Shown here one piece after another: positions 1-64,000 of a stretch of 64,000 nt of DNA. Position 1 is the first letter of the stretch; each line of letters starts with the position of its first letter. The DNA comes from Taibaiella soli (GTDB lineage Bacteria > Bacteroidota > Bacteroidia > Chitinophagales > Chitinophagaceae), in the NCBI RefSeq assembly GCF_003236175.1, contig NZ_QKTW01000019.1, positions 69,818 through 133,817 of the forward strand. Reading direction: 5' to 3'. The notes beneath the pieces are model-generated. The model saw only the letters and a list, made by a program, of their open reading frames with translations. It did not search any database and had not been told where the DNA came from. Made by a program: the position numbers and the translations under genes.

Positions 1-1240
1 GTACAGAATGTAGTTGCTGTTGCAGCAGTGATCGTTGCTGTTGGGGCCGGATTTACAGCTACAGTAGTTGCAGTAGAAGTAGAAGAGCAGCTGCCGTTAG
101 AAACAGTTACAGTGTAAGACCCCGCAGCAGTTGCGGTATAAGAAGCATTCGTTGCACCGGTAATATTCGTACCATTCGACCATTGGTAAGTCAAACCTGT
201 GCCGGTATTCGCATTCAGCACTACTGAGCTGCCTGCACAGAATGTTGTAGGACCAGCCGGTGTAATCGTTGCACCAGTGCCGTTCAGTACATTTACCGTA
301 GTCGCAGCGGAAGTTGCCGTACAAGTACCGTTTGAAACTACTACTGTATAACTGCCCGCAGCGTTTGCTGTATAAGAAGCCGTAGAAGCGCCATTAATAG
401 CATTAGCGCCGTTCATCCATTGATACGTAAGACCAGTACCAGTATTGGCATTCAATACTACAGAACCACCGGTACACAAATTCGTAGAACCAGCAGCCGT
501 AATCGTTGCGGTTGGTGCCGGATTAACAGTGATGACTGTCGCAGCAGAAGTAGCAGAACAAGTACCGTTAGAAACTACAACCGTAAGCGTTGCTGCTGCA
601 CTGGCTGTAAAAGAAGCATTAGTTGCGCCTGTGATGTTCGTACCATTTTTCCATTGATAAGTAAGACCAGTACCGGTGTTCGCATTCAACACTACTGAGC
701 TGCCTGCACAGATGGCAGTCGGACCTGCAGCATTGATCGTAGCGGCTGGCAGTGGATTTACCGTTACCGTTGTTGCCGTAGAAGTTGCGGAACATGTACC
801 GTTTGAAACAGTTACCGTGTAGGTACCCGCTGCGTTTGCTGTATAAGAAGCGTTAGTCGCGCCGGTAATGTTGGTACCGTTTGACCATTGATAAGTAAGA
901 CCCGTTCCTGTATTGGCATTCAGAACAACCGAACCACCTGTGCAGAAAGTAGTAGTACTTGCTGCAGTAATCGTTGCTGTCGGTGCCGCTACTGTGAGCG
1001 CTACCGGAGTAGTCGTAGTGCTGCTGCAGGATGTAACCGCAACGGAATAGTTACCCGCATCGGTTGTTGCAGCACCAGTGATAGTATAAGAATTGGTATT
1101 GGCGCCTGTAATGGCGTTGCCATCTTTCATCCACTGATAAGTAAGATTACTGCCGGATGCCGCTACTGTAAAAGTTGCGTTACCGCCCACACAAGTTGAT
1201 TGTGCTGTAGGCGCGGTATTAATCGTTGGTGCTGCACAGT
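1..1240 (-). repeat. Tandem Ig-like module repeats within the surface protein
   Basis: The Tyr-Gln-Trp codons recur at about 181, 418, 652, 886 and 1132, so the spacings are 237, 234, 234 and 246 bases, all multiples of three. The protein copies are nearly identical (NANTGTGLTYQW, NGTNITGATNASY), but the DNA copies differ at many third positions. The promoter-proximal copy (about 1040-1215) is more divergent. The array continues past base 1. Confidence 0.85.
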
Positions 1241-2291
1241 TTGGCGCAAATGCAATGCCGCGGAACACTTTATTAGCACTCACCGTTGCAAGTGTCGTCA
1301 CAGTTGTATTTGATGACGAGATAGCCGTATTAAGACCGTTGCCATCCACAATCGCTACCATTTTGGTACCGGAGGTGGCATATAAAAACACACTGTCGTT
1401 TCTGACATAACAAGTAACACCTCTGTAAGCATCAGAACTGCTGCCTACGCTGCCCTTTGCTGTCCAGGTACCCGAAATGTTCGAATATTTCATGATACCC
1501 ACACCGTCGTCCGCTATGTAAATAATGGAACTGCCATTGCTTAATGTAGCCATTGTCGATTCATTTGGGCTACCACCGGAAATTGGCATACCTGTCAGGT
1601 TTACTATCGTCTGCCCGGCAGTAGTAGGAAGTCCTGTACCAACAGCAGCCATACGAATCGCCCCCGATGAAGATGTAGTGTAAAGCTGACCGTTAAATAT
1701 ATTTACGCAACGAACGTTATTAGATGTAGTACTGAGATTAACTGCTGTCGCAGATGCGGCAGTGCCATAATACACTCCCCCGCTTCCGCCGCCACCTATC
1801 CAGATATTGATGCTGTCGGTGGTAATCGCACTCCGGGTATTGGCGCCGGAAGCAATATTATTAAATGCAGCAGTCGTAGACACAACACCCTGACTATTTA
1901 CAATACCCACCACACGCGCAACGCTTGCACTGGTTGTACTGGCAACCCCCGTAGTACCTACGGTTGCATCATAACCCGGAATAGCCAAATATTTACCGTC
2001 TGGGGATAAATGGAGAAAACCATCGCTGGTAGCACTTCCGCTTTCCGTCAGCATATGGTTGTTACCTGAAGTTGCCGTTGGCATGGCGATCGACTGAACT
2101 AGCATCCCTGCAGGTGTATACTCATCCAGAAAAACAGGGGCAGCAATCCCACTCAATGCAGTGGAGCCATCTCCTACACGTTCGATCACCAGGTTGCCGG
2201 CACCGAATGGCTGCTGGGCTTTCGTCACTAAAGAGCTAAGTATTAAGCATGGAAGCAGCCATTGCTTGATACGGGTAGTTTTAATATTCAT
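1..2291 (-). CDS. Secreted multi-Ig-domain surface protein (partial, C-terminus off the left edge)
   Basis: The frame opens at ATG 2291 and has no stop down to base 1, so only the N-terminal ~763 residues are present. Residues ~1-25 are a signal peptide (hydrophobic core, then VTKAQ). Residues ~26-355 form a secreted domain with repeated aspartate/glycine loops and short strands, like a beta-propeller; I do not recognise a named family. From ~365 onward come a classical Ig-like module and then copies of a ~78-residue Ig-like module, each with a paired Cys (FCxGSS and SNGTCSA) and a YQW core. Such stalks are typical of T9SS-exported adhesins; a C-terminal sorting domain would lie outside the window. 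A -7 box (TAGTTTTG on the minus strand) lies at 2309-2316. Ligand and function are unknown. Confidence 0.85.
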   Translation of the reverse strand, partial: MNIKTTRIKQWLLPCLILSSLVTKAQQPFGAGNLVIERVGDGSTALSGIAAPVFLDEYTPAGMLVQSIAMPTATSGNNHMLTESGSATSDGFLHLSPDGKYLAIPGYDATVGTTGVASTTSASVARVVGIVNSQGVVSTTAAFNNIASGANTRSAITTDSINIWIGGGGSGGVYYGTAASATAVNLSTTSNNVRCVNIFNGQLYTTSSSGAIRMAAVGTGLPTTAGQTIVNLTGMPISGGSPNESTMATLSNGSSIIYIADDGVGIMKYSNISGTWTAKGSVGSSSDAYRGVTCYVRNDSVFLYATSGTKMVAIVDGNGLNTAISSSNTTVTTLATVSANKVFRGIAFAPNCAAPTINTAPTAQSTCVGGNATFTVAASGSNLTYQWMKDGNAITGANTNSYTITGAATTDAGNYSVAVTSCSSTTTTPVALTVAAPTATITAASTTTFCTGGSVVLNANTGTGLTYQWSNGTNITGATNASYTANAAGTYTVTVSNGTCSATSTATTVTVNPLPAATINAAGPTAICAGSSVVLNANTGTGLTYQWKNGTNITGATNASFTASAAATLTVVVSNGTCSATSAATVITVNPAPTATITAAGSTNLCTGGSVVLNANTGTGLTYQWMNGANAINGASTASYTANAAGSYTVVVSNGTCTATSAATTVNVLNGTGATITPAGPTTFCAGSSVVLNANTGTGLTYQWSNGTNITGATNASYTATAAGSYTVTVSNGSCSSTSTATTVAVNPAPTATITAATATTFC

Positions 2292-2308
2292 AAAAGAGAA
2301 AATTCCGT

Positions 2309-2316
2309 CAAAACTA
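2309..2316 (-). promoter_or_regulatory. Bacteroidota -7 promoter element for the Ig-repeat gene
   Basis: The minus-strand octamer TAGTTTTG matches TAnnTTTG. It would start transcription about 10-15 bases before the ATG at 2291. No convincing -33 TTG is seen. Confidence 0.45.
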
Positions 2317-2456
2317 TCCTCCCAGCATAACCATATTATTATTTGTGCGTTAACTTAAGGTTTCCAAAACAGGCTGTTATCGCTTGATCCGAACGCTTTT
2401 TTCACTATCGGCAAGCATCTGATCATTAAAATCAATAGAATGTCTCTCTAACAAAT

Positions 2457-2464
2457 TACCTTTG
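2457..2464 (+). promoter_or_regulatory. Bacteroidota -7 promoter element for metH
   Basis: TACCTTTG matches TAnnTTTG 28 bases before the metH ATG, giving a leader of about 20 bases. I looked for a cobalamin riboswitch between 2292 and 2492 and see none of its conserved boxes. Confidence 0.55.
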
Positions 2465-2492
2465 CACCACTGTTTATAAGCATATAATACAA

Positions 2493-5192
2493 ATGTCTGT
2501 CATTCAACCATTCCTTCGGCTAAGCGGGCTGGAACCGCTGGTTGTGCGTCCGGAAACGAATTTTGTCAACGTAGGGGAACGAACCAACGTAACTGGCTCC
2601 AAGAAATTCGCTCGTCTGATTCGTGAAAATAAATATGAAGAAGCCCTCTCTGTTGCTCGTCAACAAGTAGAAAATGGCGCCCAGATCCTGGATATCAACA
2701 TGGACGATGCGCTGCTCGACGGCGTTCAGGCCATGACCACTTATGTGAATCTCCTGCAGAGCGAACCGGATATCGCACGTATTCCGATCATGCTCGATTC
2801 TTCGAAATTCGAAATCATTGAAGCGGGGCTCAAATGTGTACAAGGGAAATGTATCGTGAACTCTATTTCGCTGAAAGAAGGCGAAGAGAAATTCATCGAC
2901 CAGGCATTTATCTGTAAAAGCTACGGCGCATCTGTTATTGTAATGGCCTTCGACGAAAACGGTCAGGCTGATACATTACAACGTCGGGTAGATATTTGTC
3001 AGCGTGCTTATGATATCCTCACACAAAAAGTAGGATATCATCCTGAAGACATCATTTTCGATCCAAACATATTTGCGATAGCGACCGGTATCGAAGAGCA
3101 TAACAACTATGCGATCGACTTTATCGAAGCTACGCGCCAGATCAAACAACGCATGCCGCTCACCAAAATAAGCGGTGGCGTGAGTAACGTTTCTTTCTCC
3201 TTCCGGGGAAATGATGCGGTGCGTGAAGCCATTCACAGCGTATTCCTCCTGCATGCTATTAAAGCCGGTATGGATATGGGTATCGTGAATGCAGGTCAAC
3301 TTCAGGTTTACGATGAAATCGAACCACAACTCCGCGAACTCTGCGAAGATGTGATCATGAATAAACATCCGGATGCTACGGAGCGACTGGTGACATTCGC
3401 AGAAACCGTAAAAGCAAAAGGCAAAGAAGAGAAGAAAGATGATGTATGGCGCAGCAATTCTGTAGAAGAACGTCTGAAACATGCATTGGTAAATGGTATC
3501 ACAGAATTCATTGAGGCCGACACAGAAGAAGCACGTCAAAAATATCCGAAACCACTCGATGTGATCGAAGGCCCGTTGATGGCCGGCATGGATGTGGTCG
3601 GTGACTTATTTGGCAGTGGCAAAATGTTTCTGCCACAGGTGGTAAAAAGTGCACGCGTTATGAAGAAAAGCGTAGCCGTGCTGACTCCTTTTATCGAAGA
3701 AGAAAAGAAAAATAATCCGAATGCACAGGCCGGCGGCGCTGCCAAAATATTGATGGCGACTGTAAAAGGCGATGTGCATGATATCGGTAAAAATATTGTG
3801 GGTGTAGTTTTAGGCTGTAACGGTTATGATGTGATTGATCTCGGCGTAATGGTTCCGGCAGATAAAATCCTGGATACTGCACAAAAAGAAAACGTAGACA
3901 TCATTGGTCTGAGCGGGTTGATCACACCATCGCTCGATGAAATGGTACACGTGGCCAAAGAAATGAAGCGTCGTAAAATGACGCAACCATTGCTGATTGG
4001 CGGCGCGACTACTTCCCGTACGCACACCGCAGTTAAGATTGCACCTGAGTATGAAAACGGCGTAGTATATGTATTGGATGCAAGTCGCAGTGTTACTGTT
4101 GCGGGTAGTCTTTTGAGTAAAGAACAAAAACCTGGGTTCCTTACCGGCATTGCAACGGAATACACAAAACTCCGTGAAGATTTCGCCAGCAAGAAAACCA
4201 TCAAACAATATCTGAGCTTTGCGGATGCACAAAAAAATCCGGTAAAAGTTGACTGGAATAATTACACGCCACCGGTTCCAAATCTGAAAGGCACGAAAGT
4301 GTTCGCAGATTATGATCTGGCTGAGATCCGTCAATATATCGACTGGGGACCGTTTTTCATTGCATGGGAAATGCGCGGAAAATTCCCGGATATCCTGAAA
4401 GATGAAAAAGTAGGTACAGAAGCAACAAAACTTTTCAACGATGCCAATGCGATGATCGATAAAATCATTGCTGAAAAATGGTTAACCGCAAAAGGTGTAG
4501 TTGGTTTCTGGGCTGCTGAAAAAATTGCAGCGGATACCGTAGTGGTAAAAGACGAAGCAGGCAACGAACTGTATCATCTGGAATCATTGCGCCAGCAAAT
4601 TAAGAAAGCAGCTGATCAACCAAATTTCTCACTCGCAGATTTCGTGAAGCCAACCAGCAATCCTGCAAAAGGCGAAGCACCGACAGATCACATGGGCGCA
4701 TTTGCAGTGAGCATTCACGGCATCGAGCCACATCTGCAACGTTTCATTGCTGATCATGATGATTATAATAAAATCATGCTCCAGGCAATCGCAGATCGTT
4801 TTGCAGAAGCATTTGCTGAAGTATTGCATTTGCGTACACGTAAAGAGTTCTGGGGTTACATGAAAGATGAAAACATGCCGATCCGCGAACTGGTAAAAGA
4901 AGAATATCAGGGAATTCGCCCGGCACCAGGCTACCCTGCTTGTCCGGATCATACCGAAAAGATCAAATTATTTGAATTGCTGGGCGCCAATGAAAATGCA
5001 GGCATTGAGCTGACGGAATCTTTAGCGATGTACCCTGCAGCATCGGTTTGTGGCTGGTATTTCAGTCATCCGCAAAGCGTGTATTTCGGTGTGGGTAAAA
5101 TCACAGAAGATCAACTTGTCGATTATGCGCAGCGCAAAAACATGTCGGTTGAAGAAATCGGCAAATGGCTCTCTCCAAATTTAGAAGGATAA
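2493..5192 (+). CDS. metH: Cobalamin-dependent methionine synthase, folate/B12/reactivation part (MetH without the Hcy domain)
   Basis: Transfers methyl groups from methyltetrahydrofolate through cobalamin to homocysteine (methionine synthesis, cytoplasm). The 899 residues hold: a pterin-binding barrel ~20-285 ([35 protein letters not shown]); the helical cap ~310-410; the B12-binding Rossmann domain ~415-550 with the DxHxxG motif (D427, H429, GDVHDIGKN); and the AdoMet reactivation domain ~590-890 ([15 protein letters not shown] near 808). Full MetH is ~1200 residues. The missing N-terminal homocysteine-binding barrel is usually a separate gene in Bacteroidota, but here the upstream neighbour is an unrelated divergent gene, so that subunit must be encoded elsewhere. 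Stop is 6 bases before the next gene, implying an operon. Confidence 0.95.
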
Positions 5193-5198
5193 TTATTT

Positions 5199-5876
5199 AT
5201 GTTTCCAGAACAACAAGAAGAACGCGTATATACAGCACCCGTTTCTACACAGCCGAAAGCAGTGCAGCTATTCGCAAAGATCATTTCTGTGGTACTGCAC
5301 CCGGTGTTTATGCCAACCTTGCTGGCACTGATGCTTTACAAATTGGCACCAGTGAGCTTTGCAGGTATCACGCCAAAGGAATTCAACATGTGGTTGCTAA
5401 GCATCGGCATCACGACAATCTTTTTCCCATTACTGAGCGTGTTGCTGATGAAGGGCCTTGGCTTCATCAAGAGCATTCATATGTACGATCCGAAAGACCG
5501 TATCATTCCGCTCATCACTACCATGATTTTTTACTTCTGGGCCAGTCACGTATTTCAGAATTTACCGAAAGTGCCGATCATCATGAAAGTGCTGATGCTT
5601 GGCGCATTCTGGAATGTGATTGTGTTATTTATGGTCAGTATTTTCTTTAAGATCAGCATGCACGCATCGGCCGCTGGCAGTATGATCGGTATCATTATCG
5701 TACACATGATGATCAGCCCGATCAATATGAAAATACCATTGTTCATCGCTATTGGCGTTGCCGGATTAATGGGCACCGCACGTCTGCTGCTTAATGCACA
5801 TAAACAAAGTGAAATCTGGCTGGGTTACGTGCTGGGGATATTGGTGCAGATTGCTGCGTATTGGTATTTGAAGTAA
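5199..5876 (+). CDS. PAP2-like integral membrane protein
   Basis: 225 residues with about six membrane spans. Three short motifs recall the PAP2 phosphatase fold: KDRIIP near 95 (compare KxxxxxxRP), KISMHAS near 150 (compare PSGH) and GTARLLLNAHKQSE near 190 (compare SRx5HxxxD). The Arg and His are kept, but Ser is Ala and Asp is Glu. It is probably a divergent member of the PAP2 superfamily acting on a lipid-linked phosphate, but loss of two motif residues leaves activity open. It starts 6 bases after metH and shares its transcript; the link to methionine synthesis is not obvious. A terminator follows at 5941. Confidence 0.65.
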   Translation: MFPEQQEERVYTAPVSTQPKAVQLFAKIISVVLHPVFMPTLLALMLYKLAPVSFAGITPKEFNMWLLSIGITTIFFPLLSVLLMKGLGFIKSIHMYDPKDRIIPLITTMIFYFWASHVFQNLPKVPIIMKVLMLGAFWNVIVLFMVSIFFKISMHASAAGSMIGIIIVHMMISPINMKIPLFIAIGVAGLMGTARLLLNAHKQSEIWLGYVLGILVQIAAYWYLK

Positions 5877-5940
5877 CGCGGAAGGCTTAAGGCAGAAAGC
5901 TTAAAGCTGTATTATTAAATACAACCGTTTTATAAAAGCA

Positions 5941-5967
5941 AAGCCTCCACAATCCGTGGGGGCTTTT
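5941..5967 (+). terminator. Rho-independent terminator after the metH operon
   Basis: Hairpin AAGCCtCCAC / GTGGgGGCTT with a 5-base loop, followed by TTTT. Confidence 0.8.
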
Positions 5968-5999
5968 TACTTGGTTCTCGTATAAACTATGCTTTTTTT

Positions 6000-6226
6000 C
6001 ACCTAAGAGCAGCAATTTGCACCTTTGAGCTAGCTTTTTTCACCTCAGAGCAGCAATGTTTCACCTTTGAGCTACCTTTTTCGAGCTCAGAGCACAAATG
6101 TTCCACCTCTGAGCTAGCTTTTTCTACCTTAAAGGTGCAATGTTTCACCTTCGAGCTGCATTTTTCCAGCTCAGAGCTGCAATGTTTCACCTCTGAGCTA
6201 GCTTTTCTTCCCTCAAAGGTGCAATT
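6000..6226. repeat. 21-bp tandem repeat array (about 11 units, two alternating types)
   Basis: This fills most of the 489-base gap between 5876 and 6366. Units of 20-23 (mostly 21) bases alternate between type A (CACCTnnGAGCTAGCTTTTT) and type B (CACCTCAGAGCAGCAATG plus TTT). Units contain short near-palindromes such as AGCTCAGAGCT. On the minus strand the array stays open as heptads (EKASSEV, KHCSSEL, EKGSSKV), with Val/Leu at each seventh position, from a GTG at 6190 to a stop at 5999. It sits between two terminators (5941-5967 plus, 6241-6268 minus) and has no visible promoter or ribosome site, so I treat it as a non-coding repeat; a small coiled-coil peptide cannot be excluded. Confidence 0.85.
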
Positions 6227-6240
6227 GGCAGTACACCATA

Positions 6241-6268
6241 AAAAAAATCCCGGCGCAAGGGCCGGGAT
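6241..6268 (-). terminator. Rho-independent terminator after gpmI
   Basis: On the minus strand ATCCCGGC / GCCGGGAT form an 8-bp stem followed by a run of seven T. Confidence 0.85.
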
Positions 6269-6365
6269 GATCTGAAAATCTGTCTATTTGAAAATCGGTA
6301 TAGATGGCTTCTGATTTTTGCCCCTTCTACTGCATCCAGGATGACAAAAAATCAGACATCTGCGA

Positions 6366-7892
6366 TTAATTCGTCAAAATATCACCTGTCATTTCTTTCG
6401 GTATCGGCAGGCCCATATATTTCAGAATCGTTGGTGCGATGTCGCCCAGCTTGCCTGAATGTAATTCACCATGATAATCATTTGAAATCAGGAACAAGGG
6501 CACAGGATTCAGTGTGTGCGCCGTGTTTGGCGTTCCGTCAGCGTTTATCAAATAATCAGAGTTGCCATGGTCTGCCGTCAGGAAAATTGCATAACCGTTT
6601 TCCAGCGCTACCGGCACAATTTCAGAAACGCATTTGTCTACCGTCTCTACTGCTTTGATAGCCGCTTCCCAAACACCGGTATGCCCCACCATGTCTGCAT
6701 TTGCGAAATTGAGGCAAATAAAATCAGCACTTTGTTTTTTGATTTCCGGCAAAATATCTTCGGTCAATTGGAAAGCACTCATCTCTGGTTTCAGATCATA
6801 AGTCGCAACGTCTTTGGGAGACGGCGCCATGATACGACGCTCGCCCTCAAATGGAGTTTCACGGCCACCTGAGAAGAAGAACGTTACGTGTGGATATTTT
6901 TCAGTTTCCGCAATACGGATCTGTGTTTTACCATCGTTGGCCAAAACTTCGCCCAGTGTATTTTTCAGATTGTCATTGTCGAAAATGATATCCACATTTT
7001 TATAGGTCTTATCATATTCGGTCATCGTTATATAATGCAGCGAAAGCGGATGCATGTTCTGATCCGGGAATGCTTCCTGGGTCAATACCTGCGTAATTTC
7101 ACGGCAACGATCAGTACGGAAGTTGAAACAAACTACCACGTCGCCATCTTTGATCGTCGCCAGAGGTTTGTTTTCACCATCGCACAAAATAATCGGCTTG
7201 ATGAATTCATCGGTTTCGCCTGCTGCGTAAGATTCTTTGATCGCAGCCTGCGCATCCGTCGCGTGGCGACCTGTACCTTGTGTCAATGCGTCGTAAGCCA
7301 ATTTTACACGGCCCCAGCGTTTATCGCGGTCCATCGCATAGTAGCGTCCGGTAATGGATGCCAGAAATGCATCGGTGTTTTTAATATGATTTTGCAGGTC
7401 TGTGATAAAACCCAAGCCGCTTTTCGGGTCTGTATCACGACCATCGGTAAAAGCGTGAATCGCCACCTTTGGCACGCCGTGGCTTTGCGCCAGATCGCAC
7501 AATGCCTTCAGATGATTAATATGCGAATGCACACCGCCATCACTCACAAGACCAATAAAATGCAATGTTTTACCCGCATTTTTTGCATCGTCCAATGCAT
7601 TCATCAAATGAGCATTCTTTGCGAGCTCGCCGTTGCGGATAGCTACGTTAATGCGCTGAAGTTCCTGATAAACAATACGTCCGGCACCGATATTCAGGTG
7701 TCCAACTTCAGAATTACCCATCTGGCCGTCCGGTAAACCGACAGCTTCGCCGCAAGTAACCAGTTCAGAATTCGGGTATTTAGAATATAAAGATTTAACA
7801 AATGGAGCGTTTGCATGTGCAATAGCGTCTGCAGACGGTACCTGGCCTTTTCCCCAGCCATCCATAATGATAAGCATTACTTTCTTTGACAT
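6366..7892 (-). CDS. gpmI: 2,3-bisphosphoglycerate-independent phosphoglycerate mutase
   Basis: Interconverts 3- and 2-phosphoglycerate in glycolysis and gluconeogenesis; a two-Mn enzyme of the alkaline phosphatase superfamily. With the start at ATG 7892 the protein is 508 residues, the usual length for the family. The N-terminal metal site (IIMDGWG), the phospho-acceptor serine S61 (MGNSEVGHLNIGAGR), DGRDTDP and the C-terminal ADHGNSD metal site are all present. The frame is open 31 codons further upstream, but those residues are not family-like and overlap the promoter. A -7 box (TACCTTTG, minus strand) ends only 5 bases before this ATG, so the message may be nearly leaderless. It has its own terminator at 6241. 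Confidence 0.96.
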   Translation of the reverse strand: MSKKVMLIIMDGWGKGQVPSADAIAHANAPFVKSLYSKYPNSELVTCGEAVGLPDGQMGNSEVGHLNIGAGRIVYQELQRINVAIRNGELAKNAHLMNALDDAKNAGKTLHFIGLVSDGGVHSHINHLKALCDLAQSHGVPKVAIHAFTDGRDTDPKSGLGFITDLQNHIKNTDAFLASITGRYYAMDRDKRWGRVKLAYDALTQGTGRHATDAQAAIKESYAAGETDEFIKPIILCDGENKPLATIKDGDVVVCFNFRTDRCREITQVLTQEAFPDQNMHPLSLHYITMTEYDKTYKNVDIIFDNDNLKNTLGEVLANDGKTQIRIAETEKYPHVTFFFSGGRETPFEGERRIMAPSPKDVATYDLKPEMSAFQLTEDILPEIKKQSADFICLNFANADMVGHTGVWEAAIKAVETVDKCVSEIVPVALENGYAIFLTADHGNSDYLINADGTPNTAHTLNPVPLFLISNDYHGELHSGKLGDIAPTILKYMGLPIPKEMTGDILTN

Positions 7893-7897
7893 GGCCG

Positions 7898-7905
7898 CAA
7901 AGGTA
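7898..7905 (-). promoter_or_regulatory. -7 promoter element of gpmI, adjacent to the start codon
   Basis: Minus-strand TACCTTTG (TAnnTTTG). The start codon at 7892 follows after 5 bases, about where transcription would begin. Confidence 0.55.
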
Positions 7906-7967
7906 CATAAATATGCCCCGGGTCGATTTTTAATATTTCGAAATACGTGTGTACTTAATCTATTACT

Positions 7968-7975
7968 TATCTTTG
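7968..7975 (+). promoter_or_regulatory. -7 promoter element upstream of the DUF4783 gene
   Basis: TATCTTTG matches TAnnTTTG; it would give a leader of about 70 bases before ATG 8051. With the gpmI promoter it makes this a divergent regulatory region. Confidence 0.4.
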
Positions 7976-8050
7976 CCCTGAGCAAGAATAATTTTTGGCA
8001 CAGTTTTCGATAGCCTTATTTGTAGAGAAAACTTTGTGCCCGTTTTACGA

Positions 8051-8455
8051 ATGAAAAAAATAGTCACTGCAGCTATCTTTATGGTAGTCGTATTTTTTGT
8101 ATCACTGGTGTCCAGCTACGCGCAGGCCAATCAGTTTGCCAGCATCGCCACAGCTATTCGAAGCGGTGACGCTGTAGCGATTACAAAACATATGGACAAC
8201 ATGATAGACATTACGATCAATAACAGCCAGACTACCTACAGCCGCTCACAGGCTGAAATGGTGTTGCGCAATTTTTTCAGTAAAAACAAACCGAAAAATT
8301 TTGAAGTAGAACGCGCGGGCGCCAGCGGACAGACATCTGGTCATTTTAATATTGGCTCGCTCATCACCGAAAACAATGGAAAATATACAGTCTACCTGCT
8401 TCTAAAGGAAAAAAACAATGATTTTTACCTACAGGAAATAAGGTTTGTAAAATAA
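8051..8455 (+). CDS. Exported DUF4783 family protein
   Basis: About 134 residues. I chose ATG 8051 rather than the in-frame GTG at 8036 because it gives a standard signal peptide (MKK, hydrophobic stretch, SSYAQ). The mature part (QFASIATAIRSGD..., FFSKNKPKNFEVERAG, YTVYLLLKEKNNDFYLQEIRF) has the small alpha+beta NTF2/lumazine-binding-like pattern that I associate with the Bacteroidota family DUF4783. Probably periplasmic; ligand and role unknown. A terminator follows at 8464, so it is transcribed alone. Confidence 0.75.
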   Translation: MKKIVTAAIFMVVVFFVSLVSSYAQANQFASIATAIRSGDAVAITKHMDNMIDITINNSQTTYSRSQAEMVLRNFFSKNKPKNFEVERAGASGQTSGHFNIGSLITENNGKYTVYLLLKEKNNDFYLQEIRFVK

Positions 8456-8463
8456 AAATTGAT

Positions 8464-8494
8464 AAACGACTCCGAAACGGGTCGTTTCTTTTTT
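8464..8494 (+). terminator. Rho-independent terminator after the DUF4783 gene
   Basis: AAACGAC / GTCGTTT stem with a 10-base loop, then CTTTTTT. Confidence 0.75.
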
Positions 8495-8535
8495 AGCTTC
8501 TATTCCATTTCGATCCTATTCGTTGGTAATTTCGT

Positions 8536-8859
8536 TTGCTGCATCAGTACTGGAAAAATATCGTTCACTGGCTGGAATCACATCTGCTCTCCTGCCCTTT
8601 CCGGCGGCTTACCGGCATTGACTGCCCCGGTTGCGGTTTACAGCGTTCAGTCATTAGCTTGCTGAAAGGTGATATCGCGGTTTCATTGCACCAGTATCCT
8701 GCCGGCATTTTTATCGTCACACTATTTCTTTTTCTCTTTTTACATCTATATTTCGACTTCAGGCATGGTGCACTGATTCTGAAAATTTTATTTCTGATTG
8801 TTGTAGCACTCATTATCGCTAACTATTTTTATAAAATATTTACACACCAACTGTTCTGA
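8536..8859 (+). CDS. DUF2752 family small membrane protein
   Basis: 107 residues starting at TTG 8536; an in-frame stop lies just upstream at 8527, so no ATG alternative exists. The family signature CPGCGLQRS (residues ~30-38) is intact, followed by a short amphipathic stretch and two membrane spans (~55-75 and ~82-100). DUF2752 proteins are small inner-membrane proteins of unknown role; the CPxCG pair suggests metal or redox chemistry, which is inference. The next gene begins 2 bases after its stop, so the pair is translationally coupled. Confidence 0.8.
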   Translation: MLHQYWKNIVHWLESHLLSCPFRRLTGIDCPGCGLQRSVISLLKGDIAVSLHQYPAGIFIVTLFLFLFLHLYFDFRHGALILKILFLIVVALIIANYFYKIFTHQLF

Positions 8860-8861
8860 CT

Positions 8862-9233
8862 ATGGAAAATCAACACAACCAGACTAATATCTTTAATTCA
8901 TCGCCACAGCCGCTGCCAAATGCAGTTGCCGTACTGATACTCGGCGTTATTTCTATTATCAGCGCCTGCTGTTACGGTATCGTCGGACTTATTTGTGGTA
9001 TTATAGCCGTAGTGCTGGGAAGCAAGGATATGCGCCTATACCGTGGTAATCCGCAGGCTTATACGCTCAGTTCCTATAATAATCTACAGGCAGGCCGTAT
9101 TTGTGGCATCATCGGTCTGATATTGTCTGTGCTCGTAATGGTCTTCTTCATTTATATTATTGCCGCAGTAGGCATCGAAAACCTACAGGACCCGGAAAAA
9201 GCACGGATGATTATTCAACAGAAATTTGGCTAA
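8862..9233 (+). CDS. CCC-motif/DUF4190-like small membrane protein
   Basis: 123 residues. A polar N-terminus rich in Asn, Gln and Pro (1-20) is followed by a hydrophobic segment with ISACCYGIVGLICGIIAVVLG (two closely packed spans), a polar loop (SKDMRLYRGNP...SYNNLQAGR) and a third span (ICGIIGLILSVLVMVFFIYII). This matches the Bacteroidota small proteins called CCC-motif membrane proteins. It is coupled to the DUF2752 gene, so the two may work together in the membrane; no function is known to me. A terminator follows at 9245. Confidence 0.75.
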   Translation: MENQHNQTNIFNSSPQPLPNAVAVLILGVISIISACCYGIVGLICGIIAVVLGSKDMRLYRGNPQAYTLSSYNNLQAGRICGIIGLILSVLVMVFFIYIIAAVGIENLQDPEKARMIIQQKFG

Positions 9234-9244
9234 CGATAGTTAAA

Positions 9245-9276
9245 ATAAGACGGGACAACACCCGTCTTATTTTTTT
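9245..9276 (+). terminator. Rho-independent terminator after the DUF2752/CCC-motif pair
   Basis: ATAAGACGGG / CCCGTCTTAT stem followed by a T run. Confidence 0.85.
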
Positions 9277-9361
9277 ATAGGCAGTGTGGTACGATTTTGT
9301 AAGCATCATTAGGAAAGAGATATTTTCCATAGATTACATAAATCGATCAATTAACTGTACT

Positions 9362-10480
9362 ATGAATAAAGACAAAATCCAGGAACTCCCGTTTTACGCA
9401 CGACTGGCATTCACTCTTATTTCAGTGGTGCTCATTCTGTTTTTATTAAAAGAAGGCAAAGGGATTTTAATTCCATTGTTTTTTGCACTCCTGGCTTCTT
9501 TGTTGCTATATCCCGTTACCCGCCGTCTGGAAAAATTACATATCGGCAAGGGTCTCGCGTCTATCCTTTCTGTGTTGCTTTTTCTGCTTTGCATCGGTGG
9601 ATTTATTTTCTTCTTCAGTTTGCAGATTATCGGTTTTTCAAAAGATATTCCCATCCTTGAAACTAAAATCCAGGAACTGCTGCAACATGTCCAGCAGACA
9701 ATTTCATGGCGCTATCATATCGATAGCACCCAACAAATGGAATACCTCACCAAATCCGCCAATAGCTTTCTTTCCGGCGCAGCCAATTCCATAGGCAATA
9801 TATTCCTGAATGTGATCGGCATTGTCATCTGGACTGTCTTCATGTTTATCTACACGTATTTCATGCTCTACCACAAAGGCTTGCTGGTGCGCTTTTCACT
9901 TGCGTTATTCCGTCCGCATCACCGTGCCAAAGTATACAATGTGCTGACGCAAACACGTGCTGTGATCAATAGCTATGTGATGGGTCTATTGATAGAGATG
10001 GCTACTGTAGCCATTCTGAATACCGCCGGATTCCTGATACTCGGAATTAAATACGCGGTGTTGCTTGGATTATTGACTGCGGTACTTAATATCATTCCCT
10101 ATCTCGGGATTTATACGGGTATGGCGATCTGTGCCTTGCTCACCTTTGCGAACGGCACACCACTGCAGGCGCTGGAGGTAGTAATTATGCTCGTCTTCAT
10201 CCATTTCCTGGATGCTAATATTTTATTGCCGCGCATTGTGGGCGCCAAAGTCAATATGAATCCGTTCATTACCATTGTCGTAGTGCTGATAGGGCATGCT
10301 ATATGGGGAATTCCCGGCATGTTTCTTTTTATTCCGCTTACCGCAATGATTAAAATTATCTGTGAACAGGTAGATGCACTGAAACCATGGGCAATACTGA
10401 TCGGCACTGAAGAAAAAATCACAAACAAGTCCGATTTACCCGATGGAAAGAGCCAATTGGAGGAAGAAGGCAAAGCATAA
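9362..10480 (+). CDS. AI-2E family (TqsA/PerM-like) membrane transporter
   Basis: 372 residues from ATG 9362; the frame extends 26 codons upstream, but those residues are not hydrophobic-helix-like and the family starts at this point. There are about eight membrane spans: two near the N-terminus (ARLAFTLISVVLILFLL, IPLFFALLASLLLYPV), one at ~75-95, a soluble segment ~100-145, then a C-terminal bundle with GLLTAVLNIIPYLG and GHAIWGIPGMFLFIPL, the best conserved AI-2E family motifs. Members export autoinducer-2 or act as Na+/H+ antiporters; the substrate here is unknown. Single-gene unit ending at the terminator at 10603. Confidence 0.88.
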   Translation: MNKDKIQELPFYARLAFTLISVVLILFLLKEGKGILIPLFFALLASLLLYPVTRRLEKLHIGKGLASILSVLLFLLCIGGFIFFFSLQIIGFSKDIPILETKIQELLQHVQQTISWRYHIDSTQQMEYLTKSANSFLSGAANSIGNIFLNVIGIVIWTVFMFIYTYFMLYHKGLLVRFSLALFRPHHRAKVYNVLTQTRAVINSYVMGLLIEMATVAILNTAGFLILGIKYAVLLGLLTAVLNIIPYLGIYTGMAICALLTFANGTPLQALEVVIMLVFIHFLDANILLPRIVGAKVNMNPFITIVVVLIGHAIWGIPGMFLFIPLTAMIKIICEQVDALKPWAILIGTEEKITNKSDLPDGKSQLEEEGKA

Positions 10481-10602
10481 CAGATTTTTCAGCTATTATG
10501 ACCGCTTTATCGATAAATATTGCCGGTTTATCTAAATGACTTTTCCCGAAAGCCGCTCCCACGTAATTTCACCGTGGGCTTCAATTCATAGGATTGACAT
10601 CG

Positions 10603-10637
10603 CGCAGCAGCTTCTTTATTGGGCTGCTGCGTTTGTT
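10603..10637 (+). terminator. Rho-independent terminator after the AI-2E family gene
   Basis: CGCAGCAGC / GCTGCTGCG 9-bp stem, then TTTGTTTT. Confidence 0.75.
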
Positions 10638-10696
10638 TTATATATGCACTATTCCTACTACATACTGTTAATGCCGTTAAAATGGTCACAGTGTAG

Positions 10697-10704
10697 TAAT
10701 TTCG
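10697..10704 (+). promoter_or_regulatory. Possible variant -7 element upstream of the flavin reductase gene
   Basis: TAATTTCG differs from TAnnTTTG at one base. The same octamer lies upstream of the genes at 8536 (8527-8534) and 62049 (61980-61987). Confidence 0.25.
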
Positions 10705-10719
10705 CGGCAATATTCGATT

Positions 10720-11601
10720 ATGAAGATAGTTCCAGGAGAAATAAAAACCGCTCAGCTGCATGCGTTACTGCTGGGTTCTGTAGCACCACGTCCTATTTGT
10801 TTTGCCAGCACAATTGATGAAGATGGTAATCCGAATTTGTCGCCATTCAGCTTTTTCAATGTATTCGGCAGCAAACCGCCAATCCTGATTTTCTCGCCTG
10901 CGCGCCGTGTTCGTGATAATACGATTAAGCACACGCTCGAAAATATTTACGCTACAAAAGAAGTGGTGATCAATATTGTTAACTATGACATTGTGCAACA
11001 AACCAGTTTGGCTAGTTGCGAATATCCAAAAGGAACAGATGAGTTTACGAAAGCAGGCTTTACGCCAATCGCTTCTGATCTGGTAAAACCATTTCGTGTA
11101 AAAGAATCTCCTGTACAGCTGGAATGTAAAGTGACGCAGGTAATTGAAACCGGTACAGAAGGCGGCGCAGGTAATTTAGTAATCTGTGAAGTCGTTTGTA
11201 TGCACGTGAACGATGATGTTTTAGATGAAGACGGAAAAATCAATCCGCATAAAATAGATCTCGTAGCCCGCATGGGCGGCGATTATTATTGCCGTGCTTC
11301 CGGAAGCGCTGTGTTTGAAGTTCCGAAGCCAAATACTCAACTCGGCGTAGGTATCGACGTACTGCCGGAAAGAATCCGCACCAGCCGCGTTCTTACAGGT
11401 AATCATCTTGGCATTCTGGGTAACAGCACGTCTATTCCCGTGGTTGCCGAAATGCTGTATGATGACCGCCTGTCGCAGATTGTACGCGACTACAATAATG
11501 ACGATAGCGCTAAACGCAATGCATTGCACGAATATGCTAAAGAACTGCTTGATTCTGGAAATGTGGAGAAAGCATGGCAGGTACTGCTGGCCGGGGAATA
11601 G
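10720..11601 (+). CDS. Flavin reductase-like, FMN-binding split-barrel protein
   Basis: 293 residues. The N-terminal half carries the flavin-reductase split-barrel signature (LLGSVAPRPICFAST, NLSPFSFFNVFGSKPPILIFSP, NTIKHTLENI, EVVINIV, ASCEYPKGTDEF). Residues ~210-293 form an extra C-terminal helical tail typical of the longer DIM6/NTAB-type proteins. Members bind FMN and usually reduce free flavin with NAD(P)H; the partner enzyme is not in the window. The start gives an N-terminus (MKIVPGEI) right for the family. Single gene with terminator at 11660. Confidence 0.88.
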   Translation: MKIVPGEIKTAQLHALLLGSVAPRPICFASTIDEDGNPNLSPFSFFNVFGSKPPILIFSPARRVRDNTIKHTLENIYATKEVVINIVNYDIVQQTSLASCEYPKGTDEFTKAGFTPIASDLVKPFRVKESPVQLECKVTQVIETGTEGGAGNLVICEVVCMHVNDDVLDEDGKINPHKIDLVARMGGDYYCRASGSAVFEVPKPNTQLGVGIDVLPERIRTSRVLTGNHLGILGNSTSIPVVAEMLYDDRLSQIVRDYNNDDSAKRNALHEYAKELLDSGNVEKAWQVLLAGE

Positions 11602-11659
11602 TTTCAATTGACAGTGGACAGTTGACAATCGGTAACTGGACACAACGAATAACAAACTG

Positions 11660-11700
11660 AAATCTCGTTCTGACTGTGTTGGGACGAGATTTTAATTTTG
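11660..11700 (+). terminator. Rho-independent terminator after the flavin reductase gene
   Basis: AAATCTCGT / ACGAGATTT stem with 15-base loop, then T-rich sequence. It lies just after a TTGACAGTGGACAGTTGAC repeat-like stretch at 11606-11630. Confidence 0.65.
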
Positions 11701-11770
11701 AACAGATAAGCAAGCGAGTAAATCTCTTGCGCCATACAGATTTTCAAATTAAAAAACATTGAACTAATAC

Positions 11771-11778
11771 TAAATTTG
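11771..11778 (+). promoter_or_regulatory. -7 promoter element of the NHL-repeat gene
   Basis: TAAATTTG matches TAnnTTTG 19 bases before ATG 11798. Confidence 0.5.
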
Positions 11779-11797
11779 CTTTACAAAAATTAATTAG

Positions 11798-13444
11798 ATG
11801 ATCAAAAAGCTACTCTTTACTCTTTCTATCGGATTGTTTACCCAAGCAGTCTCTACTAAGGCCCAAATTATCAACACCATTGCTGGAAATACTACTATGG
11901 CGGGTTATTCAGGAGATGGCGGGCCATCTACATCAGCTGTACTCTACTATCCGACAGCAATCACTATCGACAAAAACGGAAACATCTATATTATTGATCA
12001 GGGACTCGGTGCTCAGAAATTGCGTAAGATCGATGCCAATGGTATTATTACTACAATAGCGGGGAACGACACGCTTACTACTTTCAGTGGCGATGGTGGA
12101 CCTGCTATCAATGCGGGCTTTCAGACGATGGGAGCTTTGGCGGTAGATACATTTGGAAACGTATTTATTTCTGACCCTTACGACAACCGCATCCGTAAAA
12201 TAAATACGGCCGGCATCATCAGCACAGTTGCTGGCAACGGTACCACAGGATTTAGCGGAGACGGTAACGCTGCGGTTAACGCAAATATCAGTTACCCGCT
12301 TGCCATGACAACAGATCTCGCCGGCAATTTATACTTCGCGGACCGCGGCAACCACAGAATCCGCAAGGTCACTACTTCTGGTACCATTTCTACATTTGCG
12401 GGAGATGGCAACATCGGCGTCTATCCGAATGTTGGCGATGGTGGACAAGCAACGGCAGCAAAAATGACACAGGTAACCGGACTCGTAATGTCGCCCTCCG
12501 GCACGATGTATGTTGCCGATGAAATATTGTACACAATCAGAAAAATCGCCTCGAACGGTATCGTGAGCACCATAGTTGGCGCAAGCGGCAGCCAGCAATT
12601 CGGTGCGCCGCGCGGCCTTGCTCTGGACAATAGAGGTAACTTGTATATTGATGATTACTCTTGTCATAAAATCCGCATATTCACACCTTCTGGCATTCTT
12701 TCCGATTTCGCAGGCTCCGGAAACTGTAACGGCGGTAGCTGGGGAGATGGCGGCATTGCTACAAATGCAGCACTTTGGGAACCAAATGGCGTAGCGCTGA
12801 TTCAGATTGCTCCAAGTTGTGTTGCTGTTTGCATCGCCGATAGCCGTAACAACCGCATCCGCGTAGTGGTGGCCAACAATTCCAAACCGACCGTTCACAT
12901 CAGCGCGTCACAAACGACGGTGACGACCGGTACATCTGTAACGCTCACCGCAACGCCGACCGATGCTGGTGCAGCCCCAACCTATCAGTGGTATAACTGG
13001 GGCACTCCTGTAGGATCACAGGCGTCAACTTACACTTATGTTCCGCAGGACGGCGACCAGATCACTTGTAAAGTGACGAACACGGATTGTAATAACGGAG
13101 TAGAATCAGTAGAAAGTAATTACGTAACGCTGAATGTAACACCAACACCATCATCAGTGACCGAGCAAGCAATGCAAAATACTGCCTTTGTATTGTATCC
13201 AAATCCAAACAATGGCGTAATGTCAATTTCGGGCAATTGGTTTTCCACCGGCGATAAAAAAGTCTCTCTAAAGATTTTCAATGCACTCGGTCAAAAAGTT
13301 TTCGAAGAAAGCGTATCCGTGGATAACAGTGTGAAAACGCACGCCGTTAATCTCAATGGTCAATTAGCACCAGGCACTTATCAATTGATCATTTCCGGAG
13401 CACAAGTAAAATCAACTCGATTCACTGTTTCGGGCAACCAATAA
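11798..13444 (+). CDS. Secreted NHL-repeat protein with Ig-like domain and T9SS sorting tail
   Basis: 548 residues. Signal peptide 1-22 (ending STKAQ). Residues ~25-365 hold six NHL-type blades (DxxGNIYIxD...N.IRKI, then GTISTFAG / GIISTVAGNG and GDGG). Residues ~365-450 are an Ig/PKD-like domain (PTYQWYNWGTPV, QDGDQITCKVTN). Residues ~465-548 are a type A Por secretion tail (FVLYPNPNNGVMSI, KIFNALGQKV, LAPGTYQLII). It is predicted to be exported by the T9SS and surface-attached or released. The ligand of the propeller is unknown. Own promoter (11771) and terminator (13466). Confidence 0.88.
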   Translation: MIKKLLFTLSIGLFTQAVSTKAQIINTIAGNTTMAGYSGDGGPSTSAVLYYPTAITIDKNGNIYIIDQGLGAQKLRKIDANGIITTIAGNDTLTTFSGDGGPAINAGFQTMGALAVDTFGNVFISDPYDNRIRKINTAGIISTVAGNGTTGFSGDGNAAVNANISYPLAMTTDLAGNLYFADRGNHRIRKVTTSGTISTFAGDGNIGVYPNVGDGGQATAAKMTQVTGLVMSPSGTMYVADEILYTIRKIASNGIVSTIVGASGSQQFGAPRGLALDNRGNLYIDDYSCHKIRIFTPSGILSDFAGSGNCNGGSWGDGGIATNAALWEPNGVALIQIAPSCVAVCIADSRNNRIRVVVANNSKPTVHISASQTTVTTGTSVTLTATPTDAGAAPTYQWYNWGTPVGSQASTYTYVPQDGDQITCKVTNTDCNNGVESVESNYVTLNVTPTPSSVTEQAMQNTAFVLYPNPNNGVMSISGNWFSTGDKKVSLKIFNALGQKVFEESVSVDNSVKTHAVNLNGQLAPGTYQLIISGAQVKSTRFTVSGNQ

Positions 13445-13465
13445 TAGCTAATTATTGATTTATAT

Positions 13466-13508
13466 AATCTCATCTCGATAGCAATATTGAGATGAGATTT
13501 TTCTTTTA
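13466..13508 (+). terminator. Rho-independent terminator after the NHL-repeat gene
   Basis: AATCTCATCTC / GAGATGAGATT 11-bp stem followed by TTTTTCTTTT. Confidence 0.8.
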
Positions 13509-13572
13509 TTACTCGCGTCACTGTGGGGAAACCTTAAGCTAAAATTACCAAGCCGTTGCGACGACGTGAGAG

Positions 13573-13598
13573 AAAAAAAGCGCCTCTTTTGAGACGCT
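13573..13598 (-). terminator. Rho-independent terminator after the anti-sigma/protease gene
   Basis: On the minus strand AGCGtCTC aaaa GAGgCGCT, followed by seven T. Confidence 0.75.
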
Positions 13599-13625
13599 CT
13601 TCAGATAATATGACCACAGAACTTA

Positions 13626-14702
13626 TTATTTATAAACCTGCACTACGCAAGTATAAGATTCCATTTTCTTGATTTGATTTTCGCGGGAAAGATTGTTCAG
13701 TTTATTCGCCTTCGGCAAATGAATCACATCTTGTTTTGGCAGTGAACGGATCAGCTGCATCATTGCTTTGCTTGACACCGCATAAGTAGTTCCCTCGCTT
13801 GCAGATTCTTTGCTGGTAACAATACCGAGTACGTTACCATCTTCATCCATTACGGGAGCACCGCTCTGACCTGGGGCAGCAGGCAGTTCCAGACGATATT
13901 GTACTGAGTCACCGCGCAGGCCGTTTTTAGCGCTGATATAACCTTCGCTATAAACGATTTCATCACCTGGGAAGCCCAATGTATAGACACGTGTACCTAA
14001 ACCAGCTTTAACATTGGCAAATGTGTAAGGCACATCAGTTTTAGAGAAACGGAAATTTTTGTCTTCGATTTTCAGGATCGCCACATCGTTCTTCTCATCG
14101 TAAGCTTCAATGTATGCTTTATAATATTGGCCATCGTGTACCTGCACATACAAAGAATCAGCTTCTTTGGCAACGTGGTAACTGGTGGCTATATAACCGT
14201 TATTGGTAACTGCAAAACCCGTCCCGCTTACATTACCGGGCGCTGGCGGATTTGCTTTAATAGCGTCGATTTTCTGATTGAGCTGATGCTGATTGGTTTT
14301 AATAGCCTCCACCTCATTGTGCAACTTCCCTAATTGTACCACATCAGCTTTATGACTGTGATCAGCCTGGCGATAAATAGCCACCGAGGCGAAAGAAGTA
14401 ACGAGTGCTATACCCGCTGCCACTGCTGCTGTGCGTAAATAATGAGTACGTAGGGGAATAGTGCGGGTTTTTGTTTCTTGTTTGGCTGTTTCCTGCTGGC
14501 TGATATCAGCGAGCATTGAGCGGAAGTTGGCCTGTTTTCCACTGTTTTGCAGGGAAGACAGCAAACTGACACATTCCTGAAAGGCCGCTGCAAACGCCGG
14601 ATCTGCGTGTTGACGCTGTTCCAGCATTGCGACCTCCTGTTCCTGCATACTGCCGGAGAGGAATGATTCCGCTAATTGCCATATATGATTGTCTGTAGAC
14701 AT
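13626..14702 (-). CDS. Membrane-anchored trypsin/HtrA-type serine protease with anti-sigma-like N-terminus
   Basis: 358 residues. Residues ~1-50 (LAESFLSGSMQEQEVAMLEQ, HADPAFAAAF) have the pattern of Bacteroidota anti-sigma/FecR N-termini. A single span lies at ~91-110 (TAAVAAGIALVTSFASVAIY), then a short periplasmic coiled coil (~124-150). The S1C-type protease domain at ~158-325 has an intact triad: H176 (GYIATSYHVAKEAD), D206 (EKNDVAIL), S280 (APGQSGAPVMDEDG). There is no PDZ domain. It lies 12 bases downstream of the ECF sigma gene on the same strand, so it is probably its regulator. The expected topology is sigma-binding part inside, protease outside. The fusion of both roles in one chain is my inference from layout. 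Confidence 0.82.
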   Translation of the reverse strand: MSTDNHIWQLAESFLSGSMQEQEVAMLEQRQHADPAFAAAFQECVSLLSSLQNSGKQANFRSMLADISQQETAKQETKTRTIPLRTHYLRTAAVAAGIALVTSFASVAIYRQADHSHKADVVQLGKLHNEVEAIKTNQHQLNQKIDAIKANPPAPGNVSGTGFAVTNNGYIATSYHVAKEADSLYVQVHDGQYYKAYIEAYDEKNDVAILKIEDKNFRFSKTDVPYTFANVKAGLGTRVYTLGFPGDEIVYSEGYISAKNGLRGDSVQYRLELPAAPGQSGAPVMDEDGNVLGIVTSKESASEGTTYAVSSKAMMQLIRSLPKQDVIHLPKANKLNNLSRENQIKKMESYTCVVQVYK

Positions 14703-14714
14703 ATTCTTTATTCT

Positions 14715-15293
14715 CTATTTCGACTGAACTCCGTAAAACAGTTTGCGGAGCCGGGTCAGGCATTTATATTTCTGCGTCTTGGCGTTGTCGGGATTGGTAT
14801 ATCCAAACTCACTGGCGATCTGCTGCATGCTTTTATCCTGCGTATAGAAAGCCCTCAACAACGAAGCACAAGGCTCACCCAACTGATTCAGCGCCTGATT
14901 TAACTGGCTGTAATGCGATTCCCTTTCTTCATGCACTTTAATCTCGTCTTCGTAAATCCAGTCTCGTCCTTCTTCACTGCCGGTATTTTCCGGGAGGTAA
15001 CCCGGTTGGCGCTGCATTTGCTGCAACCGCTTATACCAGAGGTGTTTACTGATGGCAAACAAATAAGTACCGATTTTGCAGGTCAGCCGGAAATCTTCGC
15101 TTTGAGACTTCTCATATAGTATGACCATTGCTTCCTGATAAATATCCTCTGCATCACTTTCCGAGCCACCATTATTAATGATCCAGTGCACAACGGTAGG
15201 ATGATGCTGCCGGTAAACCCTTTCCGCTGCAGGTCTGTTTCCTGCGGCCAGTTCTGCCAGTAATTGTTGTTCCGTATTTATTGGGTTGTACAC
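14715..15293 (-). CDS. ECF-type RNA polymerase sigma-70 factor
   Basis: 192 residues. Region sigma-2 at ~10-85 (AERVYRQHHPTVVHWI, DAEDIYQEAMVILYEK, CKIGTYLFAISKHLWYKRL, the last being the 2.3-2.4 region) and sigma-4 at ~125-187 (LNQLGEPCASLLRAFY, SMQQIASEFGYTNPDNAKTQKYKCL helix-turn-helix). There are no regions 1 or 3, which is typical for ECF factors. The start is GTG 15293; an in-frame stop is just upstream and no ATG precedes region 2. A candidate promoter of its own class ends one base before this GTG. Followed after 12 bases by the membrane protease that probably controls it. Confidence 0.9.
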   Translation of the reverse strand: MYNPINTEQQLLAELAAGNRPAAERVYRQHHPTVVHWIINNGGSESDAEDIYQEAMVILYEKSQSEDFRLTCKIGTYLFAISKHLWYKRLQQMQRQPGYLPENTGSEEGRDWIYEDEIKVHEERESHYSQLNQALNQLGEPCASLLRAFYTQDKSMQQIASEFGYTNPDNAKTQKYKCLTRLRKLFYGVQSK

Positions 15294-15294
15294 T

Positions 15295-15324
15295 ATTTAT
15301 CCGTTTTTCTGCAAAAAGTAACCC
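15295..15324 (-). promoter_or_regulatory. Predicted ECF promoter of the sigma-factor operon (GGGTTAC-N17-ATAAAT)
   Basis: On the minus strand GGGTTAC (15324-15318) is followed after 17 bases by ATAAAT (15300-15295). The same two boxes at the same spacing precede the divergent lipoprotein gene. The match fits autoregulation by the ECF factor encoded here. The -10 box ends one base before the GTG start, so the transcript would be leaderless or start slightly inside. An additional GGGTTAC without a -10 box is at 15366-15372. Confidence 0.6.
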
Positions 15325-15466
15325 TTGGGGTAAAAAAATACTTTTCAGCCCTAAAATTAAGCCAAGTAACCCTGGTTTTTTAAAACTTTATTTTTCGTCT
15401 AAACAATTGATATTGAATGAAAATTGACCGATACTCAAAAAAAAGAAAAAATTTTTCTGCTACCGC

Positions 15467-15496
15467 GGGTTACCTTTTTCTGTTTTGGGTATAAAT
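15467..15496 (+). promoter_or_regulatory. Predicted ECF promoter of the small lipoprotein gene (GGGTTAC-N17-ATAAAT)
   Basis: GGGTTAC (15467-15473), 17 bases, ATAAAT (15491-15496). Both copies also share C/T-rich sequence directly after the -35 box (TTTTT). Expected start about 15502, leaving a leader of about 22 bases before ATG 15526. Confidence 0.6.
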
Positions 15497-15525
15497 GATA
15501 AATAACAAACAAAAAAAATCAAGTC

Positions 15526-15765
15526 ATGAAATTTGCAAAATTAAGCATCTTCGCTCTGGCAATGGGTCTGTTCGTAGCTTCTTGCGGTAACTCAGAAACT
15601 AAAACTGAAACTACTACAACTGATACAACTGCTGTAGCTCCAGCAACTCCTGCTGTTGATACAACTGCTGCTGCTGCAACTACAGTTGACACTGCTGCTA
15701 AAATGGCTCCAGCTGCTGACACTACTGCTAAAACAACTACAACTACTACAACTGAAAAACACTAA
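15526..15765 (+). CDS. Small Thr/Ala-rich lipoprotein, likely ECF target
   Basis: 79 residues. Lipoprotein signal peptide with lipobox VASC at 17-20, then a low-complexity mature part made of Thr, Ala, Asp and Lys (TTTTDTTAVAPATPAVDTTA and similar). No fold is expected; it could be an envelope spacer or tether like other short disordered lipoproteins. It is divergent from the sigma gene and carries the same promoter signature, so it is the best candidate target of this sigma factor. Strong terminator at 15793. Confidence 0.8.
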   Translation: MKFAKLSIFALAMGLFVASCGNSETKTETTTTDTTAVAPATPAVDTTAAAATTVDTAAKMAPAADTTAKTTTTTTTEKH

Positions 15766-15792
15766 TTTTCAGCTTTAGTTAAGTTATAAAGT

Positions 15793-15824
15793 AAAACCAC
15801 TCGAAAGAGTGGTTTTCTTTTTTT
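15793..15824 (+). terminator. Rho-independent terminator after the small lipoprotein gene
   Basis: AAAACCACTC gaaa GAGTGGTTTT, a 10-bp stem with a GNRA loop, then CTTTTTTTT. Confidence 0.9.
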
Positions 15825-15944
15825 ATGCTATTAAGACTGAAAGCCTTAAGTGCAAAGCTTAAAACGGTGTCATCTCTAGCGAAGGCGAAGGATTATGCGA
15901 CTGCGCTAAGGGTTACAACCGCTTAAAGTTTTTAGGCTTTAAGC

Positions 15945-15975
15945 AAAAAAAGATCGCTTTTGGGCGATCTTTTTT
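15945..15975 (-). terminator. Bidirectional terminator after rsmI
   Basis: AAAGATCGC / GCGATCTTT stem with A run on one side and T run on the other, placed directly after the rsmI stop (minus strand). Confidence 0.8.
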
Positions 15976-15976
15976 A

Positions 15977-16645
15977 TTATTCTTTTCCGGCAATGACCAT
16001 TACAATTTCTCCTTTAGGCGGATTAGCTTCGTAATGTGCGGCCAGCGTTGTTAGACTTTCTACTCTGGTTTCTTCAAACATTTTGGTGAGCTCACGACAT
16101 ACTGCACCTTGGCGTTCGGGACCTAAAAAAGTAGCCAGCTCCTGCAGCGTTTTCACCAACCGGTGTGGCGATTCATACAGAATAATGGTACGTTCTTCTT
16201 CTGCCAATTTTTTCATGGCCGTCTGCCTGCCTTTTTTCACCGGAAGAAATCCTTCAAAAACAAAGCGGTTGGACGGAATACCCGACTGAACCAGTGCAGG
16301 AACAAATGCGGTAGCACCCGGCAAGCATTCCACCGGAATGCCATTACGCATGCATTCTCTTATCAATAAAAAGCCCGGATCTGAAATCCCCGGAGTTCCG
16401 GCATCGGTAAGTAATGCAAATGTTTTGCCTGCTTGCAGCTGCGATACTAAATGAGCTAAAACCTTATGTTCGTTATGCTGATGATACGGAGTCAGCGGTT
16501 TCTGAATATCATAATGTTTCAGCAGAAAACCACTGGTACGTGTGTCTTCACAGAGTATCACATCCGCCTGTTTCAAAACTTCTACGGCACGGTAGGTAAT
16601 ATCCCCCAGGTTGCCAATAGGTGAAGGAATGAGATAAAGGCGCAT
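15977..16645 (-). CDS. rsmI: 16S rRNA (cytidine-1402-2'-O)-methyltransferase RsmI
   Basis: Methylates the ribose of C1402 in the decoding centre of 16S rRNA with AdoMet. 222 residues, the short form without the C-terminal extension. Tetrapyrrole-methylase fold motifs are visible: YLIPSPIGNLGDITYRA (1-20), ILCEDTRTSGFLL, LLTDAGTPGISDPG (AdoMet loop near 80), CLPGATAFVPALVQSGIP, FEGFLPVKKGRQ and ILYESPHRL. Third gene after pssA and purS on the minus strand, 43 bases from purS. Confidence 0.95.
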   Translation of the reverse strand: MRLYLIPSPIGNLGDITYRAVEVLKQADVILCEDTRTSGFLLKHYDIQKPLTPYHQHNEHKVLAHLVSQLQAGKTFALLTDAGTPGISDPGFLLIRECMRNGIPVECLPGATAFVPALVQSGIPSNRFVFEGFLPVKKGRQTAMKKLAEEERTIILYESPHRLVKTLQELATFLGPERQGAVCRELTKMFEETRVESLTTLAAHYEANPPKGEIVMVIAGKE

Positions 16646-16688
16646 AATGATACAATATTAGATAGACAAACCGTTTGGAAACAGCAAA

Positions 16689-16940
16689 TTAACCTTCGAT
16701 GACGGATACTTCGAAAGCTTCCATTACCTGGTTAGCCAGCAATTTTTTGCAAGCGTCTTCAGCCAGTTGAGCTGCTGCTTCTTTGGTACCAGCTTCGATA
16801 TTTAATGTAATGTGTTTGCCGATACGTACATCCTGAATCTGAGACAGGCCCAGGTTGTGAAGGCTGTTGTTTACTGCTTTACCCTGAGGATCCAACAGCT
16901 CTTTGTGCGGCATTACATTGATATGTGCTATGTATTTCAT
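16689..16940 (-). CDS. purS: Phosphoribosylformylglycinamidine synthase subunit PurS
   Basis: 83 residues, the standard size for the small subunit of the three-part FGAM synthase (PurL-PurQ-PurS), which converts FGAR to FGAM in purine synthesis. Recognisable family pattern: MKYIAHINVMPHKELLDPQG, then SLHNLGL, DVRIGKHITLNIE and CKKLLANQVME. PurL and PurQ are not in the window. It has its own -7 box at 16967-16974 just after the pssA stop and may be expressed with rsmI. Confidence 0.92.
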   Translation of the reverse strand: MKYIAHINVMPHKELLDPQGKAVNNSLHNLGLSQIQDVRIGKHITLNIEAGTKEAAAQLAEDACKKLLANQVMEAFEVSVIEG

Positions 16941-16966
16941 CGAAAAGAAAATTTTAAAAAGAAGTG

Positions 16967-16974
16967 CAAAGGTA
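16967..16974 (-). promoter_or_regulatory. -7 promoter element of purS
   Basis: Minus-strand TACCTTTG (TAnnTTTG) about 27 bases before the purS ATG, just 3' of pssA; implies a start independent of pssA. Confidence 0.5.
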
Positions 16975-16976
16975 AG

Positions 16977-17762
16977 TTACAAACTGGCTTCTGCGGTAGT
17001 TTTCTCTACAGGTTGTTTGTAAAACAGTGATAAAAGGATGTATAAAATAAATGCAAATGGAATAGCAGCACTTTTAACTGCAAAGAATAAAGCCACAGTG
17101 GCCACTATTAAAATCAGCTGCGGCCATGTATGCGCCATATCCCATTTCGCTGGCATCAGCTTGATGAAGCGAATCTTCGAAACCATCAGCCATGACAGCA
17201 ACGCAATAATTAAATAAATCACCCATTTATTATACAGGAATTCGCCGATGCCATATGGATTATACCATAAAAGCAAAGGGAATGATGCTACAAAAATTCC
17301 GGCGGCGGGAATTGGCATACCAGTAAAACCACCTTTTTGCGGAGCAGAAACATTAAACCTTGCGAGACGCAGCGCACCAAAACATGCCAGCAAAAATGCA
17401 GGAGCCGTGGTAAGCATGCTTGCATTGAGCGCACCTGGTTCTTTCATTTCGGCAGCCCATAGCAATTTAAAAAGAATCATCGCCGGTGCTACACCAAATG
17501 AAACAAGGTCTGCCAGAGAATCAAGATCTTTTCCTATAGGAGAAAAAAGCTGCAGCGAGCGAGCTACGAAACCATCAAGAATATCACAGATCGCTGCAAT
17601 ACCGATCAGCAGGCTGCCCCAGTATAATTGTTCTACGCCCCAAACCGGCAGTGAGATACCGCCTTGTGCAATGTAAAAAGGCTGTGCATTTAATATAAAA
17701 GCAATGGCACTACAACCACAAAAAAGGTTTGCCAAAGTCAACAGATTCGGTAAATGCTTCAT
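16977..17762 (-). CDS. pssA: CDP-diacylglycerol-serine O-phosphatidyltransferase
   Basis: Makes phosphatidylserine, precursor of phosphatidylethanolamine, at the inner membrane. With ATG 17762 the protein has 261 residues; the 12 upstream residues in frame are not family-like. The CDP-alcohol phosphotransferase motif DG..AR..G...D..D is complete: DILDGFVARSLQLFSPIGKD then LDSLADL (residues ~70-95). The N-terminus (PNLLTLANLFCGCSAI) is typical for the short bacterial PssA type with about seven membrane spans. Followed after 36 bases by purS. Confidence 0.93.
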   Translation of the reverse strand: MKHLPNLLTLANLFCGCSAIAFILNAQPFYIAQGGISLPVWGVEQLYWGSLLIGIAAICDILDGFVARSLQLFSPIGKDLDSLADLVSFGVAPAMILFKLLWAAEMKEPGALNASMLTTAPAFLLACFGALRLARFNVSAPQKGGFTGMPIPAAGIFVASFPLLLWYNPYGIGEFLYNKWVIYLIIALLSWLMVSKIRFIKLMPAKWDMAHTWPQLILIVATVALFFAVKSAAIPFAFILYILLSLFYKQPVEKTTAEASL

Positions 17763-17936
17763 GAGGCACCAAATGTAATAAAAAAGCGTAAAGCTCATAG
17801 CCTAAAGCTTATGACCGAAAGCTCCCGCTCCGCTCACCAGACAAAATGAGCAGCTTTCTCCTTTTGAGCCTTCAGCGTTGAGCTTGCTTAACATCCGTGA
17901 AACGAGCTGATAACATTGCTTAACAAACGCCGGAGG

Positions 17937-17944
17937 TAGCTTTA
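17937..17944 (+). promoter_or_regulatory. Possible promoter of the candidate small RNA
   Basis: TAGCTTTA is one base off TAnnTTTG, with ATTG at 17915-17918 as a -33 element 18 bases upstream. Confidence 0.35.
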
Positions 17945-18046
17945 CATTGTAAAAAGAAACAAACAGATTGCAGTCTGTTATACAATACTCCAAGTGGAAA
18001 GGGGAGTTACAAAGCAAGAGCCGGGTTCGCCCCGGCTTTTTCGTTT
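17945..18046 (+). ncRNA. Candidate small structured RNA in the pssA upstream gap
   Basis: The 563-base stretch 17763-18325 has no plausible plus-strand gene, yet a strong terminator for the plus strand lies at 18019-18041. Upstream of it, two hairpins can be drawn: ATTGTA...AACAGA ttgcag TCTGTT a TACAAT (17946-17984), a two-step stem, and ACTCC / GGAGT (17987-18007). A near-consensus promoter at 17915-17944 would start transcription about 17950. Promoter, hairpins and terminator together suggest a ~95-base RNA. I cannot assign it to a known family (6S, SRP and tmRNA signatures are not seen). Confidence 0.45.
18019..18041 (+). terminator. Rho-independent terminator with no upstream protein gene
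   Basis: AGCCGGG ttcg(c) CCCGGCT followed by TTTTT. The preceding plus-strand sequence is non-coding. Confidence 0.85.
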
Positions 18047-18325
18047 TAGCCGATGTTCCATTCTCTCGTTACGATGTTTAATTACACAACCTGCCATCTG
18101 AAAGTGAACAAATGCAGTTACACATCAGCATTTGAGTACAAAAATTAATAATATATAGTATAACATTTGTAACAGTTAACAGCCCCCTTTCACAAGTTTA
18201 GTCGCCACAAATAAGTCCGGCCTTCCGGCACATTAAGAGAAGAGAAATTCATCCTCCGTGATCCCCTTTTGATTTTCCGTGAGATTCGCGGACCGGAGCT
18301 TCTTTGCGAAACCTAAACTTCAAAT
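18047..18325. other. Gap before the 1839-residue gene
   Basis: AT-rich 18120-18190 and then mixed sequence. I see no exact TAnnTTTG box or other defined signal, only a short palindrome CCGGCCTTCCGG near 18218. It probably contains the promoter and leader of the downstream gene. Confidence 0.4.
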
Positions 18326-21300
18326 ATGAAACAACCACTTACCAGCTGGCTGTTGATGATTTGTTGCCTGATGCTTCCCTGGTCCGTCCGGGCGCAGCAA
18401 AGCTCCAACGTCACCGTCAGCTCTATCCAAACGCCCGCGCTTACACCATGTTCCGGTCAGGGTACGTTTATTCTGCGGCTCACCAACATCAGCGCTTCGC
18501 CAATCAGCAACATTGTAATACGCGACTCCATGCCACCAGGCATCAGTTACGTAACCGGTTCCGTTTCCGGCACCAATGTTACCTTTGGCAGTACGATTGC
18601 CTCGAACGTGGTTACATTTAACGTCTCCAGCCTTCCTGCAAGCGGAACTGTTGACATCTCATTTACAGCTGCAGCCAGCTGTTCTGTATCAAACGTCGCA
18701 GCCAATATCAGCAATACGTACAAAGTAAGCTGGAGCACATTTTTCGCAGCACCATTGCAAACATCCAACTACAGCATTTTATTCCCTTCACTATCGATTA
18801 CACCCGGCTCAACGGGCACTTACAATGCCAGTTGCCTGACACCTTTCGTAAGAGATATCACCATTTGTAACGGCGGTTTTGGCTCGGTAGACTCTGTAAC
18901 ATTTACTGATGCAGAAAGTAACAGCAGTCTGGTAGTTCAGGGTTTCAGTAACGGTGTTACAACAGGGCTGGGCACCAATAATGCGAAAACGGTTCTGAAA
19001 GCCGCAGATTTTGCAACAGTGGGTAATCACGATGGCAAGTTGGACCAGAACGAGTGTATTGTGCTGCACGATACAATGATGGTGGTAGGCAGCACCAGCC
19101 CTATTGCGGGAACATTAACAGCAAACTGGGGCTGTAACGGCAGCAACTGCAGCAACCCTACGAGTAATTCTACAACATTAAATACAACGATCAATGCGGC
19201 AAGCCCGCTTGCCCCGGCCCTGACCCGGACATTGTCTGTGCTCAGCCCGCCTGATAGTCCGAATCATATTTATGATCGACCAGTAACCTATATGGAAGTC
19301 GTAAAAAATAACTCCTCAGTTACCGCCCAAAGCGCTTTTATCAGGCCGTCGGTATATGGTCTCCGATATATCAACACAGATTCGATCTGGGCATCAAAAA
19401 ATGGAGGTGCGAGATTTCACCCTGTTTTTTCTTCCACAGGCGGTTCACCTTATTGGAACACAGGCACACCTGCCGACTATGCTAATTCATTGACACCTTT
19501 TGCCAATTCATCGAAGCCTAATAACGCGTTGATCAGTCTGGGAAATCTTCTTCCGGGCGACAGTGTAGTCGTAACATTTGAAGTCCGAACAGCTGGCCCT
19601 CTATCCCGGATCAACGTAAGCATATTTGATCACTGTTTTTCCGAAGCGTCTTGTGGCGCTTGTTACCGGGCCTTGTACGGCCCTGCAATTTCGGGCGCGG
19701 TAGATGCAAATATGAGTTGGCAGGGCTGCCCTTCGGGAACTTATAATTCCTGTGCATTAAGCTTTCAGCAGAAATTATTTAACGGAACTAGTGCCGCGCT
19801 GATCAACGAATACAATCCAGTATCTGGTTATGGCAATATGATTGGGCGCTTCAACGGCTACAGCGGTTTTACGGACAGTACTAACCTTGATGGCCGACGC
19901 TGTGCTTATTTTGACAACGACACGCTGCGAATATTGATGCATGTCGACAATCTGGATCTTCCGTTCTACACAAACAAAAGTCAATTTTACATAAAGATCT
20001 ATACCAATGGCGGCTCTAAATGGGATGGCAATTTAGCCCGCACATTTGGCCGGATTACCAGCTGGTCTGCTGCTCCATGGTATGCCGATCATGTGGTGGA
20101 TAGTTCTGCCATTGACAGCACCATCAGGGTTTATTTCCGAAGGGGCAATTGTCCCATACCGGATTTTACAACTAAAGATGCGTCCAACAGTTATGGCGGT
20201 GGTGGCTGGGATTTAAACATAGGTTTCGTCAATACCTGTCCGGGGTCGGCGCAAAAAAGAGTGTACATGACTCGTGTCTACACCATTGACACAACTAGTG
20301 GTGAACCAGCGATCGAATCCGGAACGAATACTTTTCCATCTAACTATACCTGGAACAGTAAATGTGCAGGACCTTGTGCTGATGGCGTTTCTGTACTCGC
20401 CTACAATCAGGCCAGAACTACTTTCGGTGCACCAGATAACAATCAGGATGGTCTGCCTGATGCGACAGGAACTATTGACATGACCAAGGTAAAAACCAAC
20501 ATGATTACCTGGGGTGACACTATGCAATTGAAATTCCAACTAGTGGTGCATACGACCAATCCTGGTGGTGTGCCTTCGCTATATGTGAACAGTTCGATTA
20601 ATTATTCTCCTACCAGCAATGCTATTATCTGCAATGGCTTTTTAAATAAAGATTTTCCAAAAATCACTTTGATAAGGCCCGGCGTTGGCACATTCACCGG
20701 CACTTCCAGTTCTATTCCGGTAAGTACAAATAATTTCTTCCTGTCAAACCTTTCGCTGCAGGGCACAGGCGGCGTCACCATTCCGGGCGTCACTACCTAT
20801 CAGGAGGGTGATACCGTAATCATGACAGAGAATATATTTTACAATGAAGCGCACGGCGGCTGGGGCGACATAACCTGGAGTTTTTTGCATGTACCATATA
20901 CCGCTACGGTGATAAACCCTACTGCGGCACAACAGATAAAATGCGACTCTGTAATCTGTAACTTTCATACAGTAGATTTTGATGTTGCCAGCAATACATC
21001 AAGAATAACGGCTAATTCCTGCAGTGATTCTGTCACCTTCCGATGGGGTATCCGCACCCAGGTATCTGGATCTGGCTGCGGCACTAATTATTTCCCTTAT
21101 GAATCGCGCAATATTTACACACCGGCCTCAATTAAAATCAATATCCCTGCCGCCAGCAATTTTACATTCAGAAGTGTCAAACTTTATTGGACCCGGATTA
21201 TTACCGGTTCGGGTAATCAATGCGGCACACCAATAAATGGAGTAACGCTTACGCCTGGCCAATATAATCTGGTCGGCGACACACTCTATCTTGATTTTCG

Positions 21301-23845
21301 CCAGCTGGTTAGCGCATTTGGGTTGGATTTCACGCAGAACAATATGTATTCTATCTTCCAAGTAGATGTAACCGTGAAATATAATCTTGCAGCAGCCGGT
21401 TGTACTAAAGATCATCTGAGTCCAGGCTATACATTTCCTGTTGTATACCGTTGTATCACCTCACGCCCAATGGATACAACGATAAACCCAACCAATTATA
21501 ACGGCACAGGCAGTTCAGTAAATTCCGCCGTTTTAGGCTGGGCAGGCGCCAACGCCAATACTCCGGTACTTTACGCAGGCAGCACCATTACAGTCACTCA
21601 AAACAAAGTAATTGTGCCAGTGCGCTATACCGTCAACAACAACACCGGCCTCAACACCAATTGCTGGATGGCAATACCAGGTACAGCCGGTGTGAGCGTA
21701 GATAGTGTAAAAGAGCATGCGACCGGTATTCTGGTACCACAAACACCAGCCGGCAGCAACATCTATCAGCTAGGAACTGTAGGCGGCAACGGAGCTACTA
21801 AGGATTACGATGTGTACACACATGTTATTCTCTGTAACAACGGCAGCTTGACCATTTACACAGACCGTACACCTTGCACCGGATACCCTGCAAGCTGGGC
21901 CAGTTATGCCTGTCAGGCCAATGCACAGCAATCAACATTTAATTATGTAACGTTTGCCGGTGAACTGCAAATGGTAGATAGTTTGTTCTCTACATCCAAG
22001 GATATCTGTACCAATGACACGGTGCAATTTAAAGTCGTCAACAGCCAGACCCAAACCGCAAACACGCTGCGGGTCTCATTCACACTTCCGACGGCAATGT
22101 CACTCGTGTCGGGAGCAACTTATCTGAAATACGGCACTGGCAGTTTTGCATTGACGCAAGACCCCGTTTACAATGCAGGCATCTATACCTGGACCCAACC
22201 CGTAGGTGACACATTAGCGCCAATCAACACAGCTCCAAACAACCTGATGTATCTGCAGGTTGCACTTACAACGGATTGCGGATTTACTTCAGGCTCACAA
22301 ATCAAAAGCGCTATTAACGGTAACGTAGCCTGCGGCGCCATCTCCAGCCTGTATAATACGAATCCGCCTGCGCTCAATATCAATGGCGCACCGTCACTCA
22401 GCTACTTCACCAATCCACAAGCAACTATTGAACAGCTGAGCTCTTGTGGTACAAGCAACGATAAGAACATCTATGTTGTACTACACATAAGCGGTGGCGC
22501 CACCAGAACGGGCGATACTGTAAAAGCAACGTTGCCGAAGGGTTATTATTTTACTTCCTATAATGCTGCCGCAACCGGCGCGCACAACGCACCTTCTGCT
22601 CAGCCGATACAAACGCTGATGCCGGACAGCACTACAGTGCTTAGCTGGTCTTACCCAGGTGGTGTAGCCGCGGGTGACAGTATTGTATTCAGCTTTAGGT
22701 ACAATGAAATCAACAGAAGCAATAAATGCACGCCAAACCCTACCCGACTGGGTTATCTATCTACCTATATCAGCAGCGGCGTATTCTGTGTGAAAACCGG
22801 TGGCACCTGCGCCGTATCGATTGCGAACGGCACAGATACCAGTGTTCAGTTTCAGACGCAGCGACCTACGCTTTCAACCCGCATTGATAGCGTATTCTAC
22901 GGACCAGGCGCAGCTCCTACAAGCCAACGCATCTATGCCAGCCAGCTCCATATCAGGGGAGTAATCAAAAATGCAGGTCCGGCAGCGGTTCCTGCGGGTA
23001 CCCCAATCGATATGGAAACGTTTATCGACGTGGATAATAATGGTGTGATCAGCGCTGGCGACACGCAATACAACTCGTATATCTATACCGGCGGGCTTGC
23101 AGCGGGCGACAGCGTTACATTTGATTTCCTTGATACAACCAGTCACCGTTATTGCCTGCCTTGTTATCAGAAAAATGTGCTGATACGCTTCGCGGATTTG
23201 CCATCGCAACCATCGGGTATGTCTCAATGTCTCTGCGATTCCGTAACAGCAGTAATGCAACCGCAGGCGCTCGTTGTACTGCCGTTAAGTCTATCGATCG
23301 ACGACTTCTCCATTACCCAGAAGAATTGTAATACGGCTGTGGTGCACTGGCGAAATCTGGAAACCCCTGCCCCTGGCGAGGCCTACAGCATTGAGCTTAG
23401 CAATGACGGATACCGTTTCAATTCGGTTCAGATGATTCCGGCAGTTGATCCGGCAGGCACGGCCTATACAAGAAATGTAGCGCTGCCGTCTGGCATTTCC
23501 TACATAAGACTGACGCAGATGCTCTCCAACAGAACTGTTTACAGTCCTGTATCAATGCTGCAAAATACCTGTGGCGGTGCTAAAGATGAATTCAGTGTTT
23601 ATCCAAATCCTTATTACGATAATATACCGTTGATCGTGAAAGTGCAGGAAATTACCGCTGGAGTCATTCACCTGGAAGAAGTCAACGCAGCAGGTGTTGT
23701 ATTAAGAACACTCGATAAAAATGTAACTGCAGGCAACACCGAGTTTGAGTTCCCTGGTTTTGGCGATCTGCCACCGGGCAACTATATCATTCGTGCAGTA
23801 CATGCAGATGGAAATTTCGACAGCCAGAAAATCGTGAAAAAATAA
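18326..23845 (+). CDS. Very large T9SS-exported repetitive beta-sandwich protein
   Basis: 1839 residues. Signal peptide 1-23 (LPWSVRAQQ). The N-terminal part (LTPCSGQGTFILRLTNIS, NIVIRDSMPPGISYVTGSVSG, GTVDISFTAAASC) is a DUF11-like 'blurred' beta-sandwich; similar domains recur near 1230-1370 and 1390-1470 (VKATLPKGYYF, LSWSYPGGVAAGDSIVFSF). Residues ~1535-1620 resemble a CARDB/EF-like spacer (VDNNGVISAGDTQYN). The C-terminal ~80 residues (FSVYPNPYYDN, VNAAGVVLRTL, LPPGNYIIRAVHADG) are a type A T9SS sorting domain ending in KK. Many Cys pairs fit an extracellular protein. Function unknown; likely an adhesin or surface-layer component. Single gene, terminator at 23866. Confidence 0.85.
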   Translation: MKQPLTSWLLMICCLMLPWSVRAQQSSNVTVSSIQTPALTPCSGQGTFILRLTNISASPISNIVIRDSMPPGISYVTGSVSGTNVTFGSTIASNVVTFNVSSLPASGTVDISFTAAASCSVSNVAANISNTYKVSWSTFFAAPLQTSNYSILFPSLSITPGSTGTYNASCLTPFVRDITICNGGFGSVDSVTFTDAESNSSLVVQGFSNGVTTGLGTNNAKTVLKAADFATVGNHDGKLDQNECIVLHDTMMVVGSTSPIAGTLTANWGCNGSNCSNPTSNSTTLNTTINAASPLAPALTRTLSVLSPPDSPNHIYDRPVTYMEVVKNNSSVTAQSAFIRPSVYGLRYINTDSIWASKNGGARFHPVFSSTGGSPYWNTGTPADYANSLTPFANSSKPNNALISLGNLLPGDSVVVTFEVRTAGPLSRINVSIFDHCFSEASCGACYRALYGPAISGAVDANMSWQGCPSGTYNSCALSFQQKLFNGTSAALINEYNPVSGYGNMIGRFNGYSGFTDSTNLDGRRCAYFDNDTLRILMHVDNLDLPFYTNKSQFYIKIYTNGGSKWDGNLARTFGRITSWSAAPWYADHVVDSSAIDSTIRVYFRRGNCPIPDFTTKDASNSYGGGGWDLNIGFVNTCPGSAQKRVYMTRVYTIDTTSGEPAIESGTNTFPSNYTWNSKCAGPCADGVSVLAYNQARTTFGAPDNNQDGLPDATGTIDMTKVKTNMITWGDTMQLKFQLVVHTTNPGGVPSLYVNSSINYSPTSNAIICNGFLNKDFPKITLIRPGVGTFTGTSSSIPVSTNNFFLSNLSLQGTGGVTIPGVTTYQEGDTVIMTENIFYNEAHGGWGDITWSFLHVPYTATVINPTAAQQIKCDSVICNFHTVDFDVASNTSRITANSCSDSVTFRWGIRTQVSGSGCGTNYFPYESRNIYTPASIKINIPAASNFTFRSVKLYWTRIITGSGNQCGTPINGVTLTPGQYNLVGDTLYLDFRQLVSAFGLDFTQNNMYSIFQVDVTVKYNLAAAGCTKDHLSPGYTFPVVYRCITSRPMDTTINPTNYNGTGSSVNSAVLGWAGANANTPVLYAGSTITVTQNKVIVPVRYTVNNNTGLNTNCWMAIPGTAGVSVDSVKEHATGILVPQTPAGSNIYQLGTVGGNGATKDYDVYTHVILCNNGSLTIYTDRTPCTGYPASWASYACQANAQQSTFNYVTFAGELQMVDSLFSTSKDICTNDTVQFKVVNSQTQTANTLRVSFTLPTAMSLVSGATYLKYGTGSFALTQDPVYNAGIYTWTQPVGDTLAPINTAPNNLMYLQVALTTDCGFTSGSQIKSAINGNVACGAISSLYNTNPPALNINGAPSLSYFTNPQATIEQLSSCGTSNDKNIYVVLHISGGATRTGDTVKATLPKGYYFTSYNAAATGAHNAPSAQPIQTLMPDSTTVLSWSYPGGVAAGDSIVFSFRYNEINRSNKCTPNPTRLGYLSTYISSGVFCVKTGGTCAVSIANGTDTSVQFQTQRPTLSTRIDSVFYGPGAAPTSQRIYASQLHIRGVIKNAGPAAVPAGTPIDMETFIDVDNNGVISAGDTQYNSYIYTGGLAAGDSVTFDFLDTTSHRYCLPCYQKNVLIRFADLPSQPSGMSQCLCDSVTAVMQPQALVVLPLSLSIDDFSITQKNCNTAVVHWRNLETPAPGEAYSIELSNDGYRFNSVQMIPAVDPAGTAYTRNVALPSGISYIRLTQMLSNRTVYSPVSMLQNTCGGAKDEFSVYPNPYYDNIPLIVKVQEITAGVIHLEEVNAAGVVLRTLDKNVTAGNTEFEFPGFGDLPPGNYIIRAVHADGNFDSQKIVKK

Positions 23846-23865
23846 CGGGGATAGTAAGAAAGAAT

Positions 23866-23901
23866 AAGCCCCTCAACATTGCGTTGAGGGGCTTTCTTTT
23901 T
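23866..23901 (+). terminator. Rho-independent terminator after the 1839-residue gene
   Basis: AAGCCCCTCAAC attgc GTTGAGGGGCTT, a 12-bp stem, then TCTTTTT. Confidence 0.92.
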
Positions 23902-24001
23902 GCTTGTCTAAAAGTATTTTCTATATTACGGGTTGTACATTTTTAGTAGTACGTTATAAGTGACATCTTATAAGAGGTACTTATCACTCACAACTTATAA
24001 C

Positions 24002-24703
24002 TTACTCAGGTACTACGAGACGGAAACCGTTACCGTGAATGTTTACGATCTCAACGGCAGAATCTTCTTTCAGATACTTACGCAGCTTGGCGATGTAAAC
24101 ATCCATACTACGCCCGTTGAAATAAGTATCACTACCCCAGATGCGCTTCAGCGCCGTTTCACGTGGCAACAGATCATTTTTATATTCACACAGCATCAGC
24201 AGCAGTTCGTTTTCTTTTGGAGAAAGTGTCTGCGTCTGGCCATCATGCTGCAGCGTACGAAGTTTGCTGTTGAAATGGTAGCTGGCAATATGAAATTCTA
24301 CCTGAGAGTGTTGCTTCTCCTGCAGTTCCTGATTGCGTTTCAGCACCGCCTTGATTTTATGCAACAAAACCTCACTGTCGAAAGGTTTTGTGATATAATC
24401 ATCTGCACCCAGTTTGTATCCGTTCAGGATATCTTCTTTCATGCTTTTCGCAGAAAGGAAGAACAAAGGTACATCCGGGTCTACATTACGGATTTCTTCA
24501 GCCAGCGTGAAGCCATCCATATTCGGCATCATTACGTCAAGCAGACAAATGTCAAATTTCTCACGACGGAAAGCGGCAAGGCCTAAAATACCATCGCGGG
24601 CCAGTTCTACTACAAAGTCATTCAATTCTAAATAATTCTTCAGCACCTGACCAAAGTTGGTATCGTCTTCTACCAACAATATTTTATACTTTTCTTTTTC
24701 CAT
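24002..24703 (-). CDS. OmpR-type response regulator transcription factor (RprY-like)
   Basis: 233 residues. Receiver domain 6-120: acidic pocket E12-D13-D14, phospho-acceptor D56 (LLDVMMPNMDGF), switch S84 (LSAKS) and K107 (ITKPFD). DNA-binding winged helix 135-233 (LSPKENELLLMLCEYKNDLLPRE, GRSMDVYIAKLRKYLK, IVNIHGNGFRL). The sequence recalls Bacteroidota RprY regulators. No kinase is adjacent; an orphan histidine kinase sits at 39792. A -7 box (24724-24731) is placed 20 bases before the start, and the gene is single. Confidence 0.92.
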   Translation of the reverse strand: MEKEKYKILLVEDDTNFGQVLKNYLELNDFVVELARDGILGLAAFRREKFDICLLDVMMPNMDGFTLAEEIRNVDPDVPLFFLSAKSMKEDILNGYKLGADDYITKPFDSEVLLHKIKAVLKRNQELQEKQHSQVEFHIASYHFNSKLRTLQHDGQTQTLSPKENELLLMLCEYKNDLLPRETALKRIWGSDTYFNGRSMDVYIAKLRKYLKEDSAVEIVNIHGNGFRLVVPE

Positions 24704-24723
24704 AGTCTGTTAAATAACGTTTC

Positions 24724-24731
24724 CAAAAATA
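24724..24731 (-). promoter_or_regulatory. -7 promoter element of the response regulator
   Basis: Minus-strand TATTTTTG matches TAnnTTTG. Confidence 0.45.
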
Positions 24732-24764
24732 ATGCGGTATTCTGAGTAAAGGTTCAATCTTTTG

Positions 24765-25841
24765 TTAAAAGAATCGTGGACAGTTATATAGTTTGCGTGC
24801 ACTGCCGCCGCTTGTATAATGACCTTTATACACGATTCCGAATTCCAATGCGCCATTGCTCTGATTGTACGGAGCAAGTTTTGAGATGGTGAAATCATAG
24901 CTCACCATGGCACGCATCCCGCCCCATTCGTAGCCAAAGGTACCAATTACAGCCTCATTCCAGCGGTTAAACAAACCAAAGATCAATTGGCTGGCATCTT
25001 TTCCTTCGCCGCCGATATATACATCTGCGAGTGTTCCGTACACAAACTCGTAAGCTTTACTCTGGGTGGAAAAATACATGGACGGATTCAGCATAAATGA
25101 ATTGCCCATCTTGAAAGTCGCATCCACATTGGCTGTTGGACGCATACCCAATTGATTATTCTGGCCGTAAAAACTTTCTTTCGGCTGATTAATCTGATCT
25201 ACACCGGCGCCTATTTTGATGTACACATTATCGTTAGGGAAATAAGCATAGTTCAAACCAGCACCCACTTCCATATAATTAGTCTTCGCAACCCCTGCCT
25301 GTTCGCCATTCGGCAAAGAACCATTAAATGCAAAACCGTCCCACTGCATGTCAAAAGTGAGCTTGGTAAAGTCTACGCTTCGTTGCGCATAACTTCCGGA
25401 AAGCCCCATTGAAAGCATGCTGGAATTGCCCATTTGCAGGTGATAGGCAACATTACCCACTACCCGGTTAAGCGACAGGTTGCCATCGCCGGCCTTATCA
25501 TTGAAAAATGCGACTCCGAATCCAAGCCAGTTACTTAACTGATCGGTATGCAGTGCCTGAAAATCAGCGTAAGCAGAAAACGTTTTATAAGGCACCGGAA
25601 CAGAAGACCATTGATTACGGTAGTTGACGCCAACACGAAAATCGTTGTCGGGCATAAGTCCTGTATTCGCAGGATTGGTGAGCATCGGCGCATTATAATA
25701 CTGCGAAAAATGAATGCCTTGTGCCATCGCATTTTGACCCAACATCAGACAAAGTACAGCAGGCAATATTCTTTGCTTTGCAAAACGAAACGTGCTTTGC
25801 AAACGGGCGGAGGTAATAATATTTTGAATGCTTTTCTTCAT
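24765..25841 (-). CDS. PorP/SprF family T9SS outer-membrane protein
   Basis: 358 residues. Long N-region then signal peptide to about residue 40 (MLGQNAMAQ), then the family signature GIHFSQYYNAPMLTNPANTG and NYRNQWSSV, followed by an amphipathic strand pattern of a 12-14-stranded barrel ending in FGIVYKGHY. PorP/SprF proteins assist export and surface attachment of T9SS substrates with type B (CHU_C) tails. It starts 9 bases after the stop of such a substrate, so the two form an operon and a likely cognate pair, as with sprB-sprF. Confidence 0.92.
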   Translation of the reverse strand: MKKSIQNIITSARLQSTFRFAKQRILPAVLCLMLGQNAMAQGIHFSQYYNAPMLTNPANTGLMPDNDFRVGVNYRNQWSSVPVPYKTFSAYADFQALHTDQLSNWLGFGVAFFNDKAGDGNLSLNRVVGNVAYHLQMGNSSMLSMGLSGSYAQRSVDFTKLTFDMQWDGFAFNGSLPNGEQAGVAKTNYMEVGAGLNYAYFPNDNVYIKIGAGVDQINQPKESFYGQNNQLGMRPTANVDATFKMGNSFMLNPSMYFSTQSKAYEFVYGTLADVYIGGEGKDASQLIFGLFNRWNEAVIGTFGYEWGGMRAMVSYDFTISKLAPYNQSNGALEFGIVYKGHYTSGGSARKLYNCPRFF

Positions 25842-25850
25842 GATATTGTC

Positions 25851-28800
25851 TTATCGCAATAATGTAACATTTCCTTTTTTCTGCATTGAAGTGCCATCCA
25901 CGAATGTAACGTTCAGCACGAAGGCGTAGGCATCTATTGGTTGTGGTTTACCCTGATAGGTACCATCCCAGCCTCTTTCCAGATCTGTACTTTCGAAAAT
26001 CAGCTGTCCCCAGCGATTAAATATTTTCAGATCCATCGTTTCAATGGCGCCGCCGCGAACGTACAAAACATCATTGTTACCGTCACCGTTTGGACTAAAA
26101 CCAGTAGGAATATCAGCTGCTGTATAAATTTCAGCGTCTACATATTTACAGACACTATCGGCACAGCCGTCGTTATTGCGCGCTACCAGGCAAACCTGAT
26201 ACTCGCCTGTCTTGCGGTAGAAATGGCTTGGATTTACCTCACCGCTTACTTTACCATCGCCAAAGTTCCAGGCATATATATCCGCATCTTTAGAAAGATT
26301 GGTAAACTGCACAGGTGTGTTCGGTATCGGTATCACCGGCGCAAAACTAAAGTCGGCGGTCGGCAAGGTTTTTATCGTCACCGTTTTCGTTACAGAATCC
26401 ACTTTGTTACATGTAGCCGGATTGCTGGCAATAAGCGTTACGGTATAAGTTCCGGATGTAGCATACGTGTGTGAAAACGAAGTCAGTGCAGAAGTGCTGT
26501 CGTCACCGAGTTCCCACAACAAACTGCTCGCGTTGGTGGACGTGCTGGTAAATATTAATCCCGATTTCAAACAAACAGAATCTGGCACATCAATACCAGC
26601 TTTCACCAATGGATTATTAATCACAATAGTTCTGCTCATTGTATCCGGGCTGTTACACGCAGTAGTATCAATCATCACCAGCTGCACGGTGTAAGTACCC
26701 GCAGACGAATACGAATGCGTCGCTGGATTAAGACCATTGAACGAAGTGCCGTCACCGAAATACCAGATGAACTTCGTGAATGAAGCGGCACCTGGTGTGG
26801 TTCCATAAGTAGAATTATTCGTCAGCGCAATATTGAACGGATTACAGCTATCTGTCACTACTGCTGTAAAATCACTTTTCACAGAGTTAGTGTCTACAAC
26901 AATTGTCAGATAAGCGGTATCACGTGTTTTACAGGCATTCGGATTGTAAATAGAAAGATAAGCATGGTAAACGCCGGCAGCATAGTATGTATGCGATGGA
27001 GAGAACGTTGTATCAACTGGTGTGTTGTCTCCAAAATGCCATGCGTAAGAGGTAGCGTTCAATGAACTATCTACAAAATGTACCGTAAACGGCGGACAAC
27101 CTTTTGCATTCGGATTAGCACCTGCTTTTGCGTCTACCGCGCCGAGCTGAAATGCAATTTTCAGTGCGGCTTCGTTACAATTGAAACTACCATCAGTCGG
27201 GGCATAAACACCTGGTGTTGTCGGAAACGCCGGACCGGCACTGCCGCCACAATTAGCACAGATCGCCTGATACACTACACCGCTTTTATCAAATCGGCTG
27301 GTACCACCATCTACGTGTTCGCCATAACCTGCGTTCAAACTATATCTTCCATAATAAGTACCGTATAATAATGACTGCACGTTTTTGCTGAGTACAATAA
27401 AATAGAAATCGTACCCATCAGTTGTGCTTTGAGCAGCATTCGAAGTTATCGGCATACCAGTTGTAGTACCTATCGTGGCCGGCATCTGCGTAATCGCCAG
27501 ATTACCGCCCCAGCCTGAGATATAGATATTCTGACAGGTATCAACCAGGAAAGCTACCGGAGAAATATTGGTATGGCTCGGATCGCCAGAGCCGTAAACA
27601 GTTGAGAATATATTGGTAGAAAGATTCTTATCCATTTTGATCACAAACTGCGAAGAGTTTGGATTGGAATAACCGGCATTCACCACCGGAAAAACACCAC
27701 CGAGCGATTGTCCCATGGCATATAGATTGTCTTCCATATCCATTTGCAGACCATATACCTGGTCATAATTCGCAGTACCGATAGCAGTACATTTTTCCAG
27801 CGTATAACTACCGCTATTCAGGAAACGAGCGATGTAACCATCGGTACCACCGATATAGCTGCTATGATAAGTTCCGGTTGTAAATGGAAAACCTGTTGCA
27901 CTCATTGTTCCGCCACCTACAAACAAATGCGTCTGTGCCGAATCGAGCGCCAGCACATAACCTGCATCATCAGAAGTACCACCGAGGTAAGTACCCCAAA
28001 TCATGGACGTAAGCGTTGGATTCATTTTTATAACCACTCCGTCTTGCCCACCCTGCAAAGTTGTTTGCGTCGCGTTCACTGTCGGAAAATCGGTAGAATT
28101 CGTAGACGTTGTCACATACACATTGCCTTGCTTATCGAGGATCACTTCGCTACGTGCATCATCGCCATAGTTATGCTTCAGATTACCATACACATATTCG
28201 CTCGGGTCAAAATTCATACAGTCATTACCAGAACCGCCCACATAAGTAGAACCGATCAATGCGGTTGCAGTAGTATTGAGTTTTATAATTACTATATCTG
28301 CGTTGCCATTCATGCTGGTATCATACGCAGTAGCCGTAACAGGGAAGTTATGCGAATAAGTACGACCAGCGATCACCAGATTATTACTGGCATCCACCAT
28401 CATACTCTGCGGCTGCTCGTTACTATTGCCACCAAGGTAAGTAGCCCATATTTTTGTTGTGCCTGTCGGGTTAAATTTCATGATACCCATATCACATGCG
28501 TATTCGCTGCCTGTGATATAATCACCACCACCATAGCTGATCTGAAAAGCCCCTGTCGAAACCGGATAGCCGGTACCGTTCACTAGCCCTCCTGCATAGA
28601 AATTACCTGCATTGTCGTACGTAGCTGTAAAACCCCAGTTATCAGCTGTAGAGCCCGTAAACGTACAAAACACAACAGTGGGATCGATGATTAATGGTTT
28701 GGTATGATCATAATCTCCGGTAACATCATAAGTAATCACATCGTTTTTCAATACATAACGACAAGCGATTTCTTTACGGCCACCATCTGTGTATTGATAA

Positions 28801-29405
28801 GTATATGGCTTCATTTCCTGTACCTCACCAACAGAAGTACCAATTACCAGATTGCCATTTTTGATTGTCAGTTTATCGGCGCCTTCATAACGCAGACGAA
28901 TGATGTTTGTATTAGTCCCCGGCTGAATAATGAAATCGTATTTAAGGTTATTATTTTCCGAAGAAACGTGCATATCTACGCCCGGATAAAGACCCGTATA
29001 GTCCAGCATCAATGCAGGATGAATACCTGTTTTCCAGCGCGTGCTGTCATTACCCAGAAAATAATTGTAGTACCAGCTTTGCTCTTTACCCGGTTTGATC
29101 GCAGGTTTGGCAGCACCATCAAAATACATGCGGTATGCATGAAATTTCAGCATTTCAGGACCTTTCACCTGCCCATGCTTCACGGCATCTGCACGATCTT
29201 TATTAGAGGGATCGCCGATGAGATAAGTAAAATTATTTTCAGCAAGATAAACGTCACCTTTACCGGTAACCGATTTATAACGAAACGGACCATCCCATTG
29301 CCCACGGTTTTCGATAAACTCCAACGGCGTGTTTACAGCAGGTACTGCCTGCAATAGGGATGGAATGCAAAACAGTAAGGAAAATAAAAAGTAGATTTTC
29401 TTCAT
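25851..29405 (-). CDS. Type B T9SS substrate: SBBP-propeller, PKD domains and CHU_C tail
   Basis: 1184 residues. Signal peptide 1-20; N-terminal DUF7948-like domain ~28-240 (FIENRGQWDGPFRYK, YPGVDMHVSSENNNLKYDFI); SBBP-type blades ~245-690 (WATYLGGNSNE, GSTYVGGSGND, WGTYLGGTSDD); four PKD domains ~755-1090 (SYAWHFGDNTPVD, FIWYFGDGTSF, LLWELGDDSTS, DIYAWNFGDGK); and a C-terminal gliding-motility-type domain ~1105-1184 (IPTGFSPNGDGNND, KIFNRWGQLIFES, RGWDGTYQGKPQP, YAFVLNVTF). It is expected on the cell surface, exported with the PorP/SprF protein encoded 9 bases downstream. Such proteins act as adhesins or gliding filaments; the exact role is unknown. Confidence 0.92.
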   Translation of the reverse strand: MKKIYFLFSLLFCIPSLLQAVPAVNTPLEFIENRGQWDGPFRYKSVTGKGDVYLAENNFTYLIGDPSNKDRADAVKHGQVKGPEMLKFHAYRMYFDGAAKPAIKPGKEQSWYYNYFLGNDSTRWKTGIHPALMLDYTGLYPGVDMHVSSENNNLKYDFIIQPGTNTNIIRLRYEGADKLTIKNGNLVIGTSVGEVQEMKPYTYQYTDGGRKEIACRYVLKNDVITYDVTGDYDHTKPLIIDPTVVFCTFTGSTADNWGFTATYDNAGNFYAGGLVNGTGYPVSTGAFQISYGGGDYITGSEYACDMGIMKFNPTGTTKIWATYLGGNSNEQPQSMMVDASNNLVIAGRTYSHNFPVTATAYDTSMNGNADIVIIKLNTTATALIGSTYVGGSGNDCMNFDPSEYVYGNLKHNYGDDARSEVILDKQGNVYVTTSTNSTDFPTVNATQTTLQGGQDGVVIKMNPTLTSMIWGTYLGGTSDDAGYVLALDSAQTHLFVGGGTMSATGFPFTTGTYHSSYIGGTDGYIARFLNSGSYTLEKCTAIGTANYDQVYGLQMDMEDNLYAMGQSLGGVFPVVNAGYSNPNSSQFVIKMDKNLSTNIFSTVYGSGDPSHTNISPVAFLVDTCQNIYISGWGGNLAITQMPATIGTTTGMPITSNAAQSTTDGYDFYFIVLSKNVQSLLYGTYYGRYSLNAGYGEHVDGGTSRFDKSGVVYQAICANCGGSAGPAFPTTPGVYAPTDGSFNCNEAALKIAFQLGAVDAKAGANPNAKGCPPFTVHFVDSSLNATSYAWHFGDNTPVDTTFSPSHTYYAAGVYHAYLSIYNPNACKTRDTAYLTIVVDTNSVKSDFTAVVTDSCNPFNIALTNNSTYGTTPGAASFTKFIWYFGDGTSFNGLNPATHSYSSAGTYTVQLVMIDTTACNSPDTMSRTIVINNPLVKAGIDVPDSVCLKSGLIFTSTSTNASSLLWELGDDSTSALTSFSHTYATSGTYTVTLIASNPATCNKVDSVTKTVTIKTLPTADFSFAPVIPIPNTPVQFTNLSKDADIYAWNFGDGKVSGEVNPSHFYRKTGEYQVCLVARNNDGCADSVCKYVDAEIYTAADIPTGFSPNGDGNNDVLYVRGGAIETMDLKIFNRWGQLIFESTDLERGWDGTYQGKPQPIDAYAFVLNVTFVDGTSMQKKGNVTLLR

Positions 29406-29598
29406 CGGAAAAAATAAATGTCTGAAGTGGCCAGAGTAGTAAATTTAATATTTTTCTGTCTTAATATAGAAGACAGATTTCCAGCCCGGAAAGTCAGGTT
29501 AATACATTCTACAAAAAGAATATATCTTATCGAAAAGGGGTAAAAATCCCGAAGGCAATGCAATTGCCTTAAAAAATGAAGGAAAAAGGGCAACAGGT

Positions 29599-30078
29599 TT
29601 AGTTTACCACCTTGTCTGCACAGCAGCTGCTGGCAAATGCCTCCGGTTTGGCCTTGAACGCAAAACCCATTCCGAGAATGTAGCCCATCGCTTCACGCAG
29701 GGCTTCATTGCTCTTAAACTGTGGATTAGTATTGATATCGGCATGGACCTCCATATCTACATCAAACTCATTAAATAAATCACACAGTTCGTAAGCGATT
29801 TCAATGCTTTTTGCCACCTCTACAAGCATTCTCTCTTTGATGGAATACGGCTGTTTCGTTTTTTCGTTGTGAATAAACATGAACCCTCCATGTTTCTCCC
29901 GCAGAAATACGATCACCGTCGCAAATTCCGTCTCTTCACCACGTACCTGAGAATCAGTCCCGATACACACCTTCAGATGAAAACCTGCATTTCGTTCTTT
30001 AATAATTGCTTCTTTTACCGCCGTCTTGATCGGCAAGTGGATGCTTTGTCCACTAAATGTCCGCCATTGCATGGGCAT
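29599..30078 (-). CDS. RNase H-like YkuK (DUF458) family protein
   Basis: 159 residues. The pattern VCIGTDSQVRGEETEFATVIVFLRE, then LCDLFNEFDVDMEVHADINTNPQFKS and AMGYILGMGFAFKAKPEAFASS matches the YkuK/DUF458 family, which has an RNase H-like fold with conserved Asp residues (GTDSQ, HADIN). Nuclease activity is suspected for the family but I know of no proof. ATG 30078 and ATG 30072 are both possible starts. C-terminal CC and KVVN end. Stands alone between larger genes. Confidence 0.82.
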   Translation of the reverse strand: MPMQWRTFSGQSIHLPIKTAVKEAIIKERNAGFHLKVCIGTDSQVRGEETEFATVIVFLREKHGGFMFIHNEKTKQPYSIKERMLVEVAKSIEIAYELCDLFNEFDVDMEVHADINTNPQFKSNEALREAMGYILGMGFAFKAKPEAFASSCCADKVVN

Positions 30079-30169
30079 AAGTTTTTGCTTTTATTAAAGT
30101 TAAATACAATATTGTTACGAAATCATTAAGGAAAACAACAAATATTATAGAAATAAACAGTTTATCAAC

Positions 30170-30260
30170 ATTTTATATTCTAGCTGAAAGCCCAATGCTA
30201 AAAACCTAAAGCTTGCGCATGTTTTCACAATTTTAGGCGTTAGGCGTTGAGCTTTAGGCT
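30170..30260. repeat. Intergenic AAGCTTAAAGCC-type repeat copy
   Basis: Contains CCTAAAGCT at 30209-30217 and AGCTTTAGG at 30250-30258 in opposite orientation, plus TTAGGCGTTAGGCGTT. Similar degenerate sequence occurs at 5880-5911, 15838-15945, 17785-17822 and 40785-40812. Confidence 0.4.
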
Positions 30261-30296
30261 AAAAAAAAACCGGAACACTGTTGCGTTCCGGTTTTT
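30261..30296 (-). terminator. Terminator after groEL
   Basis: AACCGGAAC / GTTCCGGTT 9-bp stem; the A run at 30261-30269 supplies the U tract for the minus strand and TTTTT follows on the plus strand, so it can work in both directions. Confidence 0.85.
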
Positions 30297-30338
30297 CTAT
30301 GTAAACTGACCGTTGAACAGTCAGGAAATGTACAGCTA

Positions 30339-32003
<1,665 letters not shown>

Positions 32004-32079
32004 CTATTCGACAATTTGTCGATTTGTAAATGAAACTTGATTTTAAATAAGAGGCCGAATTGCCTCACTTGCGAATTGA

Positions 32080-32352
32080 TTAAACGATCGCGAGGATATC
32101 GCTTTCACGCATGATCAGCAGATCTTCACCTTCAATGCTGATCTCTGTACCTGCATATTTACCATACAGAACAGTATCGCCCGATTTTACGGTCATTGGT
32201 TCATCTTTTTTACCAGGACCAGCCGCTACTACGGTGCCACGTTGTGGTTTTTCTTTTGCTGTATCAGGGATGATGATACCGCCGGCAGTTTTTTCTTCAG
32301 CAGCTGCAGGTTTTACGATTACACGGTCGTGAAGTGGTGTAATGTTTGCCAT
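32080..32352 (-). CDS. groS: 10 kDa co-chaperonin GroES
   Basis: Heptameric lid of GroEL. 90 residues with the usual [29 protein letters not shown] start, the mobile loop, [16 protein letters not shown] and the ESDILAIV end. First gene of the operon. No CIRCE element or exact TAnnTTTG box is visible upstream; nested palindromes lie at 32370-32411. Confidence 0.98.
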
Positions 32353-32369
32353 AGTTGTTCTTTATTTTT

Positions 32370-32411
32370 AAGATGATTAAATACTAAGTATAATAAAAGA
32401 CTCATCATCTT
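32370..32411. promoter_or_regulatory. Nested palindromes upstream of groES
   Basis: Outer inverted repeat AAGATGAT (32370-32377) / ATCATCTT (32404-32411); inner perfect palindrome ATACT-A-AGTAT (32381-32391). It lies 18 bases before the groES start on the minus strand. It could be an operator for a heat-shock regulator or a leader stem-loop; neither is shown by sequence alone. Confidence 0.35.
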
Positions 32412-32545
32412 TTATGCCAAAGCAAATGTCAGTCAATTTTGCAGCAAAACGGGGCGCCATTTATTATTTTATGGAAAAAAATTGGACAAAATTTCATACT
32501 CGGCTGAAATCCACCTGTTCATTTTGTCAGCAATCATCTGTCAGC

Positions 32546-32553
32546 TATTTTTG
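32546..32553 (+). promoter_or_regulatory. -7 promoter element of the peroxiredoxin gene
   Basis: TATTTTTG matches TAnnTTTG, 14 bases before ATG 32568. Confidence 0.5.
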
Positions 32554-32567
32554 TCAAAAATTTCATT

Positions 32568-33038
32568 ATGGCATTACCAATAGGACAACCAGCTCCGGAT
32601 TTCAAACTTTTCGACAGTGAAAAAAATGAGGTAAAACTTTCTGACCTCCAAGGCAACAACGTAGTACTGTTGTTCTTCCCGCTGGCATTTACCGGCACTT
32701 GCACCACAGAACTGTGCTCTATCCGTGATAGCTACAATATTTACGAAGGCCTGAACGCGAAAGTACTCGGCATTTCTGTTGATTCGCTGTTTTCTCTGGA
32801 CAAGTTCAAAAAAGAACAAAACCTGAACTTCCCGCTCCTGAGCGATTTCAACAAAGAAGCATCTGTTGCTTACAACTCTCTGTATGAAGATTTCGCTTTC
32901 GGCATGAAAGGTGTTTCTAAACGTGCAGCATTCGTTATCGACAAAGCTGGTAACGTTCAGTACTCAGAGGTATTAGATAAGGCATCCGATCTGCCGAATT
33001 TCGACGCAATCAAAGAAACACTGGCTACACTGAACTAA
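32568..33038 (+). CDS. AhpC/TSA-family peroxiredoxin
   Basis: Reduces hydrogen peroxide and organic peroxides in the cytoplasm. 156 residues, thioredoxin fold. The peroxidatic Cys is C45 in PLAFTGTCTTELC (PxxxTxxC motif) with a second Cys five residues later (C50), as in atypical 2-Cys BCP/AhpE-type enzymes; the active-site Arg is not far downstream. Strand pattern VVLLFFPLAF, VLGISVDSLFSLDKF, FPLLSDF and AFVIDKAGNVQY is typical. It is divergent from groESL, fitting a stress-gene neighbourhood. Confidence 0.92.
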   Translation: MALPIGQPAPDFKLFDSEKNEVKLSDLQGNNVVLLFFPLAFTGTCTTELCSIRDSYNIYEGLNAKVLGISVDSLFSLDKFKKEQNLNFPLLSDFNKEASVAYNSLYEDFAFGMKGVSKRAAFVIDKAGNVQYSEVLDKASDLPNFDAIKETLATLN

Positions 33039-33043
33039 TCGCC

Positions 33044-33180
33044 GGTGAAACGTCAAACGTCAGTGGGCCTATCGTAACAATCTCAAGTCGACGCAAGAAG
33101 ACACTCATAAACGGTCGGGCGACTCTACGTTGTCTGACCGTTTTCCTTTTGATAACCACAAATCGACCTTGACGTTTCAC
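33044..33180. repeat. Structured inverted-repeat element after the peroxiredoxin gene
   Basis: Outer arms GTGAAACGTCAA (33045-33056) and TTGACGTTTCAC (33169-33180) are perfect inverted copies. Inside, 33109-33123 and 33129-33143 pair over 15 positions; three of the pairs are G-T in plus-strand DNA, so the stem is complete only in plus-strand RNA (G-U pairs), and TTCCTTTT follows, as in a terminator. The 13-mer GGTGAAACGTCAA also occurs after miaA (63572-63584). Confidence 0.55.
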
Positions 33181-33202
33181 ATCTGATTTCAACCTAAAAA
33201 CG

Positions 33203-33228
33203 AAAAAGCTGCCCTGGGGCAGCTTTTT
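33203..33228. terminator. Bidirectional terminator between peroxiredoxin and TPR genes
   Basis: AAAAAGCTGCCC tg GGGCAGCTTTTT, a 12-bp stem, placed between two convergent genes. Confidence 0.9.
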
Positions 33229-33250
33229 CTGTTTATAACTAAACAATTCT

Positions 33251-34840
33251 CTATTTCTTCGGAGCTGGTTTGCTCATGATACCTTTCATCTGCTGAACGA
33301 AGCTGTTTGTCGGCTCAATAGCAGCAACTTTATCCAAATAAGACTGAGCAGTCGCTTTATCACCTTTATTGTAGTAATACAAAGTCAGGTATTGATAAGC
33401 TTGCATCAGATCCGCCTTTTTATCGTAAGTAGGACCTACTTTTTCCAGCCATTTTGTGTAGAATGGAGCAGCAACACCTGTTTTACCTTCGTTGTCTACC
33501 GCAGCAGCAACGCGGCCACGCCAGTAAGTGGCTGACGGCTGATCAGGATATTTAGTTTCCATTTGTTCAAATGCTTTGGCTGCTACATCGTAATTTTTAG
33601 AGTAGTATGCCATCGCCCCCCACCAGAAATAATCCAACGGTTGTGTTTCCGGATAAGTTGTTACGAGTTTACCATACCATTCTGCAGATTTTGCGTAGTC
33701 TTTAGCATCTTTAAAGCTTTCCGCGATCTGACGTTCCACATCAGACTTGTTGCTTGCAGTATCTGCCTGATCGGCTTTATTATAATAATAGTTAGCGGAG
33801 TCAGGCATATTGCTCTGGTTCATGATTTTTGCGTAGTACAGATAGTCCGAGTAAATAATTTTAGACGGTTCCTGCTTCGCAAAGAAAGTTCTCATGTTCT
33901 GCAGCGCATTTGGATAATCTTTAGTTTCATATTGACTGTAACCAAGAATACGATACAGATACGCTTTGTTTGCACCGCCATTGATCAGCTCCTGCAGTTT
34001 GCTGATTGCAGCAGGGTAATCTTTTGACAAGTACAAAATATTAGCGTATTGCATCTGATCTTCGATAGATTTATCAGACAGTTGCAGGTATTGCTCAATG
34101 TTTTGTTTTGCGAGATCGTATTTACCTACCCAGAAGTAAGCATTCGCGAGATCACGGTAAGGCAGTGGGTTAGACGGATCAGCATCTTTTGCTTTACCAT
34201 AGCTTTCCAGCGCCAGTTTGTAGTTTTTCGCAGCATACCAGAGTGCACCGATACGAGAGAAAGCCAATGAGTTTTTAGGATCTTTACTGGTTACGCTTTC
34301 CCAGTTGTTCATGGCTTCACCACCGCCACCTTGTACTTGTTGGTAAGCATCGCCTAAAGCGATATGTAAGTCTGCGTTGTCATTTTTTGCCAGAGCAGCT
34401 TTGTACCAGGTAATCGCCTGTTGCTTGTCGCCGCCTTCTGTATAAGTGATCGCATCAGCAGCATATTTCAGCGGCTCCCATTCTTTCTTCTTCGTAGCAT
34501 CTGCCACTTCTTTAGCAATACGGGACCCCTCTGCAACATTCTTTTCTGTAAATGCTACACGTGCCATACCGGCTTTGTTTGCCAGATCTTCCGGAAATTT
34601 CGCGAAATCGGCTTTAGCGGCAGCAGGGTTATCGAGTCCCAGCTCGGCGATACCTAAATAATAGTTTGCAGTAGCATTGCTTCCGGCCAATGGAGCGAGA
34701 ATCTTTTTGGCTGATTCATAACGCTCGTACTTAATCATTTTAATGCCGTCTTCAAGAGATTGTGCCTGTGCGCTGAAACCAAATGCAACAGCAGCTACAA
34801 TAGCAATCGATTGTTTCATCATTTTCATTATGTTTTTCAT
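33251..34840 (-). CDS. Periplasmic tetratricopeptide-repeat protein
   Basis: 529 residues. Signal peptide to ~26 (FGFSAQAQ); the rest is TPR-like helix pairs with at least eight repeats (NYYLGIAELGLDNPAAAKADF, ADLHIALGDAYQQVQGG, SLAFSRIGALWYAAKNYKLA, LPYRDLANAYFWVGKYDLA, YLYRILGYSQYETKDYPNA, DYFWWGAMAYYSKNYDVA). Probably a protein-interaction scaffold in the envelope. Upstream on the same strand lie a PstS-like lipoprotein (67-base gap) and a small membrane protein. In many Bacteroidota a PstS-like protein and a TPR protein follow exbB-exbD-tonB; those genes are missing here. Confidence 0.88.
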   Translation of the reverse strand: MKNIMKMMKQSIAIVAAVAFGFSAQAQSLEDGIKMIKYERYESAKKILAPLAGSNATANYYLGIAELGLDNPAAAKADFAKFPEDLANKAGMARVAFTEKNVAEGSRIAKEVADATKKKEWEPLKYAADAITYTEGGDKQQAITWYKAALAKNDNADLHIALGDAYQQVQGGGGEAMNNWESVTSKDPKNSLAFSRIGALWYAAKNYKLALESYGKAKDADPSNPLPYRDLANAYFWVGKYDLAKQNIEQYLQLSDKSIEDQMQYANILYLSKDYPAAISKLQELINGGANKAYLYRILGYSQYETKDYPNALQNMRTFFAKQEPSKIIYSDYLYYAKIMNQSNMPDSANYYYNKADQADTASNKSDVERQIAESFKDAKDYAKSAEWYGKLVTTYPETQPLDYFWWGAMAYYSKNYDVAAKAFEQMETKYPDQPSATYWRGRVAAAVDNEGKTGVAAPFYTKWLEKVGPTYDKKADLMQAYQYLTLYYYNKGDKATAQSYLDKVAAIEPTNSFVQQMKGIMSKPAPKK

Positions 34841-34907
34841 TGCAGGGCAGGTTTATCGCTACCCTTTACATGTACATTTTATTCTATAGAACTAATTTTT
34901 ATGTCGG

Positions 34908-35816
34908 TTATTGCCCACTGTTCACCGTAGCTTCCCTTATGACAATATTCATACGAAGCGGAAATAAGTGAGAATGCGCAAAGATAAGTTGTCCACGCTC
35001 TTTACTTAAAAAGTTAGCAAATCCCGTGCCTAAACCCGGATAAGTCTCACTAGTGATAAAATAAAGATTGCGGGTTAATGGGTATAATTTCATTGCGATC
35101 CAGGCCTGATATGGCTGATAAAACCGCTGTGTACTATCGTTTTGTATAGATGCAACTTTTATCTTTTTCATAAAGGATTCGGTAGCCGAATCGTCTGCAC
35201 CACTTACATAACTCAAACCAATGAAGCCGATCGCATCGGGATTTTTTGCCACATAGTCCACAACCTGACTGTTGCTTTTTGCCGCAAAAACGTTGGCACC
35301 GAGCTTATCCGACTTCAGCAGGGAATCTGTCATATAACGTACCGTGCTGGAACCCTGATTATCAAATACCACTGTATACTTCTTCTTATACTGACCAGTC
35401 AGAATGCCTTTTATCTGTTCTACACTTAACAGACTGTCGGGAGAAGAAGGATTTATGATGACTGCCACAGCATCTTTTGCCAGCGCCATTGAAGTTGGTA
35501 CAAGTTTATTCTGCTCGCAGATCTGTTTTTCACCGCCGTTCAGCTCGCGCGTTACGAGAATGAGTCTTGATTTACGATCAAGCAGGTCTTTGAAACATTC
35601 TGATTCGGGCTTGTAATGTGCAGTGATATGCGCATCCGGAAAACTACTGTCGAATACCCGGAGTTGCTCGGCAATAATTGGCTGATATGTTTCATCTACC
35701 GAAATATCAATATTACCGCTTGTAGTTGTGTCAGTCGGCTTTTTAGTATCATCCTGGCAGGACGAAAAAAATAAACCGGCGGCCAGAGCCAGTGATATGG
35801 TCTTAAACCATTGCAT
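34908..35816 (-). CDS. PstS-like substrate-binding lipoprotein
   Basis: 302 residues. Lipobox FSSC at 17-20, so attached to a membrane. The rest is a periplasmic-binding-protein type 2 fold of the PstS class: GNIDISVDETYQPII, VTRELNGGEKQIC, AKDAVAVIINPSSPDSLLSVEQIKGILTG, FDNQGSSTVRYM, VDYVAKNPDAIGFIGLSYV, YPLTRNLYFIT and GFANFLSKERGQLI. The usual phosphate ABC transporter genes are absent, and the conserved phosphate-loop Ser/Thr cluster is weak, so phosphate transport is doubtful. Neighbouring TPR gene suggests the TonB-associated role seen in other Bacteroidota. Confidence 0.85.
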   Translation of the reverse strand: MQWFKTISLALAAGLFFSSCQDDTKKPTDTTTSGNIDISVDETYQPIIAEQLRVFDSSFPDAHITAHYKPESECFKDLLDRKSRLILVTRELNGGEKQICEQNKLVPTSMALAKDAVAVIINPSSPDSLLSVEQIKGILTGQYKKKYTVVFDNQGSSTVRYMTDSLLKSDKLGANVFAAKSNSQVVDYVAKNPDAIGFIGLSYVSGADDSATESFMKKIKVASIQNDSTQRFYQPYQAWIAMKLYPLTRNLYFITSETYPGLGTGFANFLSKERGQLIFAHSHLFPLRMNIVIREATVNSGQ

Positions 35817-35908
35817 GGGCGCAATTTTAGTTATTATTTAAAAGAAAAGCATGACCTCACATTCTGTTCTAACAATAATTTAACAGCAGATCAAAAAGTT
35901 ATGTCAAA

Positions 35909-36223
35909 TTATCTTTTGTTGATGTCATCAAATTGTTTGCGGACTTTATCCAGCCGCGATCTTCTGATATCCATAAAACCTCTCCACAGCCGAAATACAC
36001 CATAAACAATCATAAGTCCGCCCAATGTATAAGCCAGGCCGGGCCCTAATGGCACCTGACCATAAACTTTCATATACACGATGGTAATACCAACAAGCAG
36101 GTAGACCAAACCCATGCCAATATTGAGCGTTGACTGGAAACGGCTGTAAGTACCATTACTATTTTGCTGACGCTCTTCGTAGCTCATCTGTTGCATAAAT
36201 TTTTGCGATTTAAAATTAGGCAT
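35909..36223 (-). CDS. Small two-span membrane protein
   Basis: 104 residues; not recognised. A polar N-terminus (~1-32) is followed by two membrane spans (~33-51 IGMGLVYLLVGITIVYMKV and ~60-78 LGPGLAYTLGGLMIVYGVF) and a basic C-terminal helix (RLWRGFMDIRRSRLDKVRKQF), so both ends are probably cytoplasmic. It is the first of three same-strand genes (with the PstS-like and TPR genes), separated from the next by 92 bases; co-transcription is possible. Confidence 0.7.
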   Translation of the reverse strand: MPNFKSQKFMQQMSYEERQQNSNGTYSRFQSTLNIGMGLVYLLVGITIVYMKVYGQVPLGPGLAYTLGGLMIVYGVFRLWRGFMDIRRSRLDKVRKQFDDINKR

Positions 36224-36371
36224 TAATACAGAAATCTGCCAGAAAGGATGAAATTAAAAACAGTACATATTAAGCAAATACTGTTCGTTTTCTGAAGAAT
36301 CCGTTTTTGTTTTATAAGACACAAACGGCCGGGAAATGCATAATCTTAAAAGTCAATTCTTTGGTAAAATA

Positions 36372-36407
36372 AAAAAAGAGACTGCGGGTTAATACAGTCT
36401 CTTTTTT
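36372..36407 (-). terminator. Terminator after the histone-like gene
   Basis: AAAAAAGAGACTG / CAGTCTCTTTTTT 13-bp stem with a 10-base loop, symmetric and therefore active in both directions. Confidence 0.85.
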
Positions 36408-36429
36408 AAATACGCTAAAAATTAAAAAC

Positions 36430-36729
36430 TTATTTCTTAGCGGCTGCCTTTTTAGGCGCAGCGTTTTTAGCAGGAGCAGCTTTTTTAGCTACTGCTTTCT
36501 TTGGTGCTGCAGCCTTTTTAGCTGCTGCTTTTTTAGCAGGAGCAGCTTTCTTAGCTACTGCTTTTTTAGCAGGAGCAGCTTTCTTGGCAGCTGCTTTCTT
36601 AGCAGGTGCGGCTTTTTTAGCTACTGCTTTTTTAGCCGGAGCTGCTTTTTTTGCTACAGCTTTCTTAGGAGCTGCTGCTTTTTTTGCTGGCGCCGCTTTT
36701 TTTGCTGCGGCTTTTTTTGCTGTTGCCAT
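36430..36729 (-). CDS. Ala/Lys/Pro-rich histone H1-like DNA-binding protein
   Basis: 99 residues made almost only of Lys, Ala and Pro in short repeats (KKAAPAKKAVA, AAPKKAVAKK). This matches bacterial histone H1-like proteins and the C-terminal tail of eukaryotic H1, which bind DNA or RNA without a fixed fold. Repeat register is about five residues and codons vary between copies. It follows rplU-rpmA on the same strand (58 bases after rpmA) with a terminator behind it, so it may be co-expressed with ribosomal proteins. Confidence 0.85.
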   Translation of the reverse strand: MATAKKAAAKKAAPAKKAAAPKKAVAKKAAPAKKAVAKKAAPAKKAAAKKAAPAKKAVAKKAAPAKKAAAKKAAAPKKAVAKKAAPAKNAAPKKAAAKK

Positions 36730-36787
36730 AACCTTTGTGAATTTAAGGGTTAAAAAAAAAATCTTTATGGCAAAACAGCCGAGCGGG

Positions 36788-37057
36788 TTAGGCTTCGGCT
36801 GTAGCTGTTACTGTTTTTACAGAAATCAATGTTTTTGTACGTGTTTTGCGGAACTCGACGATACCGTCAGCCAGCGCAAAAATGGTAAAATCTTTACCTA
36901 CACCTACATTTGTACCAGGATGGTAAACAGTACCACGCTGACGTACGATGATGTTACCAGCAACGGCAGGCTGACCACCATAGATTTTCACTCCAAGACG
37001 CTTACTACGCGAGTCCCGGCCGTTCTTTACACTACCTTCACCTTTTTTATGTGCCAT
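36788..37057 (-). CDS. rpmA: 50S ribosomal protein L27
   Basis: 89 residues. N-terminus [23 protein letters not shown] at the peptidyl-transferase centre, then [24 protein letters not shown], typical for L27. There is no N-terminal cleavable extension of the Firmicutes type. Second gene of the rplU-rpmA operon (51-base gap). Confidence 0.97.
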
Positions 37058-37108
37058 TTTTTATTATCTCTTTACGAATTTACAAAAATAAAATTAATAA
37101 ATCAATGA

Positions 37109-37405
37109 TTAAGCAATTTCACTGATCTTGATCTTTGTCAGATACTGACGGTGACCATTGCTCTTCTGATAACCTTTACGGCGCTTTTTCTTAAACACGA
37201 TAACTTTATCGCCTTTGAGGTGATCAATGATTTCAGCCTGTACTTTGGCAGTACCACCGAGAGTGACGTTACCTTCTGCACTGGTCATCAGTACATCAGA
37301 AAACTCAACCTTATCGCCTACGTTTCCTGACAGGCGGTGAACAAACAGTTCCTGGTCCTTTTGAACTTTAAATTGCTGACCAGCTATAGATACAATCGCA
37401 AACAT
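37109..37405 (-). CDS. rplU: 50S ribosomal protein L21
   Basis: 98 residues. MFAIVSIAGQQFKVQKDQELFVHRL, the DVLMTS strand and the signature VIVFKKKRRKGYQKSNGHRQYLT are those of L21, which binds 23S rRNA. First gene of the operon, with a -7 box 22 bases upstream (37428-37435). Confidence 0.97.
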   Translation of the reverse strand: MFAIVSIAGQQFKVQKDQELFVHRLSGNVGDKVEFSDVLMTSAEGNVTLGGTAKVQAEIIDHLKGDKVIVFKKKRRKGYQKSNGHRQYLTKIKISEIA

Positions 37406-37427
37406 GACGCTCCTAAAATATTTCGCG

Positions 37428-37435
37428 CAAAGTTA
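37428..37435 (-). promoter_or_regulatory. -7 promoter element of rplU-rpmA
   Basis: Minus-strand TAACTTTG matches TAnnTTTG. Confidence 0.55.
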
Positions 37436-37540
37436 ATACTCTTTCGGTTTTAGACAAATTAATTTTTCTACTTTAGTCAATTCGCCCTGTAAAATACCAG
37501 TTATAACATTTCTTCCTCACAAGTTTCTGGTTCAGAATTG

Positions 37541-37548
37541 TACATTTG
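37541..37548 (+). promoter_or_regulatory. -7 promoter element of the GH3-family gene
   Basis: TACATTTG matches TAnnTTTG, 22 bases before ATG 37571; it supports that ATG over the upstream in-frame TTG at 37538. Confidence 0.55.
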
Positions 37549-37570
37549 CCGTCCACGTTTTAAGAGAGAG

Positions 37571-39067
37571 ATGAAGATAAAATCTTTTCTGGCCAAGCCG
37601 TATGCCGCCATCATTCATGGCAAAATACGCAAGGGAATGGCCACTGCAGTTGCCGATCAGCAATCGATTTTACAAAATCTGCTGAAAATAGGCAGCGGCA
37701 CTACCTTCGGGAAAGACCATCATTTACAGGAAGTCAAAACCTATGATGCCTATAAAAATGCTGTGCCGGTTCGCGATTACGAAACCTTCAAACCATATAT
37801 TGAACAAATAAAAGCTGGAGGCCAAAACATACTCTGGAAGGGCAAACCAATCTATTTTGCCAAAACTTCCGGCACTACCAGTGGTGCCAAATACATTCCG
37901 ATTACAAAAGAGTCGATTCCCAATCATATCAATACAGCCAAAAACGCGCTGCTCTGCTATATGGTGGAAAGTGGCAACACTTCTTTCGCCGACGGCAAAA
38001 TGATTTTTTTATCAGGATCCCCTGAACTGGAGCGTGTGGGCGGCATTCCAACCGGACGACTCAGCGGCATTGTAAACCATTTTGTACCAGGCTACCTGCG
38101 CACGAATCAGCTTCCTTCTTACGAAACCAATTGTATCGAAGACTGGGAAACCAAGCTGGACCGTATCGTCAATGAAACGATGAACCAGAATATGAGTCTC
38201 ATCAGCGGTATTCCACCATGGATGCAGATGTATTTTGACTGGCTGAGCGAAAGAAGCGGTGGTAAAAAAATCAAACAATTATTCCCCAACCTGCAGGTAA
38301 TTGTGCATGGCGGCGTAAACTTTGAACCTTATAAGGCCAAATTATTTGACAGCTTGGGTGGGAAAGTAGATGCCATTGAAACTTTCCCTGCTTCGGAAGG
38401 CTTTTTCGCCTTTCAGGATACACTGGAGAACGAGGGTTTGCTGCTGAATACTAATTCCGGCATCTTCTACGAATTTATTCCTGCAGGAGAAGTTTTCAAC
38501 GAAAATCCAACACGTCTTTCACTGGCAGATGTGAAACTCGGTGAAAATTATGCACTGATTGTAAACAGCAATGCCGGCCTTTGGGGCTACAATATCGGCG
38601 ACACCGTACGTTTCGTAAGTCTGAATCCTTACCGTATTCTGGTAACAGGTCGTATTAAACATTTTATCTCTGCCTTCGGCGAACACGTCATTGGCGAGGA
38701 AGTAGAACAAGCCTTACTGGCAGCTGCAAAAGAACAACATGCGCACATTATAGAATTCACGGTAGCGCCACAAATTCAGACCTCAGGTGAATTGCCATAC
38801 CACGAATGGTTTATTTCTTTTGAGAAAGCTCCTGACAATCTGGAAGCCTTTGCCAAAGCGATCGACAATCATCTGCGCAGCAAAAATATTTATTACGACG
38901 ACCTGATTACGGGCAGTATTCTACAACCGCTGAAGATTCGCGAAATGCAGCCGGACGCGTTTATTGAATACATGAAATCGATCGGAAAACTGGGCGGGCA
39001 AAATAAAGTGCCGCGCCTCAGCAATGACCGAAAACTGGCGGATGCACTGCAACCCTGGAGAAAATAA
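37571..39067 (+). CDS. GH3 auxin-responsive promoter family adenylating enzyme
   Basis: 498 residues from ATG 37571 (preceded by AGAGAGAG). GH3 proteins belong to the ANL adenylate-forming superfamily and join carboxylic acids to amino acids or similar amines. The ATP motif is FAKTSGTTSGAKYIP (~97-111), with IETFPASEGFFAFQ and GYNIGDTVRF, ILVTGRIKHFISAFGEHVIGEE (hinge) downstream. Bacterial substrates are unknown, so auxin chemistry should not be assumed. Single gene with terminator at 39081. Confidence 0.9.
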   Translation: MKIKSFLAKPYAAIIHGKIRKGMATAVADQQSILQNLLKIGSGTTFGKDHHLQEVKTYDAYKNAVPVRDYETFKPYIEQIKAGGQNILWKGKPIYFAKTSGTTSGAKYIPITKESIPNHINTAKNALLCYMVESGNTSFADGKMIFLSGSPELERVGGIPTGRLSGIVNHFVPGYLRTNQLPSYETNCIEDWETKLDRIVNETMNQNMSLISGIPPWMQMYFDWLSERSGGKKIKQLFPNLQVIVHGGVNFEPYKAKLFDSLGGKVDAIETFPASEGFFAFQDTLENEGLLLNTNSGIFYEFIPAGEVFNENPTRLSLADVKLGENYALIVNSNAGLWGYNIGDTVRFVSLNPYRILVTGRIKHFISAFGEHVIGEEVEQALLAAAKEQHAHIIEFTVAPQIQTSGELPYHEWFISFEKAPDNLEAFAKAIDNHLRSKNIYYDDLITGSILQPLKIREMQPDAFIEYMKSIGKLGGQNKVPRLSNDRKLADALQPWRK

Positions 39068-39080
39068 ATGATTTTTTAAG

Positions 39081-39111
39081 CGGGAAGTTTCGAAAGAGCT
39101 TCCCGTTTTTT
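39081..39111 (+). terminator. Rho-independent terminator after the GH3-family gene
   Basis: CGGGAAG / CTTCCCG stem then TTTTTT. Confidence 0.85.
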
Positions 39112-39135
39112 ATTTCGGTTTCTTCTTTCAAATTT

Positions 39136-39143
39136 TACCTTTG
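39136..39143 (+). promoter_or_regulatory. -7 promoter element of rnhB
   Basis: TACCTTTG matches TAnnTTTG, 19 bases before the TTG start at 39163. Confidence 0.5.
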
Positions 39144-39162
39144 TCGCCAGAAATAGATTGTT

Positions 39163-39780
39163 TTGTTAAAGGCATATTTTCAAAAGACGATTGTGGAAGC
39201 AGGCTGTGATGAGGCCGGACGCGGCTGTTTGGCCGGTCCTGTATTTGCAGCAGCGGTAATTCTTCCCAAAAACTTTCGTCATCCTTTGCTCAACGACAGT
39301 AAACAGCTGAAAGAATCGGACCGTGAATTATTGCGCCCGATTATTGAGAAAAAAGCAATCGCGTGGTCGGTACAGCAGGTAGATCATGAAGAAATAGACC
39401 GAATTAATATTCTGAAAGCTTCATTCAAAGCCATGCACCTGGCAATCGATGAATTGATGGTTCGCCCCGAATTACTATTGATCGATGGTAACCGTTTTTC
39501 TCCTTATTTCGGCATTCCGCATCAATGTTTCGTAAAAGGCGATGGCAGATTTGCCTCTATTGCAGCAGCAAGTATTCTGGCCAAAACCCACCGTGACGAG
39601 TACATGCAGCAACTGCACACACAGTTTCCAGATTATGGCTGGGATGCCAATAAAGGCTACGGCACATTAGCGCACCGTCGTAAGATCGTGGAGATCGGCT
39701 TTTCACCATTTCACCGTAAAACTTTTAAAGTGGATCTCAATTTTGAGAACGCTGCAGCAGAAGAAATTGCGGAAGATTAG
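39163..39780 (+). CDS. rnhB: Ribonuclease HII
   Basis: Cuts RNA in RNA-DNA hybrids and removes single ribonucleotides from DNA. 205 residues. The catalytic D/E pair is in [17 protein letters not shown] (residues ~11-27), with [15 protein letters not shown] (third Asp) and [22 protein letters not shown] (fourth Asp), all intact. Start is TTG 39163; no ATG is available before the first motif, and the promoter lies just upstream. Convergent with the histidine kinase gene, only 11 bases apart. Confidence 0.95.
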
Positions 39781-39791
39781 CCATACAGGCA

Positions 39792-40760
39792 TTAAGCCAG
39801 CAACAAATTGATCTCGAAAATTGTCCCCACCGGATCGTTATCTTTTACACCAATACTTCCCTTATGCTGTTTTACAATTTTTCGGGTAAGATATAAGCCC
39901 AGACCAGTTCCTTTACTTTTTCGCGTGCTTTCATTACCGATGCGGTAGAATTTATTGAAGATTTTTTTCTTCTCGTTATCGGGAATTCCCTGCCCTTCAT
40001 CTGCCACTTGAAACGCAAGCTGATTGCCATTCTTTTTCAGATAAACGGTAATCAGCGTTTTAGAAGGCGTGTATTTGATGGCGTTTTCCAGCAAATTATT
40101 GATGGCCATTTGCAGCAGCAAACGATCACCATTTACTTGCAAGTTTTCATCCATTTCGGATTCGAATCTGCCCTGATAGCGGATATTATATTCTTTTACC
40201 GATTGCAGCAAAAGTTCAGAGAAATCAAATTTTTCACGCGCGGCTACGTACTGGTGCCCTTCCATCTGCGAAGCAATGAGCATATTATTGCAGAGATCGT
40301 TCAGCCGGTTAGATTCGGTAATACACCGTTCCAGTAGCTTGGCTTTTTTATCTTCGTCAAGCGCATATTTCTCCAACGTCTGTAAATTCAGTTTCATGGC
40401 CGCAATTGGAGATTTTAACTCATGAGTCACGGAAAGCATGAAATTATTTTGCTGCCGCGAAAGACGGATACTGCGACGAAAGGAAGTATACACTACAGCA
40501 GCGCCGATAAAGATTACCACCAAAAAGGTGAAGCCTTCACCGAAATACTGCGCTCTCCTGCTTTCTCTTTTTTTGTTGAGTACTGCCAGATTGGCTGCGA
40601 ATACCTCAGGATTGCTCACACTATCTATGTGTTCTTTTAATGCGAAACGCTCCTGCTGATATATAATCTGGCTCTGGTGCTCCAGGCTGAATCCCCAAAA
40701 CACAAGCGCCGCAATGATATAGGCCAGCAACAAAAGGTATACAGTATTAAAAAAACGCAT
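39792..40760 (-). CDS. Membrane sensor histidine kinase
   Basis: 322 residues. Span 1 (~5-24), a short periplasmic region (~25-72) with little room for a folded sensor, span 2 (~75-92), then HisKA with H113 (MLSVTHELKSPIAAMK), N box (INNLLENAIKY), G1 (VADEGQGIPD), F box (IFNKFYRIG) and G2 (KGTGLGLYL). All catalytic motifs are present. It has no adjacent response regulator; the RprY-like regulator at 24002 is a possible partner, but this is only proximity within 16 kb. Downstream of gldH but separated by an inverted repeat. Confidence 0.92.
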   Translation of the reverse strand: MRFFNTVYLLLLAYIIAALVFWGFSLEHQSQIIYQQERFALKEHIDSVSNPEVFAANLAVLNKKRESRRAQYFGEGFTFLVVIFIGAAVVYTSFRRSIRLSRQQNNFMLSVTHELKSPIAAMKLNLQTLEKYALDEDKKAKLLERCITESNRLNDLCNNMLIASQMEGHQYVAAREKFDFSELLLQSVKEYNIRYQGRFESEMDENLQVNGDRLLLQMAINNLLENAIKYTPSKTLITVYLKKNGNQLAFQVADEGQGIPDNEKKKIFNKFYRIGNESTRKSKGTGLGLYLTRKIVKQHKGSIGVKDNDPVGTIFEINLLLA

Positions 40761-40805
40761 GCTAATTAAAAGTCAAAGGTCAAAAGGAGCTTAATGCTCA
40801 AAGCC

Positions 40806-40850
40806 TAAAGGCTTGTCCCCTTCGACTCCGATCAGGGTGACAAGCCTTTA
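40806..40850. terminator. Terminator-like inverted repeat after gldH
   Basis: TAAAGGCTTGTC / GACAAGCCTTTA, 12-bp arms around a 21-base loop. The T tract is weak on both strands, so it could also be an intergenic repeat element (it overlaps an AAGCCTAAAGGCTT stretch). Confidence 0.5.
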
Positions 40851-40857
40851 TTATGTT

Positions 40858-41352
40858 TTAATTTCGTGCAACATTGCGATCCGCGCCTCTTTCCACGCGC
40901 AGGCCTACCTGCAATACTTCAGACAATGGATTGACGCGCATATTTTGCTGCAATTTTATTTCGTAGGTTCCCTTTTTTCGCAAAATAGAACGATCGCCCG
41001 GTTCCGTAAGCGGAATACGCTGTTCCCAGATTTCACCCATGCCACGGCCCATCCATTGGCCGGTACTAGCGGCCAGTGTCACCTCAATTGGCATTTTAGA
41101 AAATGAAGTATCACCCGGCTGCTTCATATAAATGTTCATCCAGATATTTGAAAACTGGTAAGCATCGGTATGACGAATGATAAAATACATATCATACAGT
41201 GACGTCGTGTCTGTCACATCAATCTTAAATGTTGGCTGATAACTGAACTGCCAGGCATTTTGCGGAATGGTGTATGACTTTTGATAATAGGGCGATGGCA
41301 TACATCCTGCCAGCATTAAAAAAGAGATAAATATTAAAGCGTAGAATTTCAT
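40858..41352 (-). CDS. gldH: Gliding motility lipoprotein GldH
   Basis: 164 residues. Lipobox MLAGC with Cys at 17. Mature part fits GldH: PYYQKSYTIPQNAWQFSYQPTFKIDVTDTTSLYDMYFIIRHTDAYQFSNIW, MGRGMGEIWEQRIPL and GTYEIKLQQNMRVNPLSEVLQVGLRVE (ranges 21-72 and ~100-158). GldH is needed for gliding and T9SS function in Flavobacterium johnsoniae; non-gliding Bacteroidota also carry it. Follows yicC on the same strand (60-base gap). Confidence 0.9.
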   Translation of the reverse strand: MKFYALIFISFLMLAGCMPSPYYQKSYTIPQNAWQFSYQPTFKIDVTDTTSLYDMYFIIRHTDAYQFSNIWMNIYMKQPGDTSFSKMPIEVTLAASTGQWMGRGMGEIWEQRIPLTEPGDRSILRKKGTYEIKLQQNMRVNPLSEVLQVGLRVERGADRNVARN

Positions 41353-41412
41353 TTAAGTTTTTATGATTTTCGGAGCAGCCCCGCTATAATTTAGTTTGCC
41401 TAAACGAACAAA

Positions 41413-42288
41413 CTACAAAATATTCAATACTTGTTCTTTTGCTTTTTCCAGTTCGTCCTTCATCTGTACCACGATCTGCTGAATATCGGCATCGTTGGCC
41501 TTTGCGCCCAGCGTGTTGATTTCGCGGCCTACTTCCTGCAATACAAAGTTGAGCACTTTACCTTTTGAGATTTCCGGCTTAGAAAGAATTTCACTGAAAT
41601 ACGTGCAGTGCAGTTTCAAACGAGTTTTTTCTTCAGAGAAATCGCTGCGCTCGATATAATAAATCAATTCCTGTTCCAGACGGTTATTGTCGACCTTCTC
41701 AACAGAGATATCTTTCAGTGAACCCATAATGCGCGCACGAACGCGTTCTGTACGCTGAGCCTCGAGCGGAAGAATTTTTTCAAGCAGTGCTTCAATATTA
41801 GCAATTCGTTGTGCCAGATCTTTTTTCAGAACTGCGCCCTCGTTTTTGCGATGTTGCATCAATTGCTCCGCAGCCGCTTCGATTACTTTTTTCACTTCAA
41901 ACCATTCTGCTTCCGGCAATACATCCTGGTCAGCAGAAACAATTTCGGGCATACGCATCAATGTAGACAAAATATTATCCTCTGCGGTAAGATTCAGCTC
42001 ATCGGCAATCTGCTTCATGCTTTGATAGTAGAAGCGCGCAAGCGATGTATTGACAGTCATCGGACGGGAAGCACCTTCCTGCTTTACAGAAACCGTGAGA
42101 TCCATAGTTCCCCGCATCAAAGCTGTATTGAGCAGACTACGGATGTCCAGTTCATAAGAACGTAAAATGGGCGGAAGCTTGGTCATTACATCAAATTGTT
42201 TGCCGTTGAGAGATTTGATCTCTACGACTACCTGGCGTCCGTTAACGTCAGCTTCTGCGCGGCCAAAGCCTGTCATCGAATACAGCAT
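41413..42288 (-). CDS. yicC: YicC family endoribonuclease
   Basis: 291 residues from ATG 42288; 24 further in-frame codons upstream are not family-like. The family start MLYSMTGFGRAE and the C-terminal DUF1732 region (HCTYFSEILSKPEISKGKVLNFVLQE, REINTLGAKANDADIQQIVVQMKDELEKAKEQVLNIL, ranges ~215-291) are clear. YicC proteins are recently described RNases that influence small RNA decay in E. coli. Its common neighbour gmk is not here; gldH follows instead. Confidence 0.93.
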   Translation of the reverse strand: MLYSMTGFGRAEADVNGRQVVVEIKSLNGKQFDVMTKLPPILRSYELDIRSLLNTALMRGTMDLTVSVKQEGASRPMTVNTSLARFYYQSMKQIADELNLTAEDNILSTLMRMPEIVSADQDVLPEAEWFEVKKVIEAAAEQLMQHRKNEGAVLKKDLAQRIANIEALLEKILPLEAQRTERVRARIMGSLKDISVEKVDNNRLEQELIYYIERSDFSEEKTRLKLHCTYFSEILSKPEISKGKVLNFVLQEVGREINTLGAKANDADIQQIVVQMKDELEKAKEQVLNIL

Positions 42289-42421
42289 ACTCTTTTCTTC
42301 TTTGAAACAAAAGTCTATAAAGGTTTTACAATAAAAAAACTTCTGACAGGATTTATGCAAAAAACTATGTAAAATCGTCTTAAAAGTATTAGAAATATCG
42401 GGACGGGGAATATAATTCGGT

Positions 42422-42429
42422 TATTTTTG
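42422..42429 (+). promoter_or_regulatory. -7 promoter element of the EnvC-like gene
   Basis: TATTTTTG matches TAnnTTTG, 26 bases before ATG 42456. Confidence 0.45.
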
Positions 42430-42455
42430 TCGTTCATCGTAAAAATATTTTACGC

Positions 42456-43907
42456 ATGCGATTTGCTGCAACAATCTGTTTACTCATCATATCATTTTCT
42501 GTTTTCGCGCAGCAGCCAAATGCGTCGAAAGCGGATCTGGAAAAGCGTCGCCAGGCGATCATCGAATCTATTAAAGAGACTCAGGCACAACTGGAGATCA
42601 CCAAGCAAGATAAGAAAGCTACGCTTACACAGCTACGCGCATTACAGGCCAAACTGGATGCCCGTCAGCGACTGATCGGCAATATTAATGAAGAAATCGG
42701 CCAGATTGACAACACGATCCATACGTCTTCTAACGAAGTAACGAGTCTGCAAGGTCGTCTGGAAATGTTGAAAGCCCGTTATGCGCAATCACTGCGCTAT
42801 GCCTACCGCAACCGGAATTCTTACAATATGCTGGCATTCTTGTTTTCTTCTGCCGACTTTAATGAAGCCGTGCGCCGCATGAAGTATCTGAAAAGATATC
42901 GTGATTACCGCAAGGAACAAGCCGATGAAATCCGCTATACGCAAGGCCAGATCAAACAAAAAATCACTGTACTGAATACGCAGAAAACGCAGAAAAGTAT
43001 GTTGTTGTCTGCTGAAGAACAGCAAAAACAAACTTTGCAGCAAGAAACCAATCAAACCAATGCTGTTGCCAAAGAATTGAAAGGCCGTGAAAAGGAGCTG
43101 GCATCGGAAATTCAGAAAAACGAAAAATCGAAACGTGAGGTAGAGCACGCCATCAGCCGTGTTATCCAACGTGAGATTGAGCTGGCACGAAAAAAAGCAG
43201 AAGAAGAGGCTCGTAAAAAAGCGGAAGAAGAACGCAGACAAGAACAGCAAAGACAAGCCGCCGCTGCTGCTGCCAACAAAGGCAACAACGGGGTGAAACT
43301 AAATACAGGCTCCGGTATGCGTGGTGAAAGCGGGAATACATCAACAGGAAATTCTCATACTGCAACTACGCCTAACAATAATAATGCAGGTACTGCAGTC
43401 GCCAGCAACGTGCCGCCGCCACGTCACAAACCTACAGAAGACGTATCCTATAAAATGATGCTGACGCCGGAAGCAACAGCATTGTCTAACGGATTTCAGG
43501 CTAATCAGGGCCGTTTACCATGGCCTGTAGAAAAAGGCTTTATTTCTGCACATTTCGGTAAGCAGCAAAGCCCGCTGGCAGAAAAAGTATATATCGATAA
43601 TCAGGGTATCAAAATCACAGTGCCTGCGGGCAGTACGGCAAGAGCTGTATATGATGGCGTAGTGACTGGCGTGGTTTATGTTGCCGGCAAACAGCTCGTC
43701 ATGATAAACCATGGTGATTATTATTCGGTTTACATGGGGCTTTCTTCTGTAAACGTAGCTAAAGATCAAAAAGTACACGCCAAACAAGTGATCGGTACCA
43801 TAGGTCAGAATGACGACGGCGCTACAGAACTTGATTTTCAGATCTGGAAGGTGAATGCGAAAGGTCAGTCAACCAGAGTGAATCCGGAAGGATGGATCGC
43901 GCACTAA
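42456..43907 (+). CDS. EnvC-like murein hydrolase activator (degenerate LytM/M23 domain)
   Basis: 483 residues. Signal peptide to ~18 (SVFAQ), two long coiled coils ~25-105 and ~150-265 (ending KKAEEEARKKAEEERRQEQQ), a Gly/Asn/Thr linker ~270-335 and a LytM domain ~360-483. All usual zinc ligands are lost: HxGxD is NQGIK, YAHL is YMGL and HLHF is ELDF. This fits an EnvC-type activator of cell-division amidases rather than a peptidase. FtsE/FtsX partners are not in the window. Single gene, terminator at 43971. Confidence 0.88.
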   Translation: MRFAATICLLIISFSVFAQQPNASKADLEKRRQAIIESIKETQAQLEITKQDKKATLTQLRALQAKLDARQRLIGNINEEIGQIDNTIHTSSNEVTSLQGRLEMLKARYAQSLRYAYRNRNSYNMLAFLFSSADFNEAVRRMKYLKRYRDYRKEQADEIRYTQGQIKQKITVLNTQKTQKSMLLSAEEQQKQTLQQETNQTNAVAKELKGREKELASEIQKNEKSKREVEHAISRVIQREIELARKKAEEEARKKAEEERRQEQQRQAAAAAANKGNNGVKLNTGSGMRGESGNTSTGNSHTATTPNNNNAGTAVASNVPPPRHKPTEDVSYKMMLTPEATALSNGFQANQGRLPWPVEKGFISAHFGKQQSPLAEKVYIDNQGIKITVPAGSTARAVYDGVVTGVVYVAGKQLVMINHGDYYSVYMGLSSVNVAKDQKVHAKQVIGTIGQNDDGATELDFQIWKVNAKGQSTRVNPEGWIAH

Positions 43908-43970
43908 TTATTATGGCGAATGGTCAACCGTGAATCGTGAATGACCCCTAAAACTTCATAAAAATTCAAC

Positions 43971-44002
43971 AAAAAACCTGTGTCGAAAAATGCAGGTTTT
44001 TT
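43971..44002. terminator. Bidirectional terminator between EnvC-like and lipoprotein genes
   Basis: AAAAAACCTG / CAGGTTTTTT 10-bp stem between convergent genes. Confidence 0.8.
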
Positions 44003-44008
44003 GTTTAG

Positions 44009-44494
44009 TTACTGGCTTGCATAAACGTAGCCGGGATCGATGAACGTATAAATATAAGTGACTTCGCGGCGACGTTTTGTTACATCCTTGCCGGAGATAT
44101 CATATGATTTTTCATTGAAAATATTTCTCAGGGAAGAATTGCTATAATGCTTATTGGCACTATCTGCCGGGGAATTTAAATAGCGGCTAACGCGATAATT
44201 CCCATCGAAAACTACTTGTGCCGAATCACAAACATAACGTCCGTAGTCGCTCGTAGATGCGACCGCAAAATTAGCTTCTCGCGAATCCCAATTGACTTTC
44301 TCCAAAGTGCTGCCCGGCGCTACGCGCAACGTATCAACCTCTCGTGTGCCATCTTTTGGATAATAATACAATATCGCGATTTCATGAGCAGTTTCATTTT
44401 TGAAATAAACATGGGTAGTGGTAGAATCTAAATCCGGATGCAAAAAGCAAGATGCAAAACACAGGGTTAGTAATACAAAAAATAGTTTCTTCAA
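44009..44494 (-). CDS. Hypothetical lipoprotein
   Basis: 161 residues, family not recognised. Lipoprotein signal with FASC at 13-16. The mature part is a small beta-rich domain (HVYFKNETAHEIAILYYYPKDG, EVDTLRVAPGSTLEKVNW, DSAQVVFDGNYRVSRYL, REVTYIYTFIDPGYV). The start is TTG 44494, which lies in the T tract of the upstream gene's terminator; there is no good ribosome site, so expression may depend on readthrough from the FadL-hydrolase operon. Confidence 0.75.
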   Translation of the reverse strand: MKKLFFVLLTLCFASCFLHPDLDSTTTHVYFKNETAHEIAILYYYPKDGTREVDTLRVAPGSTLEKVNWDSREANFAVASTSDYGRYVCDSAQVVFDGNYRVSRYLNSPADSANKHYSNSSLRNIFNEKSYDISGKDVTKRRREVTYIYTFIDPGYVYASQ

Positions 44495-44495
44495 A

Positions 44496-44526
44496 AAAAT
44501 CCCGCACCAAAATGATGCAGGATTTT
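44496..44526 (-). terminator. Terminator after the SGNH hydrolase gene, abutting the next start codon
   Basis: Minus strand: AAAATCC-t-GCA ... TGC-g-GGATTTT followed by TTT; the T tract runs straight into the TTG start at 44494. Confidence 0.65.
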
Positions 44527-44557
44527 CGATACAATTCAGATAACGTTATTTTTTCTA

Positions 44558-45844
44558 CTAAGGGAACAACATACCATTATACTTATTCACGTCCACAGAC
44601 GGAATAGACGAATGATAATAAGCATTGATCGTGCGAATCATTTCATTGGCAGCCAGCGCATAACCACGCTGTGTCAGGTGCACGCCGTCGAGTGAAAACG
44701 TGCCACCGCTTACATAAGTAGTGGTAAACGTTACACCATTGAACACAACGCCGTTGGTAAATGTTTTCAGATAAGCATTGATATCCACATAGGCGAGCTT
44801 ATAAGTCGCAGCAGCGTTCTGTATAATCTGATTGAATGCAATTGTTGCAGTCTGCACATTCGAAATTTCGGTTGCATCCAGCACGTATTGTTTTGGAATT
44901 GGCTTAAGACTACCCCATCCTGCGCGCAATGAATCCTGTGGCGTAGTCAATATCAGCAATTCACCGTCTTTCGCCTGGCGGAAACCTACCGGAGAATTTA
45001 CATCCTGGATGATGAAATTATTCTGACCTAAAGTAAACGTAATACCAAGCGGTGCATAAGCTGCATTCAGCGAATCTACCTGCCCTTGTCTTGTCAGCAC
45101 TAAGCCATTGATCGGAATAGTAGTAAAATATGGAATGGTGGTTACATCCGGAATATTCATCAGTGCACCTTTCGCCCCGTGTGCGATCAATGCTTCCACT
45201 GTCGCGTTATAGCTTGCTTCAAAAGATGTAGTGCTTGAAATGTCGGTAAGGCCAATGCCACCCACGATACCTTCGCCGCCCGCAGTTGCATAACCGAGCA
45301 CATCATTGCTCCCCAGCCACATGGTAAAGAACGTTGCATTTATTTTCAACGCTTCATCTAATGGCCTTTCCGTAGGACTGGAATAGAATCGTGCTGCATA
45401 TGGATTTAATGTACCGTAGCCCGGATACAGATAATCAATACAACGGATACCTGGCACACCTGTATTATTAAATGGCCCTTGCGCGGCAATATTAGTGGAG
45501 CTACCCGCGGTATCGTTTTGCGTTGCATCAACAGGCGCAAGCGAGCCATTTACGATAGCCAGTACTTTTTTAGGTTCAGGCCAACCGCTTTCACCTGGCA
45601 ATAAAGGCTCTTTAAAATCACCGCCGCCAACGAGCTTAAACTGACCCGCCAGCATAGCAGGGTAAGAATTGACCTGCCCGCTGCGATATAATGACCCATC
45701 AGAATAGCCTGAAGTAAGCGAGTTACCCACCGCGAGGTAAGTAGAAAAATCAGCGTCACCTTTTTGCGGCGTAACTGGTTCTATTTTGGGTTTGCAAGAT
45801 GCTACAGACAATGCAAGCAACCCGAGTATGTATGTTTTCTTCAT
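44558..45844 (-). CDS. SGNH/GDSL-family lipoprotein hydrolase
   Basis: 428 residues. Lipobox VASC at 14-17. SGNH blocks: block I YLAVGNSLTSGY with nucleophile S42 (GNSL in place of GDSL), Gly block VPGIRCID, block III WLGSNDV, block V LDGVHLTQRGY (Asp-His pair). It is therefore a likely active esterase or lipase on the cell surface or periplasm. It follows a FadL-type porin after 18 bases; the pair occurs in other Bacteroidota and suggests release and uptake of a hydrophobic acid. Substrate unknown. Confidence 0.9.
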   Translation of the reverse strand: MKKTYILGLLALSVASCKPKIEPVTPQKGDADFSTYLAVGNSLTSGYSDGSLYRSGQVNSYPAMLAGQFKLVGGGDFKEPLLPGESGWPEPKKVLAIVNGSLAPVDATQNDTAGSSTNIAAQGPFNNTGVPGIRCIDYLYPGYGTLNPYAARFYSSPTERPLDEALKINATFFTMWLGSNDVLGYATAGGEGIVGGIGLTDISSTTSFEASYNATVEALIAHGAKGALMNIPDVTTIPYFTTIPINGLVLTRQGQVDSLNAAYAPLGITFTLGQNNFIIQDVNSPVGFRQAKDGELLILTTPQDSLRAGWGSLKPIPKQYVLDATEISNVQTATIAFNQIIQNAAATYKLAYVDINAYLKTFTNGVVFNGVTFTTTYVSGGTFSLDGVHLTQRGYALAANEMIRTINAYYHSSIPSVDVNKYNGMLFP

Positions 45845-45862
45845 TGTAATTGCTTTTTGTGT

Positions 45863-47098
45863 TTACTTAAAATCATACGAAACGCCTATACCCGGAGTAA
45901 TCGCTTTTGTCTGATATTGTCCGCTAAGGCCGGCAGGAATGAATGTGGAATTTCTTTTTTCAGATGTCACATATTCTACAGCCGCGAGGATGGTCAATTT
46001 TTTTGCTGGCTTGTAAGAAAGACCACCGGTTAGCACCAGACGATTGGCATCCGGCAACTCAGGAGAAACATAACCGTCACGCACCGGAGAAGGATCATAA
46101 GCAATACCCGCCATCAGATTGAATGATTTACAGATTTTGTAGTTGGCACCCGCACGCATTGCCAGTGTGTTTTTGTACAATCTTGGCGTGCGTGTGTTCT
46201 GCAGTTGCGCCGTTTGCTGATCATAGTCAAAACGCAGTGTATCGTAAGATTTCCACCCTACGAGATCAAAGTTTGCCGTTAGCACAAGACGTTCACAGAT
46301 TCTGTAACCCACACCAACAGACAATACCTGAGGCAATGGCAAGGAAGTGGAAAAGCCTGTGTTTGGAAATTCAGAAGACAATGATGTCGGCACATTAAAT
46401 GTTGCGTTACCACTGTTTACTTTCATCTTTACTTCGGAACGGTAAGTAAGACCAAACTGAAGATTTGAATTCGCCTGAATATGAACACCAAGATTATACC
46501 CTAAGCCATTTGCATTTCCTTTCAGCTCAGCTTCGCCGTCCGCGCCGGTTTGATCCTGCACCGGAAGCGCCTGTCGCAGATCCACATTACCTGTTGCATA
46601 CACAAAACCTGCACCCACGCTCACGATATCGGAAACGCGATAACTTACTGTTGGCTGGAAGAAAATACTTTGCAATTTGATCGACTGATTTACATAACGG
46701 CCAGTCCAATCATCGTCCCATTTCAATCCACTACCAAATGGCGTGTACACACCGAGACCAACGCCCAATCTTTTTTGCTTACCTACAGTACCGCCTACAT
46801 AAACATTGAACGGAACAAACGTCTGTTCTTTTGAAGTGTAGGAATAGCCGCCGGTTGGTTGCTGAATGTACTTAGTAGACGGCATAATGAACAAAGCACT
46901 ACCGTAGGCCTGTATACCGTCCATCCGCGACAGACCGGCCGGATTGTAAAAAATGGTAGATGCGTCCCAAACCCAGGCTGCGCCGCCGCCGCCCATTGCC
47001 AATTGTCGAAGCCCTTGCAGATTTAACTGATAGCCCGCGCCAAGGCTCATCACTGCCGGGAACAGCATGGACGTCGCCAATAGTGCATGTTTCTTCAT
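45863..47098 (-). CDS. OmpP1/FadL/TodX family outer-membrane transporter
   Basis: 411 residues. Signal peptide to ~21, then the FadL N-terminal hatch GYQLNLQGLRQLAMGGGGAAWVWDASTIFYNPAGLSRMDG (22-61), followed by about 14 amphipathic strands (VYGGTVGKQKRLGVGLGVYTPFG, WTGRYVNQSIKLQSIFFQP, VGAGFVYATGNV) and terminal aromatic YDFK. Takes up hydrophobic compounds such as fatty acids or aromatics by lateral diffusion. First gene of the operon with the SGNH hydrolase; -7 box at 47165-47172. Confidence 0.92.
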   Translation of the reverse strand: MKKHALLATSMLFPAVMSLGAGYQLNLQGLRQLAMGGGGAAWVWDASTIFYNPAGLSRMDGIQAYGSALFIMPSTKYIQQPTGGYSYTSKEQTFVPFNVYVGGTVGKQKRLGVGLGVYTPFGSGLKWDDDWTGRYVNQSIKLQSIFFQPTVSYRVSDIVSVGAGFVYATGNVDLRQALPVQDQTGADGEAELKGNANGLGYNLGVHIQANSNLQFGLTYRSEVKMKVNSGNATFNVPTSLSSEFPNTGFSTSLPLPQVLSVGVGYRICERLVLTANFDLVGWKSYDTLRFDYDQQTAQLQNTRTPRLYKNTLAMRAGANYKICKSFNLMAGIAYDPSPVRDGYVSPELPDANRLVLTGGLSYKPAKKLTILAAVEYVTSEKRNSTFIPAGLSGQYQTKAITPGIGVSYDFK

Positions 47099-47164
47099 AA
47101 CGAAGTTGTTTTTTGTTGAGAATACAATGAGGAAAAACGAAACTTAACTAAAAGTTAAGGGGAA

Positions 47165-47172
47165 CAAATGTA
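47165..47172 (-). promoter_or_regulatory. -7 promoter element of the FadL-SGNH operon
   Basis: Minus-strand TACATTTG matches TAnnTTTG; leader about 60 bases. Confidence 0.45.
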
Positions 47173-47216
47173 ATAAACAACAGACATGATTTATCCACGA
47201 TATAAAAAAGGCTCCA

Positions 47217-47912
47217 TCAACTTGCAATCGCGATGGTCACAAAACTCGTGCCAACAGCACCGGCTTCCAGTACTGCTAAAGATGCGGCTTCCAGCGTTGC
47301 GCCGCTCGTAAGTACGTCATCAATCAGCAATACATGCTTTCCTTCAATCGCAATATTCGGTTTAAATGCCCCGCTCACATTTTCAAGTCGCTCCAAACGC
47401 GTTTTCTGTGTCTGACTTTCTGTATGCCGCACACGCAGCAATCCATTCTCGGCAACTGGTATTTGTAACAATTTGCCCATTGCAGCAGCCACAACGAAGC
47501 TTTGATTAAAACCACGCTCCCGTTCTTTTTTCGCATGTAGCGGAATAGGAATAATAAGGTCAATTTCATTGATCCATGAAGTAGTACGCAGCTCTCTTGC
47601 AAATTCCGTTCCGAGAAAAACACCTGTTTTTTTCTTGCCTTTATACTTGAGCCCATGTAATAAATGTTGCAACAAACCTTTTTCCGTAAAGTAAGCAAAA
47701 GAAGTACCGTAACTATAAGGGACACGACCAGCCAATCGCATTGCGGACTCATTTTCGGGGATATGATGATAGGCGGTGCGTGGCAATAATTGTTTGCAAT
47801 GCAAACACAGAACCGATTCATCAGCCACCAGCGAGCGGCTACAGCCTTCACATAAATTGGGGAAGAACAGATGCACGAAGCCTTCGTACATCTGCTTTAT
47901 TTTTTCTTTCAT
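47217..47912 (-). CDS. ComF family phosphoribosyltransferase-like protein
   Basis: 231 residues. N-terminal zinc ribbon with CxxC pairs (CEGC, CLHC, residues ~19-40), YTEKGLLQHLLHGLKYKGKKK, IIPIPLHAKKERERGFNQS and the PRPP loop VLLIDDVLTSGATLEA (~195-210). ComF proteins assist DNA uptake or processing during natural transformation; the exact chemistry is unsettled. It begins 21 bases after radA on the same strand, so two recombination or competence-linked genes share an operon. Confidence 0.9.
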   Translation of the reverse strand: MKEKIKQMYEGFVHLFFPNLCEGCSRSLVADESVLCLHCKQLLPRTAYHHIPENESAMRLAGRVPYSYGTSFAYFTEKGLLQHLLHGLKYKGKKKTGVFLGTEFARELRTTSWINEIDLIIPIPLHAKKERERGFNQSFVVAAAMGKLLQIPVAENGLLRVRHTESQTQKTRLERLENVSGAFKPNIAIEGKHVLLIDDVLTSGATLEAASLAVLEAGAVGTSFVTIAIAS

Positions 47913-47933
47913 AGAGATAGCAACGAATGTAGT

Positions 47934-49310
47934 TTAAAACAACATCCCGTAAACTTCCTCTATTTTGTTGACTGGTTTGATTGCAATATTGTAATTCGCC
48001 TTTGGCAAACCCTTGGCATTTGCCTTTGGAATGAAGATAGCGTCCATGCCGAGCTTTTCAGCTTCGGCAATTCGCTGATCAATTCGATTTACGGCACGGA
48101 TTTCTCCCGACAAACCAATTTCTCCGACCAAAGAAATATTTGATGGCAATGTTTTGTCTTCATACGAAGAAAGCAATGCACAAACCACGGCAAGCTCAAT
48201 AGAAGGGTCTTCTACTTTGATGCCACCTGCAATATTGACGAAAACATCTTTTACGCCGAAATGAAACCCGCCGCGCTTTTCCAGTACAGCAAGCAACAAC
48301 TGTAAGCGACGCAGATCAAGGCCGCTTACGGTACGTTGTGGAGTGCCATAAACAGCGTGTGTAACCAATGCCTGCACTTCGATCATCAGCGGACGAAGCC
48401 CTTCAATGGTTGCAGCAATAGCAACACCACTCAGCGGTTCGTCGTGCTGTGACAAAAGAATTTCGGAAGGATTACTCACGGGACGCATTCCCTGGGTCAC
48501 CATTTCATAAATGCCCAGTTCCGAAGTAGAACCAAAACGGTTTTTAAGCGTGCGCAAAATACGGTAGGCATAATGACGGTCACCTTCAAACTGAAGCACA
48601 GTATCAACCATATGCTCCAAAACTTTTGGGCCAGCAATGGAACCATCTTTAGTAATATGACCGATGATGCAGACCGGGATATTGGAGGTCTTTGCAAAAC
48701 GTTGCAGCTCGGCCGCACATTCGCGTACTTGCGATACACTGCCCGCTGCCGAAGACACATAAGGTGATTCTAATGTCTGGATAGAATCAATGATAAGTAA
48801 TTGTGGTCTTACTTTTTTCGCTTCCTGGAAAATCGTCTGTGTATCGGTGGCAGTCAGCAGAAATAAATTCGGATTGCTAATACCAAGACGGTCGGCGCGT
48901 AGTTTTATTTGTTGGGCGCTTTCTTCACCAGAAACATAAAGTGTGCCACCGGCATTTTGCCATTGCATCGCTGCCTGAAGGAAAAGCGTAGACTTACCAA
49001 TACCAGGTTCGCCGGCAACCAATACTACCGAACCCGGCACAATTCCTCCGCCTAATACCCGGTTCAATTCCGGATCAGGCAATATCATTCTTATTTCTTC
49101 TTGTGTGATGATTTCGGCAATGCGATGTGCTTTCTTTTTTTCCTTGGGTTCTTCGTCCCAGATGGTCGCCGATTTACCATTACTGTCTTCTTTCTGGATC
49201 ACTTCTTCCACCATCGTGTTCCACATGCCGCAGGCGGTACATTTACCCACCCATTTCGGACTTTCATAGCCACATTGCTGACAGAAAAAGGCCGTTTTCG
49301 TTTTTGCCAT
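47934..49310 (-). CDS. radA: DNA repair helicase-like protein RadA/Sms
   Basis: 458 residues from ATG 49310 (the 12 upstream in-frame residues are not family-like). C4 zinc finger FCQQCGYESPKWVGKCTACG (residues 9-28), Walker A GEPGIGKST, Walker B LLIIDSIQT, the RadA-specific KNRFGS motif (RTLKNRFGSTSELGIYEM) and a Lon-like C-terminal domain (GGIKVEDPSIELAVVCALLSS, GEIGLSGEIRAV). Acts in branch migration during recombination. First gene of radA-comF. Its leader contains a terminator-like hairpin (49330-49366). Confidence 0.96.
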   Translation of the reverse strand: MAKTKTAFFCQQCGYESPKWVGKCTACGMWNTMVEEVIQKEDSNGKSATIWDEEPKEKKKAHRIAEIITQEEIRMILPDPELNRVLGGGIVPGSVVLVAGEPGIGKSTLFLQAAMQWQNAGGTLYVSGEESAQQIKLRADRLGISNPNLFLLTATDTQTIFQEAKKVRPQLLIIDSIQTLESPYVSSAAGSVSQVRECAAELQRFAKTSNIPVCIIGHITKDGSIAGPKVLEHMVDTVLQFEGDRHYAYRILRTLKNRFGSTSELGIYEMVTQGMRPVSNPSEILLSQHDEPLSGVAIAATIEGLRPLMIEVQALVTHAVYGTPQRTVSGLDLRRLQLLLAVLEKRGGFHFGVKDVFVNIAGGIKVEDPSIELAVVCALLSSYEDKTLPSNISLVGEIGLSGEIRAVNRIDQRIAEAEKLGMDAIFIPKANAKGLPKANYNIAIKPVNKIEEVYGMLF

Positions 49311-49329
49311 AGTGAATGCTAAAATACCT

Positions 49330-49366
49330 AAAAACAAAAGAGCCATCGGAGGAATCCGGCGGCTCT
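49330..49366 (-). terminator. Terminator-like hairpin inside the radA leader (possible attenuator)
   Basis: Minus strand: AGAGCC-gc-CGGA ttcc TCCG-at-GGCTCT followed by TTTGTTTTT. It lies between the radA -7 box and the radA ATG, so transcripts would meet it before the gene. Confidence 0.6.
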
Positions 49367-49399
49367 CACTTACTAACCCATTAAATTCACAACTTGATA

Positions 49400-49407
49400 C
49401 AAATGTA
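49400..49407 (-). promoter_or_regulatory. -7 promoter element of radA-comF
   Basis: Minus-strand TACATTTG matches TAnnTTTG. Expected start about 49394, giving a leader of about 84 bases. Confidence 0.5.
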
Positions 49408-49688
49408 GTAAACCCGTCCGAACGAAAAAAATGGATTTAAGGCATTGATCTATTGTCAGTTTGTCGCAGCAAGGGGTTAGGGCTCAATTTCACTTTATTG
49501 CATATAATTACCAAGATGAAATTGCGCTAAATTTTATCCTTTCATGCCAAAATGGCAAGTATTAATAACAAAACGGTAAAACCGGAGCACAAAGAAAGTG
49601 ACACTTATAGATAGTAAAAATTATACATAACTGACATTTCCTTTTGGGTACGTATTTTGCAGTGTTTTAGTATAAAACAGACCACATT
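49408..49688. other. Divergent gap between radA and the M3 peptidase gene
   Basis: AT-rich sequence without a supported gene. A TATTTTG (49653-49659) lies 30 bases before ATG 49689; it has one base fewer than the TAnnTTTG spacing, so it is only a weak promoter candidate. Nothing else stands out. Confidence 0.4.
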
Positions 49689-51416
49689 ATGAATGAAACA
49701 ACCGTACAGATAGAAAAAATACAACGACATTTTCTTCCGGAAGATTATACTGTAACCACCTGGGAAACACTTCAGCCTTATTTCGACAACCTGATTAACA
49801 GGCAGTTAGACTCTAAAGCAGCCTTAGACCAATGGTTGCTCGACGTGAGCGAGCTGGAAGCTGTTGTGAGCGAAGATGTTTGCTGGCGCCAGATCCGTAT
49901 GACCTGCGACACAACGGACCCTAAGCTCGAGGAAGCATTTACCTATTTCGTGATGGAAATTGAGCCAAAAATGAAGCCTTACGGCTTTGAACTCAACAAA
50001 AAACTGGTTGCATGCCCATTTGCGAAAGACCTCGATCATGACATGTATTTCCCTTACCTGAGAAGTGTAAAAAATGCAATTGACATTTATCGTGAAAACA
50101 ATGTGCCAATTCAGGCAGAGTTAAATGTACTCGCACAACAGTATGGTGTGATTGCCGGTAAGATGACCGTGCATGTAAACGACAAAGAATACACTTTACA
50201 ACAAGCGGCAAAATTCCTCCAGAACCCGGATCGCGCATTGCGTCAGCAAGTGTTTGAAAAAGTTTCAACACGTCGCATGCAAGACAAAGATCAAATGGAC
50301 GAACTGTTTGACAAACTACTGGTCCGTCGCCAGCAGGTAGCTGTAAACGCAGGTTTTGAAAACTACCGTGATTATAAATTCCGCGAGCTCGGCCGTTTTG
50401 ATTATACACCGGAAGATTGCTTTGCATTTCATGATGCTGTACGTGAGCACATTTTGCCATTGCAAAAAATACTGATCGAATATCGCAGAAAAAAACTGGG
50501 CATTGATGTAATGCGTCCATGGGATACCGATGCGGAACCAGAAGGCATACAACCGCTGCATCCTTTCACTGGTGGAAAAGAACTGACAGAAAAAGCAATT
50601 GAGGTATTCAATAAACTGCGTCCATTCTTCGCAGAATGCCTGAACACTATGCGCGAAATGGGACGTCTGGATCTGGAAAGCCGCATCGGTAAAGCACCGG
50701 GCGGTTATAACTGTCCTTTGGCAGAAACCGGCGTTCCGTTCATCTTTATGAATGCTGCCGGAACAATGGGCGATGTCATCACTATGATGCACGAAGGCGG
50801 CCACGCCGTTCACTCTTTCCTTTCGCATGAATTACCACTGAGCGCGATGAAGGAATATCCGATGGAAATTGCGGAACTAGCCAGCATGAGTATGGAATTA
50901 TTTACAATGGAACACTGGGATACTTTCTTCCCGGATGTAAATGAACTGCACCGTGCACAACTGGAAGAGCTGGAACGTGTGATTGATGTGCTACCATGGA
51001 TTGCTACAATCGACAAATTCCAACACTGGTTGTACACAAATCCGGGGCATACCAAAGAACAGCGTCAGGAAGCATGGATGCGTATCTTAAATGAATTTTC
51101 TACTGGCACCGTTGATTGGACTGGTTTTGAAGATTATCGCGCGCATATCTGGCAAAAACAACTGCATTTGTTTGAAGTACCATTCTACTATATTGAATAT
51201 GGCATTGCACAACTGGGCGCTATTGCAATGTGGCGTCAATATCGTGGTAATAAAGAACAGGCGTTGGATAATTATTCAAACGCATTGAGCCTCGGCTATA
51301 CCAAAACGCTAAAAGAATTGTATGCAGCGGCTGGTATCAAATTTGATTTCAGTCCGGCTTATGTAAAAGAACTGGGAACTTTTGTTCAAGAGCGCATGAA
51401 AGAAATGGGAGTGTAA
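49689..51416 (+). CDS. M3 family oligoendopeptidase (PepF-like)
   Basis: 575 residues, zinc metallopeptidase that cuts short peptides in the cytoplasm (no signal peptide). The zinc site is H368-E369-x-x-H372 in MMHEGGHAVHSFLSHE, with the third ligand expected in the following helix (EYPMEIAELASMSME, E in EIAELAS). The N-terminal helical part and RRQQVAVNAGFENYRDYKF and the C-terminal PFYYIEYGIAQLGAIAMW are typical of M3B oligoendopeptidase F. Single gene; a long palindromic terminator follows. Confidence 0.92.
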   Translation: MNETTVQIEKIQRHFLPEDYTVTTWETLQPYFDNLINRQLDSKAALDQWLLDVSELEAVVSEDVCWRQIRMTCDTTDPKLEEAFTYFVMEIEPKMKPYGFELNKKLVACPFAKDLDHDMYFPYLRSVKNAIDIYRENNVPIQAELNVLAQQYGVIAGKMTVHVNDKEYTLQQAAKFLQNPDRALRQQVFEKVSTRRMQDKDQMDELFDKLLVRRQQVAVNAGFENYRDYKFRELGRFDYTPEDCFAFHDAVREHILPLQKILIEYRRKKLGIDVMRPWDTDAEPEGIQPLHPFTGGKELTEKAIEVFNKLRPFFAECLNTMREMGRLDLESRIGKAPGGYNCPLAETGVPFIFMNAAGTMGDVITMMHEGGHAVHSFLSHELPLSAMKEYPMEIAELASMSMELFTMEHWDTFFPDVNELHRAQLEELERVIDVLPWIATIDKFQHWLYTNPGHTKEQRQEAWMRILNEFSTGTVDWTGFEDYRAHIWQKQLHLFEVPFYYIEYGIAQLGAIAMWRQYRGNKEQALDNYSNALSLGYTKTLKELYAAAGIKFDFSPAYVKELGTFVQERMKEMGV

Positions 51417-51571
51417 ATATTGGCGATTGAATATTTGAGATTTAAGATTGGCTTAACGCGAGTTCGTACTCGAGCTGCTCATCCATCCCGACGCAGGAGG
51501 GATCCCGCGAAAATACAAAGCCCATGTTGCGCCGGACGTTTCCTATCGTCGACGTGACACCTGGAAATACT

Positions 51572-51621
51572 TAAAATAGAAAAGGATTTGTGAGTTAACT
51601 CACAAATCCTTTTCTATTTTA
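51572..51621. terminator. 50-bp perfect palindrome between convergent peptidase genes
   Basis: Two 25-base arms with no loop, centred on GAGTT|AACTC at 51596/51597; arms run through AAGGATTTGTGAG and end in A/T runs, so it works as a terminator in both directions. A related palindrome occurs at 54271-54306. Confidence 0.85.
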
Positions 51622-51664
51622 TACCACAAATAAATCAGACATCAGGAAATCAGCGATCAAAATG

Positions 51665-53995
51665 CTACTCCATTATCTGGAACTTCACAGTTTGTCTTCC
51701 TTCGAGCTTCAGAAAATACATACCAGACTGAAGATTATTTAATGAAATTTGAAGATCATTTTCTCCTTCCTGAACTGCCAGGCCGCGAGTCATTACTACG
51801 CGACCAACGATGTCTGTAATAATCAACGACTGTGATTCGGTTTGCGAAGCCGTGAAACGGATATTGATCGCATTTCTTGCCGGATTCGGATAAATTGTCA
51901 AATCGTTTTCATCCAGTGTACTGAAAGCTGTTGACTTTATACCTTCAGTACTGTCTTCACCGTCATCCAAGAGCTGATTAACACTGGAAGTGCCTACGTG
52001 CAAAGTATAGCATGCATTGGCACTATAGGCTCCCGCATAACCATAAACCTGCAGATAATAACTGGCGCCTTTAGTTGGTGTGTTGTAAGTAATGCTTTCC
52101 GATGTTGTTCCTCCATTTTGCGAAATGCCCAATTGCTTTCCGTTACTATTATACAAACGGATATCGTAGTCAGCCGGCAAATTGGTAAGTGTAACTTTAA
52201 ATTTAGGAGCTGCATTTGTAGTCGTAAACTTAAACCAATCTTTATCGGTAGTGGAACTGATTAAAGCAGCGATGTCCGTATTTACAGGAATTGATTTTGC
52301 AGTATTCTGCGTGTTGTTGCTTTCGTAATTATCTGCACAAGCCGGTGGAGGTGGCGTAGTGTTACCTAGCCCCACTGCGGTCCATGCATTAGTCACCTGC
52401 AGTACTTCATTACTGCCGGCTCCATACAAATCCGTCGCGGCCTTGATTGAATAAGTACGGGTATCTGCATATTGGGACGTAGGTGTTAAATAAAGCGTCA
52501 ATGTCCGGTAAAGTATGGCTGCTGCTTTGCCTATTCCTATCCCGGAAACACTATAAGAAGTACCGTTATCATTTACGCCACTATTGCCTGCAGACACCAG
52601 AAAATACCAATAATTAAGTACACCGCTGTTCGTGTGAACGCCGCCATTATCAGCGCCTCCGGTTGCCCAGTTAACACCTTTATAGGTATTGGGCTGCCCA
52701 TAACTTTTCGGATCACTCATGGAACGGAGCGTGTAGAAATCAGAACCGATCAGCCAGTTCGCGTTATTCGGTCTTGCATAAAATTCAATGCTAGTGCCCA
52801 TACAATCACTAATTCCTTCATTAAGCGCACCGCTCTCATAGCTGTAATTCAAATTTGCAGTAAAGGACGTAAGACCATGTGTAATTTCATGGCCGCAAAC
52901 GTCCAGCGCGGTTAATGGCTTATTTCCATCAGTAGCATTGCCATCTCCATAAGTCATGCGCGTACCATCCCAGAAAGCGTTAAAATAATTCTGGCTGTAG
53001 TGCACATAACTGTTGATTGCATAGCCATTTCCATCAATACTGTTACGATTAAAATTATTCTTATAAAAATCATAAGTCATTTCAGCACCCCAATGCGCAT
53101 CTGTGGCATATTGATCCAAATTGGCGTTTACATTATTCCAGATATCGTCCGCATCCGTAAAGTCAACGGCGTTACTATAATTGGTAGTCTTTTTAAGATT
53201 GTACGTCTGAACACCGTTACCACGAGTCGCCTCTCTTAAACGATAAGAGCCATTATAACTATCTGTCTGAATCGTTTGGGTTCCGCTATACCCAGTCTGC
53301 GCAGTGCCCGTTGCAGCTGTATTATGCATCAGCTCTCTTGCTCCTAATACAGTTCCCGTCTCTGCATCTATAAAATAAATCCGGCGGCCGACAGGATCCT
53401 GAGCATAAATGTCCAGCTTATAAGCGAGCCTCATTTTAGCAGGACTAATTTCGTTTTCTCCCGCGTAATAAACCAATGTGGCATTGGGGTAAAAAGTAGC
53501 ATTCGGATTGTTACTTTCCCTTTTAAGGAAGGCTTCTTCCTCGGCGCTTTGCCATTTATAAGACCTGGCACCAAACGCGTGCATGGCCTTTTGCAAAGCA
53601 TCTTCTGCAGTCAGTGCCGGTTTAGTCTCCAGGTTATTCTGAGCGCCATCAACCCATGCTCCATTTTGGCTCAAAACCTTTCCGTCTCCTACATGAACAA
53701 TATACAATGCACCCTCGACCGGAATTCCGTTAAGTTGCTGCTGATACCGATAATGTTCCTGTTTTAGTTGCGGGTCAGCATCCACCCGCATCAACGAAGC
53801 AGGGGTTTCCGTAAATCCGCCATTTTGTTGCAACCAAATTTTACCCTTCACAAAAGGAGGTTCCTGACCTTTTTTAAATTCTACAACAGAAGGGTACATT
53901 CCTTCATTTCCCGGTTGAACTTTTTCAGCAGTTTGCCCAAAAACTAAAGTTGAGCTTAAGCCGGAGAGAAAAAGCAGCGTAATTTTTCGTTTCAT
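51665..53995 (-). CDS. Secreted M4 (thermolysin-like) metalloprotease with T9SS sorting tail
   Basis: 776 residues. Signal peptide to ~20 (STLVFGQ); FTP/PepSY propeptide ~60-220; M4 peptidase ~240-560 with H369-E370-x-x-H373 (DVCGHEITHGLTSF), third ligand E393 (GALNEGISD) and catalytic His region GGVHTNSGVLNYWYFL; PPC domain ~575-670 (SIPVNTDIAALISSTTDKDW, YYLQVYGYAGAYS); type A sorting domain ~700-776 (LTIYPNPARNAINI, GRVVMTRGLAVQ, LQSGMYFLKLEG). Expected to be secreted as a zymogen through Sec and T9SS and to degrade extracellular protein. No exact promoter box found in the 389-base upstream gap. Confidence 0.94.
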   Translation of the reverse strand: MKRKITLLFLSGLSSTLVFGQTAEKVQPGNEGMYPSVVEFKKGQEPPFVKGKIWLQQNGGFTETPASLMRVDADPQLKQEHYRYQQQLNGIPVEGALYIVHVGDGKVLSQNGAWVDGAQNNLETKPALTAEDALQKAMHAFGARSYKWQSAEEEAFLKRESNNPNATFYPNATLVYYAGENEISPAKMRLAYKLDIYAQDPVGRRIYFIDAETGTVLGARELMHNTAATGTAQTGYSGTQTIQTDSYNGSYRLREATRGNGVQTYNLKKTTNYSNAVDFTDADDIWNNVNANLDQYATDAHWGAEMTYDFYKNNFNRNSIDGNGYAINSYVHYSQNYFNAFWDGTRMTYGDGNATDGNKPLTALDVCGHEITHGLTSFTANLNYSYESGALNEGISDCMGTSIEFYARPNNANWLIGSDFYTLRSMSDPKSYGQPNTYKGVNWATGGADNGGVHTNSGVLNYWYFLVSAGNSGVNDNGTSYSVSGIGIGKAAAILYRTLTLYLTPTSQYADTRTYSIKAATDLYGAGSNEVLQVTNAWTAVGLGNTTPPPPACADNYESNNTQNTAKSIPVNTDIAALISSTTDKDWFKFTTTNAAPKFKVTLTNLPADYDIRLYNSNGKQLGISQNGGTTSESITYNTPTKGASYYLQVYGYAGAYSANACYTLHVGTSSVNQLLDDGEDSTEGIKSTAFSTLDENDLTIYPNPARNAINIRFTASQTESQSLIITDIVGRVVMTRGLAVQEGENDLQISLNNLQSGMYFLKLEGRQTVKFQIME

Positions 53996-54384
53996 ACTAT
54001 ATGATTTTATTAAACTAATGTTATCAAAAAGCGTTCCACTCTATTAATGAATTAGTTACAGCATCAGCAAAATGCCCACATTACATATTTTACATATACG
54101 AATTTAATAAAAAACATCATCGTCTTTCAGAATATGTGAAATGTTTTTTTCCCCGTTCAGATTACCGTAATCCAAAAAAAATCCGTTTTTTCCGGGAAGA
54201 GTCGAAAAATGCTGGTGGTTAACAAAACAATCGGCCGGCTTGAATCGTCAGACCAATTTGCATTAAAACAAAAAAGGACTTATGAGTAACTCATAAGTCC
54301 TTTTTTATCCAGCGAGATGCCGCATGATTGACAGAAGAAATCTCTTGTAATGGAGGCATCTGTTCTGTCTGAAAGATTCAGCGA
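53996..54384. other. Gap upstream of the M4 protease gene
   Basis: AT-rich, with TTACATATTTTACATATACG near 54085 and poly-T or poly-A runs; no exact TAnnTTTG on the minus strand. The only defined element is the palindrome at 54271-54306. No gene supported. Confidence 0.4.
54271..54306. terminator. Long palindrome, terminator of the nucleotidyltransferase gene
   Basis: 17-bp perfect arms (AAAAAGGACTTATGAGT and its complement) around a single A, then TTTTTT. Its core AAGGAyTTrTGAGT also occurs in the palindrome at 51572-51621. Confidence 0.85.
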
Positions 54385-55101
54385 TCAGCCATTTAAAAGA
54401 TTTGCTGCTTTTTCGAGACTTTCCGGTTTCCCGACGTCAATAAAAATATCACCAGTATGATTGAAGCCTTTGATGACGTTTGTTTTCGCGAAAAACAAAT
54501 ACACATCGATCATAGAAAATTTCCCCTGAAAAGGCATATTTAAGATTGCAGGAGAAAGTACCTGTACCCCACTGAATGCATAGGGGTGCAGCGAAAGGAC
54601 TTCACGGCTAATTCTTTGTTCACCGGTATTATTATTTGCCCAGCCACAAAGCAACAGATGATCATCAAACAAAAGCTGTCTTGACGAGGTACGTTGCATC
54701 ACAGCCAATGTAGCCATCGCATCAGATTGTTTATGCTGATCGATCATTTTACCAAGATCGAGGTTGGTGAGTACATCTACGTTCATCACCACAAAAGCTT
54801 TTTCATCCTTGAAGTAACTACCGGCTTTCCGCAGTCCGCCACCAGTTTCCAGCACAACTTCACGCTCATCAGATATCGTTACATTGCTGCCAAAACCGTT
54901 ATTTTCTTCCAGCACTTTTTCAATCTGATCGGCAAAATGATGCACATTAATGATCACATCTTTGATGCCGAACGATTGCAGGTATAAAAGATTATGTTCA
55001 AGCAGGGTTTTTCCATTTACCTCAGCCAGCGCTTTGGGATGATGGTCCGTAAAAGGCTTCAGACGGGTGCCAAGTCCCGCCGCAAAAAGCATCGCTTTCA
55101 T
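54385..55101 (-). CDS. Sugar-phosphate nucleotidyltransferase (HddC/MurU-like)
   Basis: 238 residues. Signature loop LFAAGLGTRLKPFTDHHPKALAEV (5-28), then LEHNLLYLQSFGIKDVIINVHHFADQI, TGGGLRKAG, the metal-binding Asp in FVVMNVDVLTNLD, and a C-terminal IFIDVGKPESL. Short form without the left-handed helix domain, similar to D-glycero-heptose-1-phosphate guanylyltransferase or MurNAc-1-phosphate uridylyltransferase. Which nucleotide sugar it makes cannot be told. A kinase gene partner (as in the MurU/AmgK pair) is not adjacent; the PfkB gene is divergent. Confidence 0.88.
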   Translation of the reverse strand: MKAMLFAAGLGTRLKPFTDHHPKALAEVNGKTLLEHNLLYLQSFGIKDVIINVHHFADQIEKVLEENNGFGSNVTISDEREVVLETGGGLRKAGSYFKDEKAFVVMNVDVLTNLDLGKMIDQHKQSDAMATLAVMQRTSSRQLLFDDHLLLCGWANNNTGEQRISREVLSLHPYAFSGVQVLSPAILNMPFQGKFSMIDVYLFFAKTNVIKGFNHTGDIFIDVGKPESLEKAANLLNG

Positions 55102-55217
55102 TCTCGTCAGTTAACTATCACAATAATACGTTAGAAATGCATACAACCATCACCCTCAGGAAGCTGTCGGTTTTTTATTTTTTGATGAACAGCAGGGCGT
55201 CAAGTGCCCAAATCTTT

Positions 55218-55225
55218 TACCTTTG
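55218..55225 (+). promoter_or_regulatory. -7 promoter element of the PfkB-family gene
   Basis: TACCTTTG matches TAnnTTTG, 21 bases before ATG 55247. Confidence 0.55.
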
Positions 55226-55246
55226 CTCAAATTTTAAAAACACGAT

Positions 55247-56173
55247 ATGTCATTAATAGTAGTGGGTACTATGGCGTTTGACGCGCTGGAAACCCCGTTT
55301 GGAAAAGTGGACAAAATCATTGGTGGTTCTGCAACATATGTGGCATGGTCTGCCTCCAATTTCACTCAGCCGATCAAACAGGTATCCATTATTGGCGGTG
55401 ATTTTCCGCAATCTGAAATTGATGCCCTGAAAAAACGCGGTGTAGAATTTGATGGTGTAGAAGTCGTTCCTGACGGCAAAAGCTTCTTCTGGAGCGGCCG
55501 CTACCACATGGACATGAACACACGCGATACGCTGATCACAGATCTGAACGTACTGGCTCAGTTCAACCCGCAAATCCCGGAAAACTATCAGGATTGCGAA
55601 TTTCTGATGCTTGGCAATCTTGCTCCTGCCGTACAAATGAGCGTGATCAACCAAATGAAAAAACGTCCGAAACTGATCGTAATGGATACGATGAATTTCT
55701 GGATGGAATCTGCAATGGATGATCTGCACAAAGTATTGGGCATGGTGGATGTGCTGATGGTAAATGACAGCGAAGCACGTCAGCTCAGCGGTGAATATTC
55801 TCTGGTGAAAGCTGCGCTGAAAATCCAGAAAATGGGTCCGAAATACCTGATCATTAAGAAAGGGGAACACGGAGCATTATTATTCCATGGCACAAATGTA
55901 TTCTTCGCTCCGGCATTGCCGCTTGAAGAAGTATTTGACCCAACTGGCGCTGGTGATACATTTGCTGGCGGTTTCATCGGTCACATAGCACGCACGAAAG
56001 ATATCTCTTTCGAAAACATGAAAACTGCAATCATCGTAGGTTCTGCAATGGCTTCTTTCTGCGTGGAAAAATTCGGCCCGGAACGTCTGGTAGAACTGAC
56101 GCATGCCGAAATCGAACAACGCATTGAAGAATTCGTAGAACTGGTGAATTTTGATATCAACCTGGTACAATAA
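55247..56173 (+). CDS. PfkB-family carbohydrate/nucleoside kinase
   Basis: 308 residues, ribokinase fold. N-terminal glycine region IIGGSATYVAWSAS, central LMVNDSEARQLSG and the C-terminal signature DPTGAGDTFAGGFIGH with catalytic Asp (GAGD). Closest in feel to the adenosine/ribokinase branch, but the substrate cannot be told. Single gene flanked by a clear promoter and terminator. Codon use is strongly adapted (many CTG, CGT, GAA), suggesting good expression. Confidence 0.9.
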   Translation: MSLIVVGTMAFDALETPFGKVDKIIGGSATYVAWSASNFTQPIKQVSIIGGDFPQSEIDALKKRGVEFDGVEVVPDGKSFFWSGRYHMDMNTRDTLITDLNVLAQFNPQIPENYQDCEFLMLGNLAPAVQMSVINQMKKRPKLIVMDTMNFWMESAMDDLHKVLGMVDVLMVNDSEARQLSGEYSLVKAALKIQKMGPKYLIIKKGEHGALLFHGTNVFFAPALPLEEVFDPTGAGDTFAGGFIGHIARTKDISFENMKTAIIVGSAMASFCVEKFGPERLVELTHAEIEQRIEEFVELVNFDINLVQ

Positions 56174-56194
56174 AATTTCATTTTGATAAAATGA

Positions 56195-56228
56195 ATAGCC
56201 CCCACAGTTCTGCGGGGGCTATTTTTTT
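56195..56228 (+). terminator. Rho-independent terminator after the PfkB-family gene
   Basis: ATAGCCCCC / GGGGGCTAT 9-bp stem, then seven T. Confidence 0.9.
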
Positions 56229-56362
56229 ACCTGATTTTTGACGCTTTGCATTTGACAAATGGCTATCATTGCCCATTCACCCGAAAAACCGGCTTAATAT
56301 TTGATCTATAATTATTAAAGCTTAGTTTAGTAAGCACTATTCACCCATAAAAACCACAGCTT

Positions 56363-57013
56363 ATGCGTCAAAAGATTCAGTTTACCACCCTTCTGCTGTT
56401 GCTCCTGGCATCATTCAGAACATTGGCGCAGGAATCTTTTTCTGAAGGCTCCATTGTTTACAATGTGACTATGCAGGCGACGCCGGGTAACGTCGCCAAA
56501 CAGATCGGCACTTATACAATAACGATCAAAAATAAGATGGTGCGTAAGGAATTTGTGCTCGACAATGGTTTCTCAAACACACTCATCTTTAATATCGCCG
56601 CCGGCACTGCTGTTTCTCTGAAAAATATTCCTGATCGAAAATATGCCATTCAACTCAACATGGCCGATTTGAAGGAGCAATACAAACAATATGAAGGTTT
56701 CAAACTAAATGAATCCGCTCAAACCAGTGCCAGCGCAGGTTATAATTGCAACCAGGCCACAGCGACTTACCGCAACGGCAAATCTGTGAATGTTTGTCTA
56801 TCCAAATGGTCGCTCACAGACCCAATGATCTTCGAATATTTTCCTTCCATAAAATACCTGCCTCTTTCTTTTGAATTTATCAACGAGGAAGGTAAAGTGA
56901 TTGTTTTCGACGCTAAAGAAGTACTGCGTACGCCGGTAGAAAGCTCTTTATTTCGCATACCAACAGATTACAAAATTATTACAAACGAAGAGTACAAGAA
57001 GATGAGTCAATAG
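56363..57013 (+). CDS. Secreted DUF4412/GLPGLI-like hypothetical protein
   Basis: 216 residues. Signal peptide to ~22 (RTLAQ), then a beta-rich domain: EGSIVYNVTMQATPG, YTITIKNKMVRKEFVLDNGF, FNIAAGTAVSLKNIPDRKYAIQL (long antiparallel strands), YNCNQATATYRNGKSVNVCLSKW with two Cys, and EVLRTPVESSLFRIPTDYK. The pattern recalls the Bacteroidota periplasmic families DUF4412 and GLPGLI, but I cannot decide between them. Followed by an LRR gene after 23 bases, so probably an operon. Confidence 0.7.
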   Translation: MRQKIQFTTLLLLLLASFRTLAQESFSEGSIVYNVTMQATPGNVAKQIGTYTITIKNKMVRKEFVLDNGFSNTLIFNIAAGTAVSLKNIPDRKYAIQLNMADLKEQYKQYEGFKLNESAQTSASAGYNCNQATATYRNGKSVNVCLSKWSLTDPMIFEYFPSIKYLPLSFEFINEEGKVIVFDAKEVLRTPVESSLFRIPTDYKIITNEEYKKMSQ

Positions 57014-57036
57014 GATCGGATTTCGTAAATTTAGAT

Positions 57037-57891
57037 ATGCTCCGGTATATCATTATAAGTATACTTTTCCTGGCAAGCCAGTGGTGCCTCGGCAACCCGC
57101 CCGATGAGGTTTACCATAGCTGGGAGGATGCGCTGGCCAATAAAGAATCGGTATACAGAATTAAGATGAACTATAAAGGCATCGATGAGATTCCAGATAT
57201 ACTCGATCAATTCCCCAATCTTGAAGAACTGGATCTGGGCAATAATAAAATCAAACACCTGCCCGCGTCTTTGTATACATGTGCCAGATTGAAAAGACTG
57301 ATTCTGGTAAAAAACAAACTGAAAGAAATTCCCAATGCCATTGTTCGCTTACAAAACTTGCAAAGCCTTACCATCAGCTATAATAATCTCGACAAGCTCC
57401 CGGATTCTATTGGTTATTTGAAAAACCTTACGGAACTGGTCATCACGGGGAATAATATTGAACGATTGCCTTTTAGTATCGGGCATCTGCACAAATTAGT
57501 GCGGCTCAAAGCCGGGTTTAATGCGCTGGATAGTCTGCCGGCGTCTATCACTTTACTCAACAGACTGGAAGTTCTGGATCTTAGCCAGAATCAGCTCAGT
57601 GTTTTACCGGAGAATCTCGGTGACCTCACCAATTTAAAACTGCTTTATCTCAATAAAAATCAACTGGAGGAACTGCCTGAATCGTTGGGCAATTGTACTT
57701 TATTGCAAGAGTTTGATGCCGTCTATTGCGGCGCTATCCGGCTGCCCTATTCCATGGCCGATCTTCGTCGCCTTGATATTGTCTGGATTGACGATCGCAC
57801 GATTCCTTTCTACCAGGATATAACCATGGCAAGGAGACAAAAAATCATTGTCGTCAATCCAACTGCAGCGCCTTATCGTTCCACACAATAA
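57037..57891 (+). CDS. Exported leucine-rich repeat protein
   Basis: 284 residues. Signal peptide to ~19 (SQWCLG). Residues ~40-250 hold about nine LRRs of 23 residues with pattern LxxLxLxxNxLxxLPxxI (LEELDLGNNKIKHLP, LKRLILVKNKLKEIP, LQSLTISYNNLDKLP, LTELVITGNNIERLP, LEVLDLSQNQLSVLP, LKLLYLNKNQLEELP). A C-terminal region ~255-284 lacks a sorting domain. Probably a periplasmic or surface binding protein. The stop is 3 bases from the convergent adenosyltransferase stop. Confidence 0.9.
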   Translation: MLRYIIISILFLASQWCLGNPPDEVYHSWEDALANKESVYRIKMNYKGIDEIPDILDQFPNLEELDLGNNKIKHLPASLYTCARLKRLILVKNKLKEIPNAIVRLQNLQSLTISYNNLDKLPDSIGYLKNLTELVITGNNIERLPFSIGHLHKLVRLKAGFNALDSLPASITLLNRLEVLDLSQNQLSVLPENLGDLTNLKLLYLNKNQLEELPESLGNCTLLQEFDAVYCGAIRLPYSMADLRRLDIVWIDDRTIPFYQDITMARRQKIIVVNPTAAPYRSTQ

Positions 57892-57894
57892 TAC

Positions 57895-58455
57895 TTATAT
57901 GCGCGGCCGCCATGGCAGTTCCGGCGCATTGTGAATATGACCGATATAGCGAGCCAGTACAAACAAAAAATCAGAAAGGCGATTCAGGTATTTTAAAATC
58001 AATTCCGGCACTACTTCTTCTTCATTGACCATACCTACGCACAGGCGCTCTGCGCGACGACACACGCAACGTGCCACATGACAGGTAGACGCCGCAAGGT
58101 TTCCACCAGGAATTATGAAAGAACGCATTTCCGGAAGAACTTCGTTCATTTTATCAATATGTTTTTCCAACCATTCTACATCGCTATCGTGCAGGTCAGG
58201 TAGTTTCATTTTTACTTCCTTCTCCGGATTAGTGGCCAACACGGCGCCTAATGTAAAAAGGCGGTCTTGTATTTCGCGCAACCATTCACCAATCTCAGCA
58301 TTACCACACATATCATTTACCATCCCGAGATAGGAATTCAGTTCATCCACCGTTCCATAACTCTCGATGCGAATATGATTTTTAGGAACGCGCACGCCAC
58401 CAATCAGACTCGTAGCGCCTTTATCACCCGTTTTGGTATATATCTTGAAAGCCAT
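57895..58455 (-). CDS. pduO: PduO-type cob(I)alamin adenosyltransferase
   Basis: Adds the 5'-deoxyadenosyl group of ATP to cob(I)alamin to make adenosylcobalamin. 186 residues, five-helix bundle. Motifs: KIYTKTGDKGATSLIGG (ATP loop, 4-20), RIESYGTVDELNSYLG, SFIIPGGNLAAST, CRRAERLCVG and YLNRLSDFLFVLARY. Together with metH it shows B12 use by this organism, although metH needs methyl- rather than adenosylcobalamin. Follows the ABC ATPase gene after 27 bases. Confidence 0.93.
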   Translation of the reverse strand: MAFKIYTKTGDKGATSLIGGVRVPKNHIRIESYGTVDELNSYLGMVNDMCGNAEIGEWLREIQDRLFTLGAVLATNPEKEVKMKLPDLHDSDVEWLEKHIDKMNEVLPEMRSFIIPGGNLAASTCHVARCVCRRAERLCVGMVNEEEVVPELILKYLNRLSDFLFVLARYIGHIHNAPELPWRPRI

Positions 58456-58482
58456 TGATTACTTCGTTGAAAATGAAAAATA

Positions 58483-59205
58483 TTATCCTGCAGAAAGCAT
58501 TTGTGGTTGAATCGGATCGGGATTGATGTGATCGGTCTCCACTACGCCATCACGCACGCGTACAATGCGATGCGTATGGTTTGCGATGTCTTCTTCGTGC
58601 GTTACCAACACAACAGTATTTCCGCTGTTATGTATCTGTCCGAAAAGATCCATGATCTCAATAGAGGTTTTTGTATCGAGGTTACCCGTAGGCTCATCGG
58701 CGAGGATAAGTGAAGGATTATTGATCAAAGCACGTGCAATTGCCACACGTTGACTCTGACCACCAGAAAGCTCATTTGGCTTGTGATGCGCCCGTTCGCC
58801 CAGACCTACTTTCTGGAGCATTTCCCGTGCACGTTCTTCTCTTTCTTTTTTGCCGACACCCGCGTAAATCAGTGGTACCCCAACATTTTCCCAGGCTGTA
58901 AGACGCGGCAATAAATTGAATTGCTGAAAAACGAAACCGATCTCTACATTACGTATACCAGCGAGTTCATCATCCCCCATGCTGCTCACATCTTTTCCGT
59001 TCAGGATGTAAGTGCCGCTGGTAGGCGTATCCAGACAACCGAGAATATTCATCAAGGTAGATTTACCAGAACCCGAAGGCCCCATCAGCGAGACGTATTC
59101 ATTTCTGCCAATCGTCAGATTAATTCCTTTCAGAACAGGCACCGCCTGTTTCCCCATGAAATAGCTTTTTTGAATGTTTTCAAGATGAATAACGTCGTTC
59201 TTCAT
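58483..59205 (-). CDS. ABC transporter ATP-binding protein, LolD/MacB type
   Basis: 240 residues from ATG 59205 (the 14 residues upstream in frame are not family-like). Walker [11 protein letters not shown] loop [18 protein letters not shown], signature [15 protein letters not shown], Walker [13 protein letters not shown] and switch [10 protein letters not shown] are all intact. Belongs to the MacB/LolD/FtsE-like subgroup that drives extrusion of lipoproteins, peptides or macrolides. No permease gene is adjacent; it must pair with one encoded elsewhere. Operon with the adenosyltransferase by spacing only. Confidence 0.92.
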
Positions 59206-59285
59206 ATACAATTTTGCGCACGCTATCGGCGTCCTCCAAAAATACACATAATTTTATGCCTTACTCACAGCGCATTAAAAACAGC

Positions 59286-60092
59286 ATGATCCGTTTTCCC
59301 AATTGTAAGATCAATCTTGGCCTTTACATTACCAATCGCCGTGCCGACGGATATCACGATCTGGAGACTGTTTTTTATCCGGTACCATTGCAGGATGCCC
59401 TGGAAATGATTGCAGCCAAAGAATCGAGCATTCATCTTACCGGAAAAGCGGTTTCAGGAAACAATCAGGATAATCTCGTTTGGAAAGCTTTGCAATTGCT
59501 GAAGCAGGATTTCCCTGAAAAGACCGGCGACTTTGAAATCCATTTGCACAAAGCTATTCCGATGGGCGCAGGCATGGGTGGCGGTTCGGCCGATGGCGCG
59601 TTTGCATTGGCAATGCTCAATGATTTATGTTCGCTAAAATTGCCTAAAGAACAACTCGCCGTTTATGCCTTGCAGCTAGGCAGCGATTGTCCGTTTTTTA
59701 TTTACAACACACCTCAATTTGCATCAGGCAGAGGAGAAAAGATGCAGCCGGTTACACTCGATTTATCTAAATATAGCTTGCAACTGGTTTGCCCCAATGT
59801 ACATGTAGCCACGGGTAAGGCTTTTAGTATGATTACACCTCGTCCAGCACCATTTGATCTCCGCACGATTGGTGAATTGCCTGTTTCAAAATGGAAACAT
59901 CATATCTCCAACGATTTTGAGACGCCAATTTTCGAACAACATCCGGTTTTAGCATCCATAAAACAACAACTGTATGCCGCTGGCGCTGTTTATGCCTCCA
60001 TGAGCGGCAGCGGAAGTACTGTGTTTGGTATTTTCGAGAAAGGAAGGAAGGCGATTTTCGAGATCAGCTTAGAAACGTTCTACTTTGAATAA
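59286..60092 (+). CDS. ispE: 4-diphosphocytidyl-2-C-methyl-D-erythritol kinase
   Basis: Phosphorylates CDP-methylerythritol in the MEP isoprenoid pathway. With ATG 59286 the protein has 268 residues, as usual; ATG 59256 would add ten residues. FPNCKINLGLYITNRRADGYHDLETVFYPV (residues 4-33) and the GHMP ATP loop PMGAGMGGGSADGAF are intact, with MSGSGSTVFG near the C-terminus. Divergent from the ABC ATPase gene. It shows that this organism uses the MEP rather than the mevalonate pathway. Confidence 0.95.
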   Translation: MIRFPNCKINLGLYITNRRADGYHDLETVFYPVPLQDALEMIAAKESSIHLTGKAVSGNNQDNLVWKALQLLKQDFPEKTGDFEIHLHKAIPMGAGMGGGSADGAFALAMLNDLCSLKLPKEQLAVYALQLGSDCPFFIYNTPQFASGRGEKMQPVTLDLSKYSLQLVCPNVHVATGKAFSMITPRPAPFDLRTIGELPVSKWKHHISNDFETPIFEQHPVLASIKQQLYAAGAVYASMSGSGSTVFGIFEKGRKAIFEISLETFYFE

Positions 60093-60215
60093 ACTCGTGT
60101 AGCTTGAAAGGTTAATAGATTGATACGTCGCTACGACTTAGAACTCCCGCATATTAAATCTTAGTCAAATAAGCCTTGATCAAATTACTGCAGCGAAAAA
60201 AAATCGTATTTCTGC

Positions 60216-60954
60216 ATGCTAAACCAAAGCCCTTGCTATCGGCATCATCTGCCTATTTACCACAGCCACATCATTTGCACAAAATACAGACGACCTTGAG
60301 CGTTTGTCACAAACGCCAAAAACCAACAAAACATTTCCTTTAGATTATAAGATTTCGCGGCCGTCATTGGAATTTGAAAACTGGGACCGGGACTTTGACC
60401 GTTTCTATGCTTACTTAACGCCCGCAATCAAAAAAACGCAGGCAACACTTACATCAAACGATCATGGAGTGGCGACCATGCTGAATCCAAATTCTGTTTT
60501 ACCGCACGCACAACTTGACACGGCCACCATTGTAAAAGATGAAAAACAACTCAATGGCACCTGGCGCATGGTTGCATTCCGTTCCATGCGGTTCAACGAT
60601 TCGGGTAGCTTATTGTCCAAACAATATTACCGGCTTCCAGATACTTTATTGGAAGACAAAAGTGCCGATGACGCGTTTGCGTTCATCAACAACGGGAAAT
60701 ATGAACTCTATGCGAAGGAGGAGGGAAAGTCTAAATTCAAGAAAAAAGCATCGGCAAAATACAGCATCGAAGGACAGCGATACCTGATGATGTACAAAGG
60801 TTTTAAAGCCAGCGGCGGGGTTTCGCAATTCGGTATCGATGAAAACGGTTATCTGATTATCAATTATCCCAGCGTCATCGAAAACGGAAAGAAAGGCTCT
60901 TACATTTCTTATTTCGCAGTCATCCAGCAATTCATCTTTGAGAAAGTACAGTAG
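60216..60954 (+). CDS. Secreted lipocalin-like protein with an apparent frameshift at codon 2
   Basis: From 60223 one frame reads through a perfect signal peptide (TKALAIGIICLFTTATSFAQ) into a ~225-residue mature protein with a lipocalin-like core (LNGTWRMVAFRSMRF, YRLPDTLL, FAFINNGKYELYAK, AKYSIEGQRYLMMYKG, YLIINYPSVIENGK). The frame has no start codon before the signal; a TAA lies at 60220. The ATG at 60216 is off by one base: removing one T at 60220 would give M-Q-T-K-A-L. So either the gene carries a one-base insertion (or the sequence has an error), or translation starts at TTG 60304 without export. Function unknown. Confidence 0.65.
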
Positions 60955-61122
60955 TACGTTGAGAGGCTAAAAATATCAATCCCATCCTCACTGGCGCAAA
61001 TGTTTCGGGGGATCATTTGTGTCTATAAAATTTCACCCGATTGTATCGGACCTAAGCTTCTCTGTTTGCGACAAAATAAAAACAGCCGGAGGACTCTAAT
61101 CTTCCGACTGCTTAGAAGAAAC

Positions 61123-61151
61123 TAAAAAACCTGCCGGTAAAACCGGCAGGT
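61123..61151 (-). terminator. Rho-independent terminator after rplT
   Basis: ACCTGCCGGT / ACCGGCAGGT 10-bp stem; six T follow on the minus strand. Confidence 0.88.
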
Positions 61152-61177
61152 ATATAAAATGTGTGTAGAGAAATCTC

Positions 61178-61522
61178 TTACTTTACTTTAGCAACAATAG
61201 CTTTGAAAGCTTCTGGCTCGTTCATTGCCAGATCAGCCAGAACTTTACGGTTCAGGGTGATGTTAGCTTGAGACAGTTTGTGCATGAAAACTGAATAGCT
61301 CAGACCTTCAGGACGAACTGCAGCGTTGATACGAGCAATCCACAGGCTGCGGTATTCGCGTTTTTTCAGTTTGCGGCCAACATATTTGTATTGAAGACCT
61401 TTCTCCAATACGTTTTTAGCAACGGTATAGACGTTTTTACGTTTACCGTAAAAACCTTTGGCCTGCTTCAGTATTTTCTTTCTTCTCGCGCGCGATGCAA
61501 CAGCATTAACGGAACGTGGCAT
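61178..61522 (-). CDS. rplT: 50S ribosomal protein L20
   Basis: 114 residues. [38 protein letters not shown] (residues 1-38), then RDRR-like [25 protein letters not shown] and [12 protein letters not shown], all typical of L20, an early assembly protein that binds 23S rRNA. Directly after rpmI (52-base gap). In many bacteria L20 represses its own infC-rpmI-rplT message; infC is not upstream here. Confidence 0.97.
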
Positions 61523-61574
61523 ATCTTTACTTAATTAAGATCGTTAATAATTTAATAATTGATGCTTTACAGCA

Positions 61575-61772
61575 TTAACGCATACCGAGCATGCGCTTAA
61601 CCAGGTTCGCGTTCGAACGATGAACGTACGCGGCTTGACGCAAATGACGTTTGCGAGTTTTAGATTTTTTAGTCAGTAGGTGGCTTTTAAACGCTTTGTA
61701 CCTACGGATCTTTCCGGTGCCTGTTACTTTAAATGTTTTTTTAGCACGGGAGTGAGTCTTCACCTTTGGCAT
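61575..61772 (-). CDS. rpmI: 50S ribosomal protein L35
   Basis: 65 residues, standard length. MPKVKTHSRAKKTFKVTGTG start, KAFKSHLLTKKSKTRKRHLR and VKRMLG end match L35. First gene of rpmI-rplT, with a -7 box 20 bases upstream. infC, usually the preceding gene, is absent from the window. Confidence 0.97.
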   Translation of the reverse strand: MPKVKTHSRAKKTFKVTGTGKIRRYKAFKSHLLTKKSKTRKRHLRQAAYVHRSNANLVKRMLGMR

Positions 61773-61791
61773 GATCTCAATTTTGGGATGG

Positions 61792-61799
61792 CAAAAGTA
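61792..61799 (-). promoter_or_regulatory. -7 promoter element of rpmI-rplT
   Basis: Minus-strand TACTTTTG matches TAnnTTTG, 20 bases before the rpmI ATG, so the operon starts at rpmI and not at infC. Confidence 0.55.
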
Positions 61800-62033
61800 C
61801 GAGAAATTTTAGAATTCAGAAACTAAAAATCAAAATTATTCAGCCAAAATTCATTTATAAATTAATTTGAATATCTAACAATATGAAACCCTAGGTCTAC
61901 TCTAGCTTTCCGAGCTAAAAATTTAATTCAAACAAATTTTAAAAATAACCGACTGTTGCAACAAATTAATTTTCAGTGGTAATTTCGCCCGGCTTGTAAA
62001 CACAAAAAATAAACAACAAATCAGTCAAACTGT

Positions 62034-62041
62034 TATTTTTA
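62034..62041 (+). promoter_or_regulatory. Possible -7 element of the pRiA4b ORF-3-like gene
   Basis: TATTTTTA, one base off TAnnTTTG, ends 7 bases before ATG 62049. TAATTTCG at 61980-61987 is an alternative. Confidence 0.25.
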
Positions 62042-62048
62042 CACCATT

Positions 62049-62624
62049 ATGGCACTACTGCGTTTCCGGATATATTGGGAAGAAGACGATCAGATCTACC
62101 GTGACATTGAGATTCAGCCCGGTCAGACTTTTCTGGCCTTTCATGAAGCAATTGTAAAAGCATTTGAGTTTGACGGCAAGCACGCTGCCTCTTTTTATGA
62201 GAGCAACGAACGCTGGACCAGAGGAAGAGAAATTTCTTCGGAAGTACTGATAAACAAGAAAGATGCACCGGCACTTTCTATGCTCAAAACACCTGTTTCT
62301 GCGCTGGTTTCGCAACCAGATCAGAAATTTATGTATGTGTATGACCGTGTTAAAAATTGGACGTTCCAAGTGGAACTGATTGGTGTGACCAAAGATGAAA
62401 ATCCGAAGATCACTTACCCTTATTGCGTTCGCAAAGAAGGTGTTGCACCTGCCCAATACGGAATCAAAGGTGTTCATCCTGACAAGCTGATGGAGTTTGA
62501 AGAGAAATATGATCTCACTGGAGAGGATATGTCTGAAGGATTTGGAAATGAAGGTGAAGATGGTGAAGATAATGGCGAAGAAAGCGGCAGCGATGAATAC
62601 GGCACAGACAGCTTCGAAGAATAG
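62049..62624 (+). CDS. pRiA4b ORF-3-like protein with acidic tail
   Basis: 191 residues. MALLRFRIYWEEDDQIYRDIEIQPGQTFLAFHEAIVKAFEFDGKHAASFY (1-50) and KFMYVYDRVKNWTFQVELIGV with TYPYCVRKEGVAPAQYG match the plasmid pRiA4b ORF-3 / IS1096 passenger-type family. Despite that name no transposon is near; in Bacteroidota this form is a chromosomal gene before miaA. The C-terminal ~35 residues are strongly acidic (GEDGEDNGEESGSDEYG). Function unknown. miaA starts 18 bases after its stop. Confidence 0.85.
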   Translation: MALLRFRIYWEEDDQIYRDIEIQPGQTFLAFHEAIVKAFEFDGKHAASFYESNERWTRGREISSEVLINKKDAPALSMLKTPVSALVSQPDQKFMYVYDRVKNWTFQVELIGVTKDENPKITYPYCVRKEGVAPAQYGIKGVHPDKLMEFEEKYDLTGEDMSEGFGNEGEDGEDNGEESGSDEYGTDSFEE

Positions 62625-62642
62625 TTCTGAGATTTTTACATT

Positions 62643-63539
62643 TTGAATTTGCCTACAGCATACATTATTGCAGGTCCTACCGCGGTAGGAAAAACTGCTA
62701 TTTCTATCCGTTTAGCGCAAATACTCGGCACGTCTGTTGTTTCAGCAGATTCCCGCCAGTGCTATAAGGGAATGGAAATTGGTACGGCACAGCCTACTGC
62801 AGTAGAAATGCAGGCTGTGCCGCACTATTTTATAGATGTTTTTCCTCCAGAAACAGCGCTTACAGCGGCAGATTACGAGCAGCTTTCCCTAGAGTACCTG
62901 CAAGAAATATTTAAGCAACGTAGCACTGCTGTCGTTTGTGGTGGCACAGGACTTTATATCAAAGCGCTCTGTGAAGGCCTAGATGAAATGCCAGAGATGA
63001 GCGAAGCTATTACTGCTGAGGTCAATCAGACATATCAGGAGAAAGGTACAAGCTGGCTGCAGGAAATGGTACAGGCAGAAGATCCCGCGTTTTTCGCAAC
63101 AGGTGAAATACAAAATCCAGCGCGACTAATGCGCGCATTAATTTTTAAGCGTTCTACCGGAAAAAGCATTACTGAATTTCGCACCGGTGAAAGAAAAGCA
63201 CGTCCGTTTAAAATCGTCAAAGCTGCGCTGGAATTGCCGCGTCCTGTACTTTACGACCGCATCAACCGGCGCGTGGATATTATGATGGAAGAAGGCTTAC
63301 TTAAAGAAGCAGAAGCACTTTATCCAAAGCGCCATTTAAAAAACCTGCAGACTGTAGGCTACTCGGAACTCTTCGATTTTTTTGAAGGAAAATACAGCCT
63401 TGACGAAGCTGTTGACAAGATCAAACAACATACCCGCCATTACGCCAAACGTCAGATGACCTGGTTTAAGAAAGACCCGGAATTTAGGTGGTTTCAGGCG
63501 GATGATGAAGAGGTGGTGAAGAAGATTTGTGAATTGTGA
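62643..63539 (+). CDS. miaA: tRNA dimethylallyltransferase
   Basis: Adds dimethylallyl to A37 of tRNAs that read U-starting codons. 298 residues. P-loop IIAGPTAVGKTAIS (8-21), VVSADSRQCYKGMEIGTAQPT, HYFIDVFPPE, VVCGGTGLYIKALCEGL, and the C-terminal QHTRHYAKRQMTWFKKD with the tRNA-binding Arg/Lys are all intact. Start is TTG 62643; the ATG-free N-terminus MNLPTAY fits the family. Operon with the upstream gene. Its isoprenoid donor comes from the MEP pathway to which ispE belongs. Confidence 0.95.
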   Translation: MNLPTAYIIAGPTAVGKTAISIRLAQILGTSVVSADSRQCYKGMEIGTAQPTAVEMQAVPHYFIDVFPPETALTAADYEQLSLEYLQEIFKQRSTAVVCGGTGLYIKALCEGLDEMPEMSEAITAEVNQTYQEKGTSWLQEMVQAEDPAFFATGEIQNPARLMRALIFKRSTGKSITEFRTGERKARPFKIVKAALELPRPVLYDRINRRVDIMMEEGLLKEAEALYPKRHLKNLQTVGYSELFDFFEGKYSLDEAVDKIKQHTRHYAKRQMTWFKKDPEFRWFQADDEEVVKKICEL

Positions 63540-63640
63540 GTGGTGAGTTGTCAGTCTTGTCAAACGTGAAAGGTGAAACGTCAACGATATAACCCACAGT
63601 TGCGCGAAGGATGTGAGGGGTAAGTAGTCAATTGTGAGTC
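63540..63640. repeat. Intergenic GTGAGTTGTCAG / GTGAAACGTCAA-type repeat after miaA
   Basis: Short near-repeated words (GTGAGTGGTGAGTTGTCAG, CAAACGTGAAAGGTGAAACG, GTCAATTGTGAGTC) begin at the miaA stop. It shares the exact 13-mer GGTGAAACGTCAA with 33044-33056. Confidence 0.45.
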
Positions 63641-63733
63641 CCGCAACACTGGCGCCGGAGTTCGCGTAGCGCTCCTGTGTCGAAGTTCCCTGTCAGTCTC
63701 TGACTGACTTTCGACCGCAGCACTAAAACACAA

Positions 63734-63764
63734 AAAAAGCGAACGTTTGAAACGTCCGCTTTTT
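63734..63764 (-). terminator. Rho-independent terminator after the Cys/Lys repeat gene
   Basis: AAAAAGCG-a-ACGTTT / AAACGT-c-CGCTTTTT stem, symmetric, with A and T runs on both sides. Confidence 0.85.
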
Positions 63765-63783
63765 ATATAAGTTCAAATCCAGA

Positions 63784-63981
63784 CTAGGATTTCTTTTCTG
63801 TAGTAGTGCTAGTTTTAGCGTCGTCTTTCTTTTCACCTTTCTTGCAACACTCTTTCTTTTCGCCTTTTTTGCAGCATTCTTTCTTCTCGCCTTTCTTGCA
63901 GCAATCTTTCTTAGCACCGTCTTGAGCGAATGTAGCACCAGCGATCATCAGGGCACCAATGAATAAAGTCAGTTTTTTCAT
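63784..63981 (-). CDS. Small exported Cys/Lys repeat protein
   Basis: 65 residues. Signal peptide to ~19 (AGATFAQ). The mature ~46 residues contain the nine-residue repeat CCKKGEKKE three times (residues ~26-52), then a Thr/Lys tail. Paired cysteines next to lysines suggest metal binding or disulfide chemistry in the periplasm; this is inference and no family is recognised. Terminator at 63734; its promoter may lie at the right edge or outside the window. Confidence 0.75.
   Translation of the reverse strand: MKKLTLFIGALMIAGATFAQDGAKKDCCKKGEKKECCKKGEKKECCKKGEKKDDAKTSTTTEKKS
63824..63904 (-). repeat. Three 27-bp coding repeats (CCKKGEKKE)
   Basis: Units at 63824-63850, 63851-63877 and 63878-63904 differ at only a few positions, so this is a recent in-frame expansion. 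Confidence 0.85.
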
Positions 63982-64000
63982 GTCTTATTTATTTAATTGT

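Follow-up and report, generated by a model that had tools for sequence, protein, structure and literature searches.

In the RseA-DegS-RseP-ClpXP cascade of E. coli sigmaE, a membrane anti-sigma factor for an ECF sigma factor is cut by DegS, a separate protein with a PDZ sensor. In this paradigm the anti-sigma factor is one protein and its protease another, and the origin of specificity is left open. Class I (ASDI) anti-sigma factors have a short helical domain on the cytoplasmic side, then a single membrane helix, and their genes lie beside an ECF sigma gene. Fused domains occur among them, and they are linked to only 6% of Bacteroidetes ECFs according to a survey (PMC7406223) in the main text of which the word trypsin is absent. 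Dma1 and Dma2 of Bacteroides, dual membrane-spanning anti-sigma factors of Bacteroidota, are described as crossing both the inner and the outer membrane. ECF regulation in Bacteroidota is poorly charted. The nearest precedent is RsgI9 of Clostridium thermocellum, an anti-SigI factor whose ectodomain is of the S1C-NTF2 type (PDB 7sjy). In tests on a chimera, ClpXP recognises the X-Ala-Ala of its membrane helix, and the S1C domain of RsgI9 is described as carbohydrate-binding (PMC12203970).

We analysed a window of 64,000 nucleotides from Taibaiella soli that contains an ECF sigma factor gene followed by a gene in which an anti-sigma factor and a protease seem to form one chain. In relatives, the sigma gene is adjacent wherever the contig reaches. 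Like RsgI9, this protein has an intracellular anti-sigma-type region, one membrane helix with an X-Ala-Ala motif and an external S1C domain. By contrast, RsgI9 belongs to the SigI/RsgI family, whereas the sigma factor adjacent here is ECF by model; no RsgI family was found among the family-model matches of the window proteins. RsgI9 also carries an NTF2 domain and, in the periplasm, a separate domain that cleaves itself, and it is an orphan, whereas the fusion gene is paired with a sigma gene. The preliminary description held that the two functions are usually separate proteins. The fusion itself is confirmed, but the idea is not without precedent because RsgI9 already joins an anti-sigma factor to an S1C/HtrA-type domain (7sjy; PMC12203970). 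Among titles and abstract openings of the open literature, outside of which most subscription papers lie, we recognised no sigma-paired anti-sigma/HtrA fusion in Bacteroidota.

Layout of the locus and architecture of the fusion protein

The features of the locus, by position in the window, are as follows.

15526..15765 (+): small Thr/Ala-rich lipoprotein gene, 79 aa; probable output gene
15467..15495 (+): predicted lipoprotein promoter, GGGTTAC-N15-GTATAAA
15366..15372 (-): extra GGGTTAC core upstream of the sigma gene, with no matched second element
15296..15324 (-): predicted sigma-gene promoter, GGGTTAC-N16-GATAAA
14715..15293 (-): ECF sigma factor gene, GTG start, 192 aa (TIGR02937, Sigma70_r2, synteny)
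13626..14702 (-): predicted anti-sigma/HtrA-type protease fusion gene, ATG start, 358 aa
14448..14702 (-): cytoplasmic anti-sigma-like domain, residues 1-85 (NF052375, AF2, profile match)
14373..14432 (-): membrane helix, about residues 91-110 (hydrophobic stretch, by sequence reading)
14415..14423 (-): X-Ala-Ala motif, residues 94-96 (VAA here), candidate RseP/ClpXP site
14256..14339 (-): helical stalk from membrane to protease, residues 122-149 (AF2 helix 319-346 of the joined chain)
13722..14246 (-): S1C (HtrA/DegS-like) protease domain, residues 153-327 (Trypsin_2, TIGR02037, fold match, triad)
13632..13652 (-): conserved C-terminal strand, residues 351-357, and the helix before it (AF2 strand 548-554 of the joined chain)

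By its family-model matches the sigma gene product is an ECF sigma factor. TIGR02937 scored 61.8 bits against a cut-off of 42.9 over residues 22-184, and Sigma70_r2 scored 36.7 bits, above its cut-off. The spacing to the downstream fusion gene is 12 nt in the ORF list, and the lipoprotein gene is divergent to this pair; its match to NF050142 was weak and below the cut-off.

Trypsin_2 (Pfam) matched residues 160-294 of the fusion protein (E 9.8e-22, 78.7 bits), and TIGR02037 spans residues 153-327. In a fold search with the AF2 model, the protease fold was nearest to HtrA1 and DegS (VIA Z about 20), and 7sjy was matched with Z 18.5, rmsd 2.5 and 168 aligned residues. The catalytic triad H176/D206/S280 and the GxSGxP frame are both invariant in 72/72 homologues. 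No PDZ family was found on the fusion protein in a Pfam search up to E 1, and the full-length HtrA/DegS models scored below their cut-offs (TIGR02037, 73.7 of 416.2 bits; TIGR02038, 52.7 of 422.95 bits). For these reasons we describe the protein as having an HtrA-type domain and do not file it as an HtrA/DegS protein. Between membrane and protease, the stalk helix is modelled with moderate pLDDT. AF2 places a helix at the membrane segment (282-311 of the joined chain, which is residues 85-114), in agreement with the hydrophobic stretch read from the sequence. Within this segment A95 and A96 are invariant in 72/72 homologues, the motif being IAA in 44, VAA in 20, AAA in 5, MAA in 2 and LAA in 1. 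Re-reading of the ORF list agreed with the preliminary description in the places of the ORFs, the gene order and the fusion in one chain; its single membrane span is likewise borne out and its numbering of the triad is exact.

The C-terminal strand is kept in the fusion family and, by eye, also in some secreted proteases. A circular permutation, with the first HtrA strand moved to the C-terminus, was considered because the AF2 model has a helix and a strand at its end and because, in most HtrA alignments, the match starts after what we take to be the position of the first HtrA strand. Two sequence tests gave it no support and it is not claimed. With the last 28 residues moved to the front of the protease core, the score against the DegP profile rose by 0.34 bits on average, versus 0.21 for shuffled tails, and the moved tail beat all 10 shuffles in only 8/72 members. 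When the tail profile was compared with that of the first helix and strand of DegP, the score was 1.55, lower than the average of 2.5 reached by column-shuffled tails, and 69/100 shuffles were equal or better.

Conservation and the predicted anti-sigma domain

A strong homologue of the fusion was found in 71/71 other sampled genomes of the organism's family, although about 12 of these 71 alignments begin inside the protein or at a contig end. Homologue open frames are about 350-390 aa, except for one that is truncated (G045). Among the matches listed, sorted by E-value, no homologue including the N-terminus occurred in the 47 genomes of the order's other families. Homologues are also present in Sphingobacterium, Pedobacter and Hymenobacter. 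Judged by sequence, the single-chain fusion is thus kept across at least three Bacteroidota families. The preliminary description had proposed a survey of gene adjacency, and this found the sigma gene directly upstream of the fusion gene in 71/72 loci, the window locus included; the exception (L021) is truncated at a contig end. Among loci of named organisms the sigma gene adjoins in 77/80. In a 78th (L142) it is readable by eye, and the other two (L095 and L161) begin at a contig end. Of 66 testable loci, 65 have a small divergent ORF that carries a lipobox no more than about 600 nt away, compared with 10/460 random control windows, which were not limited to intergenic DNA. This conservation excludes a chance arrangement.

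The N-terminal domain is modelled by AF2 as helices with high pLDDT. A short helical domain in the cytoplasm ahead of a single membrane helix, and an ECF sigma gene next door, are features that class I anti-sigma factors also have. The anti-sigma model NF052375 matched 14/72 full-length members at E up to 1 (best E 2.2e-6) and 10/53 N-termini alone at E up to 0.1 (best 1.8e-4). The window's own fusion protein matched at E 0.031 with 14.3 bits, far below the model cut-off of 100, and its N-terminus alone matched no family at E up to 0.1. A profile of the N-terminus matched an unfused sigma-adjacent protein of another family with 26 bits; that protein has one hydrophobic stretch. When the sigma factor and the N-terminus were modelled as one tethered AF2 chain, with a 5-residue artificial linker and no negative control, they formed one confident unit (pLDDT 91.0, pTM 0.87). 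The N-terminal profile, run as an HMM against PDB sequences, brought up no anti-sigma chain in the top 60 of its 128 matches; the best E was 0.03 and the matches, mostly PPAR-gamma, were taken as chance. A fold search with the model of sigma factor and N-terminus returned, among the matches listed, sigma chains or unrelated helical proteins. The likeness to anti-sigma factors noted in the preliminary description thus finds backing in relatives and in the unfused protein, the window's own match being weak, and the structure prediction that it had proposed points the same way. So far as sequences can show, neither a lack of anti-sigma similarity nor a loss of gene adjacency in relatives, which it had named as refuting, was seen. 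Together, these data suggest a putative anti-sigma domain at the N-terminus that would hold the ECF sigma factor.

Promoter motif and predicted regulon

A conserved promoter motif, GGGTTAC-N15/16-GTATWAA, is common to the sigma gene and the lipoprotein gene. It was found on the sigma strand in 58/66 loci (missing in 8/66) and on the divergent strand in 48/66 (missing in 18/66), and in 0/66 shuffles. A strict pattern occurred in 38/45 family genomes, with 0 matches to the reversed pattern. The strict pattern was also found in 6/6 f23 genomes, in 0/2 f29 genomes and in 2/47 genomes of the order's other families. In relatives the motif also lies at relocated lipoproteins. The lipoprotein, proposed earlier as the output of the system, is therefore a probable output gene of the sigma factor, as judged from a conserved and common promoter.

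A large regulon was considered and rejected. In the window's genome a loose motif had 9 matches versus 11 for the reversed control, giving no genome-wide excess, and a similar loose pattern had 243 versus 211 control matches in 60 family genomes. This excess is small, and most of it can be put down to the sigma loci; the regulon must therefore be a small one. The window's genome had no match to relatives of the two other regulon proteins. The predicted promoter and regulon make the sigma/fusion system directly testable.

Possible modes of sigma release

The reading that we favour, and hold to be fairly probable, is that the fusion is a membrane anti-sigma factor with its own periplasmic HtrA/DegS-type site-1 protease, and that sigma release switches on its own operon and the lipoprotein gene. 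At rest, the N-terminal domain is predicted to clasp the ECF sigma factor. An unspecified envelope signal would activate the protease, which would cut either its own stalk or that of an adjacent copy. Next, RseP would cleave the membrane helix close to the invariant X-Ala-Ala, and the Ala-Ala end so exposed would let ClpXP clear the fragment, as for RseA and RsgI. The freed sigma factor would transcribe its own operon and the divergent lipoprotein gene from the conserved GGGTTAC-N15/16-GTATWAA promoters. Binding by the N-terminus, cleavage and the envelope-stress signal are thus what we infer. RseP and ClpXP are proposed as the later steps because the invariant X-Ala-Ala fits them, by analogy with the E. 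coli sigmaE cascade (PMC8103513); the window's genome encodes one RseP-type gene and also ClpX. The Ala-Ala could instead be conserved for packing of the membrane helix. Counting against the favoured reading, it leaves the trigger unaccounted for because the fusion protein showed neither a PDZ nor any other known sensor domain; the weak match of the window's own N-terminus, the loci that lack the promoter motif and the missing genome-wide excess of the loose motif also count against it.

It is possible, though we think it rather unlikely, that the protein is an anti-sigma factor whose protease acts on misfolded or specific periplasmic proteins, with sigma release through another site-1 protease or a conformational change. 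There are related proteases that look secreted, share this C-terminal end and lack the anti-sigma part, one of them in the window's own genome (contig C22, 195041-195760), so this protease type has work elsewhere. In addition, a separate protein does site-1 cleavage in E. coli RseA/DegS (PMC8103513). However, this gives no reason for a single-chain fusion kept in at least three families. The S1C domain might also be mainly a sensor or ligand-binding module, with proteolysis incidental, as reported for RsgI9, whose S1C domain is described as protease-like and able to bind cellulose (PMC12203970). The promoter motif in relatives also precedes a carbohydrate-binding-like gene (glycogen/starch-binding-type domain), which would suit such a role, but a pure binding module would not need the invariant triad and GxSGxP frame, and we regard this as improbable. 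We give very little credence to the idea that the N-terminus is not an anti-sigma domain and that the fusion is a quality-control protease anchored in the membrane, its gene being transcribed together with that of the sigma factor. The window N-terminus is weak against anti-sigma models, but the NF052375 matches in relatives, the profile match to the unfused protein, the tethered model with the sigma factor (obtained without a negative control) and the near-universal sigma adjacency all argue against it.

Returning to the favoured reading, substrate and site-1 protease in one molecule would be a self-contained envelope sensor, and we offer as a doubtful extension that the sigma-made lipoprotein feeds back on the protease. 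If so, the divergent pairing and common promoter would form the two halves of a homeostatic loop that whole Bacteroidota families have kept. In another family, an unfused homologous pair of sigma factor and anti-sigma-like protein adjoins the same promoter motif, so that the fused and unfused pairs provide a before-and-after comparison.

Gene order, spread and shared promoter motif

The following features were read at the locus in the window:

14715-15293 (-): ECF sigma gene, from ORF reading and a TIGR02937 match
13626-14702 (-): fusion gene with a 358-residue product, starting 12 nt past the sigma gene
15526-15765 (divergent to the sigma gene): lipoprotein gene, 79 residues, from ORF reading
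15296-15324 (-): predicted sigma promoter motif, GGGTTAC-type, full motif
15467-15495 (+): predicted lipoprotein promoter motif, GGGTTAC-type, full motif

The sigma protein matched TIGR02937 with 61.8 bits (cut-off 42.9). The convergent neighbour (11798-13444) encodes an NHL-repeat protein that also matches an Ig-like domain and carries a type IX secretion sorting domain. Using the fusion protein as query, we found a strong homologue in all 71 other genomes from the window's family. A sigma gene was observed directly upstream in 71 of the 72 family loci, the window's counted in, and the sole locus without one ends at a contig edge. In a second set of named genomes (the best 80 of 472 candidates, including Sphingobacterium, Pedobacter, Mucilaginibacter, Parapedobacter and Hymenobacter), which shares some genomes with the family set, the sigma gene was beside the fusion gene in 77 of the 80 loci. 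It is present by eye in one more (L142), and the loci where none was found (L095 and L161) start at a contig end. In the other families of the order, 0 of 47 genomes had a match covering the N-terminus among the matches listed, sorted by E-value; the best listed matches there were to the protease part only. A phylum survey of 247 genomes (E ≤ 1e-25, up to 8 candidates scored per genome) gave full-length matches in families f1 (8/8, including the window's genome), f23 (6/6) and f29 (2/2) and none outside these three. Judging from the named loci, f23 is probably Sphingobacteriaceae and f29 Hymenobacteraceae.

The promoter motif is shared as well. GGGTTAC occurred in 114 of 143 sigma upstream regions (those of 148 that were long enough, in a set that overlaps in some genomes) versus 1.1 in shuffles. 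Among 66 family loci, 58 have the full motif on the sigma strand, 48 have it on the divergent strand and 43 on both; none of 66 dinucleotide shuffles has it. Of the 58 sigma-strand copies, 46 end 2-15 nt ahead of the annotated start of the sigma gene, and for the remaining 12 the called sigma ORF start lies upstream of the motif. In the window, the predicted promoter stops 2 nt short of the GTG start (15324-15293 region). Because the motif ends so close to the start, the sigma message may be nearly leaderless.

An anti-sigma-like N-terminal domain

The preliminary description had proposed an anti-sigma segment at the N-terminus of the fusion protein. The anti-sigma family NF052375 matched 14 of 72 full-length members (best E 2.2e-6, searched up to E 1) and 10 of 53 N-termini searched alone (best E 1.8e-4, up to 0.1). 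The window's own fusion protein matched it only at E 0.031, below the model cut-off, and its N-terminus alone matched no family at E up to 0.1. We modeled sigma plus residues 1-85 with AlphaFold2 as one tethered chain, read through the intervening TAG (70 input rows), and obtained a pLDDT of 91.0 and pTM of 0.87. The overall arrangement is confident despite a poorly defined linker between the sigma regions (pLDDT near 50), which suggests that the N-terminal domain clasps both sigma regions together, as predicted by this model. In fold searches with the model, the good matches among those listed were sigma chains, many of them from sigma/anti-sigma complexes.

The strict-motif search also located a sigma homologue (101 bits to the window's sigma) in G082, a genome from a family without the fusion (L340, 1702-3243). 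The next gene there encodes a protein of 321 residues that has a single hydrophobic stretch and in which no protease is visible by eye; the fusion N-terminal profile scored 26 bits against it (E 3.9e-9 among 11 ORFs). A GGGTTAC motif lies upstream on the divergent strand. It is possible that this unfused sigma/anti-sigma-like pair represents the state before fusion.

Protease, membrane helix and a possible release pathway

The fusion protein has a Trypsin_2 domain at residues 160-294 (E 9.8e-22); the matches listed to an E of 1 included no PDZ family. The catalytic triad had been placed at H176, D206 and S280, and this numbering is correct. The triad and the GxSGxP frame were unchanged in 72 of 72 homologues, which argues for catalysis. 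An AlphaFold2 model of the whole chain (pLDDT 87.7, pTM 0.54) predicts a protease fold whose best structural matches were HtrA1 and DegS (Foldseek; VIA Z about 20 across 161-168 residues), with a helical stalk (residues 122-149) joining it to the membrane helix. A 355-aa protein of the window's genome with a signal-peptide-like start (G000:C22:195041-195760; L039 3560-4627) matches the protease part including its C-terminal end, not the anti-sigma part. Other Bacteroidota proteases of 417-536 aa (L082, L084, L293, L294 and L297) have unrelated N-terminal parts and, by eye, share the fusion's C-terminal end past the protease domain; this common end suggests a distinct protease subfamily.

As read from the sequence, the stretch 91-110 is hydrophobic and is preceded by basic residues, which would place the N-terminus inside the membrane barrier and the protease on its outer side. 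In the 72 homologues only two residues beyond the protease never vary, A95 and A96, where the membrane helix begins; residues 94-96 read IAA (44), VAA (20), AAA (5), MAA (2) or LAA (1). RseA has a parallel Ala-Ala end. The window's genome encodes one RseP-type M50 peptidase and a ClpX, both of which occur in most bacteria. In RsgI proteins, ClpXP recognises X-Ala-Ala ends in the membrane helix once RseP has cleaved (PMC12203970). The invariant X-Ala-Ala, the RseP-type peptidase and ClpX fit proteolytic release of this kind and do not prove it. The fusion protein would cut its own stalk, in cis or in trans, and RseP and then ClpXP would act on the product, after which the sigma factor would activate its own operon and the lipoprotein gene. 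Two roles are conceivable for the lipoprotein, protection at the cell surface or feedback signalling.

The closest known relative is RsgI9 of C. thermocellum (7sjy; VIA Z 18.5 to the fusion's model). It is an anti-SigI factor that carries both an S1C and an NTF2 domain, and its S1C domain is described as protease-like and cellulose-binding (PMC12203970). Unlike the fusion, RsgI9 belongs with another sigma class, has its own self-cleaving domain and is not paired with a sigma gene. In function, DegS and RseA are the analogue, split over two proteins (PMC8103513).

The motif elsewhere and the candidate regulon

The strict pattern GGGTTACYWTTN{11,12}GTATWAA was found at 68 sites in 38 of 45 family genomes and was absent from 7; its reversed control gave 0 matches in the 45. 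We assign 53 of the sites to the sigma locus by our own reading, which leaves 15 at other places. These 15 lie ahead of a protein of 96 residues that matches AMPK1_CBM (E 1e-7; five sites), a longer one whose match of this type is weaker (one), small lipoproteins (four), a 145-residue secreted-looking protein (two) and something else (three). A separate earlier batch of 20 off-locus sites, chosen by eye among the matches listed for a looser pattern, comprised the 96-residue protein (5), its longer relative (1), small lipoproteins (5), the 145-residue kind (3), one resembling it and five others. G005 has the one testable locus that lacks a divergent lipoprotein; in that genome, a lipoprotein at another place bears the promoter (L220).

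Ten homologues of the 96-residue protein (at least 57% identity; L258-L267) carried the motif in 9 cases, 5 strict and 4 relaxed; in the G037 homologue it was found in neither form. The five strict cases are those discovered through the motif, and among the five others the relaxed motif occurred in four (L265 read by eye). The motif at this AMPK1_CBM-like protein hints at a connection with glycogen or with sugars of the envelope.

The strict motif was found in 6/6 f23 genomes, 0/2 f29 genomes and 2/47 genomes from the order's other families, one of them G082 with its unfused pair. The genome of the window itself shows no excess of loose-pattern matches over control, and searches there for relatives of the 96- and 145-residue proteins gave no match, so its regulon is likely the operon and the lipoprotein only. 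G072 belongs to the order but lacks the fusion; its single strict motif lies just upstream of a gene for a 192-aa protein (L325, around 1501).
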